Source of the DNA: Bernardetiaceae bacterium
GTDB taxonomy: Bacteria; Bacteroidota; Bacteroidia; Cytophagales; Thermoflexibacteraceae
Assembly (NCBI GenBank): GCA_025454895.1
Contig: JALONO010000008.1
Location: 1-39,874, forward strand
Reading direction: 5' to 3'
DNA: 39,874 nt
In this document: positions 1 through 39,874 of the stretch, in pieces
How positions within the stretch are numbered: the first letter of the stretch is position 1
How the letters are laid out: each line of letters begins with the position of its first letter
Notes under the pieces: generated by a model
The model's input: the letters and a program-made list of their open reading frames with translations, nothing else
Told to the model about the DNA's origin: nothing
The model's database searches: none
Made by a program: the position numbers and the translations under genes

Positions 1-1
1 C

Positions 2-211
2 ACCGCCGCCTACCTCACCACCCAGGTGCGTTGCCAGGCCAACCCGCCCGTGCTCTGGTTGCCCCGGCTGCTGTGGTGGTTCCAAGGCGACTTTGGCGGG
101 CGGCCCGGCATCGCGCGGTTGCTGGCCCAGCACGGCCTGCCCCCACCCAGTGATGCCCGGTGGAGGTACCAGCCTTACAGCTGGGACTTGCATTTAGGGC
201 AATTCACCTAA
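2..211 (+). CDS. C-terminal fragment of a DUF547-like protein
   Basis: Only the last 69 codons are inside the window; the reading frame is open from base 2 to the TAA at 209-211. The fragment reads LWLPRLLWWFQGDFGG, then GIARLLAQHGL, and ends near YSWDLHL. This order (an aromatic helix, a (K/R)DFGG-like turn, a short helix, and a final Y-x-W-x-L strand) is what I remember from the C-terminus of DUF547 proteins, a family of unknown biochemical function common in Bacteroidota. The call rests on this short stretch, so the family is probable and the function unknown. The gene converges on thrC, with a 167-bp inverted-repeat element in between. Confidence 0.55.
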   Translation, partial: TAAYLTTQVRCQANPPVLWLPRLLWWFQGDFGGRPGIARLLAQHGLPPPSDARWRYQPYSWDLHLGQFT

Positions 212-220
212 ATAACTAAT

Positions 221-387
221 TAGACCTCTTGCGTATTGGATTAAACTCCTTTCAAATTACCCTCTTGGGGTTCAAAATTGCGTCCCCTCCCCGACGGGGA
301 GGGCCAGGGTGGGGCCAAAAAAGGGCGGATTTCGAACGAAAATTCCGGGCTTTCACTCGGCCAAAAACCTAATCTGCAAGAGGTCTA
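221..387. repeat. 167-bp inverted-repeat (MITE-like) element, copy 1
   Basis: The element starts TAGACCTCTTGC and ends GCAAGAGGTCTA, a perfect 12-bp terminal inverted repeat. Inside, CCCTCCCCG (285-293) and CGGGGAGGG (295-303) form a perfect palindrome around one base, so the transcript can fold. A second copy of identical length lies at 3871-4037 in the opposite orientation. The outermost TA at both ends could be a TA target duplication, as in IS630/mariner-type or some IS5-group MITEs; this is inference. No coding capacity. It sits between the stop codons of two convergent genes (DUF547-like and thrC), 5 bp past the thrC stop. Confidence 0.85.
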
Positions 388-392
388 TTGAT

Positions 393-1709
393 TTACAAAT
401 ATTTATTCTGCAAAAAAGCCTTGAAGTCAGCAAAATCCTTGCTCAGGGCGATGCTTTGCTTGGGCCGGGTTAGCAGGTGCGCCAGGCGGTCCGGCACGGG
501 GATGGTTTGGCCCACCACCGGTTCCACCACCTCGGAAAACTTGACGGGGTGGGCGGTTTCCAGCACGATGCCGCATACCTGGCTGCCGTGCTCGTGTACG
601 TAGGCGCGATGGGCCAAGTAGCCCACGGCCCCGTGAGGGTCCATTAAATAACCGTGCTTGTCCCACACCTCGCGCATGGCTTGGCGGGTTTCCCCGTCGC
701 CAAAGGCATAGCCCGCCACGGCCTCGCGCATCTGGGCCAGCGAGCAGCCGAACAGATCGGCTAACCGGGCAAAGTTGCTGGGGCTGCCCACGTCCATCGC
801 GTTGGAGATGGTGGCCACCGAGGGCCGAGGCTCGTACCCGCCCGTGGCCAGGTACTGCGGCACCACGTCGTTGGCGTTGGTGGCCGCTACCATTTGGGCC
901 AGGGGAATGCCCATGCGCTGGGCCAGCAGACCAGCCGTGAGGTTGCCAAAGTTACCGCTGGGCACCACCATGACCACGGGCGGCAAACTGGCCCCGTAGT
1001 GCCGCTTGGCCTGAATGTAGCCCCAGGCATAATAAAACGACTGCGGAATAAGCCGGGCAATGTTGATCGAATTGGCCGACGAGAGGTTGAGCTGGCGGCT
1101 TAGCTCGGCATCTAAAAAAGCGGCTTTCACCAGGGCCTGGCAGTCGTCGAAGGTACCAGAAACTTCCAGGGCCGTAATGTTTTGGCCCAGGGTGGTAAAC
1201 TGCATTTCTTGGAACGGGCTTACCTTGCCTTTAGGGTACAGCACCGTTACTGTAATGCCCGGAACGCCCAAAAAGCCGTGGGCCACGGCACTGCCCGTAT
1301 CGCCGGAGGTGGCCACTAGAATGTGCAGCGGCGGCCCGCCCTGGGCCAAATGGGCCATGGTGCGGGCCATAAACCGTGCTCCAAAGTCTTTAAAAGCCAA
1401 CGTGGGGCCATGGAAAAGCTCCAGCACGTGCAGTTGGTCGGTGAGGCGCACCAACGGGGCATCAAAGGCCACGGTGTGTTCCACAATTTGGCGCAGCTCG
1501 GCGGCTGGCAGGTCGTGGCCCAGGAGGTTTTGGGCCATGGCCAAGGCAATTTCAGGGAAGCTCAGTTGCTCCAAGTGGGCCAACACGTCGGCGGGCAGGG
1601 TCGGGATTTGCTCGGGCATGAACAGCCCGTTATCGGCCGGGAGGCCCTGGAGCACCGCCTGGCGCAGGTCCACGGGCGGCACCGATTGTTTGGTGCTATA
1701 AAATTTCAA
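393..1709 (-). CDS. thrC: Threonine synthase
   Basis: Converts O-phospho-L-homoserine to L-threonine, the last step of threonine synthesis; a cytoplasmic PLP enzyme. The protein (438 aa from this start) opens with KFYSTKQSVPPVDLRQAV, the usual N-terminus of bacterial ThrC, and carries the PLP lysine in HGPTLAFKDFG (Lys107). SGDTGSAVAHGF and VPSGNFGNL are the phosphate- and cofactor-binding loops. I chose a TTG start at 1707-1709: homology begins there, and a TACTTTTG promoter box at 1733-1740 lies between it and the only upstream ATG (1823), so that ATG would not be transcribed from this promoter. The gene is not with thrA or thrB. It is divergent from glmS. Confidence 0.93.
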   Translation of the reverse strand: MKFYSTKQSVPPVDLRQAVLQGLPADNGLFMPEQIPTLPADVLAHLEQLSFPEIALAMAQNLLGHDLPAAELRQIVEHTVAFDAPLVRLTDQLHVLELFHGPTLAFKDFGARFMARTMAHLAQGGPPLHILVATSGDTGSAVAHGFLGVPGITVTVLYPKGKVSPFQEMQFTTLGQNITALEVSGTFDDCQALVKAAFLDAELSRQLNLSSANSINIARLIPQSFYYAWGYIQAKRHYGASLPPVVMVVPSGNFGNLTAGLLAQRMGIPLAQMVAATNANDVVPQYLATGGYEPRPSVATISNAMDVGSPSNFARLADLFGCSLAQMREAVAGYAFGDGETRQAMREVWDKHGYLMDPHGAVGYLAHRAYVHEHGSQVCGIVLETAHPVKFSEVVEPVVGQTIPVPDRLAHLLTRPKQSIALSKDFADFKAFLQNKYL

Positions 1710-1732
1710 GGCGATGCAGCTTGTTTGGGCGG

Positions 1733-1740
1733 CAAAAGTA
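1733..1740 (-). promoter_or_regulatory. -7 promoter box of thrC
   Basis: On the minus strand this reads TACTTTTG, an exact match to the Bacteroidota -7 consensus TANNTTTG. It ends 23 nt before the proposed TTG start of thrC. No clear -33 TTTG is seen at the expected spacing. Its position excludes the upstream ATG as the start of thrC if the box is used. Confidence 0.6.
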
Positions 1741-1934
1741 GGCAAACGGGTTAAAAAGTGGCCGGGTGGGCGGTGGTTATTCCGCCGGGGCCGCGCCGGG
1801 GTCATCCAAGCAACCTCGCCCATCTAAGTGTATAGAAAAAATACAAACCATTTCAGGTCAAAGTTTTAACAATTATTAGCCGCAAACAACCCGCCCCCGC
1901 GCGGCCCTACCTGGGCAAGGCCAAACGTTTTGGC

Positions 1935-1942
1935 TACTTTTG
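1935..1942 (+). promoter_or_regulatory. -7 promoter box of glmS
   Basis: TACTTTTG matches TANNTTTG exactly and is the same octamer as the thrC box facing away from it 194 bp to the left. It ends 56 nt before the glmS ATG. No good -33 element is visible. Confidence 0.55.
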
Positions 1943-1998
1943 TTCGTTTTGTAAGGTGGATGCTTTTTAATTGTTGACCATTCCCCCCTCCAACCTCT

Positions 1999-3870
1999 AT
2001 GTGCGGCATTGTTGCCTATCTGGGGCAGGCCGAAGCCTGTGCCATCATCCTCAAGGGCCTCAAACGGTTAGAATACCGGGGCTACGACAGCGCGGGCGTG
2101 GCCCTAATGACTGACCAACTGAGCGTTTACAAAAAACAGGGCAAAGTGGCCGAGTTGGAAGCCTTGGTGGCCCAAACCGCCCCGGCGGCCACCTTGCGCG
2201 CCACCATTGGCATGGGCCACACGCGCTGGGCCACCCACGGCGAGCCTAACGATGTGAACGCCCACCCGCATTACTCGTCGGATGGGAAGCTGGCCATTAT
2301 CCACAACGGGATCATTGAGAACTACCTGGCTATCAAGCAAGAACTGGCCAACCACGGCCACATTTTTGCCAGCCAGACTGACACCGAGGTACTCGTTCAT
2401 TTTATCGAGCACGTGCAAAAAACCAACCAGTGCAGCCTGGAAGAAGCCGTGCGTTTGGCCTTGAACAAGGTGGTGGGCGCGTACGCGATCGTGGTCATGT
2501 CGGTCGATACGCCGGAGCAGCTCGTGGCCGCCCGCAAAAGCAGCCCGCTGGTGATCGGCGTGGGCCAGCGCGACGGAGCGGGCCAGCCCACTGAGTTTTT
2601 TCTGGCCTCGGATGCTACGCCCATTATCGAGTACACCAAAGACGTGGTGTATTTGAACGACCAAGAAATCGCGGTGATCAAACGCGGCGGGGTGCTGGAA
2701 GTTAAAACCACCGCCGACGTGCCCACCACGCCGTTTATCCAACAACTGGACCTGGAACTGGCCGCCATCGAGAAAGGCGGCTACGACTCGTTTATGCTCA
2801 AAGAAATTTTTGAGCAGCCCCAGTCGGTGCGCGACTGCCTCCGGGGCCGCCTTATCCCGGAGCGGGGGCACCTGGCCCTGGGCGGCCTCGTCAAACACCT
2901 CGACGATTTGCTTAACGCCCAGCGGATCATTATTTTGGGCTGCGGCACTTCGTGGCACGCCGGGCTGGTGGCCGAATATTTGATCGAGGAACTGGCCCGG
3001 ATCCCGGTCGAGGTGGAATACGCCTCGGAGTTCCGTTACCGCAACCCCATTATCCACCCCGGCGATGTGGTGGTGGCCATCTCCCAGTCGGGCGAAACGG
3101 CCGATACCTTGGCCGCTATCGAACTGGCCAAGCAGCAGGGGGCCGTGGTGCTGGGCGTATGCAACGTGGTAGGCTCGTCGATCGCGCGCGCCTCGCACGA
3201 GGGGGCCTATACGCACGCCGGCCCCGAGATTGGGGTGGCCAGCACCAAGGCGTTTACCGCCCAACTTACGGTACTCACCATGCTGGCTTTGATTTTGGCG
3301 CAGCGGCGGGGCACCATCGCCCCGGCCCTTTACCGCGAACTACTGTTCGAACTGGCGGAAATCCCGGAAAAAATCGGGCGGGCGTTGCAAACCAACCCGC
3401 TGGTGAAACAAATTGCCGAACGGTTCAAGCACGCCCGCAACTGCCTGTACCTGGGGCGGGGTTTCCACTTCCCGGTGGCCTTGGAGGGCGCACTCAAACT
3501 CAAGGAAATTTCGTACGTACACGCCGAGGGCTACCCAGCCGCCGAGATGAAACACGGCCCCATTGCCCTCATCGACGAAGAAATGCCCGTGGTGTTCGTC
3601 GCCATCAAAGACCAGTCTTACGAAAAAATCGTATCCAACATCCAGGAAGTAAAGGCCCGCAAAGGCCAGGTGATCGCGGTGGTAACCGAGGGGGATACCC
3701 TCATTGGCCCCATGGTGGACTACGTGGTGGAAGTGCCCGCCAGCTACGACGTGCTCACGCCCTTGCTCACGGTGATCCCCCTGCAACTGCTGGCCTACCA
3801 CATGGCCGTGCTGCGCGGCTGCAACGTGGACCAGCCCCGCAACCTAGCCAAATCGGTAACGGTGGAATAA
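1999..3870 (+). CDS. glmS: Glutamine--fructose-6-phosphate aminotransferase (isomerizing)
   Basis: Makes glucosamine-6-phosphate from fructose-6-phosphate and glutamine, the entry step to UDP-GlcNAc for peptidoglycan and LPS. The 623-aa protein begins MCGIVAYLG; Cys2 becomes the N-terminal nucleophile of the class II glutaminase domain (about residues 1-225, with GHTRWATHGEP and HNGIIENY). Two SIS sugar-isomerase domains follow (CGTSWHAGLVAEYLIEE; SQSGETADTL; LGRGFHFPVALEGALKLKE), and it ends with the canonical LAKSVTVE. Length is slightly above the usual 600-612 aa. No glmS ribozyme is expected or seen in the leader. The inverted-repeat element begins on the base after the stop codon. Confidence 0.98.
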   Translation: MCGIVAYLGQAEACAIILKGLKRLEYRGYDSAGVALMTDQLSVYKKQGKVAELEALVAQTAPAATLRATIGMGHTRWATHGEPNDVNAHPHYSSDGKLAIIHNGIIENYLAIKQELANHGHIFASQTDTEVLVHFIEHVQKTNQCSLEEAVRLALNKVVGAYAIVVMSVDTPEQLVAARKSSPLVIGVGQRDGAGQPTEFFLASDATPIIEYTKDVVYLNDQEIAVIKRGGVLEVKTTADVPTTPFIQQLDLELAAIEKGGYDSFMLKEIFEQPQSVRDCLRGRLIPERGHLALGGLVKHLDDLLNAQRIIILGCGTSWHAGLVAEYLIEELARIPVEVEYASEFRYRNPIIHPGDVVVAISQSGETADTLAAIELAKQQGAVVLGVCNVVGSSIARASHEGAYTHAGPEIGVASTKAFTAQLTVLTMLALILAQRRGTIAPALYRELLFELAEIPEKIGRALQTNPLVKQIAERFKHARNCLYLGRGFHFPVALEGALKLKEISYVHAEGYPAAEMKHGPIALIDEEMPVVFVAIKDQSYEKIVSNIQEVKARKGQVIAVVTEGDTLIGPMVDYVVEVPASYDVLTPLLTVIPLQLLAYHMAVLRGCNVDQPRNLAKSVTVE

Positions 3871-4037
3871 TAGACCTCTTGCAGATTAGGTTTTTGGCTG
3901 GGTGAAAGCCCGGAATTTTCGTTCGAAATCCGCCCTTTTTTGGCCCCTCCCTATCCCTCTCCGTCGGGGAGGGTACGCAATCTCGACCTGATTACGGGTG
4001 ATTTGAAAGGGATGCAATGTAATCCGAAAGAGGTCTA
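3871..4037. repeat. 167-bp inverted-repeat (MITE-like) element, copy 2
   Basis: Exactly the same length as the copy at 221-387 and in the opposite orientation. It begins TAGACCTCTTGCAGATTAGG and ends AAGAGGTCTA. The half nearest the glmS stop is almost identical to the thrC-proximal half of copy 1 (I count two mismatches over about 70 bp); the other half has diverged a lot. The internal palindrome is kept with one mismatched pair (CCCTCTCCG 3955-3963, CGGGGAGGG 3965-3973). It lies between the convergent glmS and cytochrome b genes and may serve as their terminator. Confidence 0.85.
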
Positions 4038-4057
4038 ATCTATTGACATTGAAGTAA

Positions 4058-4681
4058 TTAGGGCTTACCCAAACGGTACTCGGCCGGGATTTCCAGACCT
4101 TGGAAACCGCCCGTAAGCCCGTACAGGATGGCCAGGGCCACTACCACGCCCACCACCCCGATGGCGATCCCCTGCTGTTTGGCCACCGGGCGGGCCAAAA
4201 ACCGGCGGGCTTTCCAATAGTGGATGCAGGCCACGTGGGTGAAAAACGCCACCACGGCCAGGCCATAATAAGGCCCAAAAAACAACACATAAGGCCATTG
4301 GTTAAGGCCCGCCGCCCCAAAATAAATATTGGTGTCCACCTGGAGCACCCAACGGCCCGTTAGCACCGCCCCCACGTGAATGAGCAGGAAAAACGCTAAG
4401 TACAGCCCCGAGAGCAAGTGCAACCGGTCGCGCCAGTTTTTCTGTTTAAGGCGGAATACTTGCCCGGCCAACCCCAAACCGGAGATGATTTGCAAGGCCA
4501 CCCCCGCTAACAGCAGGATTTCCACAAAAGCGTTGCGGTACAGCATCCGCAGTTGTTCCATTAAACCTAAATGATAGCTAGGCCCGGCCAGGGCAGCCAG
4601 GTGATTGGTGAGGTGCAAAAAGATAAAAACCGCCAGCCAAACCCCCGTAGCATGGTGGATTTGCCGTTTATTGATAGCCAT
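4058..4681 (-). CDS. SdhC/FrdC-like membrane cytochrome b protein
   Basis: A 207-aa protein with about five hydrophobic helices (near residues 11-32, 51-73, 86-110, 130-155 and 170-190). Histidines within or at the ends of helices (His23/His27, His88, His102, His149/His154) are placed like the haem ligands of the succinate dehydrogenase/fumarate reductase cytochrome b fold, and the N-terminus (INKRQIHHATGVWL) resembles that superfamily. I infer a di-haem quinone-interacting membrane anchor. There is no flavoprotein or iron-sulfur subunit next to it, so it is either an orphan or part of a complex encoded elsewhere. It could also be a related b-type cytochrome with another partner. Confidence 0.6.
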   Translation of the reverse strand: MAINKRQIHHATGVWLAVFIFLHLTNHLAALAGPSYHLGLMEQLRMLYRNAFVEILLLAGVALQIISGLGLAGQVFRLKQKNWRDRLHLLSGLYLAFFLLIHVGAVLTGRWVLQVDTNIYFGAAGLNQWPYVLFFGPYYGLAVVAFFTHVACIHYWKARRFLARPVAKQQGIAIGVVGVVVALAILYGLTGGFQGLEIPAEYRLGKP

Positions 4682-4753
4682 AACGCAAGTTTGGGTAAAC
4701 TTTTACGGCAATTTAAACGCAAAATAAGGAAGTTGTAAAATCCGGGGCGGCAC

Positions 4754-5338
4754 TTACATAATTAATACCCGTACCATCACCAGGCCGCCTACTATTTGGC
4801 CGCCCGTATCGCTAATGGGCACCACGTGGAGCATCACCCGGGAGATTTTGCCCGGCTCTATAACCGAGGTCACCTGAAAAGGCCCAATGCTAACGCTTTC
4901 ACCAGTCAAGGCCCGGCGGTAGTGCTCGTCAAACTGGGACCACTCGCGGTTAGTCCAAATTTCGGCGCGGGTTTTGCCCAGCACCAAGCTGGCCGGCACG
5001 CCGCTCAGTTTTTCCAGGGCCTCGTTCCACAGGGTGCAGCGCAGTTCCCGGTCAAACGCGAACCTGGCCGGCACGCCGCTCAGTTTTTCCAGGGCCTCGT
5101 TCCACAGGGTGCAGCGCAGTTCCCGGTCAAACGCGAACAACTGGGCAAAATCCTCAAAGAGTCGGTTGAGCCGGTATTTTGCCTCCACTAATTGCTTGAT
5201 ACGTTGCTGCAACAAGGTATTGCGCCCTCCCCGTTTGCCTTCTAACACGTATTTAACTAAACGGACCGAACAGCCAGCCAAGTTAGCAACCGTTTTCAGA
5301 TCGTGGCTGGACAACTGGCCAGGTAACATTAATGACAT
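4754..5338 (-). CDS. HTH-PAS regulator with internal 25-residue duplication
   Basis: A 194-aa protein. Residues about 12-37 (DLKTVANLAGCSVRLVKYVL...) look like a helix-turn-helix; a charged helix follows (LLQQRIKQLVEAKYRLNRL), then a PAS-like domain (FAFDRELRCTLWNEALEKLSG, VLGKTRAEIW, then a strand-rich end to the stop). Inferred role: ligand- or redox-sensing transcription factor; ligand unknown. The oddity is a perfect 75-bp tandem repeat (4989-5138), which repeats the first strands and helix of the PAS domain in frame. Without it the protein would be about 169 aa. It may be a genuine recent duplication or an assembly artefact. No -7 box was found upstream. Confidence 0.6.
   Translation of the reverse strand: MSLMLPGQLSSHDLKTVANLAGCSVRLVKYVLEGKRGGRNTLLQQRIKQLVEAKYRLNRLFEDFAQLFAFDRELRCTLWNEALEKLSGVPARFAFDRELRCTLWNEALEKLSGVPASLVLGKTRAEIWTNREWSQFDEHYRRALTGESVSIGPFQVTSVIEPGKISRVMLHVVPISDTGGQIVGGLVMVRVLIM
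4989..5138. repeat. Perfect 75-bp tandem duplication
   Basis: Bases 4989-5063 and 5064-5138 are identical at every position; the flanking bases differ (4988 vs 5063, 5064 vs 5139). The unit is 25 codons long and keeps the frame of the PAS regulator gene. Absolute identity means the event is very recent, or a sequencing/assembly product. Confidence 0.95.
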
Positions 5339-5831
5339 TTCTGGTAAGTGAATATGACGTTCAGGTTGATACGTTGTTAACTAATTCAGCCGTTGGACAT
5401 AAAAATTTTCTGTCCGGCGTAGTTGGCCTTACTTGGTTTAATGATGAAGTTTTGTTTACATTTGTTCCGTAAATTGGAACAAGCATTTTTTAACTAGCAA
5501 TTTTATTTTTTCACCCGCCAACGGACAAAAATCAATTCGAAAAAGTAAGTGAGGAAAAACAACGAAACATTGAGGAGTGGTTTAATACACCACAATATTA
5601 CGATAAAATCAACATTTGCCAATTATTTGCGTTAAATAATCAACAACTGTCTTCCCAGTCAATCTTTGCTCAACTTGGGCAAAAATGAATTTTTTAATAA
5701 TTATATTTGTTATTTAAAAACCATCCCAGTTAATTTATTCTGTTGAAAAGGGCGAGAAAACACATACCGCCCTTTTTAACAACCAATTTCCAGTACCTGA
5801 CGTAATTAACAATAACAAACCTGTAATCTTT
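5339..5831. other. AT-rich gap between two regulators
   Basis: About 490 bp that is visibly richer in A+T than the surrounding genes. It contains the upstream region of the PAS regulator (leftward) and of the Xre regulator (rightward). No exact TANNTTTG box lies at a useful distance from either start. A protein-like open frame without a start codon lies at 5494-5688 (separate entry). Confidence 0.6.
5494..5688 (+). pseudogene. Possible remnant of a coding sequence (no start codon)
   Basis: An open frame from just after a TAA (5491-5493) to a TGA at 5686-5688, with no ATG, GTG or TTG in frame. The second half translates to soluble-protein-like sequence: EKQRNIEEWFNTPQYYDKIN, then ICQLFALNN and SIFAQLGQK. 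I do not recognise a family. It may be the 3' end of a decayed gene, or chance in AT-rich DNA. Confidence 0.2.
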
Positions 5832-6209
5832 ATGGTACATTTAGCTGCCAACATTAAGTACTTGCGTGACAAACACAATCTCAGCCAGTACGCCTTCGCT
5901 ACTTTATTTGGCCTTACCCGGGGCAAAATCGCTTCTTATGAAGTGGGAACCGAGCCAGCCCTGAAAACAATTGTGGCCGTTTCGCGCCATTTTAAGGTCA
6001 ACATTGACGATTTACTTACCATCGACCTGGCCAGCCATCCCGTGGGGCTTACCGAGGCCCAGGCTGCCCAAGCCAAGCAATTGGAAGAGAGCCGAGTGGA
6101 AAAACTCACCACCGAGCTGAGCTACTTGAAAAAAGAAAATGCCGACCTGCGGCGCGACAAGGATTTTTTAATGAAGCAACTAGAGCACGTTACGGGCAAG
6201 CCGGTATAG
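5832..6209 (+). CDS. Xre-family HTH regulator with C-terminal coiled coil
   Basis: A 125-aa protein. Residues 4-60 form a Cro/C1-type HTH (NIKYLRDKHNLSQYAFATLF, then LTRGKIASYEVG and LKTIVAVSRHF..IDDLL). Residues about 75-120 are strongly helical and heptad-like (EESRVEKLTTELSYLKKENA), suggesting a dimerisation coiled coil. Small Xre proteins of this shape are common in Bacteroidota genomes, sometimes as stand-alone regulators; the target is unknown. It ends 4 bp before the convergent helicase stop. The 5' flank is AT-rich and may have come with the gene. Confidence 0.85.
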   Translation: MVHLAANIKYLRDKHNLSQYAFATLFGLTRGKIASYEVGTEPALKTIVAVSRHFKVNIDDLLTIDLASHPVGLTEAQAAQAKQLEESRVEKLTTELSYLKKENADLRRDKDFLMKQLEHVTGKPV

Positions 6210-6213
6210 GCAC

Positions 6214-8100
6214 TTAAGCCCACTCCCAAGCACTTTGGTAAGTGCCCTGCGCCTCTACGTAAGCGAGTAAAGTCTGGTAAAAAGGATGACGACCGATCGT
6301 GGCACTGTCGCCAATGATCACCAGTTGTTTTTTGGCCCGGGTCATCGCCACGTTCATCCGGCGGGTGTCTTTTAAGAAGCCAATTTCACCCTCCGGGTTA
6401 CTGCGGACCAGGCTAATGTAGATCAGGTCCCGCTCTTGCCCCTGGAAACTGTCCACCGTATCGGCTTCGATGCCCGCGAATTCCGCCTGCAATTGCTCCG
6501 CCAGCAGGTTGGCTTGCCGCTTGTACGGCGAAATGACCCCTACCGTGAGCGGGCCGGGGCTGGCGGCCAAGGTCTGGGCTAAATGTTTGACCACCAACTG
6601 GGCCTCGCCGGGGTTGGCCAAGCTGCCGCCTTGGGGCGCGGGCTCTTCGGCGAAGCCGGTACCGGCGGTGTCGATGAGCACCAAGGGCGGCTGGTCGGGG
6701 GCTAGTTGCCAGTGGGCCACGGCCGGGGCGGCCACCAGTTGCCCTTCGTAAAACTGCTGGTTGGAAAAGCCCATGATCGTCTCGTTCATCCGGTACTGCT
6801 CGCGCAGCAGGGTGTCCACGGGTATTAGCGCGCGGTGGCGGGCCACGCACTGCTCAAACAAAGTGCGGGCCAAGCCCCGGCGGGCCGCCTCCACGCTTTT
6901 GACAGTGGGCGGCAGTTGGCAATGGTCCCCGGCCATCACCACGCGCTCGGCCCGGAGCAGGGGTATCCACGCCCCGGGTTCCAGGGCCTGTGCCGCCTCG
7001 TCGATAAACACCGTGCTGAACCGCCGCTGGCCCAGCAACGAATGGGCCGTGCCCACCAGCGTGGCCGCGATCACCTGGGCCTTGCCCAACAGTTCATCGG
7101 CCAGGAACTGCTCCAAGGCTTCCGCTTCTTGGCGGCAACTTTTGGCTTCGGCAAACAGCAAACGACGTTGTTCGCGTTCGGCCGGGCCAAAGTTGCGCTT
7201 GTACTTGTGGGCTAAGCTGCGATAGGTTTCGGCATCTTTGCGGAGCTTTTTTAGGTCTTTGTAGCGGGGGTGGGCCTCTAGCTGCCCGTCAAAAGTGTGG
7301 GGCTGCACCGCCTCGCCCACGCGCGCGGGGTTGCCCAGGCGCAGCACGCGCAGGCCGGTTTGGGCCAGCCGCTCGGCCAGCAGGTCCACGGCGGCATTGC
7401 TGGGGGCGGTAACCAGCACCTGCCGCTCGGTTTTGAGCACCTGGCCCACTATGGCCACCAGGGTGGTGGTTTTGCCCGTGCCCGGTGGGCCGTGCACAAT
7501 GGCCACCTCTTGCGCGGCCAGCACTTGGTTGAGGGCCTGGTTCTGCCACTCGTTGAGCTGGGGCAGCCACACCGGAGCGGCCAGGGGGACAAACCGGGCC
7601 GGTTGCTCGCCCAGCAGCACGGCCCGCAGTTGGGCCAGCCGCCCCTGCTCGGCCTGGGCCACTTGGCGCACGGCCCGCTCCATTTCTTGGTAAGTGGTGT
7701 TGTCGAACAACAAGTCCACCCCCAGCCGGGCCTCGTCGGCCCAGTCGGGCAGGTCTTCAGCGGCCAGGGCTACCTTCATCCGGTCTGGCCACAGGGCAGT
7801 GATTACGCCCGGTAAACTGCCCACCGTTTTGCCCTCGGCTTGGCCAAACAAGGCCACCGCCGCCCCGGTTTGAAAGGCACTCGGCCCCTCGGCCCGGCCC
7901 GGCCGCTCGAGGGTGAGGTACAATTTGGCCCCGGTGCCCAGTTCCTGGGCGTGGATCCGCACCGGGTGCCAGCAAAACCCCTTGGCCTTGCGCTCGCTGA
8001 GCGGGGCTTGCAACACATACTGTTGGTACTGCTTAAAGTCTTCGTCGCGCTCTAGTTGCAGCAGGGCCAGCAGTTGCTCAAAATGGGAGGACATGGGCAA
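6214..8100 (-). CDS. Superfamily 1 DNA/RNA helicase (IGHMBP2/Dna2-like)
   Basis: A 628-aa ATP-dependent helicase. Motifs in order: Walker A GPPGTGKT (204-211); Ia TAPSNAAVD; Walker B FIDEAAQAL (Asp367-Glu368); III GDHCQLPP (391-398); IV REQYRMN (about 433); then VGVISPYKRQ, DSFQGQERD and NVAMTRAKKQLVIIGD. The residues before Walker A form the N-terminal beta-barrel region seen in SMUBP2-type Upf1-like helicases. Likely substrates are 5'-tailed duplexes; the cellular role in bacteria is not settled. The start could be Met1 (8100) or Met3 (8094). No nuclease or methylase partner is adjacent, so a defence role is not supported by context. Confidence 0.92.
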   Translation of the reverse strand: MPMSSHFEQLLALLQLERDEDFKQYQQYVLQAPLSERKAKGFCWHPVRIHAQELGTGAKLYLTLERPGRAEGPSAFQTGAAVALFGQAEGKTVGSLPGVITALWPDRMKVALAAEDLPDWADEARLGVDLLFDNTTYQEMERAVRQVAQAEQGRLAQLRAVLLGEQPARFVPLAAPVWLPQLNEWQNQALNQVLAAQEVAIVHGPPGTGKTTTLVAIVGQVLKTERQVLVTAPSNAAVDLLAERLAQTGLRVLRLGNPARVGEAVQPHTFDGQLEAHPRYKDLKKLRKDAETYRSLAHKYKRNFGPAEREQRRLLFAEAKSCRQEAEALEQFLADELLGKAQVIAATLVGTAHSLLGQRRFSTVFIDEAAQALEPGAWIPLLRAERVVMAGDHCQLPPTVKSVEAARRGLARTLFEQCVARHRALIPVDTLLREQYRMNETIMGFSNQQFYEGQLVAAPAVAHWQLAPDQPPLVLIDTAGTGFAEEPAPQGGSLANPGEAQLVVKHLAQTLAASPGPLTVGVISPYKRQANLLAEQLQAEFAGIEADTVDSFQGQERDLIYISLVRSNPEGEIGFLKDTRRMNVAMTRAKKQLVIIGDSATIGRHPFYQTLLAYVEAQGTYQSAWEWA

Positions 8101-8276
8101 AAAGGTTTTGGGGTGCGAGTATAGGCTTTTCGGGCGAAACGGACGGCCCCACTGGCCCCCCGCTCAAACCATTGCCCGCCATATTTGGTTATGTGGGCTG
8201 GTCGGTTGAAGCAGAAAACTTTTTTTGCGCCACATTTGCCGTTGACCGTTATCATTTTTTTACCCAACGTAGTTCC

Positions 8277-9233
8277 ATGATCTCGACCCGCAACGAGTCG
8301 CCCGTTTTTTATTCAAAATTATTGCTTTTTGGCGAGTACAGCATCATCCTCGACTCCATGGGCCTGGCCCTGCCCTACCCCCTGTTCGAGGGGCGGTTGC
8401 TCATCAAGCACATCACCGATAGCTCGCGGCAAATTGGCAACTCCAACCGCGAGTTGAAAACCTTTTGTGATTACTTGAAGCTGAAAATCCAGCAAAACGC
8501 CCTCAGTACCGAGTTCGACATCCTTTCATTTGAGTTCGATGTGGCCCAGGGGTTGTATTTTCAGTCCAACATCCCGCAAGGGTTTGGGGTGGGTAGTTCC
8601 GGGGCACTCACCGCCAGCCTGTACCACCGCTACGTGTATAATAAGGTGATGCATAACGGCAAGCCCACCACCGAAGAAATTGTGTTGCTCAAAAAGATTT
8701 TCTCACAGATGGAGTCGCATTTCCACGGCTCTAGCTCGGGCATGGACCCGCTCATCTGCTACTTAAACTTGCCGCTGCTCATCCGCTCCAAAACCCAGAT
8801 CGAGACGCTGGAAGTGCCGCAGTTTACCGGCCGGCCGGGGGCCATTTTTTTGCTCAACACGGGCCGCCCCCGCAAAACCGAGCCGCTGGTGAACCTGTTT
8901 TTGGAGAAATGTCGCAACCCGGATTTCAAAGAACTGTGCCAAACCGAACTGATGGTCCATAACGACAATTGCATCAACTACTTTTTGGCCGGGCAAACCG
9001 AGCAACTATTTCACGAACTGAAACTGCTCTCGGCCTTTCAGTTGGAGCACCTGGAGCCGATGATCCCGCCCCTGTACCGCGACCTGTGGAAAAAAGGGCT
9101 GGACAGCCAAGATTTTTACCTCAAACTTTGCGGGGCAGGCGGCGGTGGCTTCATCCTAGGCTTCGCGCCCGACTTTAAAGCGGTGCGAAAAGCGTTTGAG
9201 GGGTATCAATTGCGTATCGCTTTTGGCCTGTAA
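8277..9233 (+). CDS. Mevalonate kinase (GHMP kinase family)
   Basis: A 318-aa GHMP kinase. YSKLLLFGEYSIILDSMGLA is the N-terminal substrate-binding motif, PQGFGVGSSGALTAS (about residues 100-115) is the P-x-x-x-G-x-GSS ATP loop, HGSSSGMDPLICYL carries the conserved catalytic-site region, and LCGAGGGGFILGF is motif 3. This variant is the one usually annotated as mevalonate kinase in Bacteroidota, which would phosphorylate mevalonate for isoprenoid synthesis; the other pathway genes are not in the window, so the substrate is inferred. I chose the ATG at 8277 over one at 8172 because similarity starts there and the extra 35 residues look non-coding. Confidence 0.82.
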   Translation: MISTRNESPVFYSKLLLFGEYSIILDSMGLALPYPLFEGRLLIKHITDSSRQIGNSNRELKTFCDYLKLKIQQNALSTEFDILSFEFDVAQGLYFQSNIPQGFGVGSSGALTASLYHRYVYNKVMHNGKPTTEEIVLLKKIFSQMESHFHGSSSGMDPLICYLNLPLLIRSKTQIETLEVPQFTGRPGAIFLLNTGRPRKTEPLVNLFLEKCRNPDFKELCQTELMVHNDNCINYFLAGQTEQLFHELKLLSAFQLEHLEPMIPPLYRDLWKKGLDSQDFYLKLCGAGGGGFILGFAPDFKAVRKAFEGYQLRIAFGL

Positions 9234-9299
9234 CGGCTGCGGACGAGTAAATTTATTGCACTCTCCACCCCGACTGCCCCACTTTGGGGGGCCGAAGTG

Positions 9300-9307
9300 T
9301 ACCTTTG
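9300..9307 (+). promoter_or_regulatory. -7 box in front of the EamA gene
   Basis: TACCTTTG matches TANNTTTG and ends only 4 nt before the ATG at 9312. If it is used, transcription would start at or within the start codon, giving a leaderless message. No -33 TTTG at 18-21 nt. Confidence 0.45.
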
Positions 9308-9311
9308 TCCA

Positions 9312-10209
9312 ATGCCACTTATTTTTTCGGAGCGCACCAAAGTTTGGTCCGCATTTTTTGCCATTTACGTAGTTTGGGGCACCACTTTTTTGGCAATGGC
9401 CTACTCGGTAGCGGTCATCCCTCCATTTATGGTGGGCGGTATCCGCTTTTTGGCGGCAGGTTTTTTACTAGGGTTGGTTGCGTCAAGTGCCCTGGGGCAA
9501 GTCGGCCATTGTGGGCGGGCTGCTGTTTTCGGTGGGCAACGGGGCCGTGGCCTGGGCCCAGCAGTATTTGCCTTCGGGCGTGGCCGCCGTAGTGGTGTCG
9601 GCGGTGCCCATTTGGCTGGTGCTGCTCGATGGCCAACAACGGCGGCGGCTGCTCAAAAAACCCCTGCTCTTGGGCGGGCTGCTGTCCGGGTGCCTGGGCG
9701 TGTTCCTGCTGTCGCGGCCCAGCAACCTAGCCAAGCTGCTGCAAACCGACCGGCCCGACCTGGCGATGATCGGCGTGGGGGCCCTGCTCACGGGCAGTTT
9801 ATGCTGGGCGGGCGGCTCGTTGTACGCCCGCACCATCCAGTACGGCGATACGCCCCCCGCCCTGCGTTCAGCCTCACAAATGCTCACCGGCGGCCTGCTG
9901 CTGGCCGGGCTGGGCCTGGCTACGGGCGAGTGGCAGCAGTTTAAAATCAGCGAGTTAACCTGGCTACCCGTAATCGCGATGACCTACCTGGTGCTCATGG
10001 GCAGCCTCATCGGCTTTAGTGCTTACAGCTACCTGCTGCGCAAACGCCCGCCCGCGCAAGTGGGCACCTACGCCTACGTGAACCCCGTGGTGGCCATTGC
10101 CGTGGTGGGGTTGCTGGGCAAAGAAGTGGTTACCTGGCCTTTAGTCCTATCGCTGACCATTATCCTAGCGGGGGTTTTCATGATCTATTGGGCCGGACGG
10201 CGGCCTTAA
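9312..10209 (+). pseudogene. EamA/DMT-family transporter, frame disrupted
   Basis: Two overlapping frames together encode one EamA-type transporter of about ten membrane helices. The first (from ATG 9312) gives FFAIYVVWGTTFLAMAYSV and IPPFMVGGIRFLAAGFLLGL. The second is open from 9472 and continues WLRQVPWGKSAIVGGLLFSV to the stop at 10209, including VVSAVPIWLVLLD and AQVGTYAYVNPVVA. The switch occurs around 9472-9480. Compared with related transporters the segment between helix 2 and helix 3 is a few residues short, so I infer an out-of-frame deletion of roughly 15-25 bases. Alternatives are a sequencing error, or use of a TTG start at 9478 giving a truncated protein lacking two helices. The substrate is unknown (small metabolites or drugs in the family). 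The stop is 5 bp from the convergent photolyase stop. Confidence 0.8.
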
Positions 10210-10214
10210 TGGCA

Positions 10215-11663
10215 CTAGTTTTCCACCGCCCAGGCACTGGGAGTTACCACGGGCTTGGGGTAGTTGCCCCCCAGGTAAATCCCGTAGTTGGCCAATTCGC
10301 GGGCACCCAGTTCGGCCGGGTAGTGCACCGCCGACGGGGGCAGGGGCTGCAACACGGGCAGCCAGTGCTTCACGTAGGCCCCTTTCGGGTCGTACTGCTT
10401 GGCCTGGCGCATCACGTTGAAATAGCGGTTGGGGCGCGGGTCGTTGCCGATGCCCGCCACGTAGTTCCAATTGCCCCAGTTGCTGCACGGGTCGTAATCG
10501 ATGAGCAGGCTCTCGAAATAGCTGGCGGCCCATCGCCAGTCGCAGTGGAGGTCCTTGACCACGAAACTGGCCACGTTTTGGCGGCCCCGGTTGCTCATAA
10601 AACCAGTTTGGTTCAATTCTTCCATATTGGCATCGATGAACGGGACGCCAGTTTGGGCGTTGGCCCAACGCTCGAACACGCTGGCAGGGGCCAACCGGGC
10701 CGGAGGCGGCTCGTTTTTCAACCCGCCCGCCATAAACAAGCGGCTCCCGAATTTTTTGGCCACAAACCGGAAATAGTCGCGCCATAGCAGTTCAAAGATC
10801 AACCAGTAGGTCGACTCGTTCTTGACCCGCTGGGCCTCGTACTGCTGCACCTGGGCGTGGACCCACCGGGGCGACAAGCAGCCCAAAGCTAGCCAAGGAG
10901 AGAGCTTACTGGAATAATCGGGGCCGAGCAGGCCGTTGCGGGTTTCTTTGTAGACCCGCAGCCGGTCGTGCTCCCAAAAATAAGTTTGCACCCGGGCCTG
11001 GCCCGCCGTTTCGCCGCCAATAAACTCGAGCACCGCCCGCCGGTCGGTGGCGAAGTAGGCCCCAGGCCGGGCAAACTCCGGCAAGGCCAGGTAAGCCTCG
11101 GGCGGGTCGGCCACTAGCCCGGCGGGCAGCGGGGCCAGGTCGGTAATGGTGGGCCACTGCGGCCGGATTTTGGTGCCCCGCTCCACTTCTTTTCTAAAAT
11201 CAGTAAACACATCGGGCAGGGCCTTGAGCGGAAAGGGCAGATCGTCCGGGTGGTACAGCGAGGCTTGCCAAAACGTGTTTAACCAACAACCGGAGGGGCG
11301 CAAGGCCGCTTCTACTTGGTTTTCTTCCGAAGTTTCTTCCGGGGTAACTTCTTTGCTGGCGTAAACCGCGACGGCCCCGGTTTGGGCCTGCACCTGGGCC
11401 AATGCCTGGGCGGCCGGGCCAACCTTGATCACCAATTGGCTGCCCAGGGCAGCCAGGCGTTGTTGCAAATCGGCCAGGGCCTGCCATAAAAACCTGGCCC
11501 GGAAGGCCCCGGTTTTAGGCCGCCCAAGGCTGGTGGGGGCAAACCATTGAGGATCAAGGCAATAAACCGGGATTACGTTCGGGGTGCGCTGGCGGGCCTT
11601 GTGCAGCGGCTCGTGGTCGTGTAGCCGCAGGTCGTTCCGAAACCAAACCATCACTGTTTCCAT
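10215..11663 (-). CDS. DASH-type cryptochrome / photolyase
   Basis: A 482-aa flavoprotein of the cryptochrome/photolyase family. The N-terminal Rossmann-like antenna domain begins VMVWFRNDLRLHDHEPL. The FAD domain holds ETRNGLLGPDYSSKLSPWLA, NESTYWLIFELLWRDYFRF, GVPFIDANMEEL, TGFMSNRGRQNVAS, DYDPCSNWGNWNYVAGIGND and the ending YDPKGAYVKHWLP. These are characteristic of CRY-DASH, which uses blue light to repair cyclobutane pyrimidine dimers in single-stranded DNA and may also signal. I chose the ATG at 11663 because homology begins at once; an upstream in-frame ATG (11747) would add 28 unrelated residues. It suggests exposure to sunlight. Confidence 0.93.
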   Translation of the reverse strand: METVMVWFRNDLRLHDHEPLHKARQRTPNVIPVYCLDPQWFAPTSLGRPKTGAFRARFLWQALADLQQRLAALGSQLVIKVGPAAQALAQVQAQTGAVAVYASKEVTPEETSEENQVEAALRPSGCWLNTFWQASLYHPDDLPFPLKALPDVFTDFRKEVERGTKIRPQWPTITDLAPLPAGLVADPPEAYLALPEFARPGAYFATDRRAVLEFIGGETAGQARVQTYFWEHDRLRVYKETRNGLLGPDYSSKLSPWLALGCLSPRWVHAQVQQYEAQRVKNESTYWLIFELLWRDYFRFVAKKFGSRLFMAGGLKNEPPPARLAPASVFERWANAQTGVPFIDANMEELNQTGFMSNRGRQNVASFVVKDLHCDWRWAASYFESLLIDYDPCSNWGNWNYVAGIGNDPRPNRYFNVMRQAKQYDPKGAYVKHWLPVLQPLPPSAVHYPAELGARELANYGIYLGGNYPKPVVTPSAWAVEN

Positions 11664-12040
11664 GATTGATCCCGGCCCTTGGGACAATGAGACAAGGGCA
11701 AGGTCAGGCTTTAACCACTTGCCGAAAAAAGTTGTTTGGCCACCCACCCATGCCTAGGTTAATTGGAGGTACACTTAGGATCACCATTCATCCGTTTTTT
11801 TGGTGGAAACCGCAACCGATCCTGCTTTTTACATCATCGGGTTGATCCCGAAAGCCGAGGCTAATCGTTGGAGCAATGGAAAACCAACCAAAATACCGCT
11901 CGTGGCCAATACCTACATCGCCCTCCTTGCTATCCAATTATTCTAAAAATTAAAATAAATTAATGAACAATAATTAACCAAACTATTAATAACCAAACTT
12001 TTAATCCGTATTTACCTATACCATCCAGTTGGCTATTCTT
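11664..12040. other. Divergent intergenic region, no gene seen
   Basis: Upstream region shared by the photolyase gene (left) and the T9SS-secreted protein (right). Bases about 11930-12015 are very AT-rich. No exact TANNTTTG box was found at a useful distance from either start, and no open frame looks coding. Confidence 0.6.
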
Positions 12041-14275
12041 ATGAAAACAACACTTCGCAAATCGATTATTTTAGGTTGGACCTGGGGCTTGTTCAGCCTC
12101 ACTACCCTGGCCCAAACCCCAGTAGATGAACCCAAAGTAGGCATTGGCCTGGGGGGCATTGGTAGTTGGGCCTTAGAATTTGTGGACGTGGCCCGCACCA
12201 TGCGGCCTTTTGAAGGCGCAGCGGGCGGCGGCCCCGTGCCTGTGGACGAAAACGGCTGGCCCACCGCCGATGCCCGCACCGTGCTGTTCGACTTCCGCCC
12301 GTGCTGCCCCTGGCTGGGCGAGAACCAGATCGACGACCCCAACCGCTTTGTGCCCAAACACGTGGCCGGGGTGTACAAGATCAGCTTTACGGGCCAAGCC
12401 ACCGTGGCTGAAGTGGGCAGCAACAACGCGGTGGAAAACGCCCAGTACAACGCGGGCACTAACACCACCACCGCCGACCTGGTGATCCAAGAAGGCCGCT
12501 GGTTGGTGATTTTACGGTTTACCAACACCCGTTTACTGCCCAGCAGCCCAACCAATAGTGGCATTAAAGATTTAAAAGTGCTCCGGCCGGGCTACCACAA
12601 CCGGCCCAACCAGGTGTTCCGGCAGGAATACCTGAACGCCCTGGCCCCCTTCCCCGTGATCCGCTTCATGGACTTTACCGAAACCAATAATTACAACCCC
12701 GTCTTTCCGGCGGTGATGGAGTGGAACCAGCGGCCTCAGCTCGCGCAGGCCACCTTCCGGGGCCGCGCCCCGTGGGACTATGTGGTGGAACTGGCCAACC
12801 TAACGGGCAAAGACCTGTGGATCAACATCCCCGTGGCCGCGACTGACGACTATGTGCGCGAACTGGCCAATTTTATGCGGGCACGCCTCACTAATAACAA
12901 TGCGAAGATTTATCTGGAATACAGCAACGAGGTGTGGAATGCAGGCTTTACCCAGTTTAGGTACAACCGCGAGGCCGCCGTGGCCGAGGTGAACCGTGAA
13001 ACCAGCGGCGGGGCCGCCACCACCCTTAACGACGACGCTGGCCAGTGCGACCGCAACGACCAGCAGGTGTGGGGCGGCCGCCGGTTTTTGCGCCGGGTCA
13101 AAGAAATCGGCGACATTTTTGTCGAGACGTTTAGCCCCGGCTCGCGGGCCTCGTTCGGCAGCAAGATCCGGCCCATCTTCGCCTGGCAAATTGGCGGCTG
13201 GGTGCCGTTCTACAGTTGCCACCTCACCTGGTTCGAGCGCGTGTATGGCGCGGGTAGTGCCCGGCAAAATTTCTACGGCCTGGCCGGAGCCTCCTACGTA
13301 AACGCTGACGGCGCGGCGGCCAACGCCTCCCCCGCCGCAATTTTGACCCAAATGCGCAACAACAGCAACCAAAACCTGGGCAACCGCCGCACCAACGTGC
13401 CCGCCAACTGGACCACCAGCGCAGGCGAGCGCGGCATGTGCGAGATCGCGGAGATTTTTGGCCTCCGCTGCTTGCAATACGAAACCGGGCCTGATAACGG
13501 CGGCGGCAGTGCCACCAACGTGGCCAGTCGGGTGCAGGCCAACCGCGACCAAGCCATCCGCGACGTGGTGATCCACGACTTGAAAAATAACTGGTTCGAT
13601 GAACCCCAAGTAAAGGGTGGCCTGATCATGTACTTTGTCCATTGTTCGCCTTTCAACCGCTACGGAGCCTGGGGCGCCACCGAAGACCTGGACAACCTGA
13701 ATACCCCTAAACTACAGGGCGTTTATAACGTAATGGGCGTGCAGGCCGACAACACCCCGCCCAGTGCCCCGCGCAATGCTCGGGCCGAGTTGAACAACAG
13801 CAATGCCGTGGTTACTTGGCAGGCCGCTACCGACAACGTAGCTGTTAGCCACTACCGCGTTTACCTGCTCAATAACCTGCTGGCCACCGTGCGGGCCAAC
13901 GAACCGCTCACCGTTACCCTACCCAACGTGCGGGCGGCCAATTTGTTCGACATCAAGGTTACCGCCCTGGATGCGTTCAACAACGAGTCGGCCGAGGTGC
14001 TCACTGCCTTAGAAGACTTTACCTTTGGCCAACAACTGCGCATTTACCCCAACCCGGCCCAACACCGGTTAGAAATCAGCATTGCCGATGCCGGGCCGTA
14101 CCGCCTGGCCCTGCTCACGGCTACGGGCCAAGTGGTGCGCGAGCAGCCCCTGGAAACCAGCGGCCAAACTAGCCAGGCCCGCTTAGATGTGAGCACCTTG
14201 CCCGCTGGGCTGTACCTGCTGCGCCTTAGCGATAAAACCGGCACCCGCACCAGCCGCATAGTCAAGTTGGATTGA
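12041..14275 (+). CDS. T9SS-secreted glycosidase-like protein with FnIII and sorting domains
   Basis: 744 aa from ATG 12041. The N-terminus (KTTLRKSIILGW...LTTLAQ) is a signal peptide. A large central region contains YLEYSNEVWN (291-300), where Asn296-Glu297 resembles the N-E acid/base motif of clan GH-A TIM-barrel glycosidases; nearby WNQRPQ, WINIPVAATDDY and YETGPDNGG fit a (beta/alpha)8 enzyme, the last perhaps holding the nucleophile Glu. A fibronectin type III domain (about 570-655) begins PPSAPRNARAEL. The last about 79 residues (LRIYPNPAQHRLEIS ... GLYLLRLS ... RIVKL) are a T9SS type A sorting domain. Inferred: a surface or secreted polysaccharide-acting protein; the substrate is unknown and no exact GH family is assigned. 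A hairpin terminator follows. Confidence 0.8.
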   Translation: MKTTLRKSIILGWTWGLFSLTTLAQTPVDEPKVGIGLGGIGSWALEFVDVARTMRPFEGAAGGGPVPVDENGWPTADARTVLFDFRPCCPWLGENQIDDPNRFVPKHVAGVYKISFTGQATVAEVGSNNAVENAQYNAGTNTTTADLVIQEGRWLVILRFTNTRLLPSSPTNSGIKDLKVLRPGYHNRPNQVFRQEYLNALAPFPVIRFMDFTETNNYNPVFPAVMEWNQRPQLAQATFRGRAPWDYVVELANLTGKDLWINIPVAATDDYVRELANFMRARLTNNNAKIYLEYSNEVWNAGFTQFRYNREAAVAEVNRETSGGAATTLNDDAGQCDRNDQQVWGGRRFLRRVKEIGDIFVETFSPGSRASFGSKIRPIFAWQIGGWVPFYSCHLTWFERVYGAGSARQNFYGLAGASYVNADGAAANASPAAILTQMRNNSNQNLGNRRTNVPANWTTSAGERGMCEIAEIFGLRCLQYETGPDNGGGSATNVASRVQANRDQAIRDVVIHDLKNNWFDEPQVKGGLIMYFVHCSPFNRYGAWGATEDLDNLNTPKLQGVYNVMGVQADNTPPSAPRNARAELNNSNAVVTWQAATDNVAVSHYRVYLLNNLLATVRANEPLTVTLPNVRAANLFDIKVTALDAFNNESAEVLTALEDFTFGQQLRIYPNPAQHRLEISIADAGPYRLALLTATGQVVREQPLETSGQTSQARLDVSTLPAGLYLLRLSDKTGTRTSRIVKLD

Positions 14276-14297
14276 TCTTGCCTTTCCCGAAATTTTA

Positions 14298-14324
14298 CCC
14301 GGCCCCACTAAGCCGGGTTTTTTT
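14298..14324 (+). terminator. Rho-independent terminator after the T9SS glycosidase-like gene
   Basis: CCCGGC (14298-14303), an 8-nt loop, GCCGGG (14312-14317), then seven T. It starts 22 nt after the stop codon. Confidence 0.85.
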
Positions 14325-14413
14325 GGGCCTTCGCCAGCGCGCGGTTGCTTTTGGCCGCCGCCAGTTGGCTTAGGCAAGACTTTTGATTAACTTAGGCCAA
14401 AGTCAAACCCAAC

Positions 14414-14980
14414 ATGAACAAGACCCTTTTGTTGTTTACCCTGCTCCCGTTTTTGTGGGCCGCCCGCCCGGCCGATGAACCCAAAATGAAACGGGTAAAA
14501 CTCACCGACCAAGTGTCGGCCCTGATGCCGCTCGACTTCCGGCCCATGACCGACGACGAGATTGCTTCCCGGCTGTTTACCTACCGCAAGCCGGTGGCCA
14601 TGTTCACCGATGCCGAAGCCGCCGTGGACCTGGGCCTCAACATTTCGCCCACCAATTGGAAATACGAAGACCTGGCCATGCTCAAGGGCTTTTACAAATC
14701 GACGATCATGCAGTTGTACACCGAGGTGCGCATGGAACGCGAAGTAATCGAGGAAATAAACGGCAAAAAATTCGCGGTGTTCGAGTTCTCCTCCGTGGTG
14801 CGGCCCGATAAAAAAGAAGTGGGCCAGCAAAAAGCCCAGGCCACTTATACCTACATCCTTTATACCGTACACAACGAAAAGGTGTGCGTGGTCAACTTTA
14901 GTTGCCCTTACTCGGCCCGAGCCCGGTGGAAACCCATTGCCGCCCGCATGATGCAGTCAGTAAAAATCGGGGCGATTTAG
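14414..14980 (+). CDS. Small exported protein, PsbP/DcrB-like fold suspected
   Basis: A 188-aa protein with an N-terminal signal sequence (NKTLLLFTLLPFLWA) and no lipobox cysteine. The mature part alternates strands and helices: VSALMPLDFRPMTDDEIASR, LGLNISPTNW, then AVFEFSSVV, YTYILYTVHNEKVCVVNFSC and a final helix (RWKPIAARMMQSV). This layout (folding a membrane-attack-like 'mask' of beta strands with a last helix of the type '..a..i..Si') is what I associate with PsbP/Mog1/DcrB-like proteins. Function unknown; periplasmic location is inferred. The promoter region holds GACTTTTG (one mismatch to the -7 consensus) 31 nt upstream. The stop faces the convergent RDD gene across a small inverted-repeat element. 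Confidence 0.7.
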   Translation: MNKTLLLFTLLPFLWAARPADEPKMKRVKLTDQVSALMPLDFRPMTDDEIASRLFTYRKPVAMFTDAEAAVDLGLNISPTNWKYEDLAMLKGFYKSTIMQLYTEVRMEREVIEEINGKKFAVFEFSSVVRPDKKEVGQQKAQATYTYILYTVHNEKVCVVNFSCPYSARARWKPIAARMMQSVKIGAI

Positions 14981-15077
14981 CCCGGCCACGGCTTCATTAC
15001 TGGCAGGTCAAATTGATTTTTCGCCTTTACCGTCAATGGTTTAAAAGATAGCCAATGCATCGTCAACACTTCGCGTC

Positions 15078-15228
15078 GCCTAAAACGTAGGGGTGATCCG
15101 TTCAAGAATGTTTCTCGCCAAGACGCAAAGTCGCCAAGGTGTTTTTAAGATTTTAACCGAGACAATCCTCGCGCAAATTGCCCACCCAAAGTCGCCAAAA
15201 GTAGAAGGGATCGCCCCTGCCTAAAACG
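15078..15228. repeat. Small inverted-repeat element with 10-bp flanking direct repeats
   Basis: AGGGGTGATCCGTTC (15089-15103) and GAAGGGATCGCCCCT (15204-15218) are inverted copies of one another with 13 of 15 positions matching. Immediately outside lie two perfect copies of GCCTAAAACG (15078-15087 and 15219-15228), which look like a target-site duplication. The interior has CTCGCCAAGACGCAAAGTCG, a low-complexity motif of a kind often seen in bacterial intergenic repeats. No coding capacity. It lies between convergent genes. Confidence 0.65.
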
Positions 15229-15233
15229 GCGGG

Positions 15234-15863
15234 CTAAAGCTCGATCCGCTCCTGCAAAAAACGCTTGTGAACCACCCGCGTTTTGGTAAACGAGTCGTGC
15301 CAGCCGGGGCCTTGGCCCAAAAAAGAGAGCGCGTTAAACGGCACCTGACGCCACAGGCTGCGCCCCAGGGCGTGCGTGGTGGTGAGCGGCTCGCCGGTTT
15401 CGGTAATGGCCACCGTGCTGGTGAGCAGTTTGCCGATGGTGCGCCCGCCGGTGGCACTCTCCATCGCAAAATAGTAGGCAAACGAAATCACAATCCCCAA
15501 CAAGTACCTCACCCACAACACATCCAGATAGGGCAGGATGCCTGCCCCGAGGTCATTGCCATACAATACGACGTTGAGCACGCCCAACCCAAACCCGATC
15601 AGCCAAGCGAGTAGCGTCCTCACGACAAAATCAATCACATAATTAGCCACCCTGATGCCCTTGCTCACTTCGGCTTCCGTAAGCTCGCGGGCTTGTTGCC
15701 GCGCGGCTAGTTTGGCCGCCGCTTTGGCATCCTCCATAAAACTGGGGCAATGGCCTTCAAAATCAGGCGGTTGTTGAGTGAGGCCACAATAAGTGCCCTT
15801 CTGAAGGTTAAAGGCCCGGTTGGCGCACTGCTGGCACCACTGGAGGCGTTCGTTTTTTGTCAT
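15234..15863 (-). CDS. RDD-family membrane protein with N-terminal four-cysteine motif
   Basis: A 209-aa protein. The N-terminus has Cys10, Cys13, Cys26 and Cys39 (WCQQCANR ... YCGLTQ ... GHCPSF), a possible zinc-ribbon. An RDD domain follows, with RVANYVIDFVVRTLLAWLIG, a second helix around YLLGIVISFAYYFAM, the conserved GGRTIGKLL turn, and RSLWRQVPFNALSFLG near the C-terminus. RDD proteins are small multi-pass inner-membrane proteins, some linked to ion transport; the role here is unknown. It is the last gene of a leftward run with the small ORF and the nicotinamidase-like gene. Confidence 0.85.
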   Translation of the reverse strand: MTKNERLQWCQQCANRAFNLQKGTYCGLTQQPPDFEGHCPSFMEDAKAAAKLAARQQARELTEAEVSKGIRVANYVIDFVVRTLLAWLIGFGLGVLNVVLYGNDLGAGILPYLDVLWVRYLLGIVISFAYYFAMESATGGRTIGKLLTSTVAITETGEPLTTTHALGRSLWRQVPFNALSFLGQGPGWHDSFTKTRVVHKRFLQERIEL

Positions 15864-15888
15864 AAAAGCAGGTTTAGGTTGAAAGATA

Positions 15889-16131
15889 TCAAAATGGCTC
15901 TGTTTCGCTCAGTTTAGCAATTAAAATTATGATAATCAATGGACTGTAATATCGCCAACCCGCATCCATCAGCCAGTTGTAGTCTTGCTTAACTAGTAAA
16001 AAGAAGGACGAATTACCGTCGCGGTGCCCGCTTACGGTTCTGCCCATTTTTCTACTTTCCGGCACAATATTAAAAGTAAACACTTTGTTAAGAAAGGTTT
16101 CGCCGCTAAACAAAGGAAAAAACGCAATCAT
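15889..16131 (-). CDS. Small hypothetical ORF
   Basis: An 80-aa frame that fits the gap between two leftward genes: 11 nt after the hydrolase stop and 25 nt before the RDD start. It reads SGETFLNKVFTFNIVPESRK, then SGHRDGNSSFFLLV, and ends with a hydrophobic stretch (YYSPLIIIILIAKL). I recognise no family. Position and strand favour a real gene, perhaps a truncated membrane protein; codon use is more AT-rich than in its neighbours. Confidence 0.35.
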   Translation of the reverse strand: MIAFFPLFSGETFLNKVFTFNIVPESRKMGRTVSGHRDGNSSFFLLVKQDYNWLMDAGWRYYSPLIIIILIAKLSETEPF

Positions 16132-16142
16132 CCCAGCCGTTT

Positions 16143-16928
16143 TTACAGGCTAACCGACGAATCGGCGAAGCGGATACCGCGCTGGCGGGCTTCGTCGTAA
16201 ATGGGGCGGCCCAGGTGGCCTAGGCCGGCTACGTCGCTCATGCAATCGGTGAGCACCACCATTTTGGCGGCCAGGCCCGGGGCGTAATCCATCGCTTGCT
16301 TGAGGCTGGTGGCCACGCAGTGCGACTTGGCCTGGCCCGCCAGGTACACGTGCTCGTAAGCATCCAAGTTGGCGATGAGGGCGCGGTTGAGGTGGGTCTC
16401 CGGCCGGTCGGCCACGGGCACCTGGGCCTGGAAAATGCCAAAATGCTCCGTGAGCGGGTAAGTGCCCTTGGCCACCGTTTGGTACCAGCGGCCGCGCTGA
16501 GTCCAGGTGCGTAGCGCGTCGAGCAGGGTGGCATCCAAGGCCGCGCCCTGGCTGCCCAATAGGCAGTGCTCCGGCCAAATAAAATGCGGGAACTGGCCCT
16601 GGGCCTCCAGGTCGGCCACGTACTGGCGGGCTAAGTCGGCGAAGTAGCGGGGCCGCCACTTGCCTTCGGCAATCTCGGCTGAGGTAATTTGGGTGAACGG
16701 CGCGGGCGGGTTCCCGGCCGCATCGGCCCAGAAGGCGGGGTGCGAGATGTCGTTGACGGGGTGGCTATCCAGCGTTGCCAAAATGTGGTCTAGCTCGGCT
16801 TGGTTGCGGGTAATAAAGCCGGACAACCGTTGCATATCTTCCACGGCCCCGGGCACAAACAGGGCACCTTGGGGGTGGCAAAAGTCATATTGGGCATCAA
16901 TAATGAGCAGGGCGTTTTTTTTGCGCAT
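16143..16928 (-). CDS. Nicotinamidase-like cysteine hydrolase (isochorismatase superfamily)
   Basis: A 261-aa hydrolase. The catalytic triad of the family is visible: Asp11 in LLIIDAQYDF, Lys154 in TVAKGTYPLTEHF and Cys204 in AKSHCVATS. Asp54 and His56 (TLDSHP) match the metal-binding D-x-H of nicotinamidases, and IWPEHCLLGSQGA follows the usual W-P-x-H-C pattern. The likely reaction is nicotinamide to nicotinate for NAD salvage, though other amidase substrates are possible. It is longer than PncA (about 210 aa) because of an insertion around residues 60-120. An ArsR regulator lies just upstream on the same strand. Confidence 0.85.
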   Translation of the reverse strand: MRKKNALLIIDAQYDFCHPQGALFVPGAVEDMQRLSGFITRNQAELDHILATLDSHPVNDISHPAFWADAAGNPPAPFTQITSAEIAEGKWRPRYFADLARQYVADLEAQGQFPHFIWPEHCLLGSQGAALDATLLDALRTWTQRGRWYQTVAKGTYPLTEHFGIFQAQVPVADRPETHLNRALIANLDAYEHVYLAGQAKSHCVATSLKQAMDYAPGLAAKMVVLTDCMSDVAGLGHLGRPIYDEARQRGIRFADSSVSL

Positions 16929-16956
16929 AACGGGTGGTGTATTTGGCGTTTATGGC

Positions 16957-16964
16957 CAAAAATA
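16957..16964 (-). promoter_or_regulatory. -7 box of the nicotinamidase-like gene
   Basis: Reads TATTTTTG on the minus strand (TANNTTTG) and ends 28 nt before the ATG, within the 61-bp gap after the ArsR gene. It suggests that the hydrolase has its own promoter. No -33 element is clear. Confidence 0.5.
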
Positions 16965-16989
16965 ACAAAACTGGGGCTGATCTCGCGGG

Positions 16990-17379
16990 CTATTTAAACT
17001 TGCGGCTGATCTCGCGGGCGAGCTTGTTGGCGGCCAGTTCGCGGTTGGAATACAGCACCTGGTAATTCTGCTGGTCTTTTTGCAGGTCGGGGTCGCGCTC
17101 GAGGTATTTGAGCACAATGTCCACGAACTCAATTACTTCGGCTTTAAGGCTGTAAAAAGCCCACTGGTCAATTTTAGCAAAACCTACCAGCCCGGAATTT
17201 TTGAGATAGCCCAAATGCCGGGAAATTTTGGTTTGGGTAAAGCCCAGCACCAGTTCTAGATCGGCAATGCACATTTGGCGGTTTTTACTAATGAGGTGGA
17301 TAATGCGGATGCGCGACTCGTCGCTGAACGACTTGAAGATTTGGCCACCGATGGCTAGGTTGAAATTTTTGACCTTCAT
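16990..17379 (-). CDS. ArsR-family winged-helix regulator
   Basis: 129 aa from the ATG at 17379. The winged HTH covers about residues 12-85: SFSDESRIRIIHLIS, MCIADLELVLGFTQTKISRH as helix-turn-helix, then LGYLKNSGLVGFAKIDQWAF for the wing. No metal-binding ELxVCDL cysteine motif, so it is probably not a heavy-metal sensor. Residues 90-129 are helical and probably make the dimer. A TATATTTG box 19 nt upstream fixes the start; an earlier in-frame ATG (17517) lies upstream of that box. Likely regulates itself and perhaps the following hydrolase; the signal is unknown. Confidence 0.88.
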   Translation of the reverse strand: MKVKNFNLAIGGQIFKSFSDESRIRIIHLISKNRQMCIADLELVLGFTQTKISRHLGYLKNSGLVGFAKIDQWAFYSLKAEVIEFVDIVLKYLERDPDLQKDQQNYQVLYSNRELAANKLAREISRKFK

Positions 17380-17398
17380 TTGCTCGTATGCGTTTCGG

Positions 17399-17406
17399 CA
17401 AATATA
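17399..17406 (-). promoter_or_regulatory. -7 box of the ArsR gene
   Basis: TATATTTG on the minus strand, exact TANNTTTG, ending 19 nt before the ATG. A TTG lies about 23 nt upstream of it, a poor fit to a -33 element. Supports the start at 17379. Confidence 0.6.
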
Positions 17407-17555
17407 ACTGATTTGTTCAATAGCATAAGCAATTGACGACATTACAACCCAGTTTTCCTCAAAATCAAATGGGCACTGCGCAGCCCCATCTTGTAAACAA
17501 TTGATAATCAAATACAAAAGTTATTTCACCCTGCAATCATCACGTCATTTCAAGC

Positions 17556-18002
17556 TTAGTTTTGGGGCAAGCGGCAACTGTGCCAACTCACCATGCGCCA
17601 TTGGCCTTTACGTTTCACGTACACGTTGGTAAACAGCAAGTTAACATTTTGAGGCTGGCCGTTATTGCCCATCACCAGGTCGCCCCGGCCGGTGATGATG
17701 GCCGTTTGGCCCATTACCCGTACCTGTACGTTGCTGAGGTTGGCCTGCCGGTAGTCCCACTTCCCGTTGGCCACGTTGGCTACAAACCCGGGCTTGGTTT
17801 CCACCACGGCACTCGAGTGGGTGTAAATCAGGTCGTCGGCCAGCAGTTGGTTGAGCCGGGCGGTGTCTTTCTTGATCTGGGCCTCGAACCGCTGGCGATC
17901 CAGCTCGCGCACCCACTGGGCCACTTTGTCGGTTTGGGCGAGGGATAAGCCGGGCCATAGCAGGCAAAAGGCCAGAAAACCGCCCTTGATCACGTTGCGC
18001 AT
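17556..18002 (-). CDS. Exported NTF2-like (DUF4440/SnoaL-type) protein
   Basis: A 148-aa protein with a signal peptide (RNVIKGGFLAFCLLW...LAQ). The mature part has the alpha+beta cone layout of the NTF2-like superfamily: a long helix (WVRELDRQRFEAQIKKDTA), LNQLLADDLIYTHSSAVVE, then strands VQVRVMGQTAIITGRGDLV, LLFTNVYVKRKGQWRMVSW. This matches DUF4440, found in many secreted Bacteroidota proteins, some with ketosteroid-isomerase-like activity, most unassigned. The gene is divergent from the PA14-OmpA gene. Confidence 0.88.
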   Translation of the reverse strand: MRNVIKGGFLAFCLLWPGLSLAQTDKVAQWVRELDRQRFEAQIKKDTARLNQLLADDLIYTHSSAVVETKPGFVANVANGKWDYRQANLSNVQVRVMGQTAIITGRGDLVMGNNGQPQNVNLLFTNVYVKRKGQWRMVSWHSCRLPQN

Positions 18003-18024
18003 AAAATTTAATGGTTTGGTTGCC

Positions 18025-18032
18025 CAAACTTA
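18025..18032 (-). promoter_or_regulatory. -7 box of the DUF4440 gene
   Basis: TAAGTTTG on the minus strand (TANNTTTG), ending 22 nt before the ATG at 18002. No clear -33. Confidence 0.5.
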
Positions 18033-18104
18033 GCTGAATAAGGTATAACTTAGAGCAGTTAACCTAGCCAGTATTATTCCGCCTGATTAGCAAACTTACT
18101 CACC

Positions 18105-19193
18105 ATGAGACGATCCCTTCTCCTTTCCCTTATCTGTTGGGCCTTTATTGGTGGGGGCACGCCCATTGCCCTGGCCCAACCCCAGGGCAAAATCTTGCCC
18201 GGCTACTCACCAGGCTTTTTGGGCGAATATTTTGCCGACACGGTTTTTAGAAACAAGGTGCATACCCGGTTAGATGCCAATACCGATATGAATTATTGGC
18301 TCGATAGCCCCGCCCCAGGTATCTACACCGATAAATATGCGGTGCGATGGACGGGGCGGCTCACCGCTCCCCAAACCGGCCGCTACACCTTGCAAGCCAT
18401 CGCCGACGATGGCGTGCGCGTATGGATAGGCGGCAAGCTGGTGATGAACGAGTGGCGGCTGCAAAAGGCCAACCGGATTTTGGTTTCGCCGCCTTTCAAG
18501 CTCACGCAAAACCAGCAATACGAGGTAAAAGTGGAATATTTCAATGGCAAAACGGCCAATTACCTGCGGCTTTATTGGGCTTTTGAAGAAGAGGAACCTA
18601 CCCCGCTCGACAAACGCCATGTGCAGGCCCGGCCACCCGGCCAGGTGGGGCCTGGCCCCCAGTTGGCCAAAAAGGCCGACAAAAAAGTGCCCGCCGAGGC
18701 CACGGCCAGCCTGAAAAAACCCGCAGCCGAGGCCAAGCCCAAAAAACCGGCGGGTCAATCGGCCAAGCCCCAAACCGAAGCCCGGGCCGAAACGGTGGCC
18801 GCCTTGCCCAAGCCCGAGCCACCCAAGCCCAGTACTTACGAGGGCCTTACCCCCGGCGAAACGGTGGTGATCGAGAACCTCCAATTTGAGCAAAGCTCGT
18901 ACAAGCTCACCGGCAATTACCAACAAGTGCTGGAGCGGCTGCTGAACACCCTCAAAAAATACCCACAACTGGCCGTTACCATCATTGGCCACACCGACAA
19001 CGTGGGCCAGGCCGACAAAAACCTTCGGCTGTCGCAACAGCGGGCGGGCGTGGTCAAAACTTACCTGGTGGCCCACGGCATTGCCGAGCCAAGGCTCCAA
19101 GCCGTGGGGCAAGGCGGCCAGCAACCCGTGGCCCCCAACCAAGACGAGGCCGGGCGGCAAAAAAACCGCCGGGTGGAGTTTAAGGTCCAATAG
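18105..19193 (+). CDS. PA14-OmpA envelope protein
   Basis: A 362-aa exported protein. Signal peptide to about residue 25 (...PIALAQ). Residues about 35-165 form a PA14 domain (GFLGEYFADTVF, YAVRWTGRLTAPQTGRYTLQ, DDGVRVWIGGKLVMNEW, YEVKVEYF), a carbohydrate-binding beta-sandwich fold. Residues about 185-250 are a Pro/Ala/Lys-rich linker. An OmpA-like domain fills about 255-362 (LQFEQSSYKL, IIGHTDNVGQADKNLRLSQQ, RAGVVKTYL, GR..NRRVEFKV) with the Asp and Arg that hold peptidoglycan diaminopimelate. Inferred role: tethers a glycan-binding head to the cell wall in the periplasm. Divergent from the DUF4440 gene. Confidence 0.9.
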   Translation: MRRSLLLSLICWAFIGGGTPIALAQPQGKILPGYSPGFLGEYFADTVFRNKVHTRLDANTDMNYWLDSPAPGIYTDKYAVRWTGRLTAPQTGRYTLQAIADDGVRVWIGGKLVMNEWRLQKANRILVSPPFKLTQNQQYEVKVEYFNGKTANYLRLYWAFEEEEPTPLDKRHVQARPPGQVGPGPQLAKKADKKVPAEATASLKKPAAEAKPKKPAGQSAKPQTEARAETVAALPKPEPPKPSTYEGLTPGETVVIENLQFEQSSYKLTGNYQQVLERLLNTLKKYPQLAVTIIGHTDNVGQADKNLRLSQQRAGVVKTYLVAHGIAEPRLQAVGQGGQQPVAPNQDEAGRQKNRRVEFKVQ

Positions 19194-19311
19194 GCCGCCG
19201 GGGCGGGTGCGTCAAAAAAAATCGCCTTAGGCCAAACCGAAAACCTAAAAGGCTCGTTACGGGAAGTAGCAGCCTTGTGGGCTTGCACACACCCAAACCG
19301 CCTTAGCAGGA

Positions 19312-19926
19312 ATGACCCAACTCCAGCAACAATACATCGATTATTTGCTCACGCACCGCCGCCGCCCGGCTTCAGTGTATGCCTTTGCCAAAACCGCCGG
19401 GCTCGACGAACGAGCGTTTTATGAAGAATGTAGCTCTTTTGCCCAACTTGAGGCGCAAATTTGGGCCGATGCCCTGGGCCAAACCCTCGGCCGCATCACC
19501 CAAGACGAGGTGTATAACAATTACACCGCCCGCGAAAAAGTGCTCACCCTTTATTACGCCCTGCTTGAGCAATTAAAGGCTGTGCGCAGTTTCGCGGTGT
19601 TTACGCTGGACCGCGAGCCGCCCCTGTTTGGCGGCGAACTGCTCAAGCCCTTCCGGGCCAAGTTTGATGAACACATCAAAAGTGTGATCAACGATGGCGT
19701 GTACAGCGGCGAGGTGAACGACCGCCCGTTTTTGACCGACCGCTACGCCGACCTAATCTGGTGGCAAGTACTGTTCCTGCTCCGGTTTTGGGCCAAAGAT
19801 ACCAGCCCTGATTTTGAGCGCACCGATGCTGCCGTGGAAAAAGCCGTGAACCTCAGCTTTGACCTGCTGGGCCGTAACCTGCTCGACTCCGCCTTTGATT
19901 TTGGCAAGTTTGTGCTGGGCAAATAG
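19312..19926 (+). CDS. TetR-like protein (TetR C-terminal-type domain)
   Basis: A 204-aa all-helical protein. The N-terminus (YIDYLLTHRRRPASVYAFAK, then TAGLDERAFYEECSSFAQLE) lines up with a TetR HTH: helix 1, helix 2, recognition helix with F-Y at the usual place. The rest (REKVLTLYYALLEQLKAVRS, FAVFTLDREPP, RYADLIWWQVLFLLRFWAKD) resembles the TetR C-terminal ligand/dimer domain found next to ABC1-kinase genes in Bacteroidota. The HTH is degenerate compared with typical TetR, so DNA binding is not certain. The kinase gene starts 104 bp downstream on the same strand, and the two likely work together. Confidence 0.75.
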   Translation: MTQLQQQYIDYLLTHRRRPASVYAFAKTAGLDERAFYEECSSFAQLEAQIWADALGQTLGRITQDEVYNNYTAREKVLTLYYALLEQLKAVRSFAVFTLDREPPLFGGELLKPFRAKFDEHIKSVINDGVYSGEVNDRPFLTDRYADLIWWQVLFLLRFWAKDTSPDFERTDAAVEKAVNLSFDLLGRNLLDSAFDFGKFVLGK

Positions 19927-20030
19927 CCTGCCCGGTTAGTGAACCTCGTTTGAAAACAACTTACCACTTTTTCCGCCTTTCCATATTTTGATAGCGAAAG
20001 TGCCTACCAGCCTTCGTTACCCTCCATCCA

Positions 20031-21374
20031 ATGGCCATACCCGATCCTGAGCGGCGCGACCAAGCCCCGCAAGAAACCATTCCCACTACCAAAACCGAGC
20101 GGGCCACCAAATTTGTGCAAACTGGGGTCAAAATCGGGGGTAATTACCTGAAACACTACGCCAAAAAGTTAGTGGACCCTAGCACTAGCCGTGAGGAACT
20201 GCACGCCAGCAACGCCAAAGACATTTACAACGCCCTGAGCGAACTGAAAGGCAGTGCCCTCAAAGTAGCCCAAATGATGAGCATGGACCGCAACCTGCTG
20301 CCCCAGGCTTATCAAGAAAAGTTCACCATGGCCCAGTACTCGGCCCCGCCGTTGTCGTACCCGCTGGTGGTCAAAACGTTTATGAGTGCCTTTGGCGGCC
20401 AAGGCCCCACCGACTTGTTTGATACCTTCAGCAAAGAGGCCGTGAATGCCGCCTCCATTGGCCAAGTGCATAAAGCCACCAAAAACGGCCGCACCCTGGC
20501 CGTGAAGATCCAGTACCCCGGCGTGGCCGACAGTATCACCTCCGACCTGAAAATGGTGCGCCCCGTGGCCGTGCAACTGCTGGGCCTCAACGAGCGCGAC
20601 CTGGACCTGTACATGACCGAAGTGCGCGATATGTTGGTAGCCGAAACCGACTACGAACTCGAGCTACGCAACGCGGTGGAAATCGCGGAAAAGTGCGCCC
20701 ATATCCCCCACATCTACTTCCCCAAGTACTACCCGGAGTTTTCGGCGCGGCGGGTGCTCACCATGGACTGGGTGCCGGGCCAACACCTGGGCGAGTTTTT
20801 GCAAACCAACCCCAGCCAAGAAGTGCGCAACCGGCTGGGCCAAGCCCTCTGGGATTTCTACGACTACCAAATGCACGTGCTCCTGCGCGTACACGCGGAC
20901 CCGCACCCCGGCAACTTTTTAATGCAGCCCGATGGCACGTTGGGCATCATCGACTTTGGGTGTGTCAAAATCATCCCGCCGGAGTATTACCGCAAGCACT
21001 TTAAGGTGATCAGCCCCAGCATTTTCCGCGACGAATCAACGCTGGACCGGGTGTTCCGCGACCTTACTTTTGTGTACGACGACGATCCGCCCCACCTGCA
21101 AAAACTATTTAAAGATTTGTTCTCCGAAATGGTGCAACTCACCATTAGGCCCTTCCGCGAGCAGCAGTTCGACTTTGGCGACGACTCGTTCTTTGCCCAA
21201 CTGTACAGCTTTGGCGAACGGATTTCTAAAATGGACGAATTGAAGAAATCGAAGAAACCGCGCGGTTCAAAGGATGCCCTTTACCTGAACCGAACCTATT
21301 TTGGGCTTTACTCCATGCTCAACCAACTGAAGGCCAATATCAGCACCAAAACCAGTTTTAGCTTGGAAGTGTAG
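20031..21374 (+). CDS. ABC1/AarF/UbiB-family atypical kinase
   Basis: A 447-aa member of the UbiB/ABC1 family. Visible signatures: the K-x-G-Q-like motif LKGSALKVAQMMSMD (here K-V-A-Q), the Ala-rich loop AASIGQVHKA, Lys159 in LAVKIQYPGV, a conserved ETDYELELRNA, the catalytic loop HADPHPGN (Asp290, Asn295) and the metal site IIDFG (Asp308). Family members act as ATPases that help handle lipids such as quinone precursors. Bacteroidota usually use menaquinone rather than ubiquinone, so a general lipid role is more likely than UbiB. The gene follows the TetR-like gene and ends with a hairpin. Confidence 0.92.
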   Translation: MAIPDPERRDQAPQETIPTTKTERATKFVQTGVKIGGNYLKHYAKKLVDPSTSREELHASNAKDIYNALSELKGSALKVAQMMSMDRNLLPQAYQEKFTMAQYSAPPLSYPLVVKTFMSAFGGQGPTDLFDTFSKEAVNAASIGQVHKATKNGRTLAVKIQYPGVADSITSDLKMVRPVAVQLLGLNERDLDLYMTEVRDMLVAETDYELELRNAVEIAEKCAHIPHIYFPKYYPEFSARRVLTMDWVPGQHLGEFLQTNPSQEVRNRLGQALWDFYDYQMHVLLRVHADPHPGNFLMQPDGTLGIIDFGCVKIIPPEYYRKHFKVISPSIFRDESTLDRVFRDLTFVYDDDPPHLQKLFKDLFSEMVQLTIRPFREQQFDFGDDSFFAQLYSFGERISKMDELKKSKKPRGSKDALYLNRTYFGLYSMLNQLKANISTKTSFSLEV

Positions 21375-21409
21375 CTAAGTTTTACGTTTCAAAGTATGCC
21401 TTTAACCAG

Positions 21410-21448
21410 AAAGAGACTGCGAGCTTAGGCTACCCGTGGTCTCTTTTT
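21410..21448 (+). terminator. Terminator after the ABC1-kinase gene
   Basis: AAAGAGAC (21410-21417) pairs with GTCTCTTT (21439-21446) across a 21-nt loop; the T-run continues to 21448. It lies 36 nt past the stop. The long loop makes this less canonical. Confidence 0.6.
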
Positions 21449-21607
21449 CCTTTTAGTGGATTAGATTTTCCCCATCAACTGCCGGATATGCAATTTGAAA
21501 CGGGCAAACAAGGCTTGGATTAAAATCTAATGCAAATCGGATTTATTTTGATATAAACAATTGAAAATCAAGTAATTAATCTCCGCCAATTACTAAATTT
21601 CCGACCC

Positions 21608-22864
21608 TTACTTTACCCTTAATTTGCGGCCGGGGCGGAGCGTAACTTTTGCGGAGGCAAAGTTGTTGAGTTGGCAAAGCTCGGCCACAGTAGTTTGGTA
21701 ACGGCGGGCCAAACGGCCTAGGGTATCGCCATAGCGGAGGGTAACGGTAACCGTTTGCCGCTGGTGGGTCAAGTGGCGAAAATGTTCTGGTTTGAGGGTA
21801 AAAATGCTGCTCACTACCTCGCCCTTATCAAAATCGTAGATGAATTTGGGGTCAAAGGCCAGGCCGTTGTACCGCACCTCGTAATGTAGGTGAGGCCCGG
21901 TGCTGCGGCCCGTATTGCCGCCCAGGCCAATCAGTTGGCCCGCTTTTACCTCCTCGCCCAGTTTTACCAAGTGCTGGCTAAGGTGGCCGTAGAGCGTTTC
22001 CAGGCCGTTGCGGTGGCGCAGCACAATGAAATTACCATAGCCGCCGCGCTCAGCGCGTTTGATGCGCACCACCCCCTCGAACGAAGAGTACACTGGGTCG
22101 CCGATGTTCAAATCCAGGTCCACGCCGTGGTGCCAGCGCCAACCGCGCATCCCAAATTCGGAGGTGAGCCGGTTGCTAGCCAGTGGCGGCGACCACCTGC
22201 CAACTTGCGCGGTATCAAACAATGTAAGGTTTACACTGTCTTTAAACTGGTTCAAATCGAAGTTATAGGGGTTGATGTTGCGCGAGTCCCAAATGGCAAA
22301 GTAGCTGGTGAGGGTGAGCCACACCGAGTCGATCTGCACTTGCTCTTGCACTTCCACAATGTCTTCGGCAAAGCTCTCGTCGTACAAGTCGGTAGTATCT
22401 TCGCGCAGGAGCGAGGTGGGCATTTGGAAACTTACCGGGGCCAACAAAGGAGGCGCCTCCTTGAATAGGTTACGCACTTTGAACGTGGAGTCCTGCAAAT
22501 ACTTTTGCGATAACTCGTGGCCCAGTTTGATAGTAGCCGCCCCAAAGTTCTCGGAGCCGGGGAACGCCCCGCCCTGGCCCGTACCGGATAAAAACCCTTT
22601 GCTGCCTTCTATTTGCTGCTGGCCTGAGTCAGTTGCCACCAGGCTATCGGCAAGGGCGATTTTGGCTTGGGCGGCTTGATCAAAGCGGCCGGGCTTGCCG
22701 TTGCGGCCCGGGGTTTTGAAGAGTCTGGGTACTTTAATGTCGATAAAATCCCGGAAGGAGAATTTTTGGCTTTTGGCAGCTGGGGGTTTGGGTTGGGCTG
22801 CAATGGGTAAAGCAAATGGCCCCAGCATCAACATTAAGCTTAACAGTAAAACTGCTCGGCTCAT
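21608..22864 (-). CDS. Secreted M23 metallopeptidase with C-terminal LysM
   Basis: A 418-aa exported cell-wall hydrolase. Signal peptide at 1-23 (...ALPIAAQ). Residues about 25-220 are a family-specific N-terminal region of low complexity. The M23 (LytM) domain covers about 230-345: His245-x3-Asp249 in WRWHHGVDLDL, His294 in LYGHLSQH, and His325-x-His327 in GRSTGPHLHYEV, the complete zinc-binding set (H-x3-D, H-x-H). A single LysM follows (about 373-418; LRYGDTLGRLARRYQ, LCQLNNF). Likely an active peptidoglycan endopeptidase with its own peptidoglycan anchor, involved in cell-wall growth or division. Confidence 0.93.
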   Translation of the reverse strand: MSRAVLLLSLMLMLGPFALPIAAQPKPPAAKSQKFSFRDFIDIKVPRLFKTPGRNGKPGRFDQAAQAKIALADSLVATDSGQQQIEGSKGFLSGTGQGGAFPGSENFGAATIKLGHELSQKYLQDSTFKVRNLFKEAPPLLAPVSFQMPTSLLREDTTDLYDESFAEDIVEVQEQVQIDSVWLTLTSYFAIWDSRNINPYNFDLNQFKDSVNLTLFDTAQVGRWSPPLASNRLTSEFGMRGWRWHHGVDLDLNIGDPVYSSFEGVVRIKRAERGGYGNFIVLRHRNGLETLYGHLSQHLVKLGEEVKAGQLIGLGGNTGRSTGPHLHYEVRYNGLAFDPKFIYDFDKGEVVSSIFTLKPEHFRHLTHQRQTVTVTLRYGDTLGRLARRYQTTVAELCQLNNFASAKVTLRPGRKLRVK

Positions 22865-22899
22865 AAAAAGGAAGTTAAGTAACTCGGAAACTCAGAGGA

Positions 22900-22927
22900 T
22901 TGTTACTAGGGGCTCACCCCAAAATTA
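22900..22927 (-). promoter_or_regulatory. -7 box of the M23/LysM gene
   Basis: The box itself is 22920-22927, TAATTTTG on the minus strand (TANNTTTG), ending 55 nt before the ATG. A TTTG 21 nt upstream of it on the minus strand is a plausible -33 element. Confidence 0.5.
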
Positions 22928-23067
22928 GGATGGGGTACTCGAGCAAAACAAACAGACCAGGCGGCTATTTAGTAAGTATTTGCTTAATGTAGGTAAGTTT
23001 TTCAAACGATTAACCCGTTTTTAAGAGGAAAACTGTTTCCCAGCCTGGTTTGGGGGCACTAAATGCC

Positions 23068-24006
23068 TCAATGCAGACCGTGGGCAGCTAAGTAACGTTC
23101 CGCATCCAACGCTGCCATACAGCCCGTTCCGGCCGCCGTAACCGCCTGGCGGTACACGCTGTCTTGCGCATCGCCGGCGGCAAATACCCCCGGCACATTG
23201 GTGCGGGTGGTGCCGGGCACGGTGCGGATGTAGCCTACCGTGTCCAAGTCGAGCCAGTTGTGAAAAATATCCGTATTGGGCTGATGGCCGATGGCCACGA
23301 AAAAACCTTTGATGGGCAGCTCGCGGCGTTCCCCGGTTTGGGTATTGCGCACGCGCACGGCTTCCACCTCGTGCGCGCCCAGGATTTCCTCGGTTTCGGT
23401 ATGCCAGAGGATTTCCAGGTTGGGCAAGCTCTTGACCCGCTCCTGCATGATTTTGGAAGCCCGCATCTCGCCTTTCCGCACCAATAAATACACCTTGTTG
23501 CAAAGTTTGGCCAAGTAACTGGCTTCTTCGGCGGCGGTGTCGCCCCCACCTACCACGGCCACGTCCATGCCCCGGTAAAAAAACCCGTCACAAACGGCGC
23601 AGGCCGATACGCCGTGGCTGTTTAGCCGCTGCTCGGAGGGCAGGCCCAGCCACTTGGCCGAAGCCCCGGTGCAGATGATGACAGTGTGGGCCAGCACCTC
23701 GTGGCTCTCGTCGATGATAATGCGCCGGGGGTTCACCGAAAAATCGACCGAGGTGGCATAACCAAAACGTACCTGGGTGCCAAACCTTTCGGCCTGGGTT
23801 TGGAAATCAATCATCATCTCCGGCCCTTTAATGCCTTGGGCATAGCCCGGGTAATTCTCCACTTCGCTGGTGATGGTGAGTTGGCCGCCGGGTTGGTTGC
23901 CAGTGTACAGCACCGGGGCCAACCCGGCCCGGGCCGCATAAATAGCGGCCGTATAACCGGCCGGGCCTGAACCGATGATCAGGCATTTAACGGTTTCTTG
24001 AGTCAT
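23068..24006 (-). CDS. trxB: Thioredoxin-disulfide reductase
   Basis: 312 aa from ATG 24006; keeps thioredoxin reduced with NADPH through FAD. The FAD motif IIGSGPAGYTAA is at the N-terminus, the redox pair is Cys136-Ala-Val-Cys139 (SACAVCDGFF), the NADPH motif is VVGGGDTAAEEA, and GVFAAGDAQD is the second FAD-binding segment. Length is normal for the low-molecular-weight type. An in-frame ATG 48 bp upstream would add an unrelated segment. A TAAATTTG box lies 59 nt upstream. The thioredoxin partner is not in the window. Confidence 0.96.
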   Translation of the reverse strand: MTQETVKCLIIGSGPAGYTAAIYAARAGLAPVLYTGNQPGGQLTITSEVENYPGYAQGIKGPEMMIDFQTQAERFGTQVRFGYATSVDFSVNPRRIIIDESHEVLAHTVIICTGASAKWLGLPSEQRLNSHGVSACAVCDGFFYRGMDVAVVGGGDTAAEEASYLAKLCNKVYLLVRKGEMRASKIMQERVKSLPNLEILWHTETEEILGAHEVEAVRVRNTQTGERRELPIKGFFVAIGHQPNTDIFHNWLDLDTVGYIRTVPGTTRTNVPGVFAAGDAQDSVYRQAVTAAGTGCMAALDAERYLAAHGLH

Positions 24007-24441
24007 ATTGGTAAAGTGTGCCCTTGTTGATGAGGCAGGTTGCCGACAAGGCATTTTTTAGCGGGCAAATTTAGCTATTCTTATAGCACAAGTGGGTTTT
24101 TTATTTTTTTTAACGGGGGCACGGGTAAACACCCCGATCCTAACCAACCTGTTTATCGCCTGAGCGCCCTAATTGGCCTGTTTTTTTATGGCTTTCGCCG
24201 AAGCCTAGGCATCGGGATAATCGCCCAATTCGGTATTGGATCGGCCAATGATCCCAAGTTTTTGGCCATAAATATGCGTTTTCATGGATAAACTTACACG
24301 TTTCAAGGGTTTTGTGCCCGTTTTCGATCTTAATTGGACATCTTTAGGCTCAGTTTCAGCGTTTACAAAGTGGTTTTTGCCCCTACTTGACTAAAATAGT
24401 TTGGTTCTATGAACCATTTATTTTAACAAATTTTAACATAT
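24007..24441. other. Divergent intergenic region (trxB / T9SS esterase)
   Basis: 435 bp with no credible gene. It holds the trxB promoter box (24066-24073) on the left and AT-rich sequence before the esterase start on the right; no exact -7 box was found for the esterase. Confidence 0.6.
24066..24073 (-). promoter_or_regulatory. -7 box of trxB
   Basis: TAAATTTG on the minus strand (TANNTTTG), ending 59 nt before the trxB ATG. No clear -33 at 18-21 nt. Confidence 0.5.
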
Positions 24442-26931
24442 ATGTTCTTTACCCACCCCACCTCATCAGGGCTACGTTGGTTTACGCTGCTAGGTTTGTT
24501 AGTTTACGCCCAGTCAGCCTCGGCCCAGTTGGTGGCCCGCATGTCACCCACACTCACTCCCGACGATTTCCATACTCCCACGGGTTACTTGGAGTACCTG
24601 CCGGAGGGCCACTTGACCAGCGGTAAAAAGTACCCGGTGATCGTGTTCTTGCATGGCTTGGGTGAAAAGGGCGATGGCTCCGATGGGCAAATTTGGCGCG
24701 TGGCTAATGTAGGCCCGCCTCGGATTTTGCGCAATTGGTATAGTGGTGGTCAAAAAGGGCCTAATCCCATGACCTTCACCGTAAATGGCAAGGAGGAAAC
24801 TTTTATCCTCATTTGCCCCCAGTTATCTAGCCGTTACGGCGGGTTTGATGAGATGCTCCACGCCTTTATGCCCTTTATTTTTGAGCACTACGCCAAGTAT
24901 ATCGATCGCAGCCGGGTTTACCTCACCGGCCTGAGTATGGGCGGCGGCGGCGTTTGGCGCACCCCCACCTTACACCCCGAGTGGTTTGCCGCCATCGCGC
25001 CCATTTGCGCTGCCAATTGGCCCGACCAGTGGGGCGGCCCGGCCCAACTGGCCGCTCACCGGATCCCGGTCTGGGCTTTTCACAACCAATTTGACGGTAC
25101 CGTGGGAGTAAACAATACCTTGGAGTGGATTAAACAAATTGAGAACGCGGACCCCAAGCCAGTACCCGCTCCTAAGGTTACTATTTACCCTACTGGGGGG
25201 CACGATGCTTGGTCTAGTGCTTATCGCACCGACAATGGCCTGCACACGCCCAACCTTTATCAGTGGTTCTTAGGCCACACCAAAACAAGTCCAGCCCCTA
25301 CCCGCACCGTTATCTGGGACGGTAAGCGCTGGGAAGTATATGACCTCAGTACCAAAAACTGGATCGCTACGACCGTACAACCTACTGACGACGTAGTGAT
25401 GGCAGGCCAGTACCCGCTTTCGGGAACGAGCTTTACTTGCAACAATCTTAATGTCGAACGGGGCGGTAAGCTCCATATCGGCAGTGGGGTAACCATTACG
25501 GTAAACGGCCAACTGCGCATTGACGGCGGGCCTTGGGGCTTTCCCCAGCTTGATGGTGAGATTTTGGTGGCCAACGGCGGCTCCTTGGTGCAAACCACCA
25601 ACTCCACCCTTGGCCTAATGGGCGGCAAATTCCGCGTGCAACGCCAGCGCAATCCTACTCGCGTAACGGGTGCCGGGGTGGGTTACAACTTCTGCTCCGC
25701 CCCCGTAAACGGGCTGTCGGGCATCCACCTGCCTGGGGCTGCCAACCTGCGTTTTTGGTACAGCGAAACGGGCCAACGTTGGCAACCGGCCAACAGTTTG
25801 CTGCAACCCGGCCTTGGCTACACCGCCGGCATGGCGGGTACCGATGCCAGTTATGAGCTGGCCGTATCCGGCTGGCCCACGGGCAACCTCACTTACGGCA
25901 AAGTCAACAACGGCAACATTGGGATCAACGTTACCAAAAGCCCCGGCCTGTTCAGCGGCTACAACTTGCTGGGCAACCCTTATCCTTCGGCCATTGATTT
26001 GAACTTGTTTTTCGCTGACCCCGACAACAGTGAACTGGACGGAACCGCCTGGTTATGGAACGACGGCGACCAAGGTAGCGGGCAAGGCAATTACCTCGTT
26101 GCCAATAGGTTGACTAACATCAATGCCATTCCGGCGGGGCAGGGTTTCTTTGCGCTGGCTAAAAATAACGGTTACGTGATGTTCAAAAACGCGCACCGCA
26201 AAGCTGGGAATAACCAGGAGTTTTACCGCACCGAGGGCGAAGAGGTAGTGCTGGAGCGGCTCTCGCTACGGGTGGCCCAAAACGAGGGCAACTACGACGA
26301 GCTGCACCTGGGCTTTAGCTCATCATTTACCGAGCGGGAAGACCGCTCCTACGATGCCGTTAAAATTGACAACCCGTCGGGCCTCAACGTATCGTTCCAG
26401 TGGCAGAACAAGCGGTGGGCTGGCCTGGCCTTGCCCAGCACCATGACCGACAAAGCCTGGTCCGTGCCGCTCACCGTACAGGTGCGTACCGAGGCCGAAT
26501 ACACGATCAAAGCCCTGGAGAACGACCAACCGCTGGGCCGCCCGATGTTCTTGGAAGATCGCGCCACCAACGAGTACTACCTGATGCAAGCCGAGCGCGA
26601 ACATAAAATCAGCATCCGGCCGGGCGTACACACTAACCGTTTCTTCCTCCGGTTTGGCAACGAGGTGGTGGGCGACCGCAACGAAAACGTGCCCGTGCGG
26701 GCTTACAGCTACGGAAAAGACCTTTATCTGCTGGCCGCCAAAGGCAAAAGCGGCAACGCCAAAATCGTGATTTACAACAGCATGGGCAACCTGGTGCAGC
26801 AATTTGACAACGTGTGGCTCGATTACGCCATCCGGCAAGTACCCACCCAGATCGGGGCCTCGCATATTTATATCGTGGAAATCACCCTCAACGGCGAAAC
26901 CTTTAAACAACGGGTCTGGCTAGAAAAATAG
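24442..26931 (+). CDS. T9SS-secreted esterase/peptidase-like alpha/beta hydrolase
   Basis: An 829-aa secreted protein. Signal peptide to about residue 29 (LLGLLVYAQSASAQ). An alpha/beta-hydrolase domain spans about 45-280: YPVIVFLHGLGEKG (oxyanion region), Ser165 in GLSMGGGG, Asp218 in FHNQFDGTVG, His254 in TGGHDAW, a complete catalytic triad of the type seen in PHB-depolymerase/feruloyl-esterase-like and S9-like enzymes. Residues about 290-740 are a beta-rich region with NGQLRIDGGPW, GYNLLGNPYPSAID and AWLWNDGDQG, common in T9SS cargo. The last about 80 residues (YLLAAKGKSG..KIVIYNSMGNLVQQF ... VEITLNGETFKQRVWL) are a T9SS C-terminal sorting domain. Ester bonds of plant or other polymers are a guess for substrate. 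A strong terminator follows. Confidence 0.87.
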   Translation: MFFTHPTSSGLRWFTLLGLLVYAQSASAQLVARMSPTLTPDDFHTPTGYLEYLPEGHLTSGKKYPVIVFLHGLGEKGDGSDGQIWRVANVGPPRILRNWYSGGQKGPNPMTFTVNGKEETFILICPQLSSRYGGFDEMLHAFMPFIFEHYAKYIDRSRVYLTGLSMGGGGVWRTPTLHPEWFAAIAPICAANWPDQWGGPAQLAAHRIPVWAFHNQFDGTVGVNNTLEWIKQIENADPKPVPAPKVTIYPTGGHDAWSSAYRTDNGLHTPNLYQWFLGHTKTSPAPTRTVIWDGKRWEVYDLSTKNWIATTVQPTDDVVMAGQYPLSGTSFTCNNLNVERGGKLHIGSGVTITVNGQLRIDGGPWGFPQLDGEILVANGGSLVQTTNSTLGLMGGKFRVQRQRNPTRVTGAGVGYNFCSAPVNGLSGIHLPGAANLRFWYSETGQRWQPANSLLQPGLGYTAGMAGTDASYELAVSGWPTGNLTYGKVNNGNIGINVTKSPGLFSGYNLLGNPYPSAIDLNLFFADPDNSELDGTAWLWNDGDQGSGQGNYLVANRLTNINAIPAGQGFFALAKNNGYVMFKNAHRKAGNNQEFYRTEGEEVVLERLSLRVAQNEGNYDELHLGFSSSFTEREDRSYDAVKIDNPSGLNVSFQWQNKRWAGLALPSTMTDKAWSVPLTVQVRTEAEYTIKALENDQPLGRPMFLEDRATNEYYLMQAEREHKISIRPGVHTNRFFLRFGNEVVGDRNENVPVRAYSYGKDLYLLAAKGKSGNAKIVIYNSMGNLVQQFDNVWLDYAIRQVPTQIGASHIYIVEITLNGETFKQRVWLEK

Positions 26932-26959
26932 CCCATCTCGAAAATGGTCGCATTTGCCC

Positions 26960-26997
26960 AGGTCGGCCGCCAACTTTGGCGGCCGACCTGTTTTTTT
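26960..26997 (+). terminator. Strong Rho-independent terminator after the T9SS esterase
   Basis: AGGTCGGCCGCC (26960-26971) and GGCGGCCGACCT (26978-26989) form a 12-bp stem around AACTTT, followed by T7 from 26991. Confidence 0.92.
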
Positions 26998-27032
26998 GGC
27001 TAGCGACAAGCCGGAGGCCAACCCAGCCGCTT

Positions 27033-27040
27033 TATTTTTG
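27033..27040 (+). promoter_or_regulatory. -7 box of the GNAT gene
   Basis: TATTTTTG, exact TANNTTTG, ending 19 nt before the ATG at 27060, the common spacing in this window. It supports 27060 as the start of the interrupted gene. Confidence 0.55.
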
Positions 27041-27059
27041 CCGCTTTCCCCTTGCCAAC

Positions 27060-27513
27060 ATGATTTCACGGCCCGTTCCTCCGCAACTGCAACGACTGAC
27101 CGCTGCCGGTACCTGGGCCTTGCGCCAGCGGGCCATGTGGCCGGACCGCCCCGCTAGCCCACGTGCAATTGCCCAACGATGCCGAAGGCCAGCATTGGGG
27201 CCTGACGGTGGACGGCCAACTGGTGTCGGTGATCTCGCTCTTTAGCGACGGACCAGTGGTACAATTCCGCAAGTTTGCCACCGACCCGGCGCACCAAGGT
27301 CAAGGCTACGGCTCAGCCCTGCTGCGGCAGGTGCTGCAACTAGCCCGCCAAACGGGGGCGCGGCAGGTTTGGTGCCACGCCCGGCAAACGGCCGTGGGTT
27401 TCTACCAAAAGTTGGGGCTAGCAGTGGCGGGCGAACCCTTCCAGCGAGATGGACTTGCGTACGTACGCATGGAGGTCAACTGGCCTGTTGAGGCGGCATA
27501 CTCAATTGAATAA
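27060..27513 (+). pseudogene. GNAT acetyltransferase, single-base frameshift
   Basis: From ATG 27060 the frame reads PVPPQLQRLTAAGTWALRQR then AMWPDRP; from about 27154 the +2 frame reads LAHVQLPNDAEGQHWGLTV, then LVSVISLF, RKFATDPAHQGQGYGSALL (acetyl-CoA loop Q-G-Q-G-Y-G), YQKLGLAVAGEPF and the stop at 27513. Dropping one C from the CCCC run at 27149-27152 joins them into one continuous GNAT protein of 150 aa, and the region is 3n+1 long. So there is a 1-bp insertion, either a true mutation or a homopolymer sequencing error. If corrected, this is a predicted N-acetyltransferase of unknown substrate. Confidence 0.82.
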
Positions 27514-27534
27514 TGGGCTGTCGAAAGCGTGTTT

Positions 27535-29619
27535 TCAGGCCGTAAACTCAAATCCAATGGCCGTAATGTCATCGGTTTGGTGTTCCTGGCCGCGCCAGGC
27601 GAGTAGCGTGTCGGTGAGCAGGTGCAATTGGGCTTCCGGGGTGGGCTGGTGGGCAAGGTCGGTCAGCATGGCCCGCAAACGCTGGCGGCCAAATTTACTG
27701 GCCGTTTGGCTGGTTAGGCCATCAAAATCCACTCCGCCAAACTGGTCGGTATAGCCGTCGGTGAACAGGTAGAGCCAGTCGCCGGGTTGGAGCGCAAAAT
27801 TTTGGGTGGCCAGCCGGGTAGGTGGGCCTTTTTTAGTGGCTGCCCCGATAGAAAACCGCTCGCCCTTTAGTTCGTGCAGCTGCCCCTGCCGGTTGATAAA
27901 CAAACCTTGGTGCGCCCCGGCAAATTCCAACTGCTGCGCTTTGTGGTCAATGAGGCACAGGGCAATGTCCATCCCGTCGTGGTTAATGCCTTCGGCGTAG
28001 CCCTCGCGTTTGAGGGCCAGTTTCATCAGTTCATCCAGGCGGAGCAAAGCTTGCGCGGGGTCTAACACCCGCTCGTTGTAGAGCACATCTTTGAGCAAGT
28101 TTTCGGCGATAACCGTCATCAAGGCTCCGGGCACCCCGTGGCCGGTGCAATCGGCGGCTACCACCACGGTTACTTCGCCCCCTACCAACGAGGTTCGCTT
28201 GATCTGACGAAACCAATAAAAATCCCCGCTCACGATGTCTTTAGGCTGGTATAAGATGAACGAACTGGGGAGATACGCCTTGAGGCTTTCCTTCTGCGGT
28301 AAAAAAGCGGTTTGAATCCGCAGCGCGTAGTTGATGCTGGCCGTAATTTTCTTATTCTTCTTATCCAAGTCGTCCAAGGTGGTCTCGAGTTCCTCTTTTT
28401 GGGTAGCAATTTGCAAGTTGCGGGCCTCGATCTCTCGGTTGGTTAGGCTCAGGGCCACGTTGAGTTCTGTTTGGGCAGTCATTTGTTGGTCAAGGGCATC
28501 GGCCATATGGACGAAATTGCGGGCCAGGTGGCCAATCTCATCGCCCCGGGTGAGGCTCCGGCCCAACTGACTACGCTGAAGCTCCAATTGGCCGCTCGCT
28601 AGTTGGCGCACGGCCTCCACCAAGTTGAGCAACGGACCCGCAAAATAACGGCCCACCAACCAGGCTACTAAACCTGCCAACGCCGCCATCCCCAGCAAAA
28701 TAGACAACACTTGGCCACGAAGTGACTCCACTGGGGCCAGCGCAGCCGCTTTGGGCAGGCTAATCACCAGTATCCAACCATTGCCAGGGTAATCCAGGTA
28801 CCCTTTTTGTTTCGTGTAGAAAAATAGTTGGTCTCCCACCTCAAAATAACCTTGTTGCTGCTGGCGTAGGTCCTGGCGGGACAACTGCCAGTTTAACAAC
28901 GTAAGGCTGCGGTATTTGCGCTGAAGTACGTCTTGGGGGTTACGGTTCGAGTACAGCACCTGCCCATCAGCTCCGAGTAACTCTATGGTGAGCAGGCTGT
29001 CCAGGGCGTGCAGCGCACCCCCATTGCTCAATATCACTTCGCTTTTAAATACCTCGTGCAGTCGCTCGATACCCACCCGGCTGGCCACTACGCCGGTTCG
29101 TTGGCCCGCCGGGTTTCTCACCACGCTGGCAAAGTGCATCACGGGCCTTTTTAGCGACTCGGAAAAAGACACGTCCATTGCCACATCTTGCGTGTCGAGG
29201 GCGAGCCAATAGTGTTTGCGCAGATGCGTTTGTCCCAAGGCCAAGCCTTCGGTATCGACCCGGCGCACCCGAGCCGTGTCGAAGTACGAGACGCTGCTAT
29301 ACCACGGATTGTGCCGCTTGTGGATTTTCAACAAGGCAGTCAACTCGGCCAGTTGGTCCAAATCGGTGGTTGCAGAAGCCGTCACCAACTCAGGCGTATG
29401 AGCCAAGGTAGTTACATCGTGTAGACGCTCGTACACAAACTGGTCGGTGCCGTGCATCAGAAAACTCGATACCCGCCCTAACCGGGTGTTGATTTCAGCC
29501 TCGAGGGTTTGCCGGGCCGTTAGGTAAGCAAACCAAGCCATGCCAAGACTACTAATCAAGGCAGTAACTAGGCACAGAATAGCCAGTTTTTGAGCAATGG
29601 TAAGTTTTAGCCCGCGCAT
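27535..29619 (-). CDS. Membrane sensor with HAMP and SpoIIE-type PP2C phosphatase
   Basis: A 694-aa protein. TM1 lies around residues 13-33; an extracytoplasmic sensor region (about 35-305, probably dCache-like: YSSVSYFDTARVRRVDTEG, PVMHFASVVRNPAGQRTGVV) follows; TM2 is about 308-330 (ILLGMAALAGLVAWLVG); HAMP about 335-385 (LVEAVRQLASGQLELQ, RGDEIGHLARNF); a coiled coil about 385-430; then a SpoIIE/PP2C domain (VSGDFYWF, AADCTGHGVPGALM, GMDIALCLID, TDDITAIGF) with the metal-binding aspartates. Likely dephosphorylates an anti-sigma-factor antagonist or similar partner in response to an extracellular signal. No anti-sigma or STAS gene is adjacent. Confidence 0.92.
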   Translation of the reverse strand: MRGLKLTIAQKLAILCLVTALISSLGMAWFAYLTARQTLEAEINTRLGRVSSFLMHGTDQFVYERLHDVTTLAHTPELVTASATTDLDQLAELTALLKIHKRHNPWYSSVSYFDTARVRRVDTEGLALGQTHLRKHYWLALDTQDVAMDVSFSESLKRPVMHFASVVRNPAGQRTGVVASRVGIERLHEVFKSEVILSNGGALHALDSLLTIELLGADGQVLYSNRNPQDVLQRKYRSLTLLNWQLSRQDLRQQQQGYFEVGDQLFFYTKQKGYLDYPGNGWILVISLPKAAALAPVESLRGQVLSILLGMAALAGLVAWLVGRYFAGPLLNLVEAVRQLASGQLELQRSQLGRSLTRGDEIGHLARNFVHMADALDQQMTAQTELNVALSLTNREIEARNLQIATQKEELETTLDDLDKKNKKITASINYALRIQTAFLPQKESLKAYLPSSFILYQPKDIVSGDFYWFRQIKRTSLVGGEVTVVVAADCTGHGVPGALMTVIAENLLKDVLYNERVLDPAQALLRLDELMKLALKREGYAEGINHDGMDIALCLIDHKAQQLEFAGAHQGLFINRQGQLHELKGERFSIGAATKKGPPTRLATQNFALQPGDWLYLFTDGYTDQFGGVDFDGLTSQTASKFGRQRLRAMLTDLAHQPTPEAQLHLLTDTLLAWRGQEHQTDDITAIGFEFTA

Positions 29620-29935
29620 GGCTTAAGGAACAACTGGTGGAGGAATAGGGCAGTAATGACGAAATAAGGGATTTCCCTGAACTGTTGGCACAAAATAAAC
29701 ACCAAACTAACCAGCGAGAAATCGCACTAAATGTTCCGCAATCGTTTTGGCGAGTAAGTTTTTCACCGCAATTGGCCCCGCTGTTGGTAGGCCCGGCACT
29801 AACATGGGGGAAAGGCCAACTTTTTTCTTGAAATAATGCCGCTCATCATTAAAATCCTGGTATCCCGATCAATTTACGGACAAGTAGGGATTACGCTAAG
29901 AATTGCGCACCAGGGCCGTCCTTAACCGATCCCAT

Positions 29936-30023
29936 AAAAAAAACCCTGGCCCAGCGCGCCAAGGTTTTAGCAGAGTGGAAACGATGCTATCAATTTCAGG
30001 CTTATGAATCTACATCGATTACG
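29936..30023 (-). ncRNA. Candidate small RNA, about 88 nt
   Basis: On the minus strand, TACTTTTG (30027-30034) is followed after about 88 nt by a terminator: stem 29941-29950 with 29958-29967 (ten pairs, one mismatch) and U8 at 29936-29943. No ORF of note starts inside. The 5' part can pair CGATG with CATCG across about 29 nt. No known RNA family is recognised. It may be a regulatory RNA or a short attenuated leader of nothing downstream; expression is not shown. Confidence 0.35.
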
Positions 30024-30026
30024 ATA

Positions 30027-30034
30027 CAAAAGTA
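30027..30034 (-). promoter_or_regulatory. -7 box of the candidate small RNA
   Basis: TACTTTTG on the minus strand, the same octamer as in front of thrC and glmS. It faces no protein gene. The predicted transcript would run leftward into the terminator at 29936. Confidence 0.45.
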
Positions 30035-30341
30035 TGGGCCAGGTATGAACTGGGTATGACCCGGATTTTAAATTTCGGTTACCCTTTTATTGGTTTTACG
30101 GCAGCGTTTCCCATTGCTTTTGAGGTCTATAATTACCCATGCAATTCAATGATTATCAGCATCTAAGCAATAAAACTCAAAATAATTACCTCAAATGATT
30201 TATTGATTTTGCTAAACAATCTACTTTGCATGATTTTCTCTTCCATTTGTAAAGATTGAGAACACCCACGCTGCATCTTAGCCGTGATAATTACTTAAAG
30301 AACTAAGCTTTTTAATGAAATAAAGTTGCTTTACTGGTTGC

Positions 30342-30454
30342 GGAAGCGATCGTTTCCATCCAGTAACGAAGTTAAATGTCCCCAACAATCGACCTGTGGC
30401 GGCCCAAGCAATGCTCTCAAGTTTTCCGCTTTTTTGCGGGAGCCAGTAACTTCG
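30342..30454 (+). promoter_or_regulatory. Structured leader upstream of pyrE
   Basis: GGAAGCGATCGTTTCC (30342-30357) is a palindrome with one mismatched pair. CCAGTAAC is repeated at 30360-30367 and 30443-30450. CGAAGTTA (30367-30374) can pair with TAACTTCG (30447-30454), enclosing a small CCGC-T6-GCGG hairpin (30426-30439). It is a candidate operator and/or leader structure for pyrE, not proven. Confidence 0.3.
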
Positions 30455-30486
30455 CTCGCGGGTTTCGACTTCACCGCCTTTTGCCC

Positions 30487-31116
30487 ATGACCACCGCCTA
30501 CCAAATTGCCTCCATGCTGTTGCAAACCGGAGCCGTAAAACTCAGCCCAACCGCGCCCTTTACCTGGGCCTCGGGCTGGCAATCGCCCATTTACTGCGAC
30601 AACCGCCTGCTGCTCTCCTACCCGCTCATCCGCCGTTACATCAAAAATGAACTGGCTGCGGCCACTCGGAGCCGCTTTCCCCAGGCGGAAGCCGTGGCAG
30701 GGGTGGCCACGGCGGGCATCCCCCAGGGGGCCTTGCTAGCCGACGAATTGGGGCTGCCTTTTCTGTACGTGCGGCCCAAACCCAAGGACCACGGCCTAGA
30801 AAACCTGATCGAGGGGCGGCTGGTGCCCGGCCAGCAGGTGCTGGTGGTAGAGGACCTCATCTCGACCGGGGGCAGTAGCCTCAAGGCCGCCAAAGCCCTC
30901 ACCGAGGCGGGGGCCAAGGTGGTGGGCATGTTGGCCACTTTTACCTACGATTTTGCCCTGGCCAACCAAGCCTTTGCCGAAGCCCAAGTGCCCTTGCTCA
31001 CGCTTTGCAACTACCCTACCCTGCTGCAAGTGGCCGCCGAGCTTGGCGTGGTGGACCAAGTCCAACTAGCCTCGCTGGAGGCCTGGCGGCAAAACCCGGC
31101 CGCTTGGGGGAAATGA
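30487..31116 (+). CDS. pyrE: Orotate phosphoribosyltransferase
   Basis: A 209-aa enzyme that joins orotate and PRPP to give OMP in pyrimidine synthesis. TWASGWQSPIYCDNRLLLS is the N-terminal substrate region, ATAGIPQGALLADELGLPF is the central core, and VLVVEDLISTGGSS (residues 118-131) is the PRPP-binding motif. Length is typical. I chose the ATG at 30487 because homology starts there; an in-frame ATG (30376) would add 37 unrelated residues and lies inside the structured leader. No other pyr gene is adjacent. Confidence 0.96.
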   Translation: MTTAYQIASMLLQTGAVKLSPTAPFTWASGWQSPIYCDNRLLLSYPLIRRYIKNELAAATRSRFPQAEAVAGVATAGIPQGALLADELGLPFLYVRPKPKDHGLENLIEGRLVPGQQVLVVEDLISTGGSSLKAAKALTEAGAKVVGMLATFTYDFALANQAFAEAQVPLLTLCNYPTLLQVAAELGVVDQVQLASLEAWRQNPAAWGK

Positions 31117-31227
31117 TACTAAAATGACCCAATGATTGCATGGTTAAATGACCATTTCCCTTGATTATCAATCGCTTAAAGGAAGAAGAACAAGCAACCC
31201 CTATTTGATTTTGGCATGATTGTTATG

Positions 31228-31261
31228 CTGTGGGGCCAGTTTTGAGAAACCGACCCCACAG
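31228..31261 (-). terminator. Hairpin after the DUF4011-type helicase gene
   Basis: CTGTGGGG (31228-31235) and CCCCACAG (31254-31261) make an 8-bp stem. The stem extends by seven more pairs only in the minus-strand RNA, where the two DNA mismatches become G-U pairs. No U-run follows. It starts 33 nt after the helicase stop and may act in termination or 3'-end protection. Confidence 0.5.
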
Positions 31262-31293
31262 GATCGGGGCCAGGGCGAGGGAACCTGCCCCGT

Positions 31294-34200
31294 TCACTCG
31301 GGCGATAGTTCCAAACGACTGGCTTCTTGGTCGGGGGCGGCCCACCACGGGCGGCTGAACGCGCGCACGAAGGGCCACTGCTTGGCCGCAAAATGGGCAG
31401 GCCGGTAAGCAAACGCGTCTTTGGCCGACAGGGCTTGGTAAAACAAATCATCGTCGGTGAGGATGAGGCGGGCGAGCTGACCTTGCTGCCACTGGGCCAG
31501 GTCGGCAAAGGGCAGGTCGGCGGTGAGGTGGCCGGGGCCTTTGGCCAGGAGCTGATGCTTGAGGTACTGGCCCGCCGCCAACTGGGCCGGGTTGGGCAAA
31601 GCCGGCCGGAACCGCCCCTCCCACACGTCGAGGGCGTATTGTAAATAAGCCCGCAGCATTTTGGGGCCAGGGTTAGCGGTGTCGTCCACGGCCAGTTGGT
31701 GGGGCAGCAGGCTGCTCACCACCACCACCCGCTCGCGGGCGCGGGTAACGGCCACGTTGAGCCGGTTTTCGCCCCGGGCCTGGCTAAGGCTGCCAAATTG
31801 CAGCAGCAACCGGCCGCTGGGGCTGGGCGCATAGCCCACCGAGAACAGGATAATGTCGCGCTCGTCGCCCTGCACGTTTTCAATGTTTTTCACAAACAAG
31901 TGCTCCGGCAGGGCCAGGCCGCTTTCATCCAGCAGGTCGCGAACCAGGTCTTGCTGGGGCGCGTTGAAGGTGATCACCCCGATCTGTTTGTCGGGCTGCT
32001 GGGCCAGCAGTTGGCGCACCAGAGCCACAATCTCCTCGGCTTCGCGTTGGTTGCGGTTTTGCTCCCACTGGCCGTCCACTTTGCGGTACTCAATGGCGGG
32101 CTGTTGCCGGATAAAGTCTTGATAATGAGGCAACATCTGCAACTGGTTTTGATAGAAATGCTGGTTGGAGAAGCCAATGAGGTCCAGCGAGCGGCTGCGG
32201 TAGTGGCCCGTGAGCGGCAGGTTGGGCAAAAAGCGGCGGCCCAGGTCCAGCAGCGACTCTACTTCTAGCTCGGGGGCGTAGTCCGGCTCGTCGGTCAGGT
32301 CTTCCCAACGGGGGCGGTACAGGTCAAACGGGGCCAGTTGCTGGTCGTCGCCCGCGATGACCACCTGCCGCCCCCGGTACATGGCCGGGATGCCCCGCTC
32401 GGCAAAGCATTGGGAGGCTTCGTCGAACACCACCAAGTCGAACAGCTCGGTCATGGGGAACACGGCCGACCCGGACTCCGGCGACACTAGCCAGCAAGGC
32501 ACGAGCCGGAACAGTTCGTCCGCAAAGTGGGCCACCAACTTGCGCAGCGGCCACACCCCCCGCTTTTTGTTGACTTGGTGGCGCAAGTCGCGGAAACTGA
32601 TCAAGTTACGGAGGCGGTTGTACTCCAGTTCGCGCAGCAGGCGTTCCCAGGCGCGCCCGGTGGCCACGGCCTGGCTGAGGGCCTGCTTGTCGGCCACGGC
32701 CGCTTGCAACCCCGCCTCGGCCTGGGCCAAGCCCAACGAGGAGGCTTGCCGCAAACCAGGTTGGGCCTGCTCCAACTCGGCCAGCCAGGCCAACCGAAGC
32801 GAGTTGTCAAACAATTCGGTTAAGTCGGCGGGCGGCGGCTCGGCGGCCAACAACAGTTCCACCACTTGCCGTTGAGGCGGCGTGAGGCTGGCCCGCAGGG
32901 TATCCAACTCGCACAACAACTCAAACTGGGCGGGCAAGTGGGCCAATAAGGCGGCAGCCTGCTGGTTGTGCCCGACGGCGGCCTCCTGCCACATTTGAGT
33001 AATCTGAAAATCAGACAGATATGGTTTCCAACTTTGCCGGGTAGCTTGAAATTGTCCGGCCGCCTGCTGCAAACCGGCCAAGTCGCGGGCCAGTTGGTCC
33101 GGGGCGATCACCTCCACCCAGGCCAGCACGGGGGCCTGGGCCGGGCTGCGCCGTCGCTTGGCCGTTTGCCCGTGGGCCAGGGCCAGCCACAACCGGTGGG
33201 CTTGCAACGCCATCCTAAACTGGGCAAACCAGCGCAAGTAGGCGGCGCGGTCGGGCGCGGTGGGCAGTTGCAGCACCCAGTCCAGCGCATTGGCCTTGCT
33301 GTCAAACTCGGGCTGCTCGGCATCCGACAGCCACTCCACGCTGAGCATGGACAGCCGCTGTTGCTCCAACCGCTCGCGCCGGGCCAGTTTGGCCAGCAGC
33401 ACCCGGGCATTGGCCTCGTTAGGCTCCAGTTGATTACGGGCAAACAGTTGGTTCACTTCTTTTTGGTGCTCACCGAACCATTGCCACCACATTTTTTGCA
33501 GCAAACCAGCTTGGGCGGTCAAAAATTCTTCCAAAAACCCGCGATAAGTAGCGATCTCATCGTAGGCGAGGGTGGTTTCGGGGCCTTCATCGGCAAAGCA
33601 AGCCATCAGGGCCTCCTCGGCCCGGTCAAACCAGCCCCAGTCCACCTCGTCGTAGGGCAAAATGCGCAGAAAATAACGGAACACCTGGTCGTCGTCCACG
33701 TAGGCCAGCACCTGGTCTATTTGGAGTTGGCAGGCTAATATTGCCTCAAAATCAGCTATTTGCAGGCGCGATGCCTCGCTCGGTTCCAACTTGGCCAAGT
33801 GGGGCCGGGCCGCCTGCTGGCACTGGGCCACTTGCTGGGCAAAACCACCCAGCAGGGCTTGCAGCTTGGCCAAATCAGGGAACCCGAAACCAGCGAAGCT
33901 AGCCCGGTTAGCGGCCCAGGGGCTGCCCGCCAGCCGGGCGTGGTATTGCCCATAGGCCCGGAGTTTGGGCATGAACTCGGCCAGGGAACCGAACGGGAAA
34001 TGCCCGTGCAACCCGCCCAAGTCCAGGTGGGGGCGGGCCGGGCTGCTGGTAAGGTAAAGCTCCTTTGCCGAAAGGCCGCACAACGACGTATCGAAAAGGG
34101 CCGTCCGGAATTGATCCAACTGGCGATTGAAACCCTCGATTTGGCGGCAAGCCTGGATAAATTTTTCTTCCTGGTACAGCGAGCCAAGGTCGATTTTCTG

Positions 34201-35454
34201 TTCGTTCTTTTGATAAACCGTGTCGATTTGCTGGCCGATTTGGGCGTAGATGCGGGCCCGATCGTGCTGGAAATCGTGGACCAAAGCCGCAAAGTTGGCC
34301 AGGCTCTTCTCGTGCAGGCGGGCGTACACCACGTCGAGGGCGGCCCGTTTTTGGCACACCACCAGCACCCGTTTGCCTGCGGCCAGGTGGTCGGCAATGA
34401 GGTTGCAAATGAGCTGCGACTTGCCCGTGCCCGGCGGGCCTTGCACCACCAACGACTGCCCGGCCTTAACGGCCTGCATCACCCGCTCTTGCGAGGCATC
34501 GAGCGGATAGGGGCTAACCGTGTTGGTTTCACTGATGTTATTTATTTGTAAATCAAGATTTTGTAACTTACCATCCACAGTTTTGGCGGGGCCGAAAAAC
34601 GCTTCCACGTCTTTCACCTGAGCTTGGTCGATGAGGGTATCGTAGTCGGGCACGAGGTAACTGTCAGCTTGGGGGAACAGGCCCAGCACCGCCTGGGGCA
34701 GTAACTTTAGCTCGCCGGTGCGGGTGGCCGCCTCAAAGTCCGCCTTTTTGAGCGGGCCGAAGGTTTCCAGCCGCTCGGCAAAACTGGCTTGGTTGAAGTT
34801 AATCTCGAGCGGGCCTTCCTCCAACCAGCGGTACAATTCGGTTAAAAATATTTGCGGGTCTTGGCTAAATTCTTCAAAAGAAAAGTCGTAAAAATCTTCC
34901 GCCAGTTTTACTTGGTTGAAATGGGCGTAAGCCAACAAAAATGTCTTGTTCAACACGATGTCCTCATCAGTGCGCCAGCGGAGCACCCAGTCGGCCCCTT
35001 CTTCGCGCAGCTCGACCGGGAAAAACAGCAGCGGGCAGCGGATGGGCGTGTCGTCGTGGAGGCGGCCCTGCACAAACGGAAACCCGAGGCAAAGGTCGTT
35101 GGCCCCGCGCTCTTGCTGCACGGTTTGGTCGGTGCGGTACAGGTTTTTGAGCAGCAGGCTGGCCCGGTTGGTGGCCTGGTCGCGGCTGTCGGCCCGGCGG
35201 CACAGGGCTACCCGTCGTTTGCGGGCCAGCAAGTCGGCCACCAGGGCAAACGAAGGCCGGTTAAGGAGGAAATCGAGCTCGTGGAAATCGAGGAACTGCC
35301 GCTGGCTAAGCCGGAGCAGCAGCAGCGAACGGTTGGTGGCCGACAGGTTGGTGAGCCGCTGCCGGTAGATTTTGAGGAACTTGGCCAAATCAAACGCGGG
35401 TTTAGCGGCGAATTTAGCCACAAACGAGGGTTTGGACGCGGACAGGCGGGCCAC
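31294..35454 (-). CDS. Very large SF1 helicase, DUF4011/Upf1-like
   Basis: A 1386-aa protein. The N-terminal region (RQRLTNLSATNRSLLLLRLS, then LGFPFVQGRL) resembles DUF4011, found at the front of large bacterial SF1 helicases. Walker A is GPPGTGKS (339-346, Lys345); about 650 helical residues follow; then the Walker B FDEASQCF (about residue 1012), AGDDQQLAPF, HYRSRSLDLIGFSN, VQGDERDIILFSVGYA and NVAVTRARERVVVVSSL. The long insert between motifs I and II is the family's signature. No C-terminal nuclease is seen. The start is a GTG at 35454, since no ATG is in frame early. Function in bacteria is unknown; some homologues sit in defence islands, but this one has no such neighbour. Confidence 0.85.
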   Translation of the reverse strand: MARLSASKPSFVAKFAAKPAFDLAKFLKIYRQRLTNLSATNRSLLLLRLSQRQFLDFHELDFLLNRPSFALVADLLARKRRVALCRRADSRDQATNRASLLLKNLYRTDQTVQQERGANDLCLGFPFVQGRLHDDTPIRCPLLFFPVELREEGADWVLRWRTDEDIVLNKTFLLAYAHFNQVKLAEDFYDFSFEEFSQDPQIFLTELYRWLEEGPLEINFNQASFAERLETFGPLKKADFEAATRTGELKLLPQAVLGLFPQADSYLVPDYDTLIDQAQVKDVEAFFGPAKTVDGKLQNLDLQINNISETNTVSPYPLDASQERVMQAVKAGQSLVVQGPPGTGKSQLICNLIADHLAAGKRVLVVCQKRAALDVVYARLHEKSLANFAALVHDFQHDRARIYAQIGQQIDTVYQKNEQKIDLGSLYQEEKFIQACRQIEGFNRQLDQFRTALFDTSLCGLSAKELYLTSSPARPHLDLGGLHGHFPFGSLAEFMPKLRAYGQYHARLAGSPWAANRASFAGFGFPDLAKLQALLGGFAQQVAQCQQAARPHLAKLEPSEASRLQIADFEAILACQLQIDQVLAYVDDDQVFRYFLRILPYDEVDWGWFDRAEEALMACFADEGPETTLAYDEIATYRGFLEEFLTAQAGLLQKMWWQWFGEHQKEVNQLFARNQLEPNEANARVLLAKLARRERLEQQRLSMLSVEWLSDAEQPEFDSKANALDWVLQLPTAPDRAAYLRWFAQFRMALQAHRLWLALAHGQTAKRRRSPAQAPVLAWVEVIAPDQLARDLAGLQQAAGQFQATRQSWKPYLSDFQITQMWQEAAVGHNQQAAALLAHLPAQFELLCELDTLRASLTPPQRQVVELLLAAEPPPADLTELFDNSLRLAWLAELEQAQPGLRQASSLGLAQAEAGLQAAVADKQALSQAVATGRAWERLLRELEYNRLRNLISFRDLRHQVNKKRGVWPLRKLVAHFADELFRLVPCWLVSPESGSAVFPMTELFDLVVFDEASQCFAERGIPAMYRGRQVVIAGDDQQLAPFDLYRPRWEDLTDEPDYAPELEVESLLDLGRRFLPNLPLTGHYRSRSLDLIGFSNQHFYQNQLQMLPHYQDFIRQQPAIEYRKVDGQWEQNRNQREAEEIVALVRQLLAQQPDKQIGVITFNAPQQDLVRDLLDESGLALPEHLFVKNIENVQGDERDIILFSVGYAPSPSGRLLLQFGSLSQARGENRLNVAVTRARERVVVVSSLLPHQLAVDDTANPGPKMLRAYLQYALDVWEGRFRPALPNPAQLAAGQYLKHQLLAKGPGHLTADLPFADLAQWQQGQLARLILTDDDLFYQALSAKDAFAYRPAHFAAKQWPFVRAFSRPWWAAPDQEASRLELSPE

Positions 35455-35605
35455 TTGCCAAAAGTCATCCAGCTAAGAATTTGATTTATAGCGTTTTTTA
35501 TGGCCGGGTAATTTTATTCTTTCTTTCTGATTATCAAATACTTAAAAACTACAATATCACAATGGTGATAACGGGAGCTTGTAAACGCCTGGCTCCGACG
35601 GTAAC

Positions 35606-35638
35606 AAAAAAACCTGTCAGGTTGCTCAACCTGACAGG
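35606..35638 (-). terminator. Rho-independent terminator after the M20 dipeptidase gene
   Basis: CCTGTCAGGTTG (35613-35624) and CAACCTGACAGG (35627-35638) form a perfect stem. On the minus strand the stem is followed by seven U (35606-35612). It lies 36 nt past the stop codon at 35674. Confidence 0.92.
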
Positions 35639-35673
35639 CTCGAAGGACGGCGCATAACCGCGACCAAAATGGG

Positions 35674-37053
35674 TTACTTGCTAAGTTTGGCTACTAACTG
35701 GGCGTAGTAATGATAAAAATACGGGATGGTCTCGATGCCCCGGAAATAGTTGAACAGGCCATAGTTTTCGTTGGGCGAGTGGAGGGCATCGGAGTCGAGG
35801 CCGAAGCCCATCATGATGGCATCGAGGCCCAGCACTTCTTTGAACAACGGGATGATGGGAATGCTGCCGCCGCCCCGCTGGGGAATGGGGGCTTTGCCAA
35901 AGGTGGTTTGGTAGGCCATTTCGGCGGCTTTGTAAGCCACTGACTCCATGGGCGTTACAATGGGTTGGCCACTGTGGTGGGGCGTTACCTTCACGCGCAC
36001 ACCGGGCGGGGCCAGGTGCTGGAAATAGTCCGTGAACAATTGATTGATTTTCTCCGGGGTTTGGTTGGGCACCAACCGCATCGAGATTTTGGCGTAGGCT
36101 TTGGCCGGGATCACCGTTTTGGAACCTTCGCCGGTGTAACCGCCCCAGATGCCGTTGACGTCCAAGGTGGGGCGGATGGTGGCCCCCTCGATGGGGCTGT
36201 AGCCTTCCTCGCTTTGCAGGGCGTAGAAACCGCTCTCGGCCATGTAGGCCTGGGCATCGAAGGGGGCCTGGGCCAATTGGGTGCGCTCCTGGGTGCTTAG
36301 CTCCACCACGTCGTCGTAAAAACCGGGGATGGTTACGCGGTTGGCGTGGTTTTTCAGGGCGGCGATCATCTGGCACAGGGTGTTGATGGGGTTGTACACC
36401 GCCCCGCCGTAAATACCCGAGTGCAGGTCGCGGGCGGCGGCGGTAACTTCCACTTGCAGGTAGCAAATGCCCCGCAGCCCGGTGCTGATGGAGGGCGTGT
36501 CGTTGTCGATCATCGACGTGTCGGACAGGATGAGGGTATCGGCCCGGAGCTTCGCTTGGTTGGCCCGCAAAAACGCCGGCAGGGCGGCCGAGCCGCTTTC
36601 CTCCTCGCCCTCGATCATAAACTTGACGTTGCAGGGCAAGGTACCGGAGCGCACCATGTACTCGAACGCCTTTACGTGCATGTACATCTGGCCTTTGTCG
36701 TCGCAGGCCCCCCGGGCAAAAATTTTCCCGTTGCGCACCGTCGGCTCAAACGGCGGGGTTTCCCATAGCTCCACCGGGTCGGCGGGCTGCACGTCGTAGT
36801 GGCCGTACACCAGCACGGTGGGCTTGGCGGGGTCCACGATCTTCTGCCCAAACACAATGGGGTTGCCGCCGGTTTCGCATAGCTCGGCGTGGTCGGCCCC
36901 GGCCTCGAGCAGGCGCTCGCGCAGGAACTCCGCCGCCCGGCGCACCTCGGCCTGGTAGGCTTTGTCGGTGCTTACTGACGGGATGCGGATCAGCTCAAAT
37001 AGCTCGGCCAAGAACCGCTCGCGGTGCTGGTCGATGTAAGGCATAGGTTGCAT
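35674..37053 (-). CDS. M20/M25/M40-family dipeptidase
   Basis: A 459-aa zinc peptidase. Visible metal ligands and catalytic residues of the M20 family: His and Asp in VYGHYDVQPADP, ARGACDDKGQ, the catalytic/ligand Glu pair in MIEGEEESGS, Asp in LILSDTSM, and the final His in DALHSPNENYGL. A dimerisation domain with VEVTAAARDLHSGIYGG lies between. Substrates are usually dipeptides or N-acylated amino acids; close relatives are called CNDP-type dipeptidases. No signal peptide, so cytoplasmic. Start could be Met1 (37053) or Met4 (37044). Confidence 0.93.
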   Translation of the reverse strand: MQPMPYIDQHRERFLAELFELIRIPSVSTDKAYQAEVRRAAEFLRERLLEAGADHAELCETGGNPIVFGQKIVDPAKPTVLVYGHYDVQPADPVELWETPPFEPTVRNGKIFARGACDDKGQMYMHVKAFEYMVRSGTLPCNVKFMIEGEEESGSAALPAFLRANQAKLRADTLILSDTSMIDNDTPSISTGLRGICYLQVEVTAAARDLHSGIYGGAVYNPINTLCQMIAALKNHANRVTIPGFYDDVVELSTQERTQLAQAPFDAQAYMAESGFYALQSEEGYSPIEGATIRPTLDVNGIWGGYTGEGSKTVIPAKAYAKISMRLVPNQTPEKINQLFTDYFQHLAPPGVRVKVTPHHSGQPIVTPMESVAYKAAEMAYQTTFGKAPIPQRGGGSIPIIPLFKEVLGLDAIMMGFGLDSDALHSPNENYGLFNYFRGIETIPYFYHYYAQLVAKLSK

Positions 37054-37369
37054 GGCTTAGAACGGGGGTTTTAGATAATGTGAAGTGGATGGTTATGGCC
37101 CCACCCCTGGCTAACCGCACTTGCTCGTTCAAAACTCATGTTTTGGTCGTCCGCCGGAGAGGGAGGGCTTACTCGAAGTAGTCCCGAAGTACTCATGATC
37201 AACAAAAAAACGCTACTGGTTGTAACAGACGAGTTGCTGTGGCGGGCCTTCTCTACATAAACAGGGACTGGCCAGGCAATCGCGCCCAGGCAAAAATAAG
37301 CGAAGGCGGCACACCTTGGTAGAGGCACCGCCTTCATTTGTCAAGAAATTTGTGAGAAACTTCGAGTGA
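37054..37369. other. Intergenic region, terminator only
   Basis: 316 bp between two leftward genes. The hairpin at 37302-37335 belongs to the upstream sugar isomerase-like gene; the rest is ordinary sequence in front of the dipeptidase gene with no -7 box at a good distance and no convincing gene. Confidence 0.55.
37302..37335 (-). terminator. Hairpin after the sugar isomerase-like gene
   Basis: GAAGGCGG (37302-37309) pairs with CCGCCTTC (37328-37335) over an 18-nt loop. On the minus strand the stem is followed by GCTTATTTTTG, a T-rich tail. Confidence 0.7.
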
Positions 37370-38275
37370 TTAAATGGGGTAGCCCACCTTTTCCACCATG
37401 TACTTTTTGCAAAGTTCGGCGCATTGTAGCGGAGTGCGCCCCGAGCCTTTGGGCACGGCATCGATCTCGATAATGCCCCAGCCCTTGAACTTATTTTGCC
37501 GCAACTTGCCAAAAATGCCGGGCAGGTCCAGGGTGCCTTGGCCTAGTTCCATAAACTGTTTGTCGGTGGTGTCGGGCACGGGGCCAAGGTCTTTTAAATG
37601 GATCACCTTGATCAAGTCGCGGTACTGGTCCAGGGCTTTTACCGGATCGCCGCCGCCCCATTGGTAGTGGGCAATGTCGAGCAAAAACTGGATGTGCTTG
37701 GGATTGCAGTTTTGCAAAATCACGTCCACCTCTTCCGGGGTTTCGCCTAATTGGCGCATGTGGTTGTGATATACTACGCTGATGCCCAGCTCTTCCTGGG
37801 CTTTTTTGCCAAACTCGTTCATTTGGCTGGCCAGTTGTTTTAACTCGTCGGTGGTGGGCTGGCGGCCTTGGGGGCGGCTGCCGTTGGTTACTTGCACTAT
37901 TTTGGCCCCGGGCAGTTGGCTGTGGATTTTCACCACGTCGAAACAAGATTTGAAAGCCCCCTCCTTTTTATCGGGCTCGATGCGCAGGTTGCCCGCCGAC
38001 GAGACGGGTACTTGCAGCCCCGAGGCTTTCACCAGGTCGATGAGCTGCTGGGGCTTGTCTTTAAACGCCCCGTAGGTGATCCCCGAAATCTGCATGGCCT
38101 TAAACCCCTGCGAGGCGATTTCTTTTAGGGCTACCTCAAAATTGCCGCCCCAGGTAATGGAGGCGTAGCCCAGTTTAAATTTCCATTTGGCCTCGGGCGC
38201 GGCCAAACCGGCCCAGGGCAAGGCCGAAGCGGCGGCAGCGGCACTCAGTTGTTTTACAAATTCACGACGGTACAT
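37370..38275 (-). CDS. Exported sugar-phosphate isomerase/epimerase-like TIM-barrel protein
   Basis: A 301-aa protein. The N-terminus MYRREFVKQLSAAAAASALP with the RR pair is a twin-arginine-type signal, common for this family in Bacteroidota. The rest is a xylose-isomerase-like TIM barrel: KLGYASITWGGNFEVAL, GFKAMQISG, VVYHNHMRQLGETPEEVD (His-rich metal site), IQFLLDIAHYQWGGGDP, VIHLKDLG and GWGIIEID. Metal-binding residues are in place (Glu, Asp, His, Glu). Likely acts on a sugar or cyclitol in the periplasm; the substrate is unknown. A terminator follows. Confidence 0.9.
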   Translation of the reverse strand: MYRREFVKQLSAAAAASALPWAGLAAPEAKWKFKLGYASITWGGNFEVALKEIASQGFKAMQISGITYGAFKDKPQQLIDLVKASGLQVPVSSAGNLRIEPDKKEGAFKSCFDVVKIHSQLPGAKIVQVTNGSRPQGRQPTTDELKQLASQMNEFGKKAQEELGISVVYHNHMRQLGETPEEVDVILQNCNPKHIQFLLDIAHYQWGGGDPVKALDQYRDLIKVIHLKDLGPVPDTTDKQFMELGQGTLDLPGIFGKLRQNKFKGWGIIEIDAVPKGSGRTPLQCAELCKKYMVEKVGYPI

Positions 38276-38431
38276 AACGTATAGGTTTTGATGACAAAAA
38301 ATAGCCTAACCCCCTTAACTCTATGGAGACGTAAATTAAGGCGATTTCCCCGACCTTCGCCTTGCCAATATTTTTAGTAGGGCCACCCACTAGCCGCCAC
38401 CAACCCTGTTTCAACAAAACCGGACACTCCG

Positions 38432-38461
38432 TTTGGAAATTCGTTTTTTTGTTTAACTTTG
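38432..38461 (+). promoter_or_regulatory. Complete Bacteroidota-type promoter of creD
   Basis: TTTG at 38432-38435, 18 nt, then TAACTTTG at 38454-38461. Both the -33 and the -7 (TANNTTTG) elements are present at near-standard spacing, making this the best promoter in the window. The box ends 20 nt before the ATG. Confidence 0.75.
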
Positions 38462-38481
38462 CAACTCAAAGTAGTTTGTAA

Positions 38482-39822
38482 ATGAAAAATCAAGACGAAA
38501 ACTTTATTGAACGGCTCAACCGTTGGTTGCGGGAGTCGATCACGGTAAAAATGGTATCGGTGGGCACGCTGGCCCTGCTGCTGCTGTTGCCCACGGTGCT
38601 CATTATGGGGCTGATAGACGAGCGGGAAACCGCCCGCAACAGTGCTATTTACGAAGTGAGTGAAAAATGGGGCCACGCCCAAACCGTTACGGCCCTGGTG
38701 CTCAGCGTCCCCTACCTAGTGCCCGTGCGCAACGAGCGCGGCGAGGTGAGCGAAGTTACCGAGTACGCCCACTTTTTGCCCGACGAAGTAACCGCCACCG
38801 GCACCCTCCAGCCCGAAATGCGCTACCGGGGCATCTACGAAGTGGTGCTCTATAATGCTCAACTGAAAGTAAACGGCCGCTTTAGCCGACCCGATTTCAA
38901 GGACTGGAACATCGACCCCAATAAAATTTTGTGGAAAGATGCCTTCGTCTCCCTCGGCCTTAGCCATAACAACGGCATCCGCGAGGGGCTGCGGCTGCAA
39001 TGGGGCCCGCAAACCATCGCCTTCAACCCCGGCGTGGAAAGCCCCGACGTGGTCGCCTCGGGCGTGAGCGCGCGCGTGCCCGTTGGCCCCACCACCGACA
39101 GCCTGGGCCTGGCCTTTGCCTTCGACCTCAACCTCAACGGCGCCTCTTTCCTGCGCTTTGCCCCCTTGGGCCAGCAAACTAAAGTAACCCTTAGCTCGCC
39201 TTGGGCCAACCCCAGCTTTAGCGGGGCCTTTTTGCCCGCCCAGCGCAACGTAACGCCCACAGGTTTCCAGGCCAATTGGCAGGTACTGCACCTCAACCGC
39301 AACTACCCCCAAAAATTCCGGGGCGACCAGCGCAACGCCGTCGAGGCTTCCGCCTTTGGCGTGGACCTCATGATCCCCGTGGACCAATACCAAAAAAGCG
39401 CGCGCCTGGTCAAGTACGCCCTGCTCATCATCGGCCTCACGTTCACCGTCTTCTTCTTTGCCGAAACCCTGAACGGGCGGCGCGTCCATGCCTTCCAGTA
39501 CATTTTGGTGGGCCTGGCCCTGTGCCTGTTCTACACCCTGCAACTGGCCCTGGCCGAGCACATGCACTTTAACTGGGCTTACGTGCTGGCCGCCTCGGCC
39601 ACGGTGATTCTGGTAACGGCGTATTGCACCAGCATCTTCGCCCACCTGCGGCTGGCCCTGCTCACCGGCGGCATCCTGGCCTTTTTGTACGGTTTCATGT
39701 TCACCCTGTTGCAGTTGCAAGACTACACCCTCCTCCTCGGCAGCGTCGGCCTGTTCGTGGTGCTGGCCATCGTCATGTACCTGTCGCGCCGCCTGGACTG
39801 GGACCGCGCCACCCGGGCGTAA
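38482..39822 (+). CDS. creD: Inner-membrane protein CreD
   Basis: A 446-aa membrane protein. TM1 lies around residues 24-47 (MVSVGTLALLLLLPTVLIM), then a long periplasmic beta-rich domain (about 50-305: YLVPVRNERGE, GIYEVVLYNAQLKVNGRF, FGVDLMIPVDQYQKSARLVK) and a block of about six helices near residues 310-440 (YALLIIGLTFTVFFFAE, FQYILVGLALCLFYTL, LLLGSVGLFVVLAIVMY). This is the architecture and sequence of CreD, linked in other bacteria to envelope integrity and beta-lactam or colicin response; its molecular activity is unknown. A full promoter precedes it. No sensor kinase of a CreBC type is adjacent. The ATG at 39822 overlaps its stop but opens only a 10-codon frame. Confidence 0.92.
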   Translation: MKNQDENFIERLNRWLRESITVKMVSVGTLALLLLLPTVLIMGLIDERETARNSAIYEVSEKWGHAQTVTALVLSVPYLVPVRNERGEVSEVTEYAHFLPDEVTATGTLQPEMRYRGIYEVVLYNAQLKVNGRFSRPDFKDWNIDPNKILWKDAFVSLGLSHNNGIREGLRLQWGPQTIAFNPGVESPDVVASGVSARVPVGPTTDSLGLAFAFDLNLNGASFLRFAPLGQQTKVTLSSPWANPSFSGAFLPAQRNVTPTGFQANWQVLHLNRNYPQKFRGDQRNAVEASAFGVDLMIPVDQYQKSARLVKYALLIIGLTFTVFFFAETLNGRRVHAFQYILVGLALCLFYTLQLALAEHMHFNWAYVLAASATVILVTAYCTSIFAHLRLALLTGGILAFLYGFMFTLLQLQDYTLLLGSVGLFVVLAIVMYLSRRLDWDRATRA

Positions 39823-39874
39823 TGAGTGAAGCCAGTTTCTCAAAACCGGCATGATTGCCCGTGAGGTCGGTTTC

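Follow-up and report, generated by a model that had tools for sequence, protein, structure and literature searches.

Of the readings considered for a promoter-like box and an intrinsic terminator found on the minus strand between a phosphatase gene and pyrE, that of a short noncoding transcript is the likeliest, because the layout is real and resembles that of the tRNA units in the same genome. From the sequence, we give an even chance to the more specific proposal of an Hfq-independent, lineage-specific intergenic small RNA (sRNA) of about 85 nt; it is probably an ordinary short noncoding RNA, so far seen in one bacterium only. The host is a 4.58-Mb draft genome of 389 contigs, and the window (the whole stretch of DNA analysed, 39,874 nt) is its contig C89. 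Among titled matches, those closest to its pyrE come mostly from Cytophagales and allied Bacteroidota. The features discussed below are as follows.

27535..29619, minus: gene of a HAMP-SpoIIE phosphatase of the PP2C type, lying downstream (its dCache match falls below cut-off)
29936..29943, minus: terminator U8 tract, of which four U's also count towards the stem
29940..29968, minus: intrinsic terminator hairpin, 11 pairs (5 of the 11 G-C), loop of 7
29936..30021, minus: putative noncoding transcript, about 85 nt, its start placed about 6 nt past the box from the box position
30034-30027, minus: TACTTTTG, putative promoter, matching the Bacteroidota -7 box TANNTTTG (consensus as given in excerpts of PMC7366714 and PMC9723704)
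30027..30059, minus: CATAC repeated three times, exactly 11 bp apart, TCATACCCAGT TCATACCTGGC CCATACTTTTG, the last copy running into the box; a possible operator
30487..31116, plus: divergent neighbour pyrE, orotate phosphoribosyltransferase
31294-35454, minus: helicase gene, DUF4011/AAA helicase-like protein

Gap, box and terminator

An earlier note on this DNA had described a box and a U8 terminator on the minus strand of an 867-bp gap, with no ORF between them and with the nearest leftward gene lying past the terminator. This description was borne out. The box occupies 30034-30027 and the U8 tract 29943-29936; the first base of the box is 99 nt from the last U of the terminator, and a spacer of 58 nt separates the end of the box from the hairpin on the minus strand. 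The gap spans 29620-30486 and measures 867 bp given a pyrE start at 30487. A longer in-frame ORF opens at 30376, but the alignments with 12 family relatives begin at residues 1-6 when counted from 30487. The start of the phosphatase ORF, at 29619, lies 316 bp beyond the last U. No ORF of at least 20 aa was found to start after the expected transcription start and end before the terminator, and at this limit the stretch has the lack of coding capacity expected of a canonical, high-confidence Bacteroidota intergenic sRNA.

Scored by a scheme of our own, the hairpin reaches 25 and passes both a strict (at least 20) and a relaxed (at least 18) scan. In 3000 dinucleotide-shuffled versions of the gap no terminator equalled this score, and nine scored at least 20; 60 shuffles of the whole window yielded one terminator as high-scoring as the candidate hairpin. 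Judged by its sequence, the terminator is beyond chance, and the candidate has the 3' intrinsic terminator expected of a Bacteroidota intergenic sRNA. TANNTTTG lay 40-200 nt before a terminator scoring at least 20 just once in the 3000 gap shuffles, a pairing that was defined post hoc.

The box alone is weak. TANNTTTG occurred 3223 times in the 3000 shuffled gaps, or about once per gap, and by itself is no more than the chance expectation; the exact octamer TACTTTTG occurred 153 times, or 0.05 per gap. The window contains six copies of the octamer; 100 shuffles averaged 1.25, and no shuffle had as many as six. The claim that the candidate shares it with thrC and glmS proved correct: copies lie at 1935-1942 (plus), 56 bp upstream of glmS (TIGR01135), and at 1740-1733 (minus), inside the thrC ORF (TIGR00260) and upstream of its family-matching part. 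The thrC ORF, opened at 1823, is probably over-long, because the box falls within it. The two genes are divergent, each with its own TACTTTTG box.

To judge such boxes more widely, we used a sample comprising contigs C1-C60 (at most 20 kb of each), picked by number, and the window, in all 607 kb or about 13% of the genome; its 466 gene calls are greedy ORFs of at least about 100 codons, a procedure that misses small genes and admits some spurious ones. In the co-directional gaps of the 607 kb, TANNTTTG stands 48 times on the sense strand and 22 times on the antisense strand, an enrichment which by our own estimate suggests that such a box is correct in roughly half of cases. There is no -33 TTG 16-25 nt before the box at 30034-30027. 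Of 60 sampled boxes no more than 120 nt from an ORF call on their own strand, 16 have a TTG at 17-21 nt, compared with 29 of 194 in coding sequence; its absence counts little against the candidate, because only 16 of the 60 near-ORF boxes have one.

Two repeats were noted around the candidate. A perfect 9-bp inverted repeat, CCTGGCCCA / TGGGCCAGG, at 29945-29953 and 30035-30043, matches the hairpin with the DNA just upstream of the box and is probably due to chance. The CATAC array has no counterpart elsewhere in the 607 kb, where no further CATAC pair with 11-bp spacing was found, and the pattern YCATACN5YCATAC has only two matches in the genome, both of them the array itself; a reversed control pattern also has two. 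The array was noticed after the fact; it could be a single-target operator or a product of chance. A layout of 11-bp-spaced repeats running to the box resembles operators of the OmpR/PhoB type.

Calibration in the same genome

ARAGORN identified five tRNA genes in the sample, which we took as four units (L159, L189, L193 and L204). All four have TANNTTTG 16-26 nt before the first tRNA, and all four have, by the relaxed scan, a terminator after the last tRNA (scores 25, 31, 18 and 29). In our reading of the sequences a TTG precedes each of the four boxes, at N18, N19, N20 and N20. The relaxed scan of the same 82-nt stretch found terminators at 4 of 4 tRNA units versus 22 of 426 ORF ends, and the strict scan at 2 of 4 versus 18 of 426, the 426 being the ORF ends for which all 82 nt were available. 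The layout at the candidate, a TANNTTTG box and then an intrinsic terminator with no protein between, resembles these stable-RNA units, though it is not exclusive to them. The tRNA units differ in carrying the -33 TTG, whereas the candidate has no TTG and no tRNA or Rfam match.

The strict scan (scores of at least 20) found 37 terminators in the sample, distributed as 21 no more than 250 nt past an ORF call on the same strand, six orphans (those preceded by an opposite-strand call), five far after a gene, four in ORF calls and one at an edge. Two of the orphans end tRNA units L189 and L204, and one is that of the window. Another, L197, comes after a presumably PspC-like ORF of about 65 codons; the remaining two, L164 and L194, have no TANNTTTG within 300 nt.

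The far-after-gene class (L155, L156, L170, L172 and L187) includes one terminator, L170, that follows a small ORF, and one, L172, that was hidden there by a single spurious ORF call. At L172 (4115-4013, minus, contig C28) a second box-terminator pair was seen, in which TAAATTTG is followed by 64 nt and then by a terminator of score 29. In our reading a TTG lies 20 nt before TAAATTTG, and the pair is divergent from a nearby ORF that we take to be TatD-like. By promoter match, L172 is a better sRNA candidate than the one in the window.

Searches for relatives

The earlier note had suggested that the candidate be sought in Rfam. Rfam 15 gave no match in the window at the gathering score, and neither a tRNA nor a tmRNA was identified there. 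At lax E-values four sub-threshold matches appeared in the gap, three of them on the hairpin, and all four were taken as chance; the best reached 19.2 of 39 bits. NsiR1 (RF02399) shares with the candidate a terminator hairpin with a U-rich tail, but its match (19.2 bits versus a gathering score of 39, E 0.38) is most likely a chance match to the hairpin.

Conservation of the box or the hairpin in relatives was likewise not seen, as BLASTN found no credible relative in 58 relatives or in 389 genomes of the order. Searches with the whole gap (E up to 0.01) gave matches in 9 of the 58 relatives, and searches with the site gave matches in 7 of the 58 (E up to 0.05) and in 5 of the 389 order genomes (E up to 0.001, with two candidates taken for scoring in each genome). 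Together with one match in the host's own genome (L021) these amount to 24 stretches of 18-41 bases. L140 was set aside as sitting in coding sequence, L021 as looking coding, and L141 as occupying the promoter position of an 85-aa ORF; the other 21 were taken as chance from their length and E-value. In L141, which belongs to another family, a 22-mer at 1522-1501 on the minus strand, CATACTTTTGTATCGTAATCGA, is identical to the candidate's box and start region and ends 8 nt before the ATG of the 85-aa ORF. The two copies are possibly a shared promoter sequence.

A covariance model (R1), which consists of one sequence entered twice and so tests sequence and hairpin, not covariation, found nothing in 12 family genomes at a limit of E 1. 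Its order-wide search of 389 genomes, with up to ten candidates per genome and stricter filters, returned one match, with E 0.007 for one genome and about 2.7 over 390. This match proved to be a terminator directly following a 474-aa ORF in another family and was rejected. Searches of plasmids by BLASTN and of viral contigs by one exact scan returned nothing. With so few candidates scored in each genome, the order-wide searches could overlook weak relatives, and the apparent absence of the candidate from relatives holds at family distance only. Within this scope the proposal fails the refuting criterion that the earlier note had set, a lack of conservation of box or hairpin.

The surrounding neighbourhood was also examined. 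At E 1e-15, phosphatase and pyrE matches were found on one locus nowhere beyond the window (flanks of 1.5 kb or 5 kb, often less), and the best phosphatase match and pyrE lie on different contigs in 12 of 12 family genomes, so that, to the extent that draft assemblies can show it, these genomes do not share the neighbourhood. A survey took up to 600 nt before each of 92 pyrE and 11 phosphatase loci, truncated where the locus ended (L048 and the secondary matches L049-L058 left out). It found sense terminators at three loci, two of which, before pyrE, also had a box, and no antisense terminators.

The putative RNA, rival readings and significance

Under the favoured reading of a short noncoding transcript, the locus would be a monocistronic noncoding RNA gene, with the TACTTTTG box on the minus strand read by the housekeeping sigma factor. 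Transcription would start near 30020 and stop at the U8 terminator near 29936; the product, about 85 nt long, would combine a 5' half of about 50 nt that is weakly structured with the terminator hairpin at its 3' end. Such an RNA, if functional, would, by analogy with its kind, be a trans base-pairing regulator acting through its open 5' half without Hfq. Its predicted folding is unremarkable (z -1.45, with 15 of 200 shuffles folding equally well). Predicted duplex energies with 449 start regions showed no excess, the best being -35.7 compared with -30.7 to -38.6 for the best of each of 15 shuffles; pyrE ranks 331 and the phosphatase 401 among the 449. Hfq (PF17209) has no match in 13 family genomes, including the host (95.6% complete), while the control search matched 5 of 14 named genomes. 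With no Hfq match in the host, any regulation by the candidate RNA would be without Hfq.

The box could instead serve the SpoIIE-type phosphatase gene as its promoter, and the hairpin would then act as a conditional terminator within a 5' leader of about 400 nt. The phosphatase is indeed the next gene on the strand of the box, and there is no other minus-strand TANNTTTG between 29620 and the terminator. However, we consider this unlikely. No anti-terminator pairing was seen, the hairpin being kept in the minimum-energy fold of the leader, and that fold is no stabler than shuffles (z 0.92). Rfam offers no leader match, and there is no leader peptide of at least 20 aa between the start and the hairpin. 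A leader attenuator would be expected to keep its terminator in orthologue leaders, whereas at the phosphatase loci of relatives (33-39% identical) a sense terminator is found in the upstream 600 nt of 1 of 11 (L044), and there without a box.

We likewise regard as improbable that the terminator is an orphan serving to stop antisense read-through from the minus-strand helicase gene across pyrE, the box being a chance occurrence. Our scan found no U-tailed minus-strand terminator between the helicase stop and 29968, which says little because most sampled ORF ends lack a strong one; strong intrinsic terminators stand at only the 18 of 426 ORF ends reported above for the strict scan. The expectation of about one TANNTTTG per shuffled gap would agree with a chance box, but the exact octamer is expected only 0.05 times, and the hairpin lies 1.3 kb from the helicase stop. 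The helicase-like protein itself shows partial, sub-cut-off matches to the anti-phage proteins ProA and Hhe, and its gene is possibly a defence gene.

There is a slim chance that the pair is a functionless remnant, a promoter and terminator surviving from a decayed gene or RNA. The lack of a credible relative among the genomes, plasmids and viral contigs searched would fit such a history, as would the unshared phosphatase/pyrE neighbourhood in the 12 family genomes, as drafts show it; on the other side, no trace of a gene was recognised, and an intact U8 terminator would be an unlikely survivor of long decay. Most improbable of all is a regulated lineage-specific sRNA whose promoter, having no -33 element, is switched by a dedicated regulator binding the three CATAC repeats. 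If true, it would form a one-target circuit, as no further copy of the repeat pair was found in the genome.

As an ordinary short noncoding RNA, the candidate would join a known class, since intergenic sRNAs with such promoters and terminators are already established in Bacteroidota. Excerpts of PMC7366714 report for Bacteroides thetaiotaomicron 124 intergenic sRNA candidates, 49 of them high-confidence and 27 of these 49 strain-specific, with a canonical promoter at 76% of the intergenic candidates; excerpts of PMC9723704 report further intergenic sRNAs in Flavobacterium psychrophilum. The B. thetaiotaomicron RNA GibS, as described in the same excerpts of PMC7366714, resembles the candidate in its canonical-type box, its intrinsic terminator and a 5' part predicted to be largely open; the lack of an Hfq match in the host genome and its family also fits the comparison. 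GibS is 145 nt long, is conserved within Bacteroides and has demonstrated expression and targets, whereas the candidate is a sequence-only prediction of about 85 nt with no relative found. Literature searches that required all terms together found no paper on sRNA in Cytophagales or Hymenobacter.

The proposal of a possible new small RNA stands in part: a possible small RNA is retained, and a conserved new RNA is unsupported by the BLASTN and covariance searches. The calibration is more useful than the single candidate: tRNA units in this genome are characterised by a TANNTTTG box and, after it, an intrinsic terminator without an intervening ORF, an arrangement that could be scanned for without RNA data. 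If real and transcribed, the candidate would be one more lineage-specific small RNA, in Cytophagales.
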